A stretch of DNA of 52,281 nt from Verrucomicrobiota bacterium (GTDB lineage: Bacteria; Verrucomicrobiota; Verrucomicrobiia; JAWXBN01), in assembly GCA_034440155.1 (NCBI GenBank), contig JAWXBN010000024.1, positions 1 through 52,281 of the forward strand, read 5' to 3'. Below are positions 1 to 52,281 of this stretch, in pieces (the first letter of the stretch is position 1; each line of letters starts with the position of its first letter). Under the pieces are notes generated by a model, which was not told where the DNA came from, did not search any database, and saw nothing but the letters and a program-made list of their open reading frames with translations. The position numbers were made by a program, and so were the translations under genes.

Positions 1-56
1 TGCTGCCTTCTACCGAGAAACCTGATTGTGATATTCCTGCGGGATCCCGTGGCCAC

Positions 57-76
57 GGTCGAGAGGAATCTCGACC
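57..76. repeat. Intergenic hairpin with GGAA loop
   Basis: A perfect 8-bp inverted repeat, GGTCGAGA and TCTCGACC, encloses the tetraloop GGAA and is followed by CTCC. An element of the same design but with a different stem lies at 45121-45140, so this looks like a structured dispersed element rather than a one-off. There is no T-run after it, so it is not itself a simple terminator. Whether it is an RNA structure or a DNA repeat cannot be told from sequence alone. Confidence 0.55.
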
Positions 77-92
77 CTCCAAAAAGCCCCTG

Positions 93-123
93 AAAAGCGA
101 GCAAGATGCTCGCTTCTATTTTT
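93..123 (+). terminator. Rho-independent terminator of a gene upstream of the window
   Basis: A perfect 7-bp stem GCGAGCA/TGCTCGC (97-103 and 107-113) with loop AGA is preceded by four A and followed by TTCTATTTTT. This is the classical intrinsic terminator layout on the + strand. It would end transcription of whatever gene lies left of the window. The gene's coding end is not visible with confidence: only a few codons are present in any frame. Confidence 0.65.
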
Positions 124-177
124 CCCCCTGCCCTTTTAATCTTTTCCTTCACTGGATTTTCTGAGAGATTTCACCTC

Positions 178-585
178 ATGGCAAATTATTGGCTCGTCAA
201 ACAAGAGCCCACTGCTTACGCGTGGGAGGAATTCCTCAGGGATGAAAAAACGGATTGGACGGGCGTCCGGAATTTTCAAGCCCGTAATAATCTCAGGGCC
301 ATGAAAAAAGGTGATCAAGTCCTCTACTATCACAGTAATGTCGGCAAGGAAATCGTCGGGATCGCGACCGTTTCTAAAGAATCTTTCCCGGACCCCACAG
401 CCACCGAGGGCGACTGGATCTGTGTCGAACTCAAGCCCGTCACCGCACTCAAAAACCCTGTCTGCCTTGAAACAATGAAATCCGACAAAATCCTCAAAGA
501 TACCTCCCTCATTAAACAATCCCGCCTCTCTGTCATGCCCTTCACCAAAGAACAATTTGCCCGGGTCCTTGAACTGGGAAAATAA
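178..585 (+). CDS. EVE domain protein (thymocyte nuclear protein 1 family)
   Basis: A 135-residue protein beginning MANYWLVKQEP, the signature start of the EVE domain family (PUA-like fold thought to bind modified bases in DNA or RNA). Downstream family features are visible: WTGVRNFQARNNLRAMKKGD near residues 27-46, YYHSN and GIATV. The whole chain is one EVE domain of usual length. The frame is open back to an ATG at 106, but that start falls inside the terminator hairpin and would add an unrelated hydrophobic stretch, so ATG 178 is preferred. It runs convergently into the carotenoid-desaturase-like gene with 10 bp between stops. The molecular function of the family is only partly known, so a modified-base reader role is inference. 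Confidence 0.85.
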   Translation: MANYWLVKQEPTAYAWEEFLRDEKTDWTGVRNFQARNNLRAMKKGDQVLYYHSNVGKEIVGIATVSKESFPDPTATEGDWICVELKPVTALKNPVCLETMKSDKILKDTSLIKQSRLSVMPFTKEQFARVLELGK

Positions 586-595
586 TATCGGCCTG

Positions 596-2041
596 TTACT
601 TTTTCAGGATCATGTCGCAAGCCATTTTGGCGCTGAGGAGAACGAGGGGGATACCACCCCCGGGATGGGTGGTGCCACCGACAAAATAGAGGTTATCCTG
701 GACTGAAGAACGGATCGATGGCCGGAAGAGGGCACTCATCGGATTATTCGAGGCGTGCCCGTAAAGGGACCCGCCAGACGCATTATCCCGCGACCGAAAA
801 TCATAAGAGGTAAAAACGGTTTTACTGACAATTGTTTGCCCCAAATCCTCCAGCCCCATTTTTTCCAATCGCCGGATCACCATTTGAGGATAGAGATTCT
901 CCAGATAGTTTTTGTCATTAATCATTTTGGTAATGGGGGAATTGATCAGGACAAAATAATTATCACAACCCGGGGGGGCATTTTGCTCATTGGTCCGGCT
1001 CGTAGCTGAAATATAAATGGTCATGTCCTCGGGTAATTTAAACCTTTTGAAGATATGCCGAAATTCCCTCTCATAATCGTCGGAAAAGAAAATGTTATGG
1101 TGCGAAATTTGCGGATACCGGCGGTTCACTCCCAGAAAAAGGATATAACCCGAACAGCTCAATTCCTTGTCATTCATCTTTTCAACCGCTTTCCGGGCTT
1201 TCTCCGTATTGAGTAACTTGTCATGGGCATAGATGACATCGGCATTACAAATGATCGTATCCGCCGATTCAATGAGTGTTTTTCCGCCGGATTGATATTT
1301 TACCCCGGAAGGACTTATCCCGATCACGGGGCACTCCGTCCTGATCTCCACGCCGAACTCCCCCGCAAGTCGCTCCAAGACACGCGAGAGCTGGACAATA
1401 CCCCCTTCCGGATACCAAGCCCCAAATTTATCCTCCACGTAGGGGATAATATTAAATGTCGCCGGGGCACGGTAGGGATCCGATCCGTTATAGGTGGCGA
1501 ACCGGTCAAAAAGCTGGCGAAGGTGGGGATCATGGAAATATTTCCTGACCACTTGATCGACACTTTTCAGGGTCATGACTTTCGGCAAGTGGGGAAGTAA
1601 AAGCAAATTGCGCGGGTTCAAAAACGCTTTATAGAATTGTGACGGCGGGTGGCGGAGGAATGCCTCACCGGAAAGTTTATATATCTTTTCCGCATAATCC
1701 ATAAAACGCAGAACATCCGGCCTCTGGAAAAAACTTTTATCTTCATCGATCACCGTACCATCCGACCAGAAATACCGGCAAACAGGATCAATCCGGTGGA
1801 GAGTCAAAGACTCATCCAAGTCATGACCCACATCGTCAAAAAGCTCACGGAGCACTCCGGGCATCGTGAGCAGTGACGGGCCTGAGTCCCAAGTGAATCC
1901 ATCCTTGCAAAAAACGCCCGCTTTCCCTCCGAGGGTGGCATTTTTCTCGAGGAGGGTCACTTTCATCCCAGCATGGGCAAGGCGAATGGCACTGGCCAAT
2001 CCCCCCAACCCACCCCCAATAATGACACATTTCCCCGACAT
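596..2041 (-). CDS. CrtI-type carotenoid/phytoene desaturase family FAD oxidoreductase
   Basis: A 481-residue FAD-dependent amine-oxidase-fold protein. The N-terminus carries the dinucleotide-binding motif GGGLGGLASAIRLAHAGM followed by EKNATLGGKAG. The C-terminus carries VGGTTHPGGGIPLVLLSAKM, the hallmark FAD-binding end of CrtI/CrtN-type desaturases. Length matches the family. ATG 2041 is chosen because MSGKCVIIGGG starts right at the Rossmann strand; the frame extends 17 codons further to 2092 without family-like sequence. The substrate (phytoene, diapophytoene, squalene or a later carotenoid intermediate) cannot be assigned: no phytoene synthase or other carotenoid gene is in the window. 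It is divergent from the hydrolase at 2125, sharing an 83-bp promoter region. It carries one GCAAWTTGC copy (1603). Confidence 0.85.
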   Translation of the reverse strand: MSGKCVIIGGGLGGLASAIRLAHAGMKVTLLEKNATLGGKAGVFCKDGFTWDSGPSLLTMPGVLRELFDDVGHDLDESLTLHRIDPVCRYFWSDGTVIDEDKSFFQRPDVLRFMDYAEKIYKLSGEAFLRHPPSQFYKAFLNPRNLLLLPHLPKVMTLKSVDQVVRKYFHDPHLRQLFDRFATYNGSDPYRAPATFNIIPYVEDKFGAWYPEGGIVQLSRVLERLAGEFGVEIRTECPVIGISPSGVKYQSGGKTLIESADTIICNADVIYAHDKLLNTEKARKAVEKMNDKELSCSGYILFLGVNRRYPQISHHNIFFSDDYEREFRHIFKRFKLPEDMTIYISATSRTNEQNAPPGCDNYFVLINSPITKMINDKNYLENLYPQMVIRRLEKMGLEDLGQTIVSKTVFTSYDFRSRDNASGGSLYGHASNNPMSALFRPSIRSSVQDNLYFVGGTTHPGGGIPLVLLSAKMACDMILKK

Positions 2042-2124
2042 AATCCCTATCTTTGCACACTTTTTGCGTAATTTGCATAATTCTTTTGTCAATTTAATGT
2101 GACACGGCTAGAGCTAGTGGATAA

Positions 2125-3123
2125 ATGATTTCCCAAATCCATAGGGTACTCGGCTTGACCGTGGACTACGCCGCTTTCCGGAGCTTGAATTTCTGGCATT
2201 GGCGGCATCATGTAAATGCCTCCACCCAAGAAGATGTCTTGCGTTACGGTGACCAATGGCTGGCTGTACCGGCTAGCGAATATTATTCACTCCCCGAAAA
2301 TAGTACCATACCCCTATCCTCCGTAAAAATCGATCCCGGCAAAGCCCAGCGGATCAATTTCCAGAGCCCGCACCCTTGCGATTATGAAGAGAATAACCGG
2401 GTCGGCCTCGATATTTTCTTGTGCCGTCCATGGTCAGAGGCTCCTGTGATGATTTTTATGCATGGATTCATGTCCGCCAGCGATACCGGTTACCATATCT
2501 GGTGTAAACTCATGAATAAACGTGGGATCAATGCCATTTTCCTCCACCTGCCCTACCATTATTCACGCAGGCCAAAGAACTTCGTCAGCGGGGAACTAGC
2601 CATCAGCGCCGACCTCACCCGGCTGGCCGAGGGTATCCGCCAATCCGTCAAGGAATTGCGCCTACTTATTTCGGACCTCAAAACTCTGGGCACTCCCAAA
2701 ATCGGGCTTTTCGGTATGAGTTACGGCGGTTGGATCGGGGCCCTCACCACCCGCGTGGATACAAATGTCAACCTCCTGACCATGGTGGAGCCGATCGTTG
2801 ATATTTCCCATGTCATGTGGGAGTCCCTCGCCGCCCGCACGATGAGGCGCCAACTCCAAAAAAAGGGGGTCGGAGAGGAATCCCTTTCCCGTCTTTTCAG
2901 CCTCGTCTGCCCTTTTGAAGGACAAGCAAATTGCCCGGGTGAGAATATCCTGATGCTGGCGGGGAGTTATGACCAGATCGCCCCCCCCCACCACGTCAAA
3001 AGGTTGGCGCAATACTGGGGTGCCCATTACCGGGAATATGCCCAGGCCCATTGTGGTTATAAACTCCAGTACCGCGGCTGGGAGGATATGCAGGAGCTTT
3101 TGCTCCCCCGTTTTATTCTTTAG
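2125..3123 (+). CDS. Alpha/beta hydrolase, ABHD18-like
   Basis: A 332-residue alpha/beta-hydrolase-fold protein without a signal peptide. The oxyanion-side motif FMHGFMSASD is near residues 111-120. The nucleophile elbow GMSYGG places the catalytic serine at about residue 199. A candidate acid lies in LAGSYDQIAPP and a candidate histidine in AHCGY near the C-terminus, so a full Ser-Asp-His triad is present. The segment HYSRRPKNF and the long N-terminal region resemble the ABHD18 group, whose substrates are unknown. It is divergent from the desaturase-like gene and ends 54 bp before the ABC exporter start. Esterase or lipase activity is inferred from fold only. Confidence 0.75.
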   Translation: MISQIHRVLGLTVDYAAFRSLNFWHWRHHVNASTQEDVLRYGDQWLAVPASEYYSLPENSTIPLSSVKIDPGKAQRINFQSPHPCDYEENNRVGLDIFLCRPWSEAPVMIFMHGFMSASDTGYHIWCKLMNKRGINAIFLHLPYHYSRRPKNFVSGELAISADLTRLAEGIRQSVKELRLLISDLKTLGTPKIGLFGMSYGGWIGALTTRVDTNVNLLTMVEPIVDISHVMWESLAARTMRRQLQKKGVGEESLSRLFSLVCPFEGQANCPGENILMLAGSYDQIAPPHHVKRLAQYWGAHYREYAQAHCGYKLQYRGWEDMQELLLPRFIL

Positions 3124-3177
3124 TATCGTAAAAAGAGTATTCACACCCCTTTGGGATTGCCTTACAAAGAATCCTGC

Positions 3178-5034
3178 ATGCACCCGGATCAATCACCTAA
3201 ACCAGCCGTTGATTATTCGACAGCGGCCTTGGCCAAAAGGTTATGGTGTTTGATCGGGGATTATAAAGCAGACTGTGCCAAAATACTTTTCGTCCAGCTT
3301 GCCGTCATTATTCTTACCGTTATTGCCCTCGTCCTGACGGGGACAGCGATTGACTACATCCAATCCTGTGTTTCCACCGACGGATCAAAATTCAAGAAAC
3401 CCTTTTATTTCCCTTGGCTGCCGGGGGATTCCCCAATGTCCCCTATTCTCGGACTCTCCTGCCTCATCCTGTTTTTCTCCCTCATCCGCACCGGGCTCAA
3501 TTACAAAGGATTCATGATGCTAGCGGTCACGACGGAAAAGGATATCGTGGTTTCCTTGCGTGCAAAGGTCTATGACAAAATGCAACGCTTGAGTTTCCGT
3601 TTCTTTGACTCGAATGCAAGCGGCAGCCTGATTAACCGTGTCACAGGAGACTCTCGGGGGGTGGCCATGTTTTTTAACGCGGTCCTGATCCCGACGGTTA
3701 TTCTCGTGCTTTCCGTGGCGGTTTACCTGACCTATATGTTTAAATTAAGCATATCACTGACCCTTATCTCGTTATCGACGACCCCTGTACTCTGGTGGTT
3801 GACCACACGGTTCTCTAAAATTGTCCAACCTGAATATACGAAAAACCGTGATATGATGGATACCCTTATCCTGACACTCTCCGAGAGTGTGCGAGGCGCC
3901 CAAGTCATCAAGGGCTTCAGCCGGCAAAAAGACCAAATCCATAAATTCGGCAGGATCAATGATCAAGTGAGCAATCATCAAAATTTCATTTTTGAAAAAA
4001 TCAGTCGCTTTACCCCCATCGTTGATTTCGTGACTCAGATGAATATTATCATCGTTCTTTCCTACGGGGGGTACCAAGTCATCAAAGGTCAGTTACCCCT
4101 GGGGGCCGGTCTCATCGTATTTGCAGGGCTCCTCCAACAACTCTCGAATCAAGTATCGAATATTGCTAACCTCGCCAATACCGCTCAGCAAAGTTTTATC
4201 TGCGCAAAAAGGGTTTTTGAGGTCCTGGACAAACCCTTGGAGATTGAATCCAAACCCGACGCGATGAAACTGGGCGACGCCCGTGGGGAACTCGAGTTCC
4301 AAAATGTATCCTTTAGCTACGATCAGGACGATCCCAAACTCTCCGGCATTTCCTTTCTCGCCCGTCCCGGAGAGCAAATTGCTTTTATCGGGGCCACGGG
4401 GTCAGGTAAAAGCACGCTCTTAAGCCTCATCCCCCGGTTCTACGACCCCACAAAAGGCCGGGTACTCCTCGACAACCATGACCTACGCGAGATCAACCTT
4501 TCGGATTTAAGACGCCAAGTGGGTTTGGTTTTTCAGGAGAATTTCCTCTTCAGTAATACAATCGCAGCCAATATTGCCTTTGGACATCCGGATGCCTCTT
4601 TCGAGCAAATCCAAAGGGCCGCGCAAATTGCTTCGGCGGATGAATTCATCCGTTCACAACCAGACGGGTACAATACCATTATCGGTGAGGACGGAGTGAA
4701 TTTATCAGGTGGCCAAAGACAAAGGATCTCCATCGCCCGGGCCATCCTACTCGAACCCAAGCTCCTGCTCTTGGACGATCCCACCGCCTCGGTCGATGCG
4801 GAAACCGAGCGAGATATTTTTGAATCCCTTGACTCCGCCGCCGCCGGAAGGACAACCATCCTGATCTCGAACCGGATCAGTGCCATCCGGAAAGCCCACC
4901 GGATTTTCGTCCTCGACCGGGGACAAATCGTACAGCAAGGAACCCATGAAGAATTAATCTCGAGGGAAGGCCTGTATCGCACCTTTGCCAATATCCAATA
5001 TGGGGCAGCCCATCCGGAGGTGACACCCCCGTGA
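3178..5034 (+). CDS. ABC exporter half-transporter, degenerate-site subunit (MsbA/LmrA type)
   Basis: A 618-residue half-transporter with an N-terminal six-helix export domain and a C-terminal ATPase. Walker A is GATGSGKS and the signature is canonical LSGGQRQR. Walker B reads LLLLDDPTAS, with Asp (codon 4777-4779) where the catalytic Glu normally sits, and the H-loop reads ISNRISA, with Asn (4870-4872) in place of His. These are the usual marks of the degenerate half of a heterodimeric exporter. ATG 3178 is chosen over an in-frame TTG at 3151. The stop overlaps the partner's GTG start as GTGA (5031-5034), so translation is probably coupled. Substrate unknown; lipids or drugs are typical. Confidence 0.88.
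   Translation: MHPDQSPKPAVDYSTAALAKRLWCLIGDYKADCAKILFVQLAVIILTVIALVLTGTAIDYIQSCVSTDGSKFKKPFYFPWLPGDSPMSPILGLSCLILFFSLIRTGLNYKGFMMLAVTTEKDIVVSLRAKVYDKMQRLSFRFFDSNASGSLINRVTGDSRGVAMFFNAVLIPTVILVLSVAVYLTYMFKLSISLTLISLSTTPVLWWLTTRFSKIVQPEYTKNRDMMDTLILTLSESVRGAQVIKGFSRQKDQIHKFGRINDQVSNHQNFIFEKISRFTPIVDFVTQMNIIIVLSYGGYQVIKGQLPLGAGLIVFAGLLQQLSNQVSNIANLANTAQQSFICAKRVFEVLDKPLEIESKPDAMKLGDARGELEFQNVSFSYDQDDPKLSGISFLARPGEQIAFIGATGSGKSTLLSLIPRFYDPTKGRVLLDNHDLREINLSDLRRQVGLVFQENFLFSNTIAANIAFGHPDASFEQIQRAAQIASADEFIRSQPDGYNTIIGEDGVNLSGGQRQRISIARAILLEPKLLLLDDPTASVDAETERDIFESLDSAAAGRTTILISNRISAIRKAHRIFVLDRGQIVQQGTHEELISREGLYRTFANIQYGAAHPEVTPP
5016..5023 (+). promoter_or_regulatory. Ribosome binding site deciding the GTG start at 5031
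   Basis: GGAGGTGA lies 7 nt before the GTG at 5031, inside the end of the preceding ABC gene. It supports the GTG as the real start of the second exporter subunit. Confidence 0.7.
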
Positions 5035-6848
5035 AAAAAGAACCGACAGAAAAGGATCTCTTGGTTAAACGGGCTAAAGTCTCCGATGATATCGAGGAGC
5101 AGCAACAGTCCGTTGCCTTTAGCTGGGATCTGGTCAAACGCCTTTTTAACCTCAGCCGCAACCACAGCAAATTGCGCAACCGCCTGCTGGTGACCGTAGC
5201 CCTGCGTGCGATCCAGCTCCCTCTTTTGACCTGGATGATCGGTGTGATTATCGACGGTCCTATCCGTCACGGGGATTTTCAAAAAACTCTGTTCTATTGC
5301 TCGGGCATGTTCCTCCTGGTCATCTTTACCGAGGCGGTATTTTATTTCAGGGTAAAATACGCGCTTATCCTCGGTGAGAATGTCGTGAATGACTTACGGC
5401 GAGATTTTTTCAGCAAACTCCAGCAGATGCCGATGAGTTATTATCATACCACACGGCTTGGCCGGATTATCAGCCGTGTCACCTCCGATATTGAGTCGTT
5501 ACGAGTCGGTATCCAACAGGTTTTTTTCGTTTCAATGGTCCAAGCCGGTCAAATGATCTTCTCGGCCATTTTCATGATTTATTATGATTTCATCCTTTTC
5601 TGCATCGTTTTATGTATGGCCCCCGTGATTTATTTCCTGAATAAAAAATTCCGGGATCATGTCACCTACGCTACCCGTATTTCCTTAGAGAGCTGGAGCC
5701 GTGTCACGGCTACTATCGCCGAATCTGTCAGTGGCATCCGAGTGACGCAAGGTTACTCCCGGCAGGACCGTAACGCCTCCCTATTCCGACACCAAATCAA
5801 TGACCATGGTGCACTCAATGTCGAGGTCGCACGCGCCCAAGCCATTTTCCAGCCACTCTTGGAGTTCAATAGCCAATTCTTCATTGTGGCCCTAATCTTG
5901 GTAGGAGGTTATCAAGTCCTCACACCCGGAGCCTCCACTAATATCGGGGATATCATCCAGTTCTTTTTCCTGACGAATCTCTTTTTTGCCCCCATCCAAG
6001 TGCTCGGGACCCAATACGCCACACTGATGCAAGCTCTGGCGGGGGCTGAACGAATCTTTAAAGTCCTCGACTCTCAGCCTGAATGGACCGATAACCCCAC
6101 GGCCATTGATCTTCCTGATATCAATGGTCATGTGGAGTTCAGGAATGTCACTTTTAGTTATCAAAAGGGACGCCCCGTCCTCCATGAGGTGGGTTTTGTC
6201 GCTGGACCCGGCCAATCAATCGCCCTCGTCGGCCATACGGGCAGCGGGAAATCATCCATGATCAATTTGCTCTCAAAATTCTACCTACCCGACTCCGGGG
6301 ATATCTTCATTAGCGGAAGGAATATGAGGGACATTTCCTCTGCGTCCTTGCACCGGAGAATGGGCATCGTGCAGCAACAAAACTTCCTTTTTACCGGAAC
6401 CGTCATGGATAATATCCGTTTTTCAAAACCTACCGCCACAAATCTAGAAGTCATCGAGTCCGCCCGGAGCCTGGACTGTCTGGATATGATTAATTCCCTC
6501 CAAGACGGGTTCGACACCCAAGTCGGAGAAAAGGGGGCAAGCTTGTCCCTCGGTCAGAGACAGATGATTTGTTTCGTCCGGGCATTCCTGGCTGATCCCC
6601 GGATTCTCGTCCTCGATGAGGCCACCAGCTCACTCGATGTCCTCACAGAAAAACGCATCCAGCACGCCATCAGCAAATTGCTCAAAGGCCGGACGAGCTT
6701 CATCGTCGCTCACCGCCTCAGTACGATACGCCATGTTGACCTCGTGCTGGTCCTAGACCATGGCCGTATCGTGGAGCGGGGCACGCACGATTCCCTGCTG
6801 GCCCTTCGTGGGTATTACGCATCACTCCATGCGCAATTTGTTCATTAA
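5031..6848 (+). CDS. ABC exporter half-transporter, catalytic-site subunit (partner of preceding gene)
   Basis: A 605-residue half-transporter with the same architecture: a transmembrane domain at about residues 45-330, then an ATPase domain. Walker A is GHTGSGKS, Walker B is ILVLDEATSSLD with the catalytic Glu, and the H-loop is IVAHRLST with the His. Its signature motif is LSLGQ (6543-6557) instead of LSGGQ. That deviation completes the degenerate site whose other half lies in the preceding protein, so the two chains fit a heterodimer with one working ATP site. The start overlaps the upstream stop by 4 nt behind a strong Shine-Dalgarno. A GCAAWTTGC copy lies near each end (5167 and 6673). 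Confidence 0.88.
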   Translation: MKKEPTEKDLLVKRAKVSDDIEEQQQSVAFSWDLVKRLFNLSRNHSKLRNRLLVTVALRAIQLPLLTWMIGVIIDGPIRHGDFQKTLFYCSGMFLLVIFTEAVFYFRVKYALILGENVVNDLRRDFFSKLQQMPMSYYHTTRLGRIISRVTSDIESLRVGIQQVFFVSMVQAGQMIFSAIFMIYYDFILFCIVLCMAPVIYFLNKKFRDHVTYATRISLESWSRVTATIAESVSGIRVTQGYSRQDRNASLFRHQINDHGALNVEVARAQAIFQPLLEFNSQFFIVALILVGGYQVLTPGASTNIGDIIQFFFLTNLFFAPIQVLGTQYATLMQALAGAERIFKVLDSQPEWTDNPTAIDLPDINGHVEFRNVTFSYQKGRPVLHEVGFVAGPGQSIALVGHTGSGKSSMINLLSKFYLPDSGDIFISGRNMRDISSASLHRRMGIVQQQNFLFTGTVMDNIRFSKPTATNLEVIESARSLDCLDMINSLQDGFDTQVGEKGASLSLGQRQMICFVRAFLADPRILVLDEATSSLDVLTEKRIQHAISKLLKGRTSFIVAHRLSTIRHVDLVLVLDHGRIVERGTHDSLLALRGYYASLHAQFVH

Positions 6849-6896
6849 TCGCCTCACTTGCACTTTATCGGAGCATTGATTATAAACACTGTCCCA

Positions 6897-7634
6897 ATGA
6901 ATCCAGACTCCCTTATTCTATTCTGTATTGCTCTTACGATTATCGCCTTCCTCTATTCATCCGTCGGACATGCAGGGGCATCAGGATACATAGCTGTAAT
7001 GGCCCTCTCAGGACTCTCTGCCCAGACAATTAAACCCCTCGCACTGGTTCTAAATATTGTCGTCGCCATCGTCACGACCTATAATTTCCTACGGCTGGGA
7101 CACTTTTCCTGGAAAATTTTCATCCCCTTGGCAATCACCTCCGTTCCCCTGGCTTTCCTCGGAGGTTACCTAAAAGTCCCCGATCATTTCCTCAAAATAC
7201 TTATTGGTTTAGTCCTTCTCTTTTCAAGTGCCCGTTTTTTCTTTTATCCGAAGGAACCTAAAATAACGATACCCCCACCTCGGGGGACTTCACTAGCCTG
7301 CGGTGGATTTCTCGGCCTTTTATCGGGATTAACCGGTACGGGTGGCGGCATTTTCCTCACCCCCCTGCTCCTGCACATGAAATGGGCAAAAATAAAAACA
7401 GCTGCGGGCATTTCCGCCCTGTTTATCCTTGTAAATTCAGCAGCAGGTTTGGCCGGGCACACTTTGAAAACCAAGGACATGCCCCCTTTTATTTTTGCCA
7501 TGATGATCTGTGTGCTCGTGGGAGGGGCAACCGGCTCGTACTTGGGGAGTAATCGTTACAAACCTGAAATCATCAAGCGTTGCCTTGCATTGGTCCTGCT
7601 GATTGCAGGATTAAAGCTCATCTTTTTCTCGTAA
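6897..7634 (+). CDS. TauE/SafE (TSUP) family membrane permease
   Basis: A 245-residue integral membrane protein with about seven to eight hydrophobic segments. It shows the two internal repeats of the TSUP family: SSVGHAGASGY near the N-terminus and GLLSGLTGTGGGIFLTPLL in the second half. The family exports or imports sulfite, sulfoacetate, thiosulfate or other organosulfur anions. The substrate here cannot be named because no sulfur-metabolism gene adjoins. ATG 6897 is preferred over an in-frame TTG at 6858. It sits 48 bp after the ABC exporter and could be co-transcribed with it. It runs convergently towards the epimerase. Confidence 0.82.
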   Translation: MNPDSLILFCIALTIIAFLYSSVGHAGASGYIAVMALSGLSAQTIKPLALVLNIVVAIVTTYNFLRLGHFSWKIFIPLAITSVPLAFLGGYLKVPDHFLKILIGLVLLFSSARFFFYPKEPKITIPPPRGTSLACGGFLGLLSGLTGTGGGIFLTPLLLHMKWAKIKTAAGISALFILVNSAAGLAGHTLKTKDMPPFIFAMMICVLVGGATGSYLGSNRYKPEIIKRCLALVLLIAGLKLIFFS

Positions 7635-7663
7635 TCCGGGGAAATGCAAACAAACAACTAGGC

Positions 7664-8734
7664 CTATTTAGCAGACCATCTTTCCCTGTTTTTTTGAAAA
7701 ATATCTTTCAGGATTGCTTCCACCGAATATCTAATTCCCCAGTTCGGGTAATGTGATTTGAATTTTTCCAACCCCGACACATACCAGATGTGGTCTCCTA
7801 TCCGGTTTTGCTCCTGGTACGTCCATTGGAGCTGACGCCCGGCGATTTTTTCACCGAGCTCGATGGCTTCAATCATGGAGCAATTTGATTCACGTCCACC
7901 CCCCATATTATAGACTTCACCGGACCGGGGGGATTTAAAGAATTCATTAAAAGCGGCAATCAGGTCGGCACTGTGGATATTGTCACGGACCTGTTTACCC
8001 TTATACCCGATGACGGTGTAGGCTTCCCCTATGGCGATACATTTCATCAAGTAAGCCAGGAATCCATGGAGCTTCGTCCCCGAATGATTCGGGCCTGTGA
8101 GACATCCGCCACGGAATGCCGCCGTTTTCATCCCGAAATACTTCCCGTATTCCTGCACCATCACATCAGCAGCCACCTTTGATGCCCCGAAAACACTGTG
8201 GATGGACTGGTCAATACTCATCCCCTCGGGAATACCATTTGCATAGGCATGTTTTGAATCGATCTCCCAGCGTTTATCGAGCTCAACAAGAGGCAGGAAG
8301 TTCGGGGTATCCCCGTAAACTTTATTCGTCGAGGTAAAGATAAAGGGAGCCTCGGGAGCAAATTGCCTTGTTGCCTCCAGGAGATTAAGGGTTCCCACAG
8401 CATTAACCCCAAAGTCTTTTTTAGGGTCGCGCGCAGCCCAATCGTGTGATGGTTGCGCGGCCGTATGGATCACCAGTGAGATTTGACCGGCAAAGCCCTT
8501 AAAAATCCGATCGATCGCTTCGGAATCCCGGATATCAGCCTCAAAATGGGTGTAATTTCTCCCCAAGGACTGCTGGAGACGCTGGACATTCCAATTCGTC
8601 GAAGCTTCCACACCGAAAAACTCCTGGCGCATATTATTATCGATCCCGACAACATGCATCCCCTGGGACGCAAAGAATTCACTCGCCTCGGAGCCGATAA
8701 GCCCCCCTGAACCGGTAATAATTGCTATAGACAT
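7664..8734 (-). CDS. NAD-dependent epimerase/dehydratase, CDP-paratose 2-epimerase-like
   Basis: A 356-residue extended short-chain dehydrogenase. The NAD-binding motif GSGGLIGSE is at residues 8-16. Further family segments are [26 protein letters not shown] and [16 protein letters not shown], resembling CDP-paratose/CDP-tyvelose 2-epimerases and related nucleotide-sugar epimerases. The usual YxxxK catalytic pair reads FGASK here: Phe replaces the catalytic Tyr while Lys is kept. From memory a group of related epimerases shares this, so it may be a subfamily trait rather than a defect. A role in lipopolysaccharide or exopolysaccharide sugars is likely, but there is no glycan cluster around it. 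A GCAAWTTGC copy lies at 8358. Confidence 0.78.
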
Positions 8735-8951
8735 GGATATAAATAAAACAGATTATTGACGGAAGTTAAAACAGAATTATTGACAAAAAAATACTCAATG
8801 ATTTCCCCCTACAAGACAACTTTTTTTCCGACGCGGGAGAAATAAACGGATAATCCCCGCTACCGATACGAGCAAAAAAAGTAACCGAAAGATATCATGT
8901 GCTCAATTTAAAAATATTCTCTAATGGCCACGCCCTGTTGCACCAAATACG

Positions 8952-9908
8952 TTACTCATCAAATTCGCCGATTGAACGGTATTTTTGGTAACGCCCCTCA
9001 ATCAAATCCTTTGTGGAAAGTTTTTGTAGTCCGCGCAAATTGCGTAGGATTATTTTTTTGACGTTGACGTAAGATTCTTCCGGGTTTTGGTGGGCGCCAC
9101 CCATGGGCTCTGGAATGACTTCATCCACGAGTCCAAGTCCCATTAAATCACCTGCGGCCATTTTTAAGGCCTCAGCAGCTTGGGGCGCGTATTTCCGGTG
9201 TTTCCAAAGGATAGCCGCACATCCTTCGGGTGAAATGACCGAGTAATAGGCATTTTCAAGAATCAAAACTTTATCAGCGACGCCAATACCCAGAGCCCCT
9301 CCACTGCCGCCTTCCCCGATCACCACGGCAATAATCGGCACTTTAAAAAGTGCCATTTCCCTCAAATTCACCGCAATCGCCTCGGCAATATGCCTTTCCT
9401 CCGCCCCAATTCCGGGATAAGCCCCTGGAGTATCAATAAAGGTAATAATCGGTAACCCGAATTTATGAGCCATCCTCATGACACGTAATGCCTTCCGATA
9501 CCCTTCAGGATGCGCGCTGCCAAAATTCCTCGCGACATTTTCCTTGGTATCACGACCTTTCTGATTACCAATCACCGCCACACGTTGACCATCGATTGTA
9601 GCCAGACCAGTCACGATCGCCTTATCATCCCCAAACAACCGGTCACCGTGCAACTCCACAAATCCATCCAAAACAGAATAAATGTAGTCCAACGCGTATG
9701 GACGCTTGTTATGCCGTGCAATTTGCACCCGTTGCCAAGGGGTAAGATTCTGGTAAATCTCTTTTTTTGTATCCTCAATTTTTCCTTCAAGGCTTTTAAT
9801 CTCATCCGAAAAATCCAGATTATTTTCTTTCGCCTGGATAATGAGGGCATCGATTTTCTTCTCCAGCTCTATAATCGGTTTTTCAAATTCCAACGGGGCA
9901 ACTTTCAT
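8952..9908 (-). CDS. accA: Acetyl-CoA carboxylase carboxyltransferase subunit alpha
   Basis: A 318-residue AccA of normal length. The N-terminal helical segment (FEKPIIELEKKIDALI) is followed by LTPWQRVQIARHNKRPYALD and the crotonase-like core. Family motifs include GDRLFGDDKAIV, FIDTPGAYPGIGAEER and GEGGSGGALGIGVADKV. With AccD it transfers the carboxyl group from biotin carrier protein to acetyl-CoA, the first step of fatty-acid synthesis. AAGGA precedes the ATG at 9908 by about 7 nt, supporting the start. accD, accB and accC are not in the window. It carries GCAAWTTGC copies at 9035 and 9718. Confidence 0.95.
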   Translation of the reverse strand: MKVAPLEFEKPIIELEKKIDALIIQAKENNLDFSDEIKSLEGKIEDTKKEIYQNLTPWQRVQIARHNKRPYALDYIYSVLDGFVELHGDRLFGDDKAIVTGLATIDGQRVAVIGNQKGRDTKENVARNFGSAHPEGYRKALRVMRMAHKFGLPIITFIDTPGAYPGIGAEERHIAEAIAVNLREMALFKVPIIAVVIGEGGSGGALGIGVADKVLILENAYYSVISPEGCAAILWKHRKYAPQAAEALKMAAGDLMGLGLVDEVIPEPMGGAHQNPEESYVNVKKIILRNLRGLQKLSTKDLIEGRYQKYRSIGEFDE

Positions 9909-9952
9909 ATATTATCCTTCGGTAATCAAAAATAGTGATAAATCCCCAATCA

Positions 9953-11143
9953 TCAGGGATTGACCAATTTAACAAACTCTGTTTTCCCATTGTTGATTTT
10001 CAAGACAACAAGGGGTTTGAGTGCATTACGTTGGGCATCCATGGAGACTTTTCCCGTAATTCCGTTATAATCCTTGGTTGCCGCAATCGCATCCCTGAGT
10101 TTCTGATTGTCTGTCGTTCCTGCCCTTTTGATCGAATCGGCGAGAATCATCATCGCATCAAATCCGAGGACAGACATGGCATCAGGAGTAGAACCGTAAA
10201 GTTTTTTATAATCAGAAACAAATTTCTGAACTTCCGGCCTTATATCATCGGAGGAATAATGATTACTATAATAACAACCGTTAATCGCCTCCCCTCCAAT
10301 CTCAAAAGTCTTATCAGAATCCCATCCATCCCCCCCCAACATCGGCACTTTGATTCCCAAGGCCCTAGCTTGACGGGCAATTAACCCGAACTCCGTATAA
10401 TATCCAGGGATAAAGATCGCATCGGGTTTTTTACCTTTTATCGAGGTCAACTGAGCCTTAAAATCCACATCCCCCTCGGAATAAGATTCATCCGCCACAA
10501 TCTCACCCCCTAATTCCTTGACTTTTTCCTTAAAAAACTGCGCCAATCCCGTGCTGTAATCATTTTTAATATCGGTAAAAACAGCAAATTTCTTTAACCC
10601 GAGATCTTTCATGGCGAAGGTAGCCATGGCTGACCCTTGGAATGGATCAATAAAACAAGCTCTAAAAATATAATCTCCCACTTCAGTCACCTTGGGATTT
10701 GTCGAAGCGGGTGAAATCATGGGGATTTTGGATTGTTGGGCAATAGGTGCCACGGCCAAACTGCGTGAACTGGCGACCTCCCCTAAAAGGGCCACGACCT
10801 TATCCTGATTGATCAATTTCAAGGCGGCATTCACAGCTTCCTCAGGTTTTCCTTGGTTATCCTCGGTAATAAGAACAATTTGTTGCCCTAAAATGCCCCC
10901 TTTTGAATTGATTTCATCCATAGCCATACGGATACCCCGGTCGGTGGACTGGCCAAAAGTCGCTGTACTGCCTGTCATTGAGGCAAAATGGCCAATTTTG
11001 ATCCCTTGGGGAGCTTTTTTATCTTGTTGGGCATTTTCTCCTGCTGGCTTAGAACATCCCGTGATTGTAAATACCACAGCTAAAAGGCATCCTAGGATTC
11101 CCAAGACAACACCGCGCGAATAAATCATAGAGGAGGTTTTCAT
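9953..11143 (-). CDS. Branched-chain amino-acid-type ABC substrate-binding lipoprotein (LivK-like)
   Basis: A 396-residue type I periplasmic binding protein. The N-terminus has a lipoprotein signal peptide (hydrophobic VVLGILGCLLAVVF, lipobox ITGC at about residues 27-30), so it is probably membrane anchored. The mature protein shows the Peripla_BP_6 pattern: IKIGHFASMTGSTATFGQ, RGIRMAMDEINSKGGILGQ and GEVASSRSLAVAPIAQ. The family binds leucine/isoleucine/valine, urea or related small amides. No LivHMGF permease or ATPase genes adjoin, so it is an orphan here or works with a transporter encoded elsewhere. It shares an 89-bp divergent promoter region with lpxC-fabZ. Confidence 0.85.
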   Translation of the reverse strand: MKTSSMIYSRGVVLGILGCLLAVVFTITGCSKPAGENAQQDKKAPQGIKIGHFASMTGSTATFGQSTDRGIRMAMDEINSKGGILGQQIVLITEDNQGKPEEAVNAALKLINQDKVVALLGEVASSRSLAVAPIAQQSKIPMISPASTNPKVTEVGDYIFRACFIDPFQGSAMATFAMKDLGLKKFAVFTDIKNDYSTGLAQFFKEKVKELGGEIVADESYSEGDVDFKAQLTSIKGKKPDAIFIPGYYTEFGLIARQARALGIKVPMLGGDGWDSDKTFEIGGEAINGCYYSNHYSSDDIRPEVQKFVSDYKKLYGSTPDAMSVLGFDAMMILADSIKRAGTTDNQKLRDAIAATKDYNGITGKVSMDAQRNALKPLVVLKINNGKTEFVKLVNP

Positions 11144-11232
11144 CGGATAGGATAATAGGGGGGAAAACTAATTTTGTAAAAACTTAATTCTCTCCTTGCG
11201 ACCTTTATCGGCGGACATTACAAATTCAACCT

Positions 11233-12546
11233 ATGTCGAAATTGCAAAAAACCCTTGCTAGAAGTATTTCTTTGTCCGGTTTGGCCCTCCATACCGGGAA
11301 TAAAGTCAATCTCACTTTCCATCCTGCTGCGGAGAACCATGGTTTTAAATTCAAACGGACCGACCTGACTGACCATCCTGTACTCGATGCCCATGTCGAT
11401 CTGGTCAAACAAGTCGAACGTTCCACAACAATCGCAGACGGTGCCATCAAAATCCATACAATCGAGCACGTCCTCTCCTCCCTATCGGGAATGGGTGTGG
11501 ATAATTGCCTCATCGAAATGGACTCCAATGAACCCCCCATCTGTGAAGGAAGCGCCCGCGAATATGTCCGGATGATCAAAGAAGCGGGTATCGTAGAGCA
11601 AAAGGCACCGTGTAACTATTTCACCCTGCGTGAACCTCTTCATATTTTCGGAAAAGACGGATCCATGATCTTGGCCGTACCTGATAATGACTTTAAAATC
11701 TCCTGTACAAACGCTAATCATACCGGGTTTTTCACCCAATACATGAGCCAAACGATCGATCCGGCGGTCTATGAAGCCGAAATCGCTTCCGCCCGCACTT
11801 TTGTTTTTTATGAAGAAGTACAGAAACTCATGGAATCCGGCCTGATCAAAGGCGGTAGCCTCGAAAACGCTGTGGTGATCCGGGGCCAATCCATCCTGAG
11901 CAAGGAACCCCTGCGTTTTCCTGATGAATTCGTCCGCCATAAAATCTTAGATATCATCGGTGACATGTCCACCATCGGGCGCAGGCTCCGCGCCCATATC
12001 ATCGCGGTCAAGCCCAGCCACGGTCTCAATGTGGAGATGGCCCGTGCGATCTATAAACAATTCCAGAAATATTTCGGGATCACCAGCAGTGATGTACGCA
12101 AACCCATCATGGAAGGGGCCTTGGACATCGGGGACATCCTCAAGATCATGCCCCACCGTTATCCATTCCTCCTCATCGACCGTGTCATCAAATTCGAAGG
12201 CGACAATAAAGCCACAGGCCTCAAGCAAGTCAGTATCAATGAACCTTATTTCCAAGGACACTTTCCGAAGCACCCCGTCATGCCTGGAGTCCTCCAGATC
12301 GAAGCCATGGCACAGGTCGCTAGTATCCTGCTCCTGAGGAATCCGGAAAATGAAGGCAAAATCGGTTTCTTCATGAGCTGTGATGGGGTGAAATTCCGCA
12401 AACCTGTCGTTCCAGGGGATACCTTGATTATTGAATGTGAGATGATTCGTTCACGCGGTAAAATCGGCAAAGCCACAGCCACGTGTTATGTCAATAACGA
12501 GGTCGTTTCTGAAGGAACCCTGATGTTCACCGTTGTTGATAGTTAA
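11233..12546 (+). CDS. lpxC-fabZ: Bifunctional UDP-3-O-acyl-GlcNAc deacetylase / 3-hydroxyacyl-ACP dehydratase
   Basis: A 437-residue fusion of two enzymes. Residues 1-285 are LpxC, the committed zinc deacetylase of lipid A synthesis: the zinc ligands are visible as H79 (TIEHVLSSL) and H236 and D240 (RHKILDIIGD), and the catalytic H263 as PSHGLNVE. Residues 300-437 are FabZ: MPHRYPFLLIDRV, catalytic H343 in QGHFPKHPVMPG and E357 in QIEAMAQ. The fusion couples lipid A commitment to fatty-acid elongation from the shared 3-hydroxyacyl-ACP pool. Such fusions are known in Bacteroidetes/Chlorobi and some PVC bacteria. lpxA follows 34 bp downstream, so the two form an operon. Confidence 0.96.
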   Translation: MSKLQKTLARSISLSGLALHTGNKVNLTFHPAAENHGFKFKRTDLTDHPVLDAHVDLVKQVERSTTIADGAIKIHTIEHVLSSLSGMGVDNCLIEMDSNEPPICEGSAREYVRMIKEAGIVEQKAPCNYFTLREPLHIFGKDGSMILAVPDNDFKISCTNANHTGFFTQYMSQTIDPAVYEAEIASARTFVFYEEVQKLMESGLIKGGSLENAVVIRGQSILSKEPLRFPDEFVRHKILDIIGDMSTIGRRLRAHIIAVKPSHGLNVEMARAIYKQFQKYFGITSSDVRKPIMEGALDIGDILKIMPHRYPFLLIDRVIKFEGDNKATGLKQVSINEPYFQGHFPKHPVMPGVLQIEAMAQVASILLLRNPENEGKIGFFMSCDGVKFRKPVVPGDTLIIECEMIRSRGKIGKATATCYVNNEVVSEGTLMFTVVDS

Positions 12547-12580
12547 ACATTAATCTTTAATTTTATATTTTTATTTTACC

Positions 12581-13360
12581 ATGTCCGTCGAAATCCACCC
12601 CACCGCTATCATTGATCCGAAAGCCGTCATCGCAGACGGTGTAGAGATAGGCCCTTATTGTATCATCCGGGGCGAAGTCTCTATCGGGACAGGAACAAAA
12701 CTCTCCTCACATGTCGTCATCGAAGGCCCGACCAAGATCGGCCAACGCAATTTATTCTACGACTTTGCGACCATTGGTAATAAATCCCAGGACCTCAAAT
12801 ACACCGGGGAACCTACCTACTGCGAGATCGGGGATGATAATACCTTCCGCGAATTTGTCACCGTACACCGGGGCACTGCACCCCAAGAAAAAACCATCGT
12901 CGGCTCGCGCAATTTGCTCTTGGCCAATGTCCATATCGCCCATAATTGCGAGCTCGGCAATGAAATCATCATCTCGAACCTCGGCTCCATGGCAGGACAT
13001 GTCATTGTCGAAGACCGTTGTGTCATCGGGGGAATGGCCGCCATCCACCAATTTTCCCGGATCGGGACCATGTCCATGATCGGTGGCTGCGCCAAGGTCG
13101 TTCAAGACGTCCCCCCCTACATGCTTGTCGACGGGGCTCCTGCGGAAGTCCGCACACCAAATAAAATCGGGTTAGAAAGACGCGGGGTCTCAGCAGAATC
13201 GATCAATGCCCTGAAAAATGCCTATCGCATCCTTTTCCGGCAACGGGATAAAACACAAAGTGAAGCTTTGGAAATGATCGAAAATCAATGCGAGCAAACG
13301 ACTGAAATCAAACACTTGCTTTCTTTTATCAGAAATTCCAAACGCGGTATCTGCCACTAA
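12581..13360 (+). CDS. lpxA: UDP-N-acetylglucosamine acyltransferase
   Basis: A 259-residue LpxA with an N-terminal left-handed beta-helix of hexapeptide repeats, starting IHPTAIIDPKAVIADG and continuing to about residue 185, and a C-terminal helical cap. The catalytic His is H121 in VHIAHNCELG, and GNKSQDLKYTGEP is the substrate-binding loop typical of LpxA. It transfers a 3-hydroxyacyl chain from ACP to UDP-GlcNAc, the first step of lipid A synthesis, immediately before the LpxC half of the upstream fusion acts. Length is normal. A GCAAWTTGC copy at 12909 lies just ahead of the catalytic region. Confidence 0.96.
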   Translation: MSVEIHPTAIIDPKAVIADGVEIGPYCIIRGEVSIGTGTKLSSHVVIEGPTKIGQRNLFYDFATIGNKSQDLKYTGEPTYCEIGDDNTFREFVTVHRGTAPQEKTIVGSRNLLLANVHIAHNCELGNEIIISNLGSMAGHVIVEDRCVIGGMAAIHQFSRIGTMSMIGGCAKVVQDVPPYMLVDGAPAEVRTPNKIGLERRGVSAESINALKNAYRILFRQRDKTQSEALEMIENQCEQTTEIKHLLSFIRNSKRGICH

Positions 13361-13371
13361 TATTTTCGGCG

Positions 13372-14532
13372 TTACAGACCGTATTTTAACTCAATATCCT
13401 GCCAACTCATCGCGTTAACGATTTCCATGATGGAAATATTCACATCCTCGATTAAAGGACTATTGTCAGGAAAAGCAAAAGCGTATCGGTCACGGTTTTT
13501 AGTTTTAATCGGTTGAATAATATCATCAAGCTTGAGGATTTTTAATTCGTAATCCAATGCAGACTGGGCCCCGAAGAAAACGTCAATTTTATCTTTATTG
13601 AGCTCGTCGAAACCTTTCTCATAATTTTCATATGAAAGGCAATTTACCCGTCTGTCTTTCAAAATATTTTCCGCTTCAGTCCCCTCGACGACACCGACTT
13701 TTAAACCCTTGAGATCTTGGATGCTATTGACATTATATTTCACAATATTCAGCGTGGCAGTGGATGCAAAAGCGGCTGTAATGACCGACGTCAGGATAAT
13801 CCCGAAAATAATCCAGAAAGTGGAAATAGCCTTGCCGGCGGGGGACTTGGCCACCTTGTCCCCGTAACCAATCGTAGAGATGGTGACCACCGCCCACCAG
13901 AGACCATCTTGTATCCCCTTAAAGAAAGGCCGGCGAAACTCCAGATGATTTGTACGTCTCTCGATAAGCCAGATCATCGACCCGGCAAATGTAAAAATAA
14001 TGATAAGATAAATAAAAATATCGATAAAACTGATTGAAAAAACCAGTTTAATAGTCCCCCACAGTGACGGCGCTAAAGATCGGCTTTTAATGACAACCGC
14101 ATCATTATCATTATAAAAAGGGACTGAATAATCAATATCACGCTCATGAACAGGATTGATCGCAGTAGCAAGGAAAACCACTTGCACCCGGCCTTCCTTG
14201 ATGGCTTTGACCCCGTCACCGGGATCAAGAAGCACTACATCGTAGTCTATATTGCGCCGCTCAGCAATCTGTCCCCATAACTCCACGGCTAATCCGCCCA
14301 ATTCCCCTTTTTCGGATGCAATCACATAAGGAATTTTTGGCTCAAAACCTACCTTGATTTTAATTTTCGGAACCGGAGCCACCGGCAAAATGACGGGTGG
14401 TGGTGGCGGTAGCGGTGGTACTATTTTTTTTTCAACTTTTACCACAGCATGAAGCGTGCAAATGAGAAAAAATGAAATCAGGAAGAATAATAAAAAGCCC
14501 CCTGAATTTAATCTATGACTTTTAAAGGGCAT
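13372..14532 (-). CDS. GluR0-like ligand-gated potassium channel (binding-protein lobes around a K+ pore)
   Basis: A 386-residue protein with the architecture of prokaryotic ionotropic glutamate receptors. Residues 12-28 form a signal anchor, followed by a polyproline linker (39-47). Ligand lobe S1 spans about 58-155 and includes the carboxylate-binding Arg pattern VHERDIDYSVPFY. Then come helix M1 (about 165-190), a pore helix, the potassium filter TIGYGD at 220-225, helix M2 (about 240-256) and ligand lobe S2 to the end. The amino-acid ligand is not predictable. ATG 14532 is used rather than an in-frame TTG at 14562, because it starts 1 nt after the upstream lipoprotein's stop, implying an operon. 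The stop is 11 bp from the lpxA stop (convergent). Confidence 0.85.
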   Translation of the reverse strand: MPFKSHRLNSGGFLLFFLISFFLICTLHAVVKVEKKIVPPLPPPPPVILPVAPVPKIKIKVGFEPKIPYVIASEKGELGGLAVELWGQIAERRNIDYDVVLLDPGDGVKAIKEGRVQVVFLATAINPVHERDIDYSVPFYNDNDAVVIKSRSLAPSLWGTIKLVFSISFIDIFIYLIIIFTFAGSMIWLIERRTNHLEFRRPFFKGIQDGLWWAVVTISTIGYGDKVAKSPAGKAISTFWIIFGIILTSVITAAFASTATLNIVKYNVNSIQDLKGLKVGVVEGTEAENILKDRRVNCLSYENYEKGFDELNKDKIDVFFGAQSALDYELKILKLDDIIQPIKTKNRDRYAFAFPDNSPLIEDVNISIMEIVNAMSWQDIELKYGL

Positions 14533-14533
14533 T

Positions 14534-15076
14534 TTAAAAGGCCTTATTCTGTCCCCAAACAAGTTTTGTCGGCGGCTGATTCAAATGAGTCCAATCCCAC
14601 TGCATATAAAGAACACGTCCATCCGTACACCACCACATAACGATGCCATTACCCGACATAGGATCACAATAACCTTCCCCGAGCTGGACAATAATCCGGA
14701 GAACCGTTGATTGGGGAGTAATTCCTTTGAATTGGTCGGGAGCCAATGCGGGCCTGACTGTCGTAGCATCCAGTTGTCCCATCGCACCAGTTCCTACCGA
14801 TTTCACAAATTCTCGTGGATCATTAATCTGGACACCATTAACAAAAGCGATCCCGTTATTGCCATCATTGGCCAAGTCACGGAGGACAGAGGGGGGTGCG
14901 ATGGCTGCGATCCCGTCCGAATTGGTCGTGGGAATCGCAGTATCCGCGGCACTTCCTGAGGTCGATGTGGAAGGTTTATCCACATTCATGGCAGTACGAC
15001 TCGACTCACATCCCGCTAATAATCCGGCAGTGAGTAACAAAAGACTGAACCGTGTCAAAGGTGATAATCTGGGCAT
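14534..15076 (-). CDS. Uncharacterised lipoprotein, upstream partner of the GluR0-like channel
   Basis: A 180-residue protein with a clear lipoprotein signal peptide: FSLLLLTAGLLAGC, lipidated Cys at about residue 22. A low-complexity Ser/Thr/Ala-rich linker follows (about 24-55). The C-terminal part (about 55-180) is Trp-rich and ends QWDWTHLNQPPTKLVWGQN. I do not recognise the family. It begins at ATG 15076 and ends 1 nt before the channel's ATG, so the two are almost certainly co-transcribed. An outer-membrane or periplasmic accessory of the channel is possible but only inferred from position. Confidence 0.7.
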   Translation of the reverse strand: MPRLSPLTRFSLLLLTAGLLAGCESSRTAMNVDKPSTSTSGSAADTAIPTTNSDGIAAIAPPSVLRDLANDGNNGIAFVNGVQINDPREFVKSVGTGAMGQLDATTVRPALAPDQFKGITPQSTVLRIIVQLGEGYCDPMSGNGIVMWWCTDGRVLYMQWDWTHLNQPPTKLVWGQNKAF

Positions 15077-15151
15077 TGGTTATTGATAGGGATTCAATAG
15101 ATAAAAATCAAGCCCCTTTCAACAACATGATTTGATATTAAGACCATTCGA

Positions 15152-17776
15152 CTATTTTAATTTTTCATGCTTTTTACACTCAAATACCAGTGCCCCCGCC
15201 TTACAATCGATGGTCACAGTGGAACTCTCCGTGACTTCCCCCGTGAGCAATTTGCGCGACAAGGAAGTCTCGACTTCTTTTTGTAAATAACGTTTTAGCG
15301 GGCGAGCCCCGTAAACCGGATCATATCCCCCGCGAGCGACGAGTTCCTTTGCTGCATCCGTGAGCACCAAGGAAATCTTTTTATCGGCTAAGCGGGCACG
15401 AATACCTTCGAGCTGGATTTCCACAATTGCTTTAATATCATCAAGTGTCAGGGGCTTAAAGAGGACTATCTCATCGACACGATTAAGGAATTCCGGACGG
15501 AAATGACTGCGTAACTCATGCATCACCTTTTTCCGGACGGATTCATCGATTTCCCCTGTCTCACTGGAGTTCTCCAGAAGGATCGGGCTGCCGATATTTG
15601 AGGTCATGATAATAATCGTATTTTTAAAATCTACCACCCTACCCTGACTATCCGTTAAGCGACCATCATCGAGGATCTGGAGGAAAATATTAAAGACATC
15701 ATGATGAGCTTTCTCGATCTCATCAAAGAGCACGACACAATATGGTTTGCGTCGGACGGCTTCGGTAAGCTGGCCACCCTCTTCATATCCGACATATCCG
15801 GGGGGAGCCCCGATCAAACGGGCCACGGCATGTTTCTCCATGTATTCACTCATGTCCACACGGACTATATTATCTTCACTGTCAAAAAGGAGCTCGGCCA
15901 GCGCCCTGGCCAGTTCAGTTTTCCCCACGCCGGTGGGTCCGAGGAAAATAAAAGAGCCTATCGGGCGTTTGGGATCTTTGAGTCCGGAGCGGGCACGGAT
16001 CACCGCGTCTGCCACCGCAATCACCGCTTCATTTTGCCCAATGACACGTTCATGTAATATCTCATCGAGTTTCAGGAGTTTTTCCTTCTCGCCTTCGATC
16101 AATTTACTCACAGGGATCCCCGTCCATCGAGCCACGACCTCGGCGATTTCTTCTGCCGTGACTTCTTCTTGGAGCAATTTGCCTCCCTTTTGTTTCTGGT
16201 GGGTTTGATCTTCGTAATCTTTGATTTTGGTTTCGATATCAGGCAGTTTCCCGTATTTAAGTTCAGCCGCCTTGTTTAAATCATTATTCCGCTGGGCAAT
16301 CTCTACTTGGTCTTTGACCCGGTCACGTTCTTCCACGAGTTGGCGGATTTTATCCACAGACTCTTTTTCACTTTGCCATTGGGCTTTCAAGCTGTCGCGT
16401 TGTGACTTCAGGTTGGCGAGTTCCTTCTCCAGCTCCCTCAGGCGTTCCTTGGAAGATGTGTCCTTCTCACGTTTAAGGGCTTCCCTCTCTATGCCCATTT
16501 GCATCACCCGGCGCTCCAGCGACTCGAGCTCCTCAGGCATACTTTCCATTTCCGTGCGCAGTTTAGCACCTGCTTCATCGACCAAGTCGATGGCTTTGTC
16601 CGGCAGGAAACGGTCTGAGATGTAACGGTGGGAAAGGACGGCTGCAGAGACGAGGGCGGCATCTTGGATCCTCACCCCGTGATGCGCCTCATAACGGTTC
16701 GATAAACCCCGCAAAATGCTGATGGTATCTTCCACGGTTGGTTCATTGACGATCACCGGTTGGAAACGCCTTTCAAGGGCGGCATCCTTTTCGACATACT
16801 TCCGGTATTCGTCTAAGGTCGTCGCCCCGATACAATGGAGCTCCCCGCGTGCGAGCATGGGTTTAAGCATATTTCCGGCATCCATGGCCCCTTCGGCTTT
16901 TCCGGCTCCGACCATGGTGTGGACTTCATCGATAAAAAGAATAATCTTACCTTCCGCTCTGGTCACCTCTTGGAGGACCGCTTTCAGGCGTTCCTCAAAT
17001 TCACCCCGGTACTTTGCACCCGCGATCAATGACCCCATATCGAGGGCCACGATTTTTTTGTCCTTAAGGCTGTCAGGGACATCCCCGGCAATGATCCGTT
17101 GGGCAAGGCCCTCGACAATAGCCGTTTTTCCGACACCGGGTTCACCGATTAAAACGGGGTTATTTTTTGTTCGCCGAGAAAGGACTTGGATGGCACGGCG
17201 TATTTCCGTGTCACGCCCGATCACAGGATCAAGTTTTTGGGTGCGTGCCAGTTGGGTTAAGTCACGCCCGTATTTATCTAAGGCTTCATATGTGCCTTCC
17301 GGGGTTTGATTTGTCACCCTCTGGTTTCCGCGTACTTCTGCTAAGGCCGCCATAAAACGATCCTTGGTCAGTCCGATATCCTTAAAGATTTTAGAAACCC
17401 CGGTAACCGTTGATTCGTCGAACATGGGCATGAGCAAATGCTCGACACTCGTAAAGTCGTCCTTCATTTTTTTGGCCTGGTCCTGAGACTTTGTGAGCAA
17501 ATTATTCAGGCGCTGGATAATGTATAATCCCTCAGGGGCTGCGGCAGAACCCGAGACACTGGGCAATTTGCTTAGTTCGGCCTCGGTCTTGGTCACAGCC
17601 AGTTCGGGGTTCACTCCGGCTTTTTGCAGGAGATGAGGAATGAGTCCGCCCTCCTGTTGGAGTAAAGACAAAAGCAAATGCTCGATATCCACGGCTTGGT
17701 GGCCAAAACGCGTGGCGACCTGTTGGGAATCGGCAACAGCCTGTTGTGCTTTTTCTGTAAATTTCTGTAGGTTCAT
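15152..17776 (-). CDS. clpB: ATP-dependent disaggregase ClpB
   Basis: An 874-residue Hsp104/ClpB chaperone of normal length. The N-terminal Clp-N double repeat (about 1-150; two EHLL segments) is followed by AAA-1 with Walker A GEPGVGKT near residue 207. A coiled-coil middle domain spans about 410-530 ([20 protein letters not shown]), and AAA-2 has Walker A GPTGVGKT near 608 and [20 protein letters not shown]. The middle domain separates ClpB from ClpA/ClpC. With DnaK it extracts and refolds aggregated proteins in the cytoplasm. No CIRCE-type element is evident in the 218-bp divergent region shared with the basic protein at 17995. It contains GCAAWTTGC copies at 15247, 16174 and 17563. Confidence 0.97.
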
Positions 17777-17994
17777 AGGATTAATCTTTTGCAGTCTTTA
17801 TGCCATTTATCAGGAAAGAGTTGTTCTCCTTAATATTAGGGCTTTGTTTGTTTTTTGAGCAAGGCTGAAAAAAATCATCGGACTAATCCTTTGCAATGAA
17901 TATCATCCGAGAACTTTTTCGACCCATTCTGTCTCAAATGAAGCATTGCTCAATAGGGGGTAATTTGCTTTAATGAACTTAACCAAGGAAACAT

Positions 17995-18297
17995 ATGCCT
18001 GTTAAAAAGCCCGTTAAAAAATCTAAACCAGCCGTCAAAAAAGCCGTCAAAAAAGCTGTCACCAAATCACCAGCCAAACCTTCCCATGATGAAGTCTCCA
18101 GCAAAGTCATAAGCTTCATCGATCAAGCTGCTGACATCCTGAAATCAGGGGTGAAAAAGACATCTAATCAAACAGAGAGCGCACGCTCAGCGACCCGCGA
18201 AAAAGCACTTACATTACTCACCCATGCTTCAAAACATCTGAATAGCGCCCTCGAAGGAGGCACATCTGCCCTCCGCAAAGGAATCCGCAAATTATAA
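17995..18297 (+). CDS. Histone H1-like lysine-rich small protein
   Basis: A 100-residue, strongly basic protein. Residues 1-30 are built from Lys-Pro/Ala-Val repeats (KKPVKKSKPAVKKAVKKAV), like the tails of histone H1 and bacterial H1-like proteins. Residues 34-100 look alpha-helical (VISFIDQAADILKSG, KALTLLTHASKHLNSALEGG). AAGGAAA stands 5 nt before the ATG. It is divergent from clpB. The composition suggests nucleic-acid binding or compaction, but a phasin-like or stress role is also conceivable given the helical tail. The call rests on composition rather than a conserved domain. Confidence 0.65.
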   Translation: MPVKKPVKKSKPAVKKAVKKAVTKSPAKPSHDEVSSKVISFIDQAADILKSGVKKTSNQTESARSATREKALTLLTHASKHLNSALEGGTSALRKGIRKL

Positions 18298-18502
18298 GAT
18301 TTTAAGCTCACGGTCGACATGAGCGGGTTGAATGGAAAGTGTGGGGGGCAAGTCTGTGTTAAAAGGATTGCTCCTCATTTATTAGCGAAATGAATTACGC
18401 CAGCAACCCGGTCATTACCTTTTTTTTAAAAAAATCCATTGGGCAAATTGTCTTGCCCTATTCCAAATATTACTCTCCCCCACTCTCCCTGCGGATTTGA
18501 TA

Positions 18503-19699
18503 CTAACGGATATTCAGGATCCCTGCGCAAATTGCGCAAGAGATAACTAAAAGCCAAGCGGGTAGCCGGGCAAATTGCAAAGCGGCAAAGGCGGTTACTG
18601 CTAGGATCAAAGAACCCGGGGAAGTGACCGAGCCTGTCCATACCGGGTGGATAAATGCTGCTGCCAAAATGCCGACTACTACGGCATTAGCACCCCGTAA
18701 AGCCGCTTGTGACAAAGGGCTACTGCGCAAATTGCTCCAGAAAGGTAATACCCCCAAAATAAGCAAAAGACCGGGTAAGAAAACAAACATTAAACACCAC
18801 AATCCTCCAATCCACCCCGGACCACTCCTCGCCATCACGACGCCAAGATAAGCGGCAAATGAGAATAACGGCCCCGGTAATGCTTGGGCCATGCCGTATC
18901 CGGCAAGGAATTCATCATGCGAAAGTAATTCCCGTCCTACTGTTTCCGTTTCCAAGAGCGGCAAAATAACATGACCCCCACCAAAAACAAGCGACCCGAC
19001 TCGGTAAAAATCCGCCGCACCTTGTGTCCATTGTCCCGGGTAAAAACCGGAAGTGAGAGGCAGCAGAATAAATAATCCTGCAAAAATCATCAGGGAAATG
19101 AGTGCGGAACGTTTACTTTCCACCACCGCAAATTGCCCGGCGGATACGGGGGGGATATTTCCATAACCTTTCCTTAAAAAGATCATCCCACAGCATAACC
19201 CCGCACCGATCAACACAAGCTGAATCCCAGGCCAAGTCACGATCAATGCGGCAGCCAGCGCGGCACACGCAAAAGCAAATCTTTTCCGATCGGGACAAAG
19301 TTTGTAACCCATCGCCCAGACAGCTTGAGCTACCACGGCCACCGCCGCAATTTTGAGTCCATGGATCCAAGGGGCCTGCGGATTAATCATGGCTACACCG
19401 TAACCACAGGCGATCATTACCAGCGCAGATGGTAACGTAAACCCGATAAAAGCCGCCACTGCCCCGCCGAATCCACCCCGTAAATAACCAATGGAAAAAC
19501 CTAACTGACTACTGGCCGGACCGGGGAGGAATTGACACAAGGCGACTAACTCTGCAAAGGCCGCCTCATCCAGCCATTTCTTTTTCCCGACAAACTCCTT
19601 TTGGAAATAGCCCAAATGCGCCACCGGACCACCAAAAGAGGTGAACCCGAGTCTCAGGAAGACAAGTAGGATCTCTAATACTGCGGAGGTTTTACTCAC
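18503..19699 (-). CDS. chrA: Chromate transporter, two-domain ChrA family
   Basis: A 398-residue inner-membrane protein made of two CHR domains. The first shows the signature FLRLGFTSFGGPVAHLGYF and FLPGPASSQLGFSIG near residues 14-75. The second repeats the pattern less strictly (YRVGSLVFGGGHVILPLLE, MAQALPGPLFSFAAYLG). About ten to twelve hydrophobic segments are present. Long-chain ChrA proteins export chromate by anion/proton exchange; related members may carry other oxyanions. No chrB or other resistance gene adjoins. The 3' half carries four GCAAWTTGC copies (18527, 18570, 18727, 19128), the last before a 15-kb stretch without any. Confidence 0.9.
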   Translation of the reverse strand: MSKTSAVLEILLVFLRLGFTSFGGPVAHLGYFQKEFVGKKKWLDEAAFAELVALCQFLPGPASSQLGFSIGYLRGGFGGAVAAFIGFTLPSALVMIACGYGVAMINPQAPWIHGLKIAAVAVVAQAVWAMGYKLCPDRKRFAFACAALAAALIVTWPGIQLVLIGAGLCCGMIFLRKGYGNIPPVSAGQFAVVESKRSALISLMIFAGLFILLPLTSGFYPGQWTQGAADFYRVGSLVFGGGHVILPLLETETVGRELLSHDEFLAGYGMAQALPGPLFSFAAYLGVVMARSGPGWIGGLWCLMFVFLPGLLLILGVLPFWSNLRSSPLSQAALRGANAVVVGILAAAFIHPVWTGSVTSPGSLILAVTAFAALQFARLPAWLLVISCAICAGILNIR

Positions 19700-19814
19700 G
19701 TCATTGGATTACCCCAAAGTCACCATCAGGGAAAGTAGATTTTTTTTTGCCCCGTGAATTTTTTATCCCTCCTGTTTTCGTCGTTCATTCCGGGAAAGTA
19801 TCCGCACCCCTACT

Positions 19815-21725
19815 TTACCGTTTTTTAGGGGGTTTTTCACGTTTGACCTCAGGCATAATCATTTGCACGAGGTTATCCATGGCCCGCCATTCTAAGTCAG
19901 GAGGGAGCAAGGGGGACGGAAGCTGGAGGTTGGTTTGTTTCCCTGATTTCTGCGGGTATGAGAGGATCACCCGGTCTTTGGCGCGTGTGACCGCGACATA
20001 CATCAGCCTGCGTTCTTCATTCATCTCGTCATCAGTCGTCACACGCGGATGGGGCATCTGCATCGATCCTGAGCCCATGATAAAAACAGCTGGCCACTCG
20101 AGCCCCTTTGAGGAATGGATCGTACTGAGGATCACGCAATCCTCCGGATGGGCCTTATGATCGCTTTTATCCAGTGTGAAAGCATCTAGAAAATCGGCCA
20201 AGTCCCCTTTAAATCCTTTCATGGAGTCCACGATACTATCGATTGTTTCCATCCGTTTTTCCCAGTCTTTCGGATAGTTTTTCTTAAAAATGGGTTTAAC
20301 GGCTTCCTTAAGATAATCACCCTTTTCATTCAGCTTCGAGAGTTTTGCCAAATCGTTAAGCCACCCTTCCATCTCACGAGCTTGTTTCGGCCAGGAAATC
20401 ACCTCAAAGAGTTGATCCTCCTGTGATGTCGCATCCATTCCCTGCGAAAAACTTTTTGCAGCCGTCTCCCCAAGCCCGGGGAATTGGGTAAGTGCCCGGG
20501 TCATGGCGAGTTTATCATTCCGATTGAATGACACTCTCAAGAAACTGATAAAATCCTTTACCTCCGCAGCATCACCGATGGCGAGACCTCCATACTTTTT
20601 ATAAGCGATCCGGTGCGCCTGTAAATAAGCCTCACACACTGTCAGGTTCACAGAGGAACGCGACAACACAGCCACATCGCAGGGTTTCATCCCCTTTTTA
20701 ATCACGCAATGGTTGATCCAATTCACAATGCCGTCAGCTTCACTTTGCACCGAGGAATAAATCCGACAATCCACCAGCGCATTGGTCTGGCGCGCGCTGC
20801 GCAGCTCGAGGCTGAAATCCTGGCCGGCAACTATCCTGTTAGCCAAATCTAGGATTTTTTGGCCTGAACGGAAATTATCTTCGAGCTTGAGGATTTTGGC
20901 ATTACCGGATCGTGCAAAATGGGAGATCAATTCCGCAGAGGCCCCCCGGAAACCATAAATACTTTGTTGGACATCGCCGACCACCATCAGGTTCACCGGA
21001 TGAAGGTTTTTGAGGATGGCATAGTTTAATTCACTATTATCCTGCACCTCATCGACCAAGACGTAGGGGAAACGCCTCCTTAACGATTCACGGTAAACCG
21101 TATCGCGGGCGAGACGGTCACGGAGCATGACCAATAAATCATCATAATCAACGGCATGGGCCGTTCTTTTGAGTTGCTGGTAAGTTTTATATACCTGCAT
21201 CAAAGTCCTGACCTCCGCCTCTCCTACCCATTGTTTCCCTAGTCCTCGCTCGATGGGCGCACAAGTATTATGACAGAAGGAGATGATTTCCGAGATTTTG
21301 GCTGGCATAAACAAGGAATCATTTGAAGGGACACCACATTCCTTATAGGCACTGCGCCACAGGGCCACGGCTTCAGAATCGTCAATAATCGAAAATGAAC
21401 GGCTGGAAAAACCAAAACCTTTTGGATCCTCCCTCATTAATTGGATCCCCACCGCATGGTAAGTGCCGACCACCATCTTTTCGTCATGATGACCCGGGGT
21501 ATCCGCAATCAAGCGGTTAACCCTCTTGAGCATTTCATTGGCTGCCTTCCGCGTGAAGGTAATCATCAGGATTTGTGAGCGACTCACCCCTCCCCTGATC
21601 AGGGATGAAACATAATGAACCGTGGTAGCCGTCTTACCGGTTCCCGCTCCGGCCATCACAATGATACGCGGGGAGCGCTCCTTGATTACAGCCATTTGAG
21701 ATGGATTCAAATTTAGTCGGGACAT
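19815..21725 (-). CDS. UvrD/PcrA/Rep-type superfamily 1 DNA helicase
   Basis: A 636-residue SF1A helicase. Motif I is AGAGTGKT at residues 25-32, motif Ia is ITFTRKAANEM, and motif II is VLVDEVQDNSELN near residue 225. QQSIYGFRGA (motif III) and LEDNFRSGQKIL (motif IV) follow. Motif V (ILSTIHSSKGLEWPAVFI) and motif VI (EERRLMYVAVTRAKDRV) are near the C-terminus. It translocates 3'-5' on single-stranded DNA in repair or replication-fork rescue. It lacks the extended C-terminal tail of some UvrD proteins, so UvrD, PcrA or Rep cannot be separated. It carries no GCAAWTTGC motif. Confidence 0.9.
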   Translation of the reverse strand: MSRLNLNPSQMAVIKERSPRIIVMAGAGTGKTATTVHYVSSLIRGGVSRSQILMITFTRKAANEMLKRVNRLIADTPGHHDEKMVVGTYHAVGIQLMREDPKGFGFSSRSFSIIDDSEAVALWRSAYKECGVPSNDSLFMPAKISEIISFCHNTCAPIERGLGKQWVGEAEVRTLMQVYKTYQQLKRTAHAVDYDDLLVMLRDRLARDTVYRESLRRRFPYVLVDEVQDNSELNYAILKNLHPVNLMVVGDVQQSIYGFRGASAELISHFARSGNAKILKLEDNFRSGQKILDLANRIVAGQDFSLELRSARQTNALVDCRIYSSVQSEADGIVNWINHCVIKKGMKPCDVAVLSRSSVNLTVCEAYLQAHRIAYKKYGGLAIGDAAEVKDFISFLRVSFNRNDKLAMTRALTQFPGLGETAAKSFSQGMDATSQEDQLFEVISWPKQAREMEGWLNDLAKLSKLNEKGDYLKEAVKPIFKKNYPKDWEKRMETIDSIVDSMKGFKGDLADFLDAFTLDKSDHKAHPEDCVILSTIHSSKGLEWPAVFIMGSGSMQMPHPRVTTDDEMNEERRLMYVAVTRAKDRVILSYPQKSGKQTNLQLPSPLLPPDLEWRAMDNLVQMIMPEVKREKPPKKR

Positions 21726-21801
21726 AAAGGGCTGAAACCTTTAGCAGAGAGCCTAAGGGAATGCCAAGCCCATCTTTTATGAATTCAACACCGGATTAAT
21801 C

Positions 21802-23664
21802 TTAATAAACCTTTTTTACAGGTCCCTTTTTGAGTGTTTTGATGTATGGGGTACCTGGAGGGAGTTGACCATTTTGAAAGTCCTGATCATAGACCCATTG
21901 CCTGCGGGGTTGACCGGCAGGTGTAAAGTCAGGTGACGTTTTACCCTCGACAGATTCAAAGACAGAAGAGAATGCCCCTTTGATGGATAGTGATATACCA
22001 GTCCAGTTTTCCAGATATTTTACAGCACTCTCAAATCCTTCGACTTTACCTGCGACCGGAGTGGAGTAACCCGTTAATAATGCAGCATTTACCGTTGTAG
22101 GCACTGCCTTGCGTAAACTCATGTCTTTTTGTGTCTTGTTTAGTGTGGTCCAGTTACCAGACAGGACCGTGACACTATCAGCGATTAATGCCGCTGGTTT
22201 TTTTGTGTATCCTGAGGCAACAGTCGTGACAGTACTATCAGCAGATAAATCCTTAAGATTCGATGGAATATTACTTCCGCTACCCCCACTATTATAGTCC
22301 CCTACCACATAAAGGTTATTTGGACTAACAACACTTAAACCGCCTTCGGGCAAAGTCTGACCGTTCATTAAGATCACTCCCCCAGGTTTCAGATCGGAGG
22401 AACCTTTGTATCCGACATAGATGATGCCGTTCCATAATTCTTTACCTACTAATTTAGTGTTCGATGTGTAGCTTTTATTATTAATGCCGAGGGCTTTGGT
22501 TTGTGCCGTACTTGTAAATCTTGTTTGATCTGAAAGGCTCTTCGGTATCAGGGCTACTCCTCTTGAGTCTGTCAGAGTGGACAGATCAGCTTTTACCATT
22601 GAGACAGGGGCATTTATCCGTTCATCTGTGAATGCCCCATCGATCTTAAATGTATTAGTCATGTATTGGTAAATAGCCCCATCTGTGGGCAAAATTTCCG
22701 TTCCATCTTTTGTATAATACTGTACTGTATTATCCGTTTGGTTCACTATGACTTTTAACCCCGCTTTATGATAGAAGCGTTCATCCGCCAATTCATCGGT
22801 AAAGACTTCATTATTTTGTATATTCACGGGCATTTCAATCAATTCACGGGCACTGTCGTTATTTGGATTACGATCCGAAGCATCAATATGCTCTGAACCT
22901 GAAATCTTTTCACCACTGGTGAGATAAGGCTTTTGTGTAAAGACATTTGTGCTGGTTGACGGATGGTTATTCGTTCCCATCCGTGGATTATAATCATTAT
23001 GAATCCCATTAACCGCCGAAACATAACCATCAAAAGTAATCGGGGAACCATCAGTCGTCCCATAATAGATTGATCCATTTGAATGGATCCGACCGGAGAC
23101 ATTCATCCCCCCCGATGGATGGATTTCCATATCAGATTCATAGAGTGCCCCAAAATAAAATATCGGTCTGATGGAGTATTTCAGAGGTTGCTCTAGCTGG
23201 ACTTGCATTTTAGACAAAAAGTTCTCATTGGCGGTATAAGCAGCCGAAAGGAAATAATAGTCCCTCACGTAGGGGTCGGGATTAGAATCCACCGGAGTAT
23301 TCACGGGATTTCCATCAGCATCCGTTGGCACCACGGCATTGACACTAAATTGATAATTTTTACCTAAGTTTAAAACAAATGTGGGAAGTGTTTTTGTGTT
23401 GATCTCAGTAGTCAACACATTAACTGTCACTTCTTTTTCAATTTCCTGCTTCGATGCAATGATCGTTTTTAAATCTGAATAATTTTTTTCAAGGGCGGAT
23501 TGTGCCACATAATAAATTTTAATACTTTCCTGATTCCTCTGTGACATACTGCGGTAATGATTGGTAGAAACCAAGCTTACAGCTAATATGGTGGACATAA
23601 TCGTGATCAAAATCACAACCATCAGCAAAACTCCCCCTTGATCAATACGTTGAGATGTCCTCAT
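21802..23664 (-). CDS. PilX-like pilus-assembly protein with large C-terminal domain (cassette 1)
   Basis: A 620-residue protein with a PilX/GspK-style N-terminus: GGVLLMVVILITIMSTILAV at residues 10-29 forms the single hydrophobic helix without the Glu+5 of ordinary pilins. The long Ser/Thr/Asn-rich remainder is extracytoplasmic and has repeat-like beta segments (PGGVILMNGQTLPEGG, SVVSPNNLYVVGDYNSGG). It is third in a PilV-PilW-PilX-type operon and its ATG overlaps the upstream stop as TAATG (23662-23666). Such minor components normally prime or cap a type IV or type II pseudopilus. No motor ATPase, secretin or major pilin lies in the window. Confidence 0.75.
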   Translation of the reverse strand: MRTSQRIDQGGVLLMVVILITIMSTILAVSLVSTNHYRSMSQRNQESIKIYYVAQSALEKNYSDLKTIIASKQEIEKEVTVNVLTTEINTKTLPTFVLNLGKNYQFSVNAVVPTDADGNPVNTPVDSNPDPYVRDYYFLSAAYTANENFLSKMQVQLEQPLKYSIRPIFYFGALYESDMEIHPSGGMNVSGRIHSNGSIYYGTTDGSPITFDGYVSAVNGIHNDYNPRMGTNNHPSTSTNVFTQKPYLTSGEKISGSEHIDASDRNPNNDSARELIEMPVNIQNNEVFTDELADERFYHKAGLKVIVNQTDNTVQYYTKDGTEILPTDGAIYQYMTNTFKIDGAFTDERINAPVSMVKADLSTLTDSRGVALIPKSLSDQTRFTSTAQTKALGINNKSYTSNTKLVGKELWNGIIYVGYKGSSDLKPGGVILMNGQTLPEGGLSVVSPNNLYVVGDYNSGGSGSNIPSNLKDLSADSTVTTVASGYTKKPAALIADSVTVLSGNWTTLNKTQKDMSLRKAVPTTVNAALLTGYSTPVAGKVEGFESAVKYLENWTGISLSIKGAFSSVFESVEGKTSPDFTPAGQPRRQWVYDQDFQNGQLPPGTPYIKTLKKGPVKKVY

Positions 23665-24536
23665 TATATCCCCCCCCCTGAGGGCATGAACTCGCTGGAA
23701 AAGAGCGGATCCTCATCATATTTTACCTGCGCTTCGACCCGGAATTTTTTCTGTCCTGATAATGTTGATATCGCTATTTCCAGACTAACGAGTACTTCCG
23801 CACCATTGAATTGGATCCTGGATTGTGTTTGATTTAATTTCCTGCAGAGTAATTGATAATTTCCCGAATCGGCATTCTCATAAAACCTGATTTCGTCCCC
23901 GGAAAACTCCAATACTGAATAATGACCAACCCTGATCTTTGTCCCCATCCAGACTTTCTGGGGGAGTGGCTCATCGAAGATAATTGTCCTTACTGCTGCA
24001 TTGGGATTATTAACACTCTTTACTTTCCTCGTAATGACCGGTCGCGTATCAAAGCGTACGATATCACCCACATTAATCACCAAATTTGTAGTCACGCCCG
24101 TGACAATTAATTGACTGGTATCTGTCACAGGTTGCAGAATCTGTTTTACATTAATTGTCTTCTGGTTCGGGCGCATGCCCTTTTTCTTAAAGTTATCGAC
24201 CTGTACCATCTTTGTTCCGGAATTTGCAGTATTGGAAATGCGGGCATCAAATGAGGGAATGAATATCTGGATTTTTTTCTGCCCGCCTGCACTGATGATT
24301 TCCTCAGGAGGCAATGGCGAAACCTTTAATAAAGACACAATCTTGTCGATAGATGACTGAAGTTGGTAATTCACTTCAGACTCCCGCTGTGTTTGGAGGC
24401 CTCCCCTGATCACAGTCATCCCGACAGTTAAAATCAAAATCGATGCAATGGAAGCAATCGCAATGGACACAGTCATCTCAGGCAAGCTGAATGCCCTGTG
24501 ATTATACTGACTGTGGTGTGTAGGGTATCGACTCAT
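23664..24536 (-). CDS. PilW-like minor pseudopilin (cassette 1)
   Basis: A 290-residue type IV pilin-like protein. The prepilin peptidase site reads RAFSLPEMTVSIAI at residues 14-27: cleavage would fall before F16 and Glu is at mature position +5 (E20). Residue -1 is Ala instead of the usual Gly. The hydrophobic helix continues to about residue 45. The mature domain is large and beta-rich, like PilW/GspJ proteins. Its ATG overlaps the upstream stop as ATGA (24533-24536), and its own stop overlaps the next start. It probably works as a minor pilin with the two neighbouring products. Confidence 0.78.
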   Translation of the reverse strand: MSRYPTHHSQYNHRAFSLPEMTVSIAIASIASILILTVGMTVIRGGLQTQRESEVNYQLQSSIDKIVSLLKVSPLPPEEIISAGGQKKIQIFIPSFDARISNTANSGTKMVQVDNFKKKGMRPNQKTINVKQILQPVTDTSQLIVTGVTTNLVINVGDIVRFDTRPVITRKVKSVNNPNAAVRTIIFDEPLPQKVWMGTKIRVGHYSVLEFSGDEIRFYENADSGNYQLLCRKLNQTQSRIQFNGAEVLVSLEIAISTLSGQKKFRVEAQVKYDEDPLFSSEFMPSGGGI

Positions 24537-25048
24537 CGGTCATCCGCCCTGGCTACCGCCAAGCTATTGGTCATGTAGCGTCCATGATAAAACCAATATG
24601 TATGTATGTCCGCCTCACGATAGGCTCCTAAATCTTTTACATTGACCACAGTCTCAAAGGCCACAGCTGCTGCAATATTCGTCATCCATTCACCGCCTGT
24701 CTGACGTGTACGGAATGTTTTGGAGCCCGTCACATTTGATTGGCCTTGGAACTCAGGATCACTGGTTTTTACCATCAGGCTAAAATCATAATTTGTATAA
24801 ACCGTCGTGACGACCCGCTCATAGTTCGTACTCAGAACCGTCTCTGCGATATTCCGGTTAATCCGGTTTGCCTGGCTATTAAATATAGAGAGGGAAGAAT
24901 AGACTTGGCTCATTAGAAGAGCCGTTAATGCACTGGCACAAAATACGGTCACGAGGCAAACGGCTAATACTACCTCGACCAGAGAAATCCCCTCAACAGA
25001 ATGATCACATTCTGTTTGATGATTGATTCCATGGTGCCTGTTGATCAT
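24533..25048 (-). CDS. PilV-like minor pseudopilin (cassette 1)
   Basis: A 171-residue pilin-like protein opening cassette 1. The leader ends VEG at residue 20, and the mature sequence starts ISLVEVVLAVCLVTVFCASA with Glu at +5 (E25), the class III signal of type IV pilins and pseudopilins. The remaining globular part is short. It is the first gene of a tightly overlapping three-gene operon read leftward from the 159-bp region shared with the histidine kinase. Confidence 0.78.
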   Translation of the reverse strand: MINRHHGINHQTECDHSVEGISLVEVVLAVCLVTVFCASALTALLMSQVYSSLSIFNSQANRINRNIAETVLSTNYERVVTTVYTNYDFSLMVKTSDPEFQGQSNVTGSKTFRTRQTGGEWMTNIAAAVAFETVVNVKDLGAYREADIHTYWFYHGRYMTNSLAVARADDR

Positions 25049-25207
25049 AATACTTTTATAAACGGGGGTCTATACCCTTTTAAACATAACATAAAAGAAT
25101 ATTAATCACGAGAAATATTCTTATTTATAGCCGGATAATATCATCAGGAAAAACCTTATTGTTTTTATTGCTGTAATTTATCGAATATCGTCTATTCTCA
25201 TTCAAGG

Positions 25208-26494
25208 ATGACGCTCAAGTCCTTAATGCACACACCTTCTAAAAAACTTCTCATGTTTTTTTTCGTCTTAGGAATCATGTGTATGTCCCTCCCCATTTGG
25301 ATATACGCATTATTTGAGCAAAAGATTTCACTTCCCTTTCACATCATACCCCTTGCAGATACCTTTACCATACTCGAAAGATCAATGGTCATATCCTACT
25401 ACGGTTTCGGGGCCGGAATACTCCTGGGTGCTTATAGCGGGACACTTCTTTTCCGAGGAATCGCTACTGAAAAGGAACAAAAACGTTCCGCCAAGCAAAT
25501 CCGTGAAAGTGAAGAAAAATACCGGATGATTTTCTCGACTGAAACTGATGCCATCATTCTTTTTGACAGCAAAGACTTATCTGTTATTGATATCAACCAA
25601 GCCGCCTTGGATCTATACGGTTATGTCAGGGATGAAACTCATCGTATCACTCTTCATGATCTTACTGATATACATGGATCATTAAAAGGAGTGTGCCCTG
25701 ACACAACGCACTTTAAGGGGGAGAAAATCCACCGTACAAAATCAGGGGACCGCATTCCCGTGGATGTTTCGGCAGCCTCATTTAACGCAAATCAAAAGAA
25801 TTATTTATGCCTGATCGCCCGGGATATCACCCACAGACGGGAACTCGAGGAAAGAATTCTGAATATCAGTAATGAAGAAAGACAAAGGATCGGTCATGAC
25901 TTGCATGATGGTCTGGGCCAAGAGTTAACAGCAGCTGCATTAACGGCTAAAGTACTGGAAAATAAACTCCGCCGGAAATCCCTACCAGAAGCCGACGACC
26001 TTGAAAGTCTTGTCTCATATCTGAATAAATCCATCTCTTCTACACGAGCTATTGCCCGTGGCCTGGCCCCTGTTAGCCTCGAGAAAAACGGTCTCCAAGC
26101 AGCATTAAAAGACCTTTTAGTATCCTTGGAGAATCAAACAGGAATTTATCTTTTTTTTTACTGGCCTGATAACCTGGAAATATATGATCGCGCCAATGAA
26201 ATCCACCTTTACCGGATCATCCAAGAAGCCGTTAATAACTCCCTGAAACACTCCCAATCCAAGGAAATTTGCGTATCCTTCGATATGGAGGAAAATGACG
26301 ATGTCACACTCAGTATCTCGGATAAAGGCAAGGGAATGAGTCCGGAAAGTCTGACTCACCCGAGTCTCGGGATGAGAACCATTCAATACCGGGCAGCGAT
26401 TCTCGGAGGACAAATAGAAATTATTTCTAGTAAAGAGGCTGGTACTACTCTCATTTGTCATTTTAATAATACCCATCCTAAAGAAAAATTATGA
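25208..26494 (+). CDS. PAS-containing sensor histidine kinase, HisKA_3 (NarX/DegS) type
   Basis: A 428-residue membrane kinase. Two hydrophobic segments (about residues 14-33 and 60-80) enclose a short periplasmic loop. A PAS domain spans about 98-215 (EEKYRMIFSTETDAIILFD, IARDITHRRELEE). The HisKA_3 dimerisation helix follows with phosphoacceptor His 233 in HDLHDGLGQE, then the ATPase domain: the N box is RIIQEAVNNSLKHS and the G box is SDKGKGMSPES. Its stop overlaps the regulator's ATG as ATGA (26491-26494), so the pair is co-translated. It is wedged between two pilin cassettes and runs opposite to them. The signal sensed is unknown. Confidence 0.92.
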   Translation: MTLKSLMHTPSKKLLMFFFVLGIMCMSLPIWIYALFEQKISLPFHIIPLADTFTILERSMVISYYGFGAGILLGAYSGTLLFRGIATEKEQKRSAKQIRESEEKYRMIFSTETDAIILFDSKDLSVIDINQAALDLYGYVRDETHRITLHDLTDIHGSLKGVCPDTTHFKGEKIHRTKSGDRIPVDVSAASFNANQKNYLCLIARDITHRRELEERILNISNEERQRIGHDLHDGLGQELTAAALTAKVLENKLRRKSLPEADDLESLVSYLNKSISSTRAIARGLAPVSLEKNGLQAALKDLLVSLENQTGIYLFFYWPDNLEIYDRANEIHLYRIIQEAVNNSLKHSQSKEICVSFDMEENDDVTLSISDKGKGMSPESLTHPSLGMRTIQYRAAILGGQIEIISSKEAGTTLICHFNNTHPKEKL

Positions 26495-27144
26495 ATAAGA
26501 TAATGATTATTGATGACCATCCCATTTTCAGGAATGGGTTAAAACTCCTCATTGAGAGTGAGGGCGATTTCCAAGTTGTCGCCCAGACAGATAACACAAC
26601 CGAGGCCGTCTCCCTTTACCAGGAACATAAACCTGATATCTCTATTGTCGATGTCACCCTCAAGGACTCCTCAGGCCTAGACCTGGTAAAATCTCTCCGT
26701 GAATACGACCCTGAAGCCCGCATCCTGGTCCTTTCCATGCATTCGGAAGACTTTTATGCAGAACGCGCCCTGAAGGCTGGGGCGAAAGGTTATATCATGA
26801 AGGAACAGGCAAGCGTAGATATCGTTAATGCCCTCAGGGCGATCTCCATAAACCAGATTTACCTGAGCCAGAAAATGATGAACCGCCTCTTCTCCAGGAC
26901 CTATGGGAAAAAACAAGATATTTCATTGAGTCCGATAGACTCCCTGACCGACCGTGAGCTCGAAGTCCTCCAAATGATCAGCGAAGGCAAAAGCGTCAAG
27001 GAAATCGCCTTTAACCTCTCCTTGAGCCACAAGACAATCGAAACCCACCGTTCGCATATCATGCACAAGATGGGTATTGCAAATTCTAATGAATTACTCC
27101 AGTTCGCTATCCATTGGAAAATCAGCAACCAAGAGAAAAACTAA
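26491..27144 (+). CDS. LuxR/NarL-family response regulator
   Basis: A 217-residue regulator. The receiver domain has the acidic pocket IIDDHP (D8, D9), phosphoacceptor D54 in ISIVDVTLKD and Lys in KGYIMKEQ. A LuxR-type helix-turn-helix occupies about 150-210 (LTDRELEVLQMISEGKSVKE, KTIETHRSHIMHKMGI). It is the cognate partner of the overlapping HisKA_3 kinase. Its TAA (27142-27144) overlaps the TAG of the convergent PilX-like gene (27143-27141). Control of one or both flanking pilin cassettes is plausible from position only. Confidence 0.93.
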   Translation: MNKIMIIDDHPIFRNGLKLLIESEGDFQVVAQTDNTTEAVSLYQEHKPDISIVDVTLKDSSGLDLVKSLREYDPEARILVLSMHSEDFYAERALKAGAKGYIMKEQASVDIVNALRAISINQIYLSQKMMNRLFSRTYGKKQDISLSPIDSLTDRELEVLQMISEGKSVKEIAFNLSLSHKTIETHRSHIMHKMGIANSNELLQFAIHWKISNQEKN

Positions 27145-28613
27145 TAATTCTCTTCCCATTTTGTCAGTTTGTATTTGGCAGGAGTACTCAGTGCATTCGG
27201 GTCACCAAAGAGGGATTCATCGATAGCTACAAAGTTCCCCCCATTGAGCGTGAGCTTATAGGCCACTGCCGAACCATAAAAATCAGTTGTTCCACTGATC
27301 GTCATGTCAGCTGAGGGCGCATAAACCACCCCAAAAAATTTGGGGCCACCAGCGATATTCACACTGGTACAGCTCGGTAATCCGTAAAATAGTGCATTTT
27401 TTGGCCTTCCATTGTTATTCACTAAGCCATTCCCCCCCAGACTCATTTCATCTGCAGCATAGAATTCCGCCACAAGATTATTATAATTTGTACCACCCAC
27501 AACGATTGTGTTTGTCGTGAAGGATGTAAATGTCTTGCCTTTGACTTTAAATGAATTTGTTGTGTACGTTGTCGTGACAGAATTCGTCACAATGGTGTAA
27601 GAAGGATTTATTTCAATATCGTCACCGCCACTGATCTTGATTCCCTTGGTTAAGTGTATCATGACCACTCCAGAGCCGGTAATAATCAGATTTGAAAGCT
27701 GGCTCGCGCTCATAACATAATAATTTGTTCCTCCAGTGGCTCCAACGGTGGCACCATCTGCAATCAATGTTTGAAAGCTCGCAAACCCTGCGGGTAACGA
27801 AACATCCGGTACGGTCGTGACCAAGGTATCAGTGACGCTATTGTCACGTCCTCCACCATCAACCATTGTGAAATTTGCATTAGTCCCGACTGTCCCACCA
27901 GGGCCAGTCTGGATCGATCCATAAATCGTCAAGTTCCCCGCGGTGACAGCATTCGTAACAGAGGCCAAGCTCCCCATATCGCCCCAGAAACGATATGCGC
28001 CGGTATTTCCATTCGCTAATACGCCGCTACCTGAATTATAGGATGTCAGTACCCCTGATCCCCCGTTCTGAACCACTCCTATCTTTCCAAATAATCCCAC
28101 CAGACTGACGACCGGGGAGACATCAGGCTCCACATATAGCTTTACCTTACGGGAGACCTCACTCTGTCCCAGCTTGGGAGCGGCATTGACATATCCCGTC
28201 GATTCAATGGTGTATGTACCCGTATAAGGGGCGGCCGTCTTTGGAGTGGTGACGACGACGCTATAGAGGGATGCCCCCTCATTTCCTGCGAAGAGTGAAC
28301 TCATCGCTGTGGAGTTCAGCGTCCATACAGTCCCTGTACCCGTCACGGTTTTTGTCCAGTTCGATGCACTTGTCCCACTGAAAGGATCAGTATTTGTCGT
28401 TGCCAACATCGTGACCCTGTTGATTTCACTCCAAGCATAATCAGCTCCAGCCTCGGCGGTGTACATTGCTTGGGTAAAAGGTACAAATCGGTAACCCGAC
28501 AACATGGTTTGTGAAGTAATCTGGAGGATACTCGCCGCAAGCACGGTCAATACAAAAACCATGCTGAGTACCACCAAGATTGTTGATCCATTATTTGAAT
28601 TTTTATTTTTCAT
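27141..28613 (-). CDS. PilX-like pilus-assembly protein (cassette 2)
   Basis: A 490-residue protein with a PilX-type hydrophobic N-terminus (STILVVLSMVFVLTVLAAS) followed by QAMYTAEAGADYAW, a segment common after the helix in PilX proteins. The rest is Thr/Gly/Asn-rich with beta-helix-like stretches, ending in a region (GGPKFFGVVYAPSADMTISG) that resembles the DUF7305 domain of pilus-tip or surface proteins. ATG 28613 is preferred to ATG 28628 because GGGAG lies 8 nt before it. It is the last gene of cassette 2 and the positional counterpart of the 620-residue protein of cassette 1. Confidence 0.75.
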   Translation of the reverse strand: MKNKNSNNGSTILVVLSMVFVLTVLAASILQITSQTMLSGYRFVPFTQAMYTAEAGADYAWSEINRVTMLATTNTDPFSGTSASNWTKTVTGTGTVWTLNSTAMSSLFAGNEGASLYSVVVTTPKTAAPYTGTYTIESTGYVNAAPKLGQSEVSRKVKLYVEPDVSPVVSLVGLFGKIGVVQNGGSGVLTSYNSGSGVLANGNTGAYRFWGDMGSLASVTNAVTAGNLTIYGSIQTGPGGTVGTNANFTMVDGGGRDNSVTDTLVTTVPDVSLPAGFASFQTLIADGATVGATGGTNYYVMSASQLSNLIITGSGVVMIHLTKGIKISGGDDIEINPSYTIVTNSVTTTYTTNSFKVKGKTFTSFTTNTIVVGGTNYNNLVAEFYAADEMSLGGNGLVNNNGRPKNALFYGLPSCTSVNIAGGPKFFGVVYAPSADMTISGTTDFYGSAVAYKLTLNGGNFVAIDESLFGDPNALSTPAKYKLTKWEENY

Positions 28614-28621
28614 AATATTGA

Positions 28622-28626
28622 CTCCC
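28622..28626 (-). promoter_or_regulatory. Ribosome binding site choosing the ATG at 28613
   Basis: On the minus strand GGGAG lies 8 nt before ATG 28613 and overlaps the alternative ATG at 28628. It favours the inner start for the cassette 2 PilX-like gene. Confidence 0.55.
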
Positions 28627-28634
28627 ATTAATTA

Positions 28635-29285
28635 TTACCATGCATCTTTGTTGCGCATTTTACTTCTCACTTGTATTCTGTCGGTTGAAACGGTTTTCAG
28701 CACTTGGTTGGAAATTAACAGGTAGGTCCTGACCTCGGCCGTATCTGCACTTAATGACGTCATCGCCGATTGGCCCGGACTCTTGAAGAAGGAGAACTGT
28801 AGATCCGTGGGATAACGGGTGATTTGTTTTGTATATACACGTGCGGTAGATAGGTTTGTATAGGAATCACGGTAAATAACACCGACGGGCGAAGAATATC
28901 CCGTCACAGTCACATTCGTTGTCCTGTAAATCACATATTCAGCAGCACGCGTACCATCACTTGATGGTTCGATGTAAAGACCCAGAAAGTTTGTATAAAA
29001 AGTACTGCTTGCTGATGATGGATATACAAACCCGCCGATATTGGTAATCGCAGTAGCTTTCCTTACATCCCTATCCACCAATGCAATCGTTTTCCTTGCA
29101 TCGTCATGAATCCCCATATATCCCATCTGCAAATAATACACCTTATAGAAATTTGCGTAGGTAAGGGTAGCCATGGCGATAAAAGCGGCACTCACTGCCA
29201 TGGATATCATGATCTCTATCAGGGTAAACCCTTTTACGGAATATCCTTTTCCTTTATTTTCTCTCTTATGTCTAAAAATACTCAT
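28635..29285 (-). CDS. PilW-like minor pseudopilin (cassette 2)
   Basis: A 216-residue pseudopilin. The leader is MSIFRHKRENKGKGYSVKG, and the mature start FTLIEIMISMAVSAAFIAMA has Glu at +5 (E24). The globular domain contains VDRDVRKATAITN, a pattern seen after the stalk of PilW/GspJ-type proteins. It follows the PilV-like gene by 4 bp and precedes the PilX-like start by 21 bp. It is the counterpart of the gene at 23664 but shorter, with a canonical Gly at -1. Confidence 0.8.
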   Translation of the reverse strand: MSIFRHKRENKGKGYSVKGFTLIEIMISMAVSAAFIAMATLTYANFYKVYYLQMGYMGIHDDARKTIALVDRDVRKATAITNIGGFVYPSSASSTFYTNFLGLYIEPSSDGTRAAEYVIYRTTNVTVTGYSSPVGVIYRDSYTNLSTARVYTKQITRYPTDLQFSFFKSPGQSAMTSLSADTAEVRTYLLISNQVLKTVSTDRIQVRSKMRNKDAW

Positions 29286-29289
29286 ACGT

Positions 29290-29901
29290 TTATTGAGCTG
29301 TTAATTGATTTAAAAAATCCACGTCATTTGACTTTAGACCGAGGTAATGGGCTGATAATCCCCCTTTGGTAATCAAAGTCGTCATGGTATTGCTCAAGTT
29401 TTTTCCACTCATATTCTGCCATGCCGTTACTACCGTGACTTTGATGATGTTGTTTGTACCCGCCCCTGCAGGAGTCACCGTCTGGCCACTGGGGTAAAAC
29501 TGCATGATCAATTCACGGGAAGGACGTTTCCCCTCAGGGGCTGTTAAAAATATATTCATCGGATCTGTGGGATGTAACTCGATATAACTACAAACCTTCG
29601 TTGGAGCCGTCTGTGAATTAATCATATTTGAAGAGACGGCAATAGCTTGTCCGGATGATGTATTTGTATAATAAATAATCTGATCCCACGCACGGGTCCT
29701 GAGATACTCGATATTGGCAAGGGTAATATCCGTGGCCCGAGCTGTCTGACGGGAACTATCCAGCATCAACATGGCACGGCTTGAAACTGTGTAAAGGCCT
29801 GCAAATGCTACCATGAAGATGATCAATGAAATGAGCACTTCAACCAACGTAAACCCATCCACGCTATATATTCCACTATCCTGTGCCCGGTACGATTTCA
29901 T
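29290..29901 (-). CDS. PilV-like minor pseudopilin (cassette 2)
   Basis: A 203-residue pseudopilin that opens cassette 2. The leader ends VDG at residue 16 and the mature start is FTLVEVLISLIIFMVAFAGL with Glu at +5. The stalk continues with MLMLDSSRQTARATDITLAN and then a small globular domain. The ATG at 29901 is followed directly by a basic leader. It is the counterpart of the 171-residue gene at 24533 in cassette 1. Confidence 0.8.
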   Translation of the reverse strand: MKSYRAQDSGIYSVDGFTLVEVLISLIIFMVAFAGLYTVSSRAMLMLDSSRQTARATDITLANIEYLRTRAWDQIIYYTNTSSGQAIAVSSNMINSQTAPTKVCSYIELHPTDPMNIFLTAPEGKRPSRELIMQFYPSGQTVTPAGAGTNNIIKVTVVTAWQNMSGKNLSNTMTTLITKGGLSAHYLGLKSNDVDFLNQLTAQ

Positions 29902-30245
29902 GTAAATAAAATACTTGCTATCTGAAGAATTTAAAATCAGAGCGGGTATGATTTAATCTCGGGTCTGAGCCCGAATGGCACTCAGGGAAAACCTGATATC
30001 GAGACAAGTCTGAAAGTTTGAAACAGTTTGATGTGGTTAGATTTAGTCGGATATACCCCTCTGATCAACAATTTACGGTATTCCCGACTTTTAGCATCAA
30101 ATATAGTGTTCGGTAGAAGGACTTCAAAGGAGTATTTTTGTTTCACTCTATTTTATCCTTTCATGAATCAGAGTGTTGAATTTTTAAAACTGGAAATACT
30201 TCGAGCCATCCGCATCACTTAAAAATACTTTTTTAAGATACCCCT
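29902..30245. other. Gene-free stretch between pilin cassette 2 and the iron-type permease
   Basis: This holds the promoter region of cassette 2 (read leftward) and the 3' flank of the permease gene. A weak hairpin TCGGG/CCCGA at 29959-29974 has no T-run. A 64-codon open frame at 30028-30222 has no recognisable product or ribosome binding site and is not called. I see no RNA gene or repeat. Confidence 0.5.
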
Positions 30246-31952
30246 CTACATCCGGAACATTTCACCCATCTTTTTGCCGAGGATCCGTGTGGCGATGAAA
30301 AGGCAGAAGCCAAGGATCAACATTCCGACGACACCCATGGCACTGGCAATCGCCGGGGCCTCGACATTGATCCGGCCCATGAGCGTGTAAATGGCTTTGG
30401 TGATCGGATAAGAATCCCCCGTCATGGCCAGGATCAGGCTGTCACCGACCTCCAGCATGGCAAATGAAAAGGTCAGGATCGTGCCGGCAATCAAATTTGC
30501 AAAGACCAGAGGAATCGTGATTTTACGCAAGGTAGTGATCACTCCAGCCCCGAGATTTTGAGAGGCTTCTTCGAGGGTGACACTAGTTTGCTGGAATCCC
30601 GCCACGGCCGAACGGACGATAAAAGGCAACCGTCGGATGGAGTAGGCCACGACCAGCAGCAGGAGCGGGTTATCCCGGGGGTTCAGCCAGGCGATCTTGA
30701 CATTAAAGCTCATGACATAACCAAACGCCAGCACCAGCCCCGGCAGGGCGAGCGGCAACATCGCCAAGGCATCCAGCCAGTCACGCCCCGCAAATTGTTT
30801 ACGTGTCACCAGCCACGCGATCGTCACCCCGAGGATTAAATCCACAAAGGCGCTTAATGCCGAGTAAAGAAGGCTGTTTTTGATACTCCCCACGGTCAAG
30901 GGCATGGTAAAGATATCCCGATAATGTTGCCCAGTCCATTCAGATGGCAAAATGGTAAAAAACCATTTATCCGAAAGGGAAAAAACCACCACGATCAAGT
31001 GCGGCATGATCGAAATGACGATGATCCCGGTAATGAATGCGTATAATCCAAAGGCTTTGACCCCACTCACCCGGCTTTCCGTGAAATGCACATGGCCCTT
31101 GGCCAAGGTGGCATTCCCCTGACCACCAAAAAGTTTTTTCGAAACAACAAAAAGGCAGGATGTCAGGATCAGCACAAAGACGATCAAGGCATAACCTGAG
31201 GGATCCACCGCCGCATCCGATATTTTATCAAATATCTGCACGGGGATCATCTGGCGGTAATTAAAAATCAGGGGGGTGCCGAGGTCTGTGAATGCTGAGA
31301 TAAAAACGATTGTCGCCCCGGCAAAAATCCCGGGCATCACCAGCGGCATCGTGATTTTCAGAAAAACCGTTTTTGCATCCGACCCCAGGTTTTCAGCGGC
31401 CTCACGCAAAGACGGGTCAAGATTAGCCATGACCGCAGCGACGTTCAGGTAAAGGATCGGGTACAGATGGAGCACCTGCATGATGACGACTCCCCAGAAC
31501 CCGCTACCGCCAAGCCAGTCGATAGAATGGGTCAGAGGGACAAGCCCGGCCTCGTCCAAGAGCAAATTAAGCGAGCCAAACCGCGAGAAAACTTGTTTTA
31601 ACCCGATGGCCCCGACGAATGGCGGGAGGATCAAGGGCACAAGCAGGAACATGCTATAAATGGATTTCCCCGGGAAATCATACCGGGTAAAAATGTGTGC
31701 GAGGGGTAGAGCGATCAGGATCGTCAGGCCTGTCACTGCGAGGGAGACTTTAAAGGTATTAATGATACAACCAATCTGGTACGGGCTAGAAAATAACCCG
31801 GTAAAATAACGGATCGTGAAATTCCCCTCCATCCAAAAGGCTTCCTTAAAAACATAAAACAAGGGATAAATCAGAAAAACCGCCAGGAATGATACAATGA
31901 TAAACAGGATTGTTCCGCTCCCTATAGTCAGGTTCCCGGTGAGACGTTTCAT
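30246..31952 (-). CDS. ABC permease, fused two-module FbpB/ThiP type (ferric iron-type importer)
   Basis: A 568-residue inner-membrane protein with about twelve transmembrane helices, a tandem fusion of two binding-protein-dependent permease modules. Each module carries the cytoplasmic EAA loop that docks to the ATPase: EAAENLGSDAKTVFLKITMP in the first half and EEASQNLGAGVITTLRKITI in the second. Fused permeases are typical of ferric iron (FbpB/SfuB) and thiamine (ThiP) importers. ATG 31952 is chosen because it overlaps the ATPase stop as ATGA (31949-31952); the frame extends upstream within the ATPase gene without membrane features. Third gene of a binding protein-ATPase-permease operon. 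Confidence 0.87.
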   Translation of the reverse strand: MKRLTGNLTIGSGTILFIIVSFLAVFLIYPLFYVFKEAFWMEGNFTIRYFTGLFSSPYQIGCIINTFKVSLAVTGLTILIALPLAHIFTRYDFPGKSIYSMFLLVPLILPPFVGAIGLKQVFSRFGSLNLLLDEAGLVPLTHSIDWLGGSGFWGVVIMQVLHLYPILYLNVAAVMANLDPSLREAAENLGSDAKTVFLKITMPLVMPGIFAGATIVFISAFTDLGTPLIFNYRQMIPVQIFDKISDAAVDPSGYALIVFVLILTSCLFVVSKKLFGGQGNATLAKGHVHFTESRVSGVKAFGLYAFITGIIVISIMPHLIVVVFSLSDKWFFTILPSEWTGQHYRDIFTMPLTVGSIKNSLLYSALSAFVDLILGVTIAWLVTRKQFAGRDWLDALAMLPLALPGLVLAFGYVMSFNVKIAWLNPRDNPLLLLVVAYSIRRLPFIVRSAVAGFQQTSVTLEEASQNLGAGVITTLRKITIPLVFANLIAGTILTFSFAMLEVGDSLILAMTGDSYPITKAIYTLMGRINVEAPAIASAMGVVGMLILGFCLFIATRILGKKMGEMFRM

Positions 31953-33010
31953 GGTTTCCTTTCGACAAGGATCGTGTCTTCGCCCATGGCATAAAGCGGG
32001 ACAAATGCTCCAGGTTTTGGTGCATTTGCTATTTCCGGGGATTTCATTTTCCAAGTGGCTCCTGACTTGAGGCGTACACGGATTTCCTCATAACCACCAA
32101 GGAAATTTGAATCAATGACTTCTGCATGCAAACAATTTGCGGCTTTACGCGTGAGGCTCAGGTTCTCTGGCCTGATTCCCAGCCAGACTTGCCTTTGGGC
32201 CGGGCAATGGGCCGCGGTATTTGCTTCAAATATCCCTTCCGCCGTTTCCACGCGCGCGACCCCACCGACGGGTTCATCGCGGATCACCCCCTCCAGCCAG
32301 TTGATTTCACCCATGAACTCCGCGACAAATTTATGTTTCGGGCTACGGTAAATCACACGGGGATGATCGACTTGGAGGAGTACCCCACCCTCCATCACCC
32401 CGATCCTGTCAGCCAGACTGATGGCTTCCTCCTGGTCATGGGTGACGTACAAGGCGGTCTTGGCTGTCTCACGCAAAATGCGCCGGATTTCCCCACGCAG
32501 CTCCACCCGCAAAAGGGCATCAAGATTCGAGAGGGGTTCATCCAGCAGGAGGATGTCCGGGTCGATGACGACAGACCGGGCGAGTGCGACGCGTTGTTGT
32601 TGTCCACCCGAGAGTTGGTTCGGCATACGCTCAGGAAGGTGATTCATCCTGACCATTTCCAGGGCGATACCGACTTTTTGCCGGATCAGGGCCGGCTTGA
32701 TTTTGCGCAGCCTGAGACCATAAGCCACATTATCAAAGACACTCATGTGCGGGAATAACGCGTAACTCTGGAAAACCATCGCCGTATTACGCTTGTGTGC
32801 CGGGACATCATTGACTTTCCGGTCATTAAAAAGGATTTCGCCGCTGTCGGGATTATCGAAACCTGCCACCATCCGCAGGATAGTCGTTTTTCCGCATCCC
32901 GAAGGACCAAGTAGGAAAAAAATCTCCCCTTGCTGGATTGTCAGGTTGACACCTTTCACCACCGGGGTCTGGCCAAATGCTTTATAGACGTTTTCCAAGG
33001 TGAGTTTCAT
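31949..33010 (-). CDS. ABC importer ATPase, FbpC/PotA type
   Basis: A 353-residue ATPase. Walker A is GPSGCGKTT near residues 35-43, the Q-loop is MVFQSYALFPHMSV, the signature is LSGGQQQRVALAR, Walker B is ILLLDEPLSNLD, and the switch His is in YVTHDQEEA. The C-terminal third (about 240-353) is a TOBE-type regulatory domain, beginning around VRIRPENLSL-like GIRPENLSLTRKA. It energises the adjoining fused permease in the cytoplasm. Both ends overlap neighbours by 4 nt (ATGA at 33007-33010 and 31949-31952), so the three genes form one tightly coupled operon. Confidence 0.92.
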   Translation of the reverse strand: MKLTLENVYKAFGQTPVVKGVNLTIQQGEIFFLLGPSGCGKTTILRMVAGFDNPDSGEILFNDRKVNDVPAHKRNTAMVFQSYALFPHMSVFDNVAYGLRLRKIKPALIRQKVGIALEMVRMNHLPERMPNQLSGGQQQRVALARSVVIDPDILLLDEPLSNLDALLRVELRGEIRRILRETAKTALYVTHDQEEAISLADRIGVMEGGVLLQVDHPRVIYRSPKHKFVAEFMGEINWLEGVIRDEPVGGVARVETAEGIFEANTAAHCPAQRQVWLGIRPENLSLTRKAANCLHAEVIDSNFLGGYEEIRVRLKSGATWKMKSPEIANAPKPGAFVPLYAMGEDTILVERKP

Positions 33011-34332
33011 TCTTTGAGCAAGCTCCTATATTTTTTTACAGCATCATTCTGCCACTTTTGCAGGAGTTGATTCCGTTTAGCCGGATCTTTCCAGTCTTCC
33101 TGCGCGATTTCCCCTACTTCCTCGCTGCTTAAGGGGGGCCGGACAAATTCATCTATGAGTGCCCGCCTTTTTGCCGGGGACAAAGCCGGATCATTGATCC
33201 TTTTCCATGTAGGAACGACTTCGGAGTGCAGGTCGATAATCGTCGCCCCGATGAGGCCTTGCACCACGTCCCGGCGGCTGGTCGCCAGCTTGGAGTTATA
33301 CCGCAGTTGTGTCGGGGCGGTGAATGGATTAATGAACCCGGTATTTTTCGGGTATAAATGGTATAATCCGGGCAAAATGCTCATGCGGGGAATGTCGAAT
33401 TTGACAGGGCCTCCGGGAGAACCTTTCGGCAGCACCCACAAGCTTTGCGCCGTGGAGGAAAGCATGAAATCGACAAAACGCCGGGCGACTTTTTGATCCG
33501 GGGCCCCTTTGAGGATCGCCATGGCATCGGGATTAATAATGGTGAGTCCCACAGGATAGATAAACCCGATATTCTCAGGCCCGGCGGAACTGACCTGATT
33601 GAGGCCGTAAACGTCGATGGCGAGGCAATACGCCGCATCTCCAAAGGTCACTTCCTTGGCCGCCATACTGGCATTCTTATTAAAAGCCCGGATATTCCCC
33701 GCCATCCGGATGATTGTACTCCAGCCTTTATCCCAACCGTAGGCCTGTAAGATAATCTCATAAAGGGAAGCGGCACTCCCGCTGGCCCGGGGATCCCCGG
33801 ATGCCACCCACGAAAAGAGGGCCGGATCAGTCAGGTCCTCCCAAGTTTTTACATCGGGGAGTTTCATTATTTTGACCACCCTCTTATTCGATAAAATGCC
33901 AAACCCCGAGATGGCCGTGCCAAACCATTGGTAATCGGGGTCGTAAACCGGCAGACCGTTGATTTCCTTAGGAATCGGCCCGATGACATTTTCAGGGGGC
34001 TGATACGATTCCAGAAAACCAGAATCCTTCAGCCGGAAATAAGGATCCACCCCACCCCCGAAAAAAATATCGATCCCGATCCCTGCCGGAGTTTGTTGGT
34101 ATTCTGACTGGACGAATTTCAGCATGTCACTGCTCCCGCCCACATCACGCCAATCCACCACCACATCTTCCCTAAAGTTTTCCCGGTACCACCTCTGGAA
34201 TGCCCGTTCAGTCTCCGTGCGGTATCCCTCCCAGTGCGAAGTCAGGATGATGAGTTTATCCGCAGCAAAAAGGGGCACCACAGCCTGGGAGGCCGTGATG
34301 AGAAGAAGCAAAATGGTCCTGTGTATTTTCAT
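33007..34332 (-). CDS. Periplasmic substrate-binding protein, ferric iron-type ABC importer
   Basis: A 441-residue extracellular solute-binding protein (SBP_bac_1/FbpA-like). The signal peptide is MKIHRTILLLLITASQAVVP with cleavage probably after LFA near residue 24. The mature part starts DKLIILTSHWEGY and has binding-protein features such as GSSDMLKFVQSEY, GIDIFFGGGVDPYF and SGDPRASGSAASLYE. ATG 34332 is chosen because it starts the signal peptide; the frame stays open to 34575 but the extra 81 residues look non-coding. It is first in the operon with ATPase and fused permease. Iron, another metal, or a phosphonate-type ligand is possible; the fused permease favours iron. Confidence 0.82.
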   Translation of the reverse strand: MKIHRTILLLLITASQAVVPLFAADKLIILTSHWEGYRTETERAFQRWYRENFREDVVVDWRDVGGSSDMLKFVQSEYQQTPAGIGIDIFFGGGVDPYFRLKDSGFLESYQPPENVIGPIPKEINGLPVYDPDYQWFGTAISGFGILSNKRVVKIMKLPDVKTWEDLTDPALFSWVASGDPRASGSAASLYEIILQAYGWDKGWSTIIRMAGNIRAFNKNASMAAKEVTFGDAAYCLAIDVYGLNQVSSAGPENIGFIYPVGLTIINPDAMAILKGAPDQKVARRFVDFMLSSTAQSLWVLPKGSPGGPVKFDIPRMSILPGLYHLYPKNTGFINPFTAPTQLRYNSKLATSRRDVVQGLIGATIIDLHSEVVPTWKRINDPALSPAKRRALIDEFVRPPLSSEEVGEIAQEDWKDPAKRNQLLQKWQNDAVKKYRSLLKE

Positions 34333-34507
34333 GAATCCGCCATTTAAATATCCCCGGATGGTAAAGGCATTCCCCGGGGATAAACAAGCGACGATTTCGG
34401 GATTCATCCCTCCAAACCAATGACCCCCTTGAATATCCTCTTTTCTTAAACGCCCCCCATTTCCCCTTCTTGTCAGGGGAGACGGCTTTTGATAGTGTTC
34501 GGAGCTT

Positions 34508-35290
34508 ATGGGTAAGAGTATCAAAAGACAAAAGTGGGTTATCAAGCTCGGGACAGGGATTTTAACGAATGCCAAACAACAACATGATCTCCCTCAGATA
34601 AAAAATCTGGTGGGGCAATTTGCCCGGCTAGCACAAAAATATCAGATCGACCCGATCATCGTCTCTTCCAGCGCAATTTGCGGGGGTATGTCAGTCCTGG
34701 GCATGACCAAACGCCCGACAGTCCTTGCGGAGAAACAGGCCTGTGCCGCCATTGGCCAAGTCAAGCTGATGTCGATTTACCAAAATGCATTTAAATCCCA
34801 CGGGCTCCATGTCGCCCAAGTCCTGCTGACCCATCCGGATATTGATAGCCGTACCCGTTACAACAATGCCCAAAATACGCTCCTGAGTCTTTCCCACCAT
34901 AAAATCATCCCGATCATTAATGAAAATGACACGGTCGCCGTCGAGGAGATTAAATTTGGCGATAATGACCGGCTCTCCGCCAATGTCGCGGAAATGGTTA
35001 AAGCCGATCTCTTGATTATCCTGACCTCCGCTGACGGATTACTCACCAGCCTCGAAAAAACGGGCATCCTGATTAATGTCGTCGAGAAAATCACCCCGGA
35101 GATCCGTTCCCTCGCCTGCGGCACCCAGAGTGAGACCAGCGTCGGGGGGATGATTTCAAAAATTGACGCCGCGCAATTTGCAGTGGACAATGGAGTACAG
35201 GTCGTTATCGCCAACGGGCGCAAACGCGGAATCCTCGAGCAATTAGCACAGGGTAAACCCACCGGCACAAAATTCCTGACAAATAAATAA
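34508..35290 (+). CDS. proB: Glutamate 5-kinase
   Basis: A 260-residue amino-acid kinase that phosphorylates glutamate in the first step of proline synthesis. WVIKLGTGILT opens the nucleotide/substrate-binding region, INENDTVAVEEIKFGDNDRL is the hallmark glutamate-binding segment, and ADGLL and GGMISKIDAAQFAVDNGV follow. It ends after the kinase domain and lacks the C-terminal PUA domain of longer ProB proteins, giving a short form. Two nt separate its stop from the proA start, so it forms a proBA operon. It carries three GCAAWTTGC copies (34615, 34673, 35173), which mark the return of the motif after the motif-free segment. Confidence 0.95.
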   Translation: MGKSIKRQKWVIKLGTGILTNAKQQHDLPQIKNLVGQFARLAQKYQIDPIIVSSSAICGGMSVLGMTKRPTVLAEKQACAAIGQVKLMSIYQNAFKSHGLHVAQVLLTHPDIDSRTRYNNAQNTLLSLSHHKIIPIINENDTVAVEEIKFGDNDRLSANVAEMVKADLLIILTSADGLLTSLEKTGILINVVEKITPEIRSLACGTQSETSVGGMISKIDAAQFAVDNGVQVVIANGRKRGILEQLAQGKPTGTKFLTNK

Positions 35291-35292
35291 CC

Positions 35293-36546
35293 ATGGACAT
35301 CAAAGAAACCATTCTCGAAATCGGGCGCAAAGCCCGCCAGGCCTCCCGTGCCATGGCTAAACTGGATACTCAATCCAAAAACGCCTGTCTATCTGCCATG
35401 GCCGATACCTTAGAGAAATATTCATCCCTGATTATCGCCGCTAATGCGATCGATATGAAGGAAGCGGAAACCTCCGGCCTGTCCGCGGCCATGCTCGACC
35501 GCCTGATGCTCGATGAGAAACGTGTCAATGATATGGCCAATGCCATTCGTACCCTGGTCATCCTCGACGATCCCGCCGGGCGTGTGCTCTCGAGCAAGAC
35601 ACGTCCAAATGGCCTAGTCATCCAAAAAGTCAGTGTCCCTATCGGTGTCGTCGGGATCATTTATGAGTCACGCCCAAATGTCACTTCGGACGCAGCCACC
35701 CTTTGTATCAAAGCCGGAAACGCCTGCATCCTACGCGGGGGCAAGGAAGCGCTAAATTCTAACCTCGCCATTGCCAAAGCCCTCATGGAAGGCGGAAAAG
35801 CCGCGGGCCTACCCGAAAACGCCATGCAAGTCATTCCGATCACCGACCGCGAGGCCATCAAACACCTTGTCCAAATGGATCAATACCTCGATGTCATCGT
35901 CCCTCGTGGCGGCCATCAACTCATCGAAATGATCTTGGACAATTCCCGTGTGCCGATCATCAAACACGCCCACGGTGTCTGCCATATTTACGTCGATGAA
36001 TCCGCCGACCTCGAAGAGGCTGTGCAAATCGCGGTGAATGCGAAGTGCCAACGCCCCGGGGTCTGTAATGCGATGGAAACCCTGCTTGTCCACAAGAATG
36101 TAGCAGCCGCATTCCTCCCGAAAGTCGGGGCTGAATACCTCACGCGTCATGTCGAGATGCGCGGCGACGAGGCCACCCGTGCTTTGATTCCTACAGCAAT
36201 AACCGCCACCCGGGAGGACTGGAGTACTGAATACCTGGATTACATCCTCTCGATCCGTGTTGTCGATGACCTCGACAGTGCCATTGACCACATTGCCGAA
36301 TACGGTTCGGGCCACTCCGATGCTATCCTGACAAATGACACTGCCCATGCGGAACGATTCCTCAATGAAGTGAACTCTGCCGCTGTATATTTGAATGCCT
36401 CCACCCGTTTTACCGACGGCGGGGAATTTGGGCTCGGTGCCGAAATCGGTATCAGCACGGATAAACTCCACGCCCGAGGCCCGATGGGTTTAGAGGAACT
36501 CAACACCTACAAATACGTCATCCGCGGCAACGGCCAGATCAGGTAA
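35293..36546 (+). CDS. proA: Glutamate-5-semialdehyde dehydrogenase (gamma-glutamyl phosphate reductase)
   Basis: A 417-residue ProA of normal length. The NADP-binding region shows VPIGVVGIIYESRPNVTSDA and LRGGKEALNSN. The catalytic cysteine lies in CQRPGVCNAMETLLVH, and FTDGGEFGLGAEIGISTDKL is near the C-terminus. It reduces gamma-glutamyl phosphate from ProB to glutamate semialdehyde, which cyclises towards proline. It follows proB by 2 nt and is convergent with vapC (14 bp between stops). No proC is present in the window. Confidence 0.97.
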   Translation: MDIKETILEIGRKARQASRAMAKLDTQSKNACLSAMADTLEKYSSLIIAANAIDMKEAETSGLSAAMLDRLMLDEKRVNDMANAIRTLVILDDPAGRVLSSKTRPNGLVIQKVSVPIGVVGIIYESRPNVTSDAATLCIKAGNACILRGGKEALNSNLAIAKALMEGGKAAGLPENAMQVIPITDREAIKHLVQMDQYLDVIVPRGGHQLIEMILDNSRVPIIKHAHGVCHIYVDESADLEEAVQIAVNAKCQRPGVCNAMETLLVHKNVAAAFLPKVGAEYLTRHVEMRGDEATRALIPTAITATREDWSTEYLDYILSIRVVDDLDSAIDHIAEYGSGHSDAILTNDTAHAERFLNEVNSAAVYLNASTRFTDGGEFGLGAEIGISTDKLHARGPMGLEELNTYKYVIRGNGQIR

Positions 36547-36560
36547 GTGTCTTTTTTTTC

Positions 36561-36938
36561 CTACCAAGATATGACGCGTAACCTTTGGACATATCCAAAG
36601 TGTTTATCCTTGGTTAATAAGGGCATGTCGAACTGACGCGAGAGAGCTGCAATCCAAATGTCATTTTCGGGAATTGGCGTTCCCGCACTTTTGAGTTCAA
36701 GCCTGATTTCTGCATAAAAAATACTCGTCTGCCCTGATACATCGATCACCCCAAAAAACCCGGTAACCTGCTTTAACCAGCTCAACCTCGCTTCTTTTTC
36801 CCGTGAATCCAGCACCCCATAACGGTATTCTCCTAAAACAATGACGGGTAAATAAAACCCTTTTGAAAATTTAATCACCTCTTTGAGGGAGGCTGACCCG
36901 TCAGCATAATCTGATAATGCATTTGTATCAAAAATCAT
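36561..36938 (-). CDS. vapC: VapC-type PIN-domain ribonuclease toxin
   Basis: A 125-residue PIN domain with the four acidic metal-binding residues in place: D4 in MIFDTNALSDY, E37 in VLGEYRYGV, D93 in IPENDIWIAA and D111 in LLTKDKHF. Length and motif order match VapC toxins, which cleave tRNA or rRNA. ATG 36938 is preferred to the GTG at 36944 because it overlaps the antitoxin stop as ATGA, the usual arrangement in such modules. It forms an operon with the upstream small gene. The target RNA cannot be predicted. Confidence 0.87.
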   Translation of the reverse strand: MIFDTNALSDYADGSASLKEVIKFSKGFYLPVIVLGEYRYGVLDSREKEARLSWLKQVTGFFGVIDVSGQTSIFYAEIRLELKSAGTPIPENDIWIAALSRQFDMPLLTKDKHFGYVQRLRVISW

Positions 36939-37198
36939 TTCCACTCCTGTGGATCAATCAGGGAAAACTCCGCATCGATTTTCTTCTGGATTACCTTCGT
37001 TTCATTCCTCATTTGATTTGTTGAACTGAATGCTCCAAACCCTATCAAAAAAAGATCATCGTCACCTCTCGCCACATCCACAGCTAACTTTGCTTTTAAC
37101 GCGTCCGTAATAAAATCCTTGAGACTCATACCCTTGGATGCAGAAACCGATTTTATTTTTCGGAAAAGGGTGTCAGGCATTTCAATTGTCGTTTTCAT
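36935..37198 (-). CDS. VapB-like antitoxin, ribbon-helix-helix type
   Basis: An 87-residue protein. The N-terminal MKTTIEMPDTLFRKIKSVSA is typical of ribbon-helix-helix DNA-binding antitoxins. The C-terminal tail (NETKVIQKKIDAEFSLIDPQ) would wrap and neutralise the PIN toxin encoded just downstream. ATG 37198 is chosen: the frame opens 6 codons earlier, but the RHH strand starts here. An inverted repeat right before the start (37203-37226) is a good candidate for autoregulation by the VapBC complex. Confidence 0.75.
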   Translation of the reverse strand: MKTTIEMPDTLFRKIKSVSASKGMSLKDFITDALKAKLAVDVARGDDDLFLIGFGAFSSTNQMRNETKVIQKKIDAEFSLIDPQEWK

Positions 37199-37202
37199 GA
37201 TC

Positions 37203-37226
37203 ACCCATATTCCCATATTTATGGGT
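37203..37226 (-). promoter_or_regulatory. Inverted repeat, probable VapBC operator
   Basis: A perfect 7-bp inverted repeat ACCCATA-N10-TATGGGT begins 5 bp upstream of the antitoxin ATG. An inner CCCATA (37212-37217) repeats the left arm. Toxin-antitoxin complexes normally bind palindromes in this position to repress their own operon; no direct evidence of binding exists here. Confidence 0.6.
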
Positions 37227-37374
37227 ATTGGTCAATTACCTATTGTCGTTTCACCCCCGCTCCTCCTTTTTTCCCCTTTAAATCCTGCACTCGTACCCGC
37301 CCAATCTCCCAAGGCGTGATTTTCTTCGAAAAAATGGAGTTGAATAGGCAAGGCGCATTAACTAGTCGTAATTT

Positions 37375-37443
37375 ATGCCATTAATCTTTGAGAAAGACGG
37401 CTTCAAGTTTTTCTTTTACAGCAATGAACATCTTACCAAGTAA
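37375..37443 (+). pseudogene. DUF4160 gene remnant (N-terminus only)
   Basis: Reading from ATG 37375 gives MPLIFEKDGFKFFFYSNEHL followed by TK and a stop at 37441. This matches the start of DUF4160 proteins, which normally continue for another 50-60 residues with a His-rich HVHV segment. Everything after the SNEH position is missing, and a DUF2442-like frame begins 5 bp after the stop. DUF4160 and DUF2442 genes are commonly adjacent, so this looks like an internal deletion in a former pair. The family match is from memory of the motif. Confidence 0.6.
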
Positions 37444-37447
37444 CCGA

Positions 37448-37670
37448 ATGGATGCGTATTATGCCGATGGTTATGTATTCGTCTCAATGGAGACTGGTGT
37501 CGAGATCAAATTCCCGGTCGCTAAGAATCCCAGACTCAGGTCTGGCACTGCTGCTTAACTTAAATCATATTGAAGTCTCACCATACGGCCTACACGGGCC
37601 AGAGCTTGATGAAAATCTGTCATTCGAAGGCTTGATCATTGGTGATTTTGGTCAATTTACCAAAATTTGA
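37448..37670 (+). pseudogene. DUF2442 gene, frameshifted
   Basis: Two frames together give one DUF2442 protein. From ATG 37448 one frame reads MDAYYADGYVFVSMETGVEI and continues to NPRLRSGTAA, stopping at 37556-37558. The neighbouring frame continues with LNHIEVSPYGLHGPELDENL and then SFEGLIIGDFGQF, stopping at 37668-37670. The halves are the N- and C-terminal blocks of the domain in the correct order, so a single-base shift near 37540-37560 has broken the gene. It follows the DUF4160 remnant directly. A sequencing error could also produce the shift, but the damaged neighbour argues for real decay. Confidence 0.68.
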
Positions 37671-38115
37671 AACCGCTAGAGGGCTAGCAGTTCTCTTGAG
37701 TCCTACCACGTGCGACTGATATGAGTCGTTCGACCACCTGCTCTTTTTCGGAGAAGATGATAACGATGATATGGACTCACTTTTAAGAGAAAGGAGGATG
37801 AGAGAGTATCCGAGGTTCTTTGCATTCATGGTGGAACAACGCTGGGCACTTTTACCAGACCAAACTCCCCCGATATGACAATTTTTGTCAGGGCAAATTG
37901 CTCTACGGTTAACTTTCTTACCTCATTCTACCCGATTTGGCATGGGCGAACACATTCCCTATAAAATCTACGTTAATCTACGTTAATCTGTGGTTAAAAC
38001 CTTCTGCGTTTGTCTTCCTGAAGACTACATATATCTGTGGATAAAACTCTTTTTTTTCTGACCTTGCCCCCTTCAGACGGCGGGGGGGGGGGAATACAGG
38101 CCCCGCAAAAACAGA
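37671..38115. other. Gene-free stretch between the decayed pair and xseA
   Basis: The region holds a 52-codon open stretch without a start (37720-37878, including EYPRFFAFMVEQRW) that might be another coding remnant, and one GCAAWTTGC copy (37893). A repeat-like block with GTTAATCTACGTTAATCTG lies at 37967-38001 and an 11-G run at 38082-38092. No RNA gene or terminator is evident. Confidence 0.5.
37967..38001. repeat. Intergenic word repeat, copy 1 (GTTAATC/CTGTGGTTAA type)
   Basis: The words CTACGTTAATCTACGTTAATC and CTGTGGTTAAAA appear in tandem here with a period of about 10 bp. A related block occurs at 49504-49544, also intergenic, and a partial ATCTGTGGATAAAA at 38033-38046. The shared words and the intergenic location suggest a dispersed element of unknown nature. 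Confidence 0.5.
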
Positions 38116-39441
38116 TCAAGACTCCACGATGCTGTCGAATTCCCCATCGGCAAGTTGGGTTCTGACCTTTTGGCCCGGAGCAATTTGTTTGACGGAACGC
38201 AGCAATTTGCCGTCAGCATCTTTCACGAGGGCATAACCACGGGAAAGGGCATTCAGAGGACTGAGCAATTTGATTTTTTCTTGGAGGACGGCCCATTTCG
38301 ATTGGCCGGCGAGCAATTTGCTCCGGGCATGGCGTGGCAGGAGATCTGTGGCCAGTGACAGGCGTGCACGCAATTTGCCGATGCGGGCCGCAGGACTCTG
38401 GACTTGTAACCGTTCATGCAAATTGCGCACGTGGTCCAGTCGGTCCCGGACGTCATCCTGCACGCGGGCCTCCAGTGTATTCATATGATCATCGACTTGT
38501 TGTTGATAAAGGCCAATGATCCGGGAAGGTTCCCGGAAAACATTATGTTCGCGCAAGGCTTTGACCCGTAGTTTAAAGACTCCCCATAAACTCGCGACCT
38601 CACGGTCAAGGCGTGCCCGCAGATGGCCGATACTCACAAATAATTCAGCAGCATTTGGGACGACCATTTCCGCCGCCGCACTAGGAGTCGGGGCGCGCAA
38701 GTCCGATACAAAATCGCAGATGGTAAAATCCACCTCATGCCCCACAGCCGAAACAGTAGGAATCGCAGATGCCGCGACAGCCCGGGCCACAATCTCCTCG
38801 TTAAAAGCCCAAAGGTCTTCCAGGCTGCCCCCACCCCGGGCGATGATGATGATATCGACATTGCCGAGCCTGTTAAACTCTTCCACCGCCGCCGCTATCT
38901 CTTCAGCCGCCCCCACACCTTGGACCTTGACTGGATTCACGATAATATGTTGCCCCGGATAACGACGGCGGGTGACATGAATAAAATCCTGCAAAACCGC
39001 GCCCGTCGGCGAGGTCACTAGACCTATGGTCTGGGGAAAAGAAGGGATCGGACGTTTTCTTTCGTGTGCAAAAAACCCTTCGGCCTGGAGTTTACGTTTA
39101 AGCTCCTCGAATCTCTGTTGTAATGCTCCAATGCCCGACTCCTCGAGCCTGCGCACAATCAACTGGTATTGACCCCTCACCTCATAAACGCTGAGTTCCC
39201 CATGCAAACGTACTTGCATCCCGTCTTTCGGGCGGAAGGAGAGCTTCGATGCTGCGCCGCGGAACATCACCGCAGCAATTTGCGCGGAGGCGTCCTTTAG
39301 GGTAAAGTAGAGGTGTCCGGAAGTCTGGGATTTGAAATTTGATATCTCCCCTTCCACCCAGACGTCGCCGAGTTGTTTTTCCAACAAAGCCTTGATCTGG
39401 CGTGTAAGCTCGGCCACAGAGAGGGCTTTATTCACGGACAT
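38116..39441 (-). CDS. xseA: Exodeoxyribonuclease VII large subunit
   Basis: A 441-residue XseA. An N-terminal OB-fold is visible (VWVEGEISNFKSQTSGHLYF, LKDASAQIAAVMFRG). The catalytic domain includes LVTSPTGAVLQDFIHVTRRR, IIIARGGGSLEDLWAFNEE and SAVGHEVDFTICDFVSDLRA, and a coiled-coil C-terminal region follows. With XseB it degrades single-stranded DNA in both directions. ATG 39441 is used; an in-frame TTG at 39465 overlaps the upstream stop as TTGA but adds no conserved sequence. Its C-terminal coding region carries four exact GCAAWTTGC copies within 225 bp (38202-38426), with another at 39275. xseB is not in the window. Confidence 0.95.
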   Translation of the reverse strand: MSVNKALSVAELTRQIKALLEKQLGDVWVEGEISNFKSQTSGHLYFTLKDASAQIAAVMFRGAASKLSFRPKDGMQVRLHGELSVYEVRGQYQLIVRRLEESGIGALQQRFEELKRKLQAEGFFAHERKRPIPSFPQTIGLVTSPTGAVLQDFIHVTRRRYPGQHIIVNPVKVQGVGAAEEIAAAVEEFNRLGNVDIIIIARGGGSLEDLWAFNEEIVARAVAASAIPTVSAVGHEVDFTICDFVSDLRAPTPSAAAEMVVPNAAELFVSIGHLRARLDREVASLWGVFKLRVKALREHNVFREPSRIIGLYQQQVDDHMNTLEARVQDDVRDRLDHVRNLHERLQVQSPAARIGKLRARLSLATDLLPRHARSKLLAGQSKWAVLQEKIKLLSPLNALSRGYALVKDADGKLLRSVKQIAPGQKVRTQLADGEFDSIVES

Positions 39442-39461
39442 GATCGGAGGGGTTCCTATGG

Positions 39462-40295
39462 TCAAAGTTGAAAAGTTTTGGCAAATGCGTCGGCGACATC
39501 GGATTTTGGTTCTTGGTGTGGGACCGATATCCGTTCAATACACGTGGCTTTCCCGCTTTGATCCTCGATATCAATCAATACCCCATGAAGCTTCAGATCA
39601 CCGGCGGCCACGGGAAAACGCTGGGGCATATTCGTGACAAACCTTTTAATGACTGGCTCCACCTCGCGCCCGAGGCTTCCATTATGAGGCCCGGTCATCC
39701 CGACATCACAGAGGAATGCCGTGCCATTAGGGAAAATCTGCTCGTCGGCGGTCTGTACATGTGTATGGGTGCCCACCACGGCGGAGACCAAACCGTCGAG
39801 ATAACGGCCCAAGGCAATTTTTTCTGAAGTGGTCTCGGCGTGAATATCAACAAAGATGCATTTAGTCTCCAAGCGCATCTTCATGGCCTCACTCCTGCCG
39901 ATCACAAAAGGGTTTTCAATGGCCTGTGACATAAAAGTACGCCCTTGTAAATTCATCACCCCGAGGGTTCTTCCCCCTTTTTCGAGGATTGTCACCCCTT
40001 TACCATTGACTCCTGCGGGATAATTATGGGGCCGGAGGACATTTTTTTCCGAGTCGAGGAAAGGAATAATATCCCGCTGATCCCAGACATGGTCTCCACT
40101 GGTAAAACAATCCACCCCCGCTGCCAACATTTCCTTAAGCTTGGGCATTTCCATACCCCCACCCTTATTGGCACTATTCTCCCCATTGGCCACGACAAAA
40201 TCAATCGAGTGTTTTTTGATCAAACCCGGCAAAAGAGATTTGACCGTTAAACGCCCGGGCTCCCCGACAATATCACCTATGAATAACAAACGCAT
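39462..40295 (-). CDS. ymdB: YmdB-type calcineurin-like metallophosphoesterase (TIGR00282 family)
   Basis: A 277-residue metallophosphoesterase. The metal-binding motifs run in order: FIGDIVGEPGR at the N-terminus, VANGENSANKGGG, TSGDHVWDQRDI, FVDIHAETTSEK and VVGTHTHVQTADEQ. This combination is typical of the YmdB/DR1281 family, shown in Bacillus to be a 2',3'-cyclic nucleotide phosphodiesterase affecting RNA turnover and biofilm formation. Length is normal. It is upstream of xseA with about 20 bp between the stop and the preferred xseA ATG, so the two are likely co-transcribed. Confidence 0.92.
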   Translation of the reverse strand: MRLLFIGDIVGEPGRLTVKSLLPGLIKKHSIDFVVANGENSANKGGGMEMPKLKEMLAAGVDCFTSGDHVWDQRDIIPFLDSEKNVLRPHNYPAGVNGKGVTILEKGGRTLGVMNLQGRTFMSQAIENPFVIGRSEAMKMRLETKCIFVDIHAETTSEKIALGRYLDGLVSAVVGTHTHVQTADEQIFPNGTAFLCDVGMTGPHNGSLGREVEPVIKRFVTNMPQRFPVAAGDLKLHGVLIDIEDQSGKATCIERISVPHQEPKSDVADAFAKTFQL

Positions 40296-40369
40296 ATAAC
40301 GGTGAACCTATCTGAAATCCCTGACAAACCAAAACCATTTTATGAAAAAAACTCGCCTAACGATGTGTA

Positions 40370-41347
40370 TTAACCACAAACTTTACCCAGAATCCGGAAT
40401 GAGAGGTTCCCAAAAGTCACGATTCCAACAGTCTTTCCTGTTGTGTTACGGACAAAAGCCATCGGTTGGCGGGAACGGCCCAGTTTCTGGAGGACGCTGT
40501 CAGCACTCTCGTGTTCCTCCACAAAAAGAGGTCGATGAATGTAATCTTTTAATGATTTATGGTGGCTCCCATAGGGATCGTAAAGGATATCGTAAATCGA
40601 GACGATGCCGATAATTTCACCGTCATCCCCCACCACAGGCAGGCGGGAGATATTATGGTGGATCGAACGGTTGACAAATTCTGTCGGGGTAATAAAGGGG
40701 TTAGTCGTCACGGTGGATGCGATCGGGATCATTACCTCACTGGCTTTCACATTTTGGAAATCAAACACCCCCCCGATCATCCGTTTTTCCTCAGGGCTGA
40801 TATCCGAGACCGAGACATTATCCCTTGCCATCAGCCGGATCTCGTCGCGGGCGACAAAAAGGGATCGTTTGGGTTGTTCCTCATGGAAAAAGCGCATGAC
40901 CAGGCCTGTAAGGATTTTGATCAACCAGACAAACGGATACAAGGCATAGGTAATCCAAAGCATGGGACGCGCGAGCCAGAGACTGCCTTGCAGAGCGTAA
41001 TCCCGGAAAATACTTTTTGGCAGCATTTTTACGAGGACAATGAATAAACATACGTACAGGCCCAAACTCACGAATATCCACCCCATCTCCATATTCCTCT
41101 GGAATATCCACTCGGCAAAGAATAATGCCGCGCCTACCTGCATCAGCGTATTGAGCATAAAAATCACCGAGAGTTGTTTCTCTGGATGCTCGATAATGCC
41201 ATTTAAAATCAAAGCCGCAGCCTGCTTACGCCGGACACGGTCACGGAGCCGTAAGCGGTCCAAGGACATAATCCCCGTTTCCATCCCCGTACAGAGGAAT
41301 GTCATTAACCAGCAGAGTCCGCAATAAACAAGAAGATCAAGCCCCAT
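40370..41347 (-). CDS. CNNM/CorC-type membrane protein lacking the C-terminal domain
   Basis: A 325-residue member of the CNNM (DUF21) family. Three to four hydrophobic helices occupy about residues 1-150 (LLVYCGLCWLMTFLCTGME, GWIFVSLGLYVCLFIVLVKM). A CBS pair follows (ASEVMIPIASTVTT, ISRLPVVGDDGEIIGIVSIY). The protein ends right after the second CBS domain, so the CorC_HlyC domain usually found in the family is missing. ATG 41347 is chosen because AGGAGG (41354-41359) lies 6 nt before it. Its start overlaps the upstream paralogue's end by 11 bp. The family is implicated in divalent metal (Mg/Co) homeostasis; hemolysin labels are historical. Confidence 0.83.
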   Translation of the reverse strand: MGLDLLVYCGLCWLMTFLCTGMETGIMSLDRLRLRDRVRRKQAAALILNGIIEHPEKQLSVIFMLNTLMQVGAALFFAEWIFQRNMEMGWIFVSLGLYVCLFIVLVKMLPKSIFRDYALQGSLWLARPMLWITYALYPFVWLIKILTGLVMRFFHEEQPKRSLFVARDEIRLMARDNVSVSDISPEEKRMIGGVFDFQNVKASEVMIPIASTVTTNPFITPTEFVNRSIHHNISRLPVVGDDGEIIGIVSIYDILYDPYGSHHKSLKDYIHRPLFVEEHESADSVLQKLGRSRQPMAFVRNTTGKTVGIVTFGNLSFRILGKVCG

Positions 41348-42611
41348 ACTCATCCTCCTGATCCGGGGTAGTGCCACTTTCTAACATAGCGCGGAGCACC
41401 CGGTTACGGGCGACTTTTAGTGCCGTGATCTTGACTCCATTTTTGTCGAGTACATCACCGACCTTCACATTATTTTCAAAATGCACCTGTAAGAGGCCTC
41501 CGACCGTATCGATGCCTTCCTCATCCAAGTCAAAGGAAGTCTCATCCAGAATCTCATCCAGCCGGGCGGTGCCGTCGGCCAAATACCGGCCATCGGCGAT
41601 TTTTTCAATCAACCACTCCCTACGGTCAAAATCAGGCTCCACACCACCAAATATTTCCTCATGGATATCACCCTCTGTGATCAGTCCGGAGTTACTCCCA
41701 AACTCATCCACGACAATAGCCACACGCTGGTGGTGAGTGATGAATTGTTTTAGCAACGAAAGGGCCTTCATCGTTTCAGGAATAAAAATCGGTGGTTCGA
41801 GGCAGGAAACCAAATCATGATCACGGTCTGCGAGGAATTTACGCGTATTGAGCATCCCGATGACAGAGTCGGGACTCTCGTCATACACCGGGACACAACG
41901 GTGTTTGATTTTACGCAGGGTCAACAGGATTTTCTCTTCCTGGAAATCGTCACTAAACCCGGAAACATCCACCATGGGGGTCATGAGATCCTTGACCATT
42001 TTGTCCCCCAGCCTCACGATCCCATGGATCATCAGGCTCTCACTTTCTTTGATGAGCCCCTCGGATTTCCCTTCCTCAATCATCGTCTCAAATTCATTCT
42101 GGGAGAGGATCTCCGTGGATTTCTTTTTGTTCGGAATCAAAAAACGGCGCAGGATAAAGGTGATCGTCTCTAATAAACGCCTCACCGGACGGAGAATAAC
42201 GAGCAAACGCCGCGTGGGCGAAGCGATTCTCCGCGAAATATAGAGGGGTTGCTGTAATGCAATCGTTTTCGGGATGATCTCCATGAATACAATCATCACT
42301 ATTGATATCAGGATGATTACCCACCACTTGGGTATGTGCGGCCAGATTTCCCTCAAAAGAACCCATCCACAGAGGGTTCCGGAAAAATAAGCGAATGTCG
42401 TCCCCATCACGATGATACTGATCAAACGCTGGGGCTTTTCCAATAAAACGACCAAGGGTTGCCCCAAACGCGGGTTTTTCTGGCTTAACTGGGCTATTTG
42501 ATTTGGCTTTAATGACAATAATGAGGCCTCGACCAATGCCATAAAGACACCGATCGCGACACTGGCCGTTAAACCCACTAAAATCAATAAATGTGATAAA
42601 TCAAATTGCAC
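41337..42611 (-). CDS. CNNM/CorC-type membrane protein with CBS pair and CorC_HlyC domain
   Basis: A 424-residue protein. The DUF21 membrane domain covers about 1-190 (LIGLTASVAIGV-like start at LVGLTASVAIGVFMALVEAS, WVIILISIVMIVFMEIIPK). A CBS pair follows (VKDLMTPMVDVSGF, HQRVAIVVDEFGSNSGLITE). A C-terminal CorC_HlyC domain spans about 340-415 (TVGGLLQVHFENNVKVGDVL). The GTG start at 42611 is supported by GAGGGAGG on the minus strand (42618-42625). It overlaps the downstream paralogue, so the two form a two-gene operon and may hetero-oligomerise. The first codons of the divergent DUF309 gene lie just beyond its start. Confidence 0.87.
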   Translation of the reverse strand: MQFDLSHLLILVGLTASVAIGVFMALVEASLLSLKPNQIAQLSQKNPRLGQPLVVLLEKPQRLISIIVMGTTFAYFSGTLCGWVLLREIWPHIPKWWVIILISIVMIVFMEIIPKTIALQQPLYISRRIASPTRRLLVILRPVRRLLETITFILRRFLIPNKKKSTEILSQNEFETMIEEGKSEGLIKESESLMIHGIVRLGDKMVKDLMTPMVDVSGFSDDFQEEKILLTLRKIKHRCVPVYDESPDSVIGMLNTRKFLADRDHDLVSCLEPPIFIPETMKALSLLKQFITHHQRVAIVVDEFGSNSGLITEGDIHEEIFGGVEPDFDRREWLIEKIADGRYLADGTARLDEILDETSFDLDEEGIDTVGGLLQVHFENNVKVGDVLDKNGVKITALKVARNRVLRAMLESGTTPDQEDEYGA

Positions 42612-42617
42612 TTGTTG

Positions 42618-42625
42618 CCTCCCTC
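42618..42625 (-). promoter_or_regulatory. Ribosome binding site supporting the GTG start at 42611
   Basis: On the minus strand GAGGGAGG stands 6 nt ahead of the GTG start of the CNNM gene. It decides for this non-ATG start. Confidence 0.65.
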
Positions 42626-42635
42626 TATAATAGTA

Positions 42636-43106
42636 ATGGCAGAAGATATGAGTAAAAAAAGCCCAAAAATCGCAAACCTCATAAAAGACTGTAATGGGTT
42701 ACACGACCCCCATTACACCGGTTTTTTTAAATGTTTCAATCAACAGCTCTATTATGAAGCCCATGATGTCCTTGAAGAACTCTGGCTTCAGCAGAAAAAC
42801 CATCCGGCCTATCATTACTATAAAGGCTTAATCCAAGCTGCCGGGGGGTTTGTCCATCTTAAACTCCATTTCACACACCCCACCCACCATGTGCATGGTA
42901 AAAGGCTCGAACCCGCCGCAAAATTATTTGCGCTGGCCCGGAAAAACCTCCTTCCTTACAGTCCGGTTTACATGGATTTACCGATTGCCCCGTTAATCCG
43001 TTTACTGGATGAATACGAGGACAAAGTACGTGCAGGTAATTTCCTCCTAAATCCCTACCATCCCGATTCCGCCCCAGAGATTATCTTTCCCCTAAAACCC
43101 ATTTAA
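42636..43106 (+). CDS. DUF309 family protein
   Basis: A 156-residue, mostly helical cytosolic protein. The diagnostic DUF309 block is present: FNQQLYYEAHDVLEELWLQQ near residues 30-49 and YYKGLIQAAGGFVHLKLH near 57-74. The function of the family is unknown. ATG 42636 is used (a second ATG at 42648 is possible); an in-frame TTG at 42606 would overlap the divergent CNNM gene. Only about 25 bp separate the two divergent starts, so their promoters must overlap the coding regions or be compact. The fucosidase follows 64 bp downstream. Confidence 0.85.
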   Translation: MAEDMSKKSPKIANLIKDCNGLHDPHYTGFFKCFNQQLYYEAHDVLEELWLQQKNHPAYHYYKGLIQAAGGFVHLKLHFTHPTHHVHGKRLEPAAKLFALARKNLLPYSPVYMDLPIAPLIRLLDEYEDKVRAGNFLLNPYHPDSAPEIIFPLKPI

Positions 43107-43170
43107 GAAGTCTCTATCGATAAAGAACTATTTCTTGTTGTTCACCCAGATTTTCACTACATAAATACCC

Positions 43171-44466
43171 ATGTCTTCAGATCAATCTTCATTAGATTCC
43201 CGTCTTGAATGGTATGTGAAAGCTCGTTACGGCCTTTTTATCCACTACGGTCTGTATACTCTCCTCCAGCGGGGTGAATGGGTGATGAACCGCGAGCAAA
43301 TCGCGCCGGAGGAATATTCCAAACTCGCCGGTCAATTCCGTGCAGAAAATTTTAATGCAGAAGAGATTGCCCAACTTGCTGTGGATGCTGGGATGAAATA
43401 TGTAATTCTCTCAACCATGCACCACGAAGGCTTCAGGCTCTACGATACCAAACTCACGGACTATAATAGTGTCAAATCCCCTTGTGGCCGAGATCTGGTC
43501 CGCGAGCTTGTCGATGCCTGCCGTGCGAAGGGACTAAAGATCGGCCTCTACCATAGCTTGAATAACTGGTACGATAAACCCGACTCTGTGGAAGCCCTCG
43601 AAGACAAAGCTTCTTATGAGCTTTTTATCGAGCATACTTTTGCCCGCCTGAAAGAACTCGTCACTCTCTTTAACCCCATCGACATTATGTGGTATGATGG
43701 TTGGTGGCCTTTTAATGCCGAGGAATGGCAGTCCCAAAAAATGAATGAAATGATCAGCGCAATCCAGCCTCAGATCATTTTTAACGGACGCAACGGTCTC
43801 CCCGGCGACATGGGCACCCCCGAGGGCCATGTCAGTGCACCTACCCCATGGCGGCCTTGGGAAGCCTGCATCACTCACAATAACAGCTGGGGCTTTCATG
43901 CCGGGGATGAAGACTGGAAGTCACCTCGCGATATTGCAGACATGCTCATTAAATGTGCCTCCCAAAAGGGCAATTTGCTCTTTAACGTCGGCCCGAAACC
44001 AGACGGTTCATTGCCCACCCCCACCGTCAAAGCCCTCCGTGAAGTCGGCTCTTGGCTCAAGAACGTGGGTGAAGCCATCTATGACACGGACTTTTTCTCC
44101 TATGATCTCATGGAGCAAAATGCACGGCCCGGTTCGGAATTTAACCATCACGGTTCCTTCAGCGCCAAAGGCAACTCGATGTATTTTTTTGTCCGCCGTT
44201 GGGTCGCCCACGAGCTCACCCTCTGCGGGGTCTGCGGTAAGATCAAAAATGTCACCCTCTTGAATACCGGCGAAAAACTTTCCTTCATCCAAAACGAAGG
44301 TAAAGTCGTTATTACGGGGCTCCCCGCAATAACACCTGACCCGGTTTGCCCCGTGATCAAATACGAGTTTGAGGGTGCTCCCGGCATGTATATGACCGGT
44401 GGTATACGCACTCCCCAGGTGAAACATCCTCACTACGATCCTTGCCCTTCGGATATCGCCCATTAA
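43171..44466 (+). CDS. Alpha-L-fucosidase, glycoside hydrolase family 29
   Basis: A 431-residue GH29 enzyme. The N-terminal barrel begins WYVKARYGLFIHYGLYTLLQ. YVILSTMHHEGFRLYDTKLT is a classic fucosidase segment, and the nucleophile is D176 in DIMWYDGWWP. NGRNGLPGDMGTPEGHV and LFNVGPKPDGSLP are further family blocks, and a beta-sandwich forms the C-terminus. No signal peptide is present, so it is predicted cytoplasmic and would act on imported fucosides. No sugar transporter or other glycosidase adjoins. The stop abuts the convergent exbD stop without a gap. Confidence 0.92.
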   Translation: MSSDQSSLDSRLEWYVKARYGLFIHYGLYTLLQRGEWVMNREQIAPEEYSKLAGQFRAENFNAEEIAQLAVDAGMKYVILSTMHHEGFRLYDTKLTDYNSVKSPCGRDLVRELVDACRAKGLKIGLYHSLNNWYDKPDSVEALEDKASYELFIEHTFARLKELVTLFNPIDIMWYDGWWPFNAEEWQSQKMNEMISAIQPQIIFNGRNGLPGDMGTPEGHVSAPTPWRPWEACITHNNSWGFHAGDEDWKSPRDIADMLIKCASQKGNLLFNVGPKPDGSLPTPTVKALREVGSWLKNVGEAIYDTDFFSYDLMEQNARPGSEFNHHGSFSAKGNSMYFFVRRWVAHELTLCGVCGKIKNVTLLNTGEKLSFIQNEGKVVITGLPAITPDPVCPVIKYEFEGAPGMYMTGGIRTPQVKHPHYDPCPSDIAH

Positions 44467-44889
44467 TTAGCCACCGAAACAGAGGTTTTTTACTCCGGCA
44501 GCGGTGCAGGTGCTCAGGACTTTGGCGATGACTCCGTGCTGGGTCATGGGTGATGGGGTGATCACCACTGTCTGTCCCGGGCCATAACGGGACATGATTT
44601 CATTTAATCTGCTGCGAAGTTCACTCATATCCTCCTCCTTATTTTGAAGGGGGAGATTATTCCAAAAGACCACTCCATTTTCATCGATATCTAAGTTAAT
44701 GGGAAGAGAAACGGTTGTATCTTGAGCAGCGCCGTTTTTTGGGATTCGGGGCAGACTCACTCCCAGTTCCTGTTCCTTTTGTTGGAGATTGGCCGAAGCC
44801 ATAAAAAAGAGCAGAAGGACAAAAACCACATCCACCATCGGAGCAATTTGCAGCCCCACATCTCCGTCTAAATTTGCACTGCCACCCAT
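44467..44889 (-). CDS. ExbD/TolR-family biopolymer transport protein
   Basis: A 140-residue protein with the standard ExbD/TolR layout: a short cytoplasmic N-terminus, one transmembrane helix (PMVDVVFVLLLFFMASANLQ, about 17-36) with the proton-path Asp in MVDVVF, then a periplasmic domain. The Shine-Dalgarno AAGGAGG (minus strand, 44894-44900) before ATG 44889 is strong. ExbD normally works with ExbB/TolQ and TonB/TolA to energise outer-membrane transport or cell constriction. None of these genes is in the window, so it is an orphan here. It is convergent with the fucosidase and lies 494 bp from the PEP carboxylase stop. Confidence 0.88.
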   Translation of the reverse strand: MGGSANLDGDVGLQIAPMVDVVFVLLLFFMASANLQQKEQELGVSLPRIPKNGAAQDTTVSLPINLDIDENGVVFWNNLPLQNKEEDMSELRSRLNEIMSRYGPGQTVVITPSPMTQHGVIAKVLSTCTAAGVKNLCFGG

Positions 44890-45120
44890 AAGACCTCCTT
44901 ATTTTGGTATTATCTTATCAGACACATGCCTCCCTGTAGATGTTCCCGAATAAATCCATTATTCTCATCACTGCGCAATTATCTTCGCCACCTTCGTGTC
45001 TCCGAGGTTCAATCCCCCTGACATTCTCTTTTTTTTAGACTTTCGACTTTCTCCCCCTATCCTAACGGGATTGCATCATATAGTCCAATGGTTACCCCGA
45101 CACATCGGTAATCCCTCCCC

Positions 45121-45140
45121 GGACAATCGGAAGATTGTCC
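45121..45140. repeat. Intergenic hairpin with GGAA loop, second copy
   Basis: A perfect 8-bp stem GGACAATC/GATTGTCC encloses GGAA and is followed by CTCC. It shares the loop, the outer GG/CC pair and the trailing CTCC with the element at 57-76, while the inner six stem pairs differ in a compensated way. Confidence 0.6.
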
Positions 45141-45219
45141 CTCCATCTTTTTCTTCGTGGTGCAATTTGCTCCCCAGATGGCCAGCCGGGCCGTTTACCC
45201 TACACACTCGTTCGACAGG

Positions 45220-45262
45220 CTTCTTCCTTTGTGCCTTTCATGATCTTCGTGGTGATTTTCCT
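45220..45262. repeat. Degenerate CTTCGTG/CTTTGTG word repeat
   Basis: The segment reads CTTCCTTTGTGCCTTTCATG then ATCTTCGTGGTGATTTTCC, a degenerate run with period about 9-10 bp. Related words stand at 44993-45012 (CTTCGCCACCTTCGTGTC) and 45151-45160, and GGACACGAAGCC lies in the intergenic stretch near 49468. It has no coding sense in either direction. Confidence 0.45.
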
Positions 45263-45383
45263 CTTCCCATCGGACACGCTCCTTTCCGTGTAGATCGTTT
45301 CATCCGGCTTCGCCGGGAGTAGAGCACGAGGAACACTTCTCGATCCCCCCCGCCCGCTCTCGCCTTGATCTTTGGTGCCAGCC

Positions 45384-48188
45384 TTAACCCGTGGTGCGTA
45401 GTCCGCTTGCGATAGCATTAACTGAGAGCAGGAGCTCGGGGAGCATGATCTCAGCCTCATCCTCGATCCCATCAGCGAGCAATTTGCGCCAGGCCTGGAG
45501 GAGACCGACTTGCTGGAGATGGAGGACACGGAGGGGTTCCGCCCGCAGCTGGAGTGTCTTCCAGAATCTCGGACGTCGTTCCTCGATGGGTTTACCGAAA
45601 ATCTTTACGATATATTTTTGTGACCGTAGGTATTCCTCCTCGATCATCGGGAAAATCGATTGGTGAACCTTTGGATCATTGACCAGCCCGGAATAAATCT
45701 TCATAAACCCGAGATCAGCACTGGCGAGATTCGTCTCCACATTCACGAGCACATACTTCAGGAAAGCCCAAGACTTTAATGCATCGACCAGCTCAGAAAA
45801 TGATCCAGGCGAATCTTTTTCCAGTCGCTCCAAGGCCGTCCCGATCCCGTACCAACCCGGGAGATAAAACCTCGCTTGGGTCCAACTAAAAACCCAGGGA
45901 ATCGCCCGTAAATCCTGTAGTGTCTTTTTACCCGTCCGGCGCGCGGGGCGGGAACCGATCCGGCTGGCCTCCAGAACGTCGATCGGGGTGGCTTCACGGT
46001 AGAAATCGATAAAGTCAGGGGCTTCCAAAAGCTCCCGGTATGCCGTCCGGCTGCTATGGGCGATTTGCTCAAAAACCTTCGCCGCAGGGGGGTCTTTGAT
46101 ATCTAGATGATGTTGGGCGGTGGAAACCCCCGTCGTCCCAGCCAAAAGAACCTCTAAATTATAAGTCGCTGTGATGAAATTTGAAAATTTTTGCCCGATT
46201 GCCTCGCCTTGTTCGGTCAGGCGCAAATCAAACTGCAAAGTATCATCCGGTAACGCCTCCAAGAAACGGCTGGTCGGGCCTCCCCCACGGCTGATGGTAT
46301 TTCCTCGTCCATGGAAATACTCGATTCGAAATCCTTTTTCCAGGCCGACACGGCTAATGGCCGCTTGCGCCTGATTCAAGGCCCATTGACTGGAAAGAAT
46401 CCCGCTATCTTTATTACTATCGCTATAACCCACCATGACCTGTTGGAGCGGATATTTGCTCTGGCTACCGGAGATTTGGCTATGCTGGTATTTAAGAGTC
46501 CTCCGTGTCACCGGGTGCTCGAGGAAATCAGTCAGGAGGGATTCACCCAGCTCCAGATCCTTGATTGTCTCCAGAAGGGGTACCACAGGCATGAGGCAAC
46601 GGAATCCATCCCCATCCCATTTCATCAGGCCACCTTCACGCGCAAGAATATATACCACCAGGAGATCGGATAATTTGCGTGTCATGCTGATAATGAGCGA
46701 ACCCACCCCTTCTATTCCATAATTCTGGATATGCTGGGCCATCACGCGGTAACAATCCAGCACGGCATCAGCCTCATCCCCCGCCTTCTGACCATTAAAA
46801 ATAAAGGGGCGTTTGGACTTTAACTCGGAATTTAGGAATTCCAACCGCTCTTCCTCGGGCCAATCAGCAAAATCCTGCCCCTTGAGACCCGCCGCCACCA
46901 TGAGTTGGCTCAAGGCCTGATCATGAAAATCACTATTCTGCCGGATATCCAGCCTCGCGAGGTAGAACCCAAAGACATCCAAGTGCCTCACGAGCGGCAG
47001 CACCTCGGAGACGGCCAGATTTTTAGCGCCCACCTCGATTAATGAGTCAGCCAATACATCCAAATCAGCCTTTATTTCCCGAGGATAACGATAATAACGC
47101 GCCCCCTCAACAAGCTCCGTATCATCATGGTGATGGGCATGGAGCAAAGGAATCTTCTCCTTCATCATCAGGGCAAATTGTTTCCAGGGTTCATCCGGGT
47201 AAAGCTTGATAATCCTGTCGCCGAGCCCACCAATCTGGTCGTGTAACCGGGAAATCGCCTGCATTAAGGGCAGAGGCCTTTTCTGGACGAGATCCGAAAG
47301 GGTTAGACACGAAGCAAATTTGCCTAGGATTCTCTCCAGTACAATAAAAGCATTTAACCTTAAGTCCCGGAGGGTGTCTTGGGTGACTTTTGCTGTTACC
47401 AGTGCATGCCCGTCGCGGTCTCCCCCGATCCATGTTCCAAATTTTAATTTCGGATAATTTTCCGGTGATTGAAAAATACGGGCATCAAACCCAGCATCTT
47501 TCCAGGCATAAATCAGGCGTTCATCCAAAAGCCCGAGGACATTTGGGAATACCTCGCGCAAATAGTGCATGGCATAACGGCGTTCCGAAGCGACATCGGG
47601 TTTCGCCACGAGTATCTCGCCTGTACGCCAGAGGCGTTCGAGCACGATTTTCACGTCCTGTCGGATCGACTCCTGTTCCGCTGGAGTCCACATCCGGTTT
47701 TCTCTTTTCACCATCAAAAGGTACAGAGCCCGGTGCTGTTCCAGCACGGTAGAACGTTTAGCTTCCGTGGGATGGGCGGTGAGAACTGGTTCGACAGACG
47801 TCTGACGAATCCCTTCAGCAATTTGCGCTTCCGTAAAACCCCGTTTTTTAAGGCGGGCAATATGATTCGCCCATAAGCCGGATTCACTGGCCAAACCGAG
47901 CACACTTTCACGCTGTCGCCGGATCTGGGCGGAGGCATTTTCCTCGACCATATTAAGAATCTGGAAAAAGATGGAATAAATCTGTCCCAGCCGTTTCGGC
48001 AATCTACCGATTTGATCCGGAGTGTACCGGTTAGGCTTCTGGTCCGGATAAGGAATGTGTTCTGCCAACTCGCTGTCCTCGATTTCGACCATCACTTCTT
48101 TGAGACATTGTAGGAGGAAATCCAAATCACGGCTGATTTTATCAAAGCCGCTGGACAGATAATTATTTTCTTCAGGGGTATTTAGCAT
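45384..48188 (-). CDS. ppc: Phosphoenolpyruvate carboxylase
   Basis: A 934-residue PEPC that carboxylates phosphoenolpyruvate to oxaloacetate to refill the citric acid cycle. The catalytic His is H139 in LTAHPTEAKRSTVL. Further signatures are FGTWIGGDRDGHALVTAKVT, GYSDSNKDSGILSSQWAL and EYFHGRGNTISRGGGPT with the catalytic Arg/Gly loop. The chain ends RTTG, close to the conserved terminal NTG that completes the active site. Length is normal for bacterial PEPC. It is divergent from the DAHP synthase, with 138 bp between starts. GCAAWTTGC copies lie at 45479 and 47818. Confidence 0.97.
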   Translation of the reverse strand: MLNTPEENNYLSSGFDKISRDLDFLLQCLKEVMVEIEDSELAEHIPYPDQKPNRYTPDQIGRLPKRLGQIYSIFFQILNMVEENASAQIRRQRESVLGLASESGLWANHIARLKKRGFTEAQIAEGIRQTSVEPVLTAHPTEAKRSTVLEQHRALYLLMVKRENRMWTPAEQESIRQDVKIVLERLWRTGEILVAKPDVASERRYAMHYLREVFPNVLGLLDERLIYAWKDAGFDARIFQSPENYPKLKFGTWIGGDRDGHALVTAKVTQDTLRDLRLNAFIVLERILGKFASCLTLSDLVQKRPLPLMQAISRLHDQIGGLGDRIIKLYPDEPWKQFALMMKEKIPLLHAHHHDDTELVEGARYYRYPREIKADLDVLADSLIEVGAKNLAVSEVLPLVRHLDVFGFYLARLDIRQNSDFHDQALSQLMVAAGLKGQDFADWPEEERLEFLNSELKSKRPFIFNGQKAGDEADAVLDCYRVMAQHIQNYGIEGVGSLIISMTRKLSDLLVVYILAREGGLMKWDGDGFRCLMPVVPLLETIKDLELGESLLTDFLEHPVTRRTLKYQHSQISGSQSKYPLQQVMVGYSDSNKDSGILSSQWALNQAQAAISRVGLEKGFRIEYFHGRGNTISRGGGPTSRFLEALPDDTLQFDLRLTEQGEAIGQKFSNFITATYNLEVLLAGTTGVSTAQHHLDIKDPPAAKVFEQIAHSSRTAYRELLEAPDFIDFYREATPIDVLEASRIGSRPARRTGKKTLQDLRAIPWVFSWTQARFYLPGWYGIGTALERLEKDSPGSFSELVDALKSWAFLKYVLVNVETNLASADLGFMKIYSGLVNDPKVHQSIFPMIEEEYLRSQKYIVKIFGKPIEERRPRFWKTLQLRAEPLRVLHLQQVGLLQAWRKLLADGIEDEAEIMLPELLLSVNAIASGLRTTG

Positions 48189-48326
48189 TAAATAAAAGCC
48201 TTCTTAAAGCTCCGCTAAAAAAGCATGCATCCCGCTCTCTGACAAGGGGTTTTTTTGATTTTTTCATCCTTTTCCATGACATAAAGAAGCATTGATTTAA
48301 TCATCTTAATCTATTAGGGTTAAAAA

Positions 48327-49385
48327 ATGTCTCTCGCAGAAATTTCTAAACCCGAAATACGGAATATTCATAATGTCAGAGTGCGTTCGATCGAAAAGGT
48401 CTCCGCACCCGAAACCCTCGCCCGTGAAATCCCTCTGACTGAAAAATGCCTTGCGACAGTCACTGAGGGCCGCGAAACAATCGCCCGGATCATGCATAAG
48501 GAAGCCCCCCGGCTGCTGGTTATTATCGGGCCTTGCTCCATCCATGATGTTAAAAGTGCCCTCGAGTATGCCGGACACTTGAGTAAACTCCGCAATCAAG
48601 TCGCTCTCAAAGCCGAAATCGTCATGCGCGTTTATTTTGAAAAGCCCCGGACCACCACCGGCTGGAAAGGGCTGATTAATGATCCTGACCTCGATGACTC
48701 ATGTAATATTGAAAAAGGCCTGCGCACTGCACGCAAATTGCTCAAAGACATTACCGAAATGGGTTTGCCCGTCGCGACAGAATTCCTTGATTCCATCAGC
48801 CCGCAATACCTAGGCGATTTTGTCAGCTGGGCGGCTATCGGTGCCCGCACGACTGAAAGCCAGTCCCACCGTGAAATGGCCAGCGGACTATCGATGCCGG
48901 TTGGTTATAAAAATAGCACGGATGGCTCCCTACAGGTCGCCCTTGATGCCATGAAAGCCTCCCTCCAACCCCACAGTTTCCTCGGAGTGAATGATCAAGG
49001 GCTCATTAGCCTGATCCGCACAAAGGGTAATGAACTCACCCACCCGATCCTGCGCGGGGGCTCACGTGGAGAAAATTACGCACCAGAGCACGTTCAAGAA
49101 ACAAAAGCCAAACTTAAAAAGCTCGGCCTTCCTGAAGCGATCATGATTGATTGCAGCCACGGGAACTCGAATAAACTGCCTGAACGCCAGGAACTCGTCT
49201 GGAAATCCATCCTCGACCAGAGGGCTGCGGGGGAATCCTCCATCATCGGAGCCATGCTCGAGAGCAATTTGCACCACGGAAACCAATCGATCCCGAAAAA
49301 TCTCAACGACCTGCAATACGGTGTCTCCATCACGGATGCCTGTATCTCTTGGGAAAAGACCGAGGAACTCTTTTCGTCCATGTAA
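48327..49385 (+). CDS. aroG: 3-deoxy-7-phosphoheptulonate (DAHP) synthase, class I AroG type
   Basis: A 352-residue class I DAHP synthase that condenses PEP and erythrose 4-phosphate to open the shikimate pathway. Conserved blocks are LLVIIGPCSIHDVKSALEYA, VMRVYFEKPRTTTGWKGLIN, WAAIGARTTESQSHREMASG, VGYKNSTDGSLQVALDAM and ILRGGSRGENY, followed by MIDCSHGNSNK near the C-terminus with metal ligands. The N-terminal extension (about 1-30) resembles the feedback-regulated AroG/F/H group, but the sensing amino acid cannot be told. It shares a short intergenic region with ppc, and both consume PEP. Confidence 0.96.
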   Translation: MSLAEISKPEIRNIHNVRVRSIEKVSAPETLAREIPLTEKCLATVTEGRETIARIMHKEAPRLLVIIGPCSIHDVKSALEYAGHLSKLRNQVALKAEIVMRVYFEKPRTTTGWKGLINDPDLDDSCNIEKGLRTARKLLKDITEMGLPVATEFLDSISPQYLGDFVSWAAIGARTTESQSHREMASGLSMPVGYKNSTDGSLQVALDAMKASLQPHSFLGVNDQGLISLIRTKGNELTHPILRGGSRGENYAPEHVQETKAKLKKLGLPEAIMIDCSHGNSNKLPERQELVWKSILDQRAAGESSIIGAMLESNLHHGNQSIPKNLNDLQYGVSITDACISWEKTEELFSSM

Positions 49386-49503
49386 TCAATACCCCGCCGA
49401 GCTCGATTTCCTCCTCTAAAAGGGATATGGGTCTATCTATCCTATAGTGCACGGAGGCATGTCCCGGGGACACGAAGCCACAGTCTTGGCTTGCGGACTC
49501 CCA

Positions 49504-49544
49504 AATAAATCCGCGTTAATCTGTGCCCATCTGTGGTTGAAAAT
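49504..49544. repeat. Intergenic word repeat, copy 2 (GTTAATCTGTG/CATCTGTGGTT)
   Basis: This block contains CCGCGTTAATCTGTG and CCCATCTGTGGTTGAAAAT, the same words as at 37967-38001. It lies in the short intergenic stretch between aroG and the CNNM gene stop. Confidence 0.5.
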
Positions 49545-49572
49545 AAACCGTCTCTTCTCTCTTCGGCTCTTG

Positions 49573-50964
49573 TTACCCGTGTATTGTCAGCGACTCTTCT
49601 TTTTGCGTAGGCTCGGACTTGGGCATTTTGAGGAAGTGGGCGGACAGGACACGTTTGCCATCGGTCTTTTTGACAGTGCAGAGATAAGGGCCTACCTTCA
49701 CCTGCTCTCCGACACGAGGCAAATGACCTAGCTCCATGGTGATATATCCTCCCAAAGTGGAGACGACCTCGGTTTCCAGCTTGGCCCCGGTTAATTCCTC
49801 AAAGTCATGGATGGGAGCCATCCCTTCAATCTCGAACTCATCTTCCGAAGTTTGTTTAATCTGGGGTTCCTCCTGGTCGAATTCATCTTGGATATCCCCG
49901 ACTAATTCCTCCAAGACATCTTCCAAAGTCACAATACCCACAGTCGCCCCAAATTCATCCACCACCACAAAAAGATGGGTTTTACGTGACTGGAATCGGG
50001 ATAAGAGTCTCTCCAAGGACATCATCTCGGGCACAAAATCGATCTCCCTCTTGATTAATTCAATATTGGCTTTTTCCGCAAAATCATCCCAGAGGATGAT
50101 TAACTCTTTAAAAAGAATCAGGCCCTCGATCTGGTCAAAGGTTCCTCTGACCAGAGGTAAACGTGAATGTTGAGCCTGCTTGGCCGCCACTAAATTATCC
50201 TCTATCGACTTTTCAAGGTTGAGGAAAGTCACCTTTGAACGCGGGATCATAATGTCACGCACGACACGCTCCTTAAATTCCAGTGCCCGGGTCGCCAAAT
50301 CTTTACCTAATGAACTCACCTCCTCGGTCTTGCTCGATGCATTCAGGATAATCCTGAGTTCTTCCGCAGAATGCGCCAGCCCCCCCTCGGCAGCGGGTTC
50401 GATCCCCACTTTCCTGAGGAAAAAATTTGCGGTACCATTCAGGAAAATAATAAATGGCTTAAAAACAATATAAAACAAGTGAAGGGGATAAGCTACAAAA
50501 AGGGTCACTTCCTGTGATTTCTGGAGAGCCAATGACTTCGGGGCGAGTTCACCAAATACAATGTGTAAAAAGGTGATAATCGTAAAGGCGATCGCAAAAG
50601 ATAAACCGTGAATCAAATGGCCCTCATGGATCGTCAGTGTGAGAAACTGGATACTCTCATCTCCATGTAATCCAAAGTATTCGAATATCGGAGCCAGCTG
50701 CGCCGCAATGAGGGGTTCCCCCACCCATCCCAAAGCCAGACTGGTCATCGTGATCCCGAGCTGTGTAGCGGAAAGATACGCATCTAAGTGATGCACCAAA
50801 TGACGGGCAAAGGCCGCTGTCTTGTTTCCTTTTTTCGTCAGGTCATCTAGCTGCGTGCTCCGGACCTTGACGAGGGCGAACTCAGCAGCCACAAAAAACC
50901 CGTTCAAGAGTACAAGAAACAGGATAAAAAAAACTTTAAATGAGAATATGATGAATGCGTCCAT
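49573..50964 (-). CDS. CNNM/CorC-type membrane protein (third copy), full domain set
   Basis: A 463-residue member of the hemolysin-C-like/CNNM family. The DUF21 membrane domain covers about 1-205 (FILFLVLLNGFFVAAEFALV, LALGWVGEPLIA, FGELAPKSLALQKSQEV). The CBS pair includes VRDIMIPRSKVTFLNLEKSI and TVGIVTLEDVLEELVGDIQD, and the CorC_HlyC domain follows (VSTLGGYITMELGHLPRVGE). It is closer to the YfjD/YtfL group than the tandem pair at 40-42.6 kb. A role in divalent cation homeostasis is family knowledge. It stands alone, between aroG and clpX. Confidence 0.9.
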   Translation of the reverse strand: MDAFIIFSFKVFFILFLVLLNGFFVAAEFALVKVRSTQLDDLTKKGNKTAAFARHLVHHLDAYLSATQLGITMTSLALGWVGEPLIAAQLAPIFEYFGLHGDESIQFLTLTIHEGHLIHGLSFAIAFTIITFLHIVFGELAPKSLALQKSQEVTLFVAYPLHLFYIVFKPFIIFLNGTANFFLRKVGIEPAAEGGLAHSAEELRIILNASSKTEEVSSLGKDLATRALEFKERVVRDIMIPRSKVTFLNLEKSIEDNLVAAKQAQHSRLPLVRGTFDQIEGLILFKELIILWDDFAEKANIELIKREIDFVPEMMSLERLLSRFQSRKTHLFVVVDEFGATVGIVTLEDVLEELVGDIQDEFDQEEPQIKQTSEDEFEIEGMAPIHDFEELTGAKLETEVVSTLGGYITMELGHLPRVGEQVKVGPYLCTVKKTDGKRVLSAHFLKMPKSEPTQKEESLTIHG

Positions 50965-51269
50965 ACTTACTTTTCAGCGATTAACGGCGATACGATGACA
51001 GATTTCCCAGATAATCCAAGTATCTTCACCCCCGTATCAATTCTCCACCAAAAAAATCATTGATAATTTGCGGCCTCGTGAAAAACTTTCTCTTCCCCAT
51101 TAAAATAAAAGATTAAAGCACCTATTCCCTGATGTCCTTTGAATGCATCCAGCGGCTCCCCCCCCCCTTTGGACATTTTAGTAATCATCAGTCAGAACCA
51201 TAGTTTAGTCTGGACACATGAACCGCGGAAGATATAAACACCTCTTTTCACAAGGGAATCCACCTCCTA
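50965..51269. other. Gene-free stretch between the CNNM gene and clpX
   Basis: It contains the upstream region of the leftward CNNM gene and the 3' flank of clpX. A run of 10 C stands at 51158-51167 and a near-copy of the 9-bp word (ATAATTTGC) at about 51062. I see no RNA gene, terminator or open frame worth calling. Confidence 0.5.
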
Positions 51270-52281
51270 CTACGCAGCATCTTTGGCTTCTTTTTTGCGG
51301 ATAATCGGGAGTTTCTTGCCTTCGACGACAGCCCGATTGATCGTGACTTCGGCCACATCTTCACGGGAAGGTATCTCGTACATCAGGTCAAGCATCATCC
51401 GTTCGATTTCAGAACGTAGGGCGCGGGCGCCGGTTCCTTTTTTCAGCGCAATTTGCGCAAGGGCACGGATGGCGTCTTTGGTCAGAGTCAGAGCGACACC
51501 TTCCATGGCAAAAAGCTTTGAAAACTGTTTCGTCAGGGCATTTTTCGGTTCGGTCAATATCGAAACTAAATCCTCCTCGGTCAAAGGAGCCAATGCCGCA
51601 CTGACGGGCAAACGCCCGATGAATTCCGGAATCATTCCAAAGGACATGAGATCTTCAGGCTCTACCTGTAAAAGCAATGCTGAGTCTTGGACTTCGGCAG
51701 ATACCTCTTTTTTGTCGCCAAACCCGATAGTGGTATTCCCCACACGACGTTTAATAATCTTATCCAACCCCACAAATGCTCCCCCGCAGATAAAAAGAAT
51801 ATTCTCTGTATTCACCTGGATATACTCTTGATGGGGATGTTTACGTCCACCTTGCGGCGGGACATTACAGGTCGTTCCTTCAAGCATCTTCAGCAGAGCC
51901 TGCTGGACACCTTCCCCGGAAACATCACGAGTAATCGATGCGCTATCGGATTTGCGCCCGATTTTATCGATTTCATCGATGTAAATAACACCCATCTCGG
52001 CCCGTTTCACATCGTAATCAGAGGCTTGGAGCAGACGCAGGATGATATTCTCGACATCTTCCCCGACATACCCCGCCTCGGTTAATGTCGTCGCATCTGC
52101 GATACAGAAAGGGACATCGAGGATTTTGGCCATAGTCCGGGCTAGCAAAGTCTTTCCTGAGCCGGTCGGTCCGATTAAAAGAATATTACTTTTCTCGATC
52201 TCCACATCCGCATGGGCCGCCCAATCAGTTTCTTCTTGGCCGGGAGTCGTCAGATCCTGCTTATGGACCACTCTTTTATAA
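51270..52281 (-). CDS. clpX: ATP-dependent Clp protease ATP-binding subunit ClpX (5' part beyond window)
   Basis: About 337 C-terminal residues of ClpX. The frame stays open to the window edge and begins YKRVVHKQ, matching the family's NHYKRL segment, so the zinc-binding domain and true start lie outside; the GTG at 52271 is internal. Walker A is [10 protein letters not shown], Walker B is [11 protein letters not shown], and ISGEGVQQ-type [17 protein letters not shown] and [12 protein letters not shown] are present. Sensor region [13 protein letters not shown] follows. It unfolds tagged proteins for ClpP. The stop is at 51270-51272. It carries one GCAAWTTGC copy (51448). Confidence 0.95.

Follow-up and report, generated by a model that had tools for sequence, protein, structure and literature searches.

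The 52,281-nt stretch of Verrucomicrobiota DNA analysed here (the window) contains a gene for a K+ channel of the glutamate-receptor type, P0001, which is directly preceded by a gene for a lipoprotein. This arrangement raises two questions: what kind of molecule gates the channel, and does the lipoprotein belong to it as a subunit? In receptors of the GluR0 type, an Arg in the S1 half of the ligand-binding domain holds the alpha-carboxylate of the ligand, and an Asp in the S2 half holds its alpha-amino group. An earlier note on this DNA took the channel to be glutamate-gated and the lipoprotein to be a possible accessory subunit.

Both ligand contacts are totally conserved across 22 prokaryotic receptors, and it has been proposed that such genes be annotated as glutamate-sensitive (Ger et al. 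2010, PMC2950845). For GluR0, the inverted topology and the transport of K+ were demonstrated experimentally; PhoA fusions placed its lobes in the periplasm, in an orientation inverted relative to KcsA, and its function requires the soluble domains, through dimerisation (PMC13099474). A literature search on Verrucomicrobia and glutamate receptors returned nothing on the channels described below. Our answer to the two questions, to which we give a probability of about 0.65, is that P0001 is a GluR0-type K+ channel whose ligand is likely another small solute rather than an amino acid bound by the usual contacts, and that the lipoprotein is not a required subunit.

Architecture of the locus and of the channel

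The channel ORF (386 aa) starts with an ATG at 14532 and stops at 13372 on the minus strand. The ORF of the lipoprotein (180 aa) lies on the same strand at 14534-15076, and its stop is found 1 nt before the channel's ATG, as previously described. Upstream, a gap of 75 nt separates the lipoprotein gene from the end of clpB, which is again on the same strand; on the other side of the channel gene, lpxC-fabZ and lpxA are oriented convergently to it. Codon usage in the channel and lipoprotein genes is near that of the other genes in the window, and a search of the window against Rfam gave no match. The source genome is a 2.76-Mb assembly of 132 contigs and belongs to the same class as the Methylacidiphilaceae; P0001 is its only protein with Ion_trans_2 above the cut-off.

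The assignment of the gene at 13372..14532 to the GluR0 type relies on Pfam, an AlphaFold2 model and a PDB fold match. In Pfam, P0001 matches Ion_trans_2 (residues 176-258, E 4e-13), Lig_chan (residues 172-313, E 1e-10) and SBP_bac_3, which spans residues 59-384 and is split by the pore (E 3e-12). Since all three exceed their gathering cut-offs, the split-lobe layout is far beyond chance. The selectivity filter, T220-IGYG-D225, is intact and of the K+ type (TxGYGD). Among PDB structures, the best sequence match is 2pyy, an 'Ionotropic glutamate receptor bacterial homologue' (E 3e-12). Furthermore, the AlphaFold2 model, built from 60 aligned homologues, has a mean pLDDT of 85.8 and shows a two-lobed fold with well-formed lobes, for which the best PDB fold matches are AMPA receptor LBD-TMD structures (about 370 columns, best E 3e-21). 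Taken together, the Pfam domains, the 2pyy match, the model and the AMPA receptor match show that the layout of a two-helix K+ pore between split lobes is real. On this point, and on the kinship to animal glutamate receptors, the earlier note is borne out.

The domains of P0001 follow the order S1-M1-P-M2-S2, as in GluR0 of Synechocystis PCC 6803 and in 2pyy, and are all encoded on the minus strand. Residues 1-29 (14446..14532) are a probable signal peptide, with a hydrophobic helix at 11-29 in the model. This helix had been described as a signal anchor; by analogy with GluR0, which shares with P0001 a presumed signal peptide and a GYGD-type K+ filter, it is probably better taken as cleavable. 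The next feature, a proline-rich N-terminal linker (P39-P55, 14368..14418), distinguishes P0001 from GluR0 and 2pyy. The claim that this linker is unusual is correct insofar as the 25 residues that precede S1 include 10 Pro, the highest number among about 160 homologues (7 in the runner-up), but shorter Pro-rich mature N-termini recur among the channel's relatives. The S1 half of the ligand-binding domain occupies residues 57-150 (14083..14364) and the S2 half residues 268-384 (13381..13731), as delimited by Pfam, by alignments (for S1, with PDB sequences) and by the model. Between them lie the transmembrane helix M1 (residues 167-191, 13960..14034; model helix and Ion_trans_2), the pore helix (203-219) followed by the TIGYGD filter (220-225; together 13858..13926; Pfam, sequence and model), and the transmembrane helix M2 (residues 231-263, 13744..13842; model helix). 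With a K+ filter inside a split glutamate-binding domain and two transmembrane helices, P0001 resembles the Group 1 prokaryotic receptors of Ger et al. (PMC2950845).

Loss of the ligand contacts

The likeness to the Group 1 receptors, and to GluR0 and 2pyy, ends at the ligand pocket, in which P0001 has lost both the Arg and the Asp. In alignments with 2pyy and with homologues from the class, the S1 Arg for the alpha-carboxylate is absent; the ITxER motif reads INPVH instead, with His129 (codon at 14146..14148, minus strand) at the Arg position. The same alignments show neither Asp nor Glu at the S2 position for the alpha-amino group, where VYDxP reads FGAQS and Ala322 (codon at 13567..13569, minus strand) replaces the Asp. 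An alternative register puts Gly321 at this position, which is likewise not acidic. Two residues past His129 is Arg131, which might conceivably contact the ligand. A register shift that would rescue it as the ligand Arg was considered and rejected, as the alignment is free of gaps and the spacing of N126-P-V-H129 argues against it. With His129 and Ala322 at the contact sites, the label 'glutamate-gated' given to this channel is unsupported. The loss of both contacts also makes a canonically bound amino acid an unlikely ligand, and the pocket residues suggest that a different signal probably gates the channel.

Homologues were collected from 384 genomes of the class at a threshold of E <= 1e-20, and 76 of these genomes were found to have one. 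Both Arg and Asp are retained in 47 of the 84 aligned class homologues (27 with non-K+ filters and 20 with K+ filters), while 14 lack both, 13 lack Arg only and 10 lack Asp only. Arg is thus missing from about one third of the sampled class homologues (27/84), all 27 of which have a GYGD or GFGD filter; hence, annotating such genes as glutamate-sensitive is unsafe. Scanning contigs with the single protein yielded nothing, and relatives were recovered with an alignment query. A scan with the filter motif gave at least 580 confirmed relatives, the best 80 of which are spread over many phyla. Among the 79 homologues aligned from these best 80, a sample that the filter-motif query biases toward K+ types, 66 retain Arg and Asp, 5 have lost Arg only and 3 Asp only; 6 have neither residue (or another residue at both sites), a number that includes one further, unaligned row in the tally of 80. 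GluR0-type channels are common in bacteria, contrary to the claim that they are sporadic.

The strongest alternative to our reading is that P0001 is a conventional GluR0-like channel that responds to an amino acid but contacts it differently, for example with His129 or Arg131 binding the carboxylate and main-chain atoms and other acidic residues binding the amine. Such a channel would have the fold and domain order observed here. Moreover, Arg131 is shared with Methylacidimicrobium-type relatives, and His also occupies the Arg position in channels of Desulfobacterales and Bacteroidales (L096, L145, L151 and L152), probably independently of His129 in P0001. However, Arg-retaining relatives also commonly have a basic residue at the position of Arg131, which is thus no substitute peculiar to the group of P0001. 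The Asp is lost as well, and the Arg slot of other Arg-less homologues is filled with Leu, Gln, Tyr, Ala, Ser, Asp, Glu or Thr, most of which are unable to bind a carboxylate. We consider this alternative unlikely.

Probable kinship with the Methylacidiphilaceae

Phylogenetic trees, from which L014 and L167 were excluded for poor alignment, group P0001 with channels of the Methylacidiphilaceae, with SH-aLRT values of 93 in the class tree and 82 in a broader tree. The branch of P0001 is long (2.3-2.5), and its placement is unsure. The family name was taken from L099 (Verrucomicrobia bacterium LP2A) and L118 (a Methylacidiphilaceae MAG), whose aligned columns match those of group members exactly. 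These channels (L005, L009-L011, L013, L018-L023, L059, L099 and L118) are about 26-35% identical to P0001. Like P0001, they possess the TIGYGD filter, have lost the Arg and are changed at the Asp site; unlike P0001, they have another upstream gene, no adjacent lipoprotein and no equally long polyproline linker. P0001 and 12 Methylacidiphilaceae relatives have Ala, Arg or Glu at the second site and never Asp. The relatives themselves all lack the Arg and have Arg or Glu at the Asp site, the Glu being confined to one genus, in which the charge is kept. In L005, L009-L011, L013, L018-L023 and L059, the channel gene is preceded on the same strand, at a distance of about 60-140 nt, by a conserved gene whose product has about 260-280 aa and the motif N-K/R-E-W-S/T-E.

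The distribution of the Arg requires at least 4 state changes on the class tree and at least 8 on the broader tree, showing that it was lost more than once. Between Arg-less relatives, in pairs that exclude P0001 (which has no close relative), dN/dS is 0.06-0.20. The Arg-less relatives are thus maintained proteins under purifying selection.

A second alternative is a K+ channel with a ligand-free domain that has a structural role, senses pH or ions, or is coupled to tension, with His129 as a possible proton sensor. The cultured relatives are acidophilic methanotrophs, which is consistent with such a role, as are the loss of both contacts and the variety of residues in the Arg slot. The need of GluR0 for its soluble domains via dimerisation (PMC13099474) also agrees with a domain that works unliganded. 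Well-formed lobes in the model and the constraint on Arg-less relatives speak against it, although both are compatible with a ligand-free role. Overall, we judge this explanation improbable, more so than gating by an amino acid.

The lipoprotein gene

The lipoprotein encoded at 14534..15076 (minus strand) contains a lipobox, LLAG followed by Cys23, and its gene has coding-like codon usage. It has no match in Pfam, NCBIfam or PHROG, in agreement with its earlier description as an unrecognised lipoprotein. Neither the 384 class genomes nor a set of 289 genomes from the phylum yielded a full-length homologue. Its last 70 residues, at the C-terminus, are similar to portions of two proteins from the class, L040 (44% over 41 residues) and L174, a small lipoprotein, and neither of these kin was found beside a channel. 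Two other matches were dismissed: a weak one to L041 looked like chance, as it involves a low-complexity stretch in a frame that overlaps a longer beta-lactamase-like ORF, and L017, too, is overlapped by an ORF that is long and unrelated.

The C-terminal domain of the lipoprotein (residues 111-180, 14537..14746, minus strand) has a local pLDDT of 76-93 and appears BamE-like. BamE entries make up most of its top PDB fold matches, which are weak (best E 0.04, TM-score 0.4-0.55 when normalised by target length). The protein is similar to BamE in being a lipoprotein with a small alpha-beta domain; it differs in its long, low-confidence N-terminal part and in having no match to the Pfam BamE profile, even at a maximum E of 10. 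In E. coli, Glu at position +2 after the lipid-bearing Cys predicts an outer membrane location, and Glu is the residue found at this position here.

Could this protein serve the channel as an accessory subunit, by anchoring or modulating it? A single nucleotide separates the two co-oriented genes, such that their translation may be coupled; perhaps they are also co-transcribed, and periplasmic parts are expected for both products. However, among about 160 channel genes, none is preceded by a homologue of the lipoprotein, and in the closest relatives of P0001 the upstream gene is a different one. The BamE-like fold and the predicted outer membrane location argue in the same direction. Given that no similar gene precedes any other channel, the adjacency is best taken as local. 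The accessory-subunit idea was rejected as the main reading for this near-orphan protein and is, in our view, very doubtful; judging from the sequence comparisons, the lipoprotein is most likely an unrelated, co-oriented neighbour of the channel. Unrelated lipoprotein-like ORFs do occur upstream of channel genes elsewhere, with about 456 aa in three Marinobacter loci and 269 aa in one Nitrospirota locus.

Discussion

In summary of the earlier note, its observation is confirmed and its interpretation holds in part, for layout and kinship but not for glutamate gating, the subunit or sporadic occurrence. The least probable explanation of all is a decaying gene that lost its binding residues by drift: the long branch and unusual amino acid composition of P0001 fit this, but the 386-codon frame and the filter are intact, the model is confident, and purifying selection acts on the Arg-less relatives.

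For a GluR0-type K+ channel that responds to another small solute, the following mechanism can be proposed by analogy with GluR0. The channel would be a tetramer whose K+ pore crosses the inner membrane and whose two-lobed binding domains face the periplasm; the ligand would close the lobes, and the pore would open. Passive flow of K+ through the open pore might then change the membrane potential or turgor. In P0001 and the Methylacidiphilaceae channels, in which the Arg is lost and the Asp lost or changed, the pocket would accept a changed class of ligand.

Insect ionotropic receptors are animal channels that are not known to have a K+ filter. They have a glutamate-receptor fold, as does P0001, and the ligand Arg is missing in some members; the similarity reflects parallel loss of the Arg and not kinship. 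Among these receptors, those that sense acids retain the ligand-binding Arg, and those that do not sense acids lack it (PMC8575457). We tentatively propose that in Verrucomicrobiota and a few other lineages, glutamate-receptor-type K+ channels may have repeatedly swapped amino acids for other small molecules, P0001 and the Methylacidiphilaceae channels being one such lineage, and that this would be a bacterial parallel to the insect receptors. If true, a bacterial K+ channel with a new small-molecule gate would bear on how ligand specificity evolves on the glutamate-receptor fold. The channels identified in the survey are specific candidates for ligand screening.

Channels with other pores were also encountered. 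Two paralogues in the source genome, L002 (C106:1871-2890) and L003 (C105:15361-16320), retain Arg and Asp and have the non-K+ filters SGVCIG and TGKSNHK; this one genome therefore encodes three glutamate-receptor-type channels that differ in pore and pocket types. Recurrent non-K+ filter classes in the class are GGADNK, GGCENK, GGCEAK and TGKSNHK. Channels with non-K+ filters include L015, L034, L039, L042, L045, L057, L066-L069, L072, L073 and L076-L090; nearly all of them keep both contacts, and all those within the tree keep the Arg.

Finally, candidate relatives turned up among viral or putatively viral sequences. The channel model matches BFVD entry E3T502 of Cafeteria roenbergensis virus, annotated as an amino acid transporter (404 columns, E 2e-21, but with a high rmsd of 23), and this structural match suggests a glutamate-receptor-type channel in a protist's virus. 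Near full-length GluR0-type channels are also present on two contigs classed as viral, L177 (IMG/VR, 51.6 kb) and L178 (264 kb), which may be proviral or misassigned bacterial sequence.
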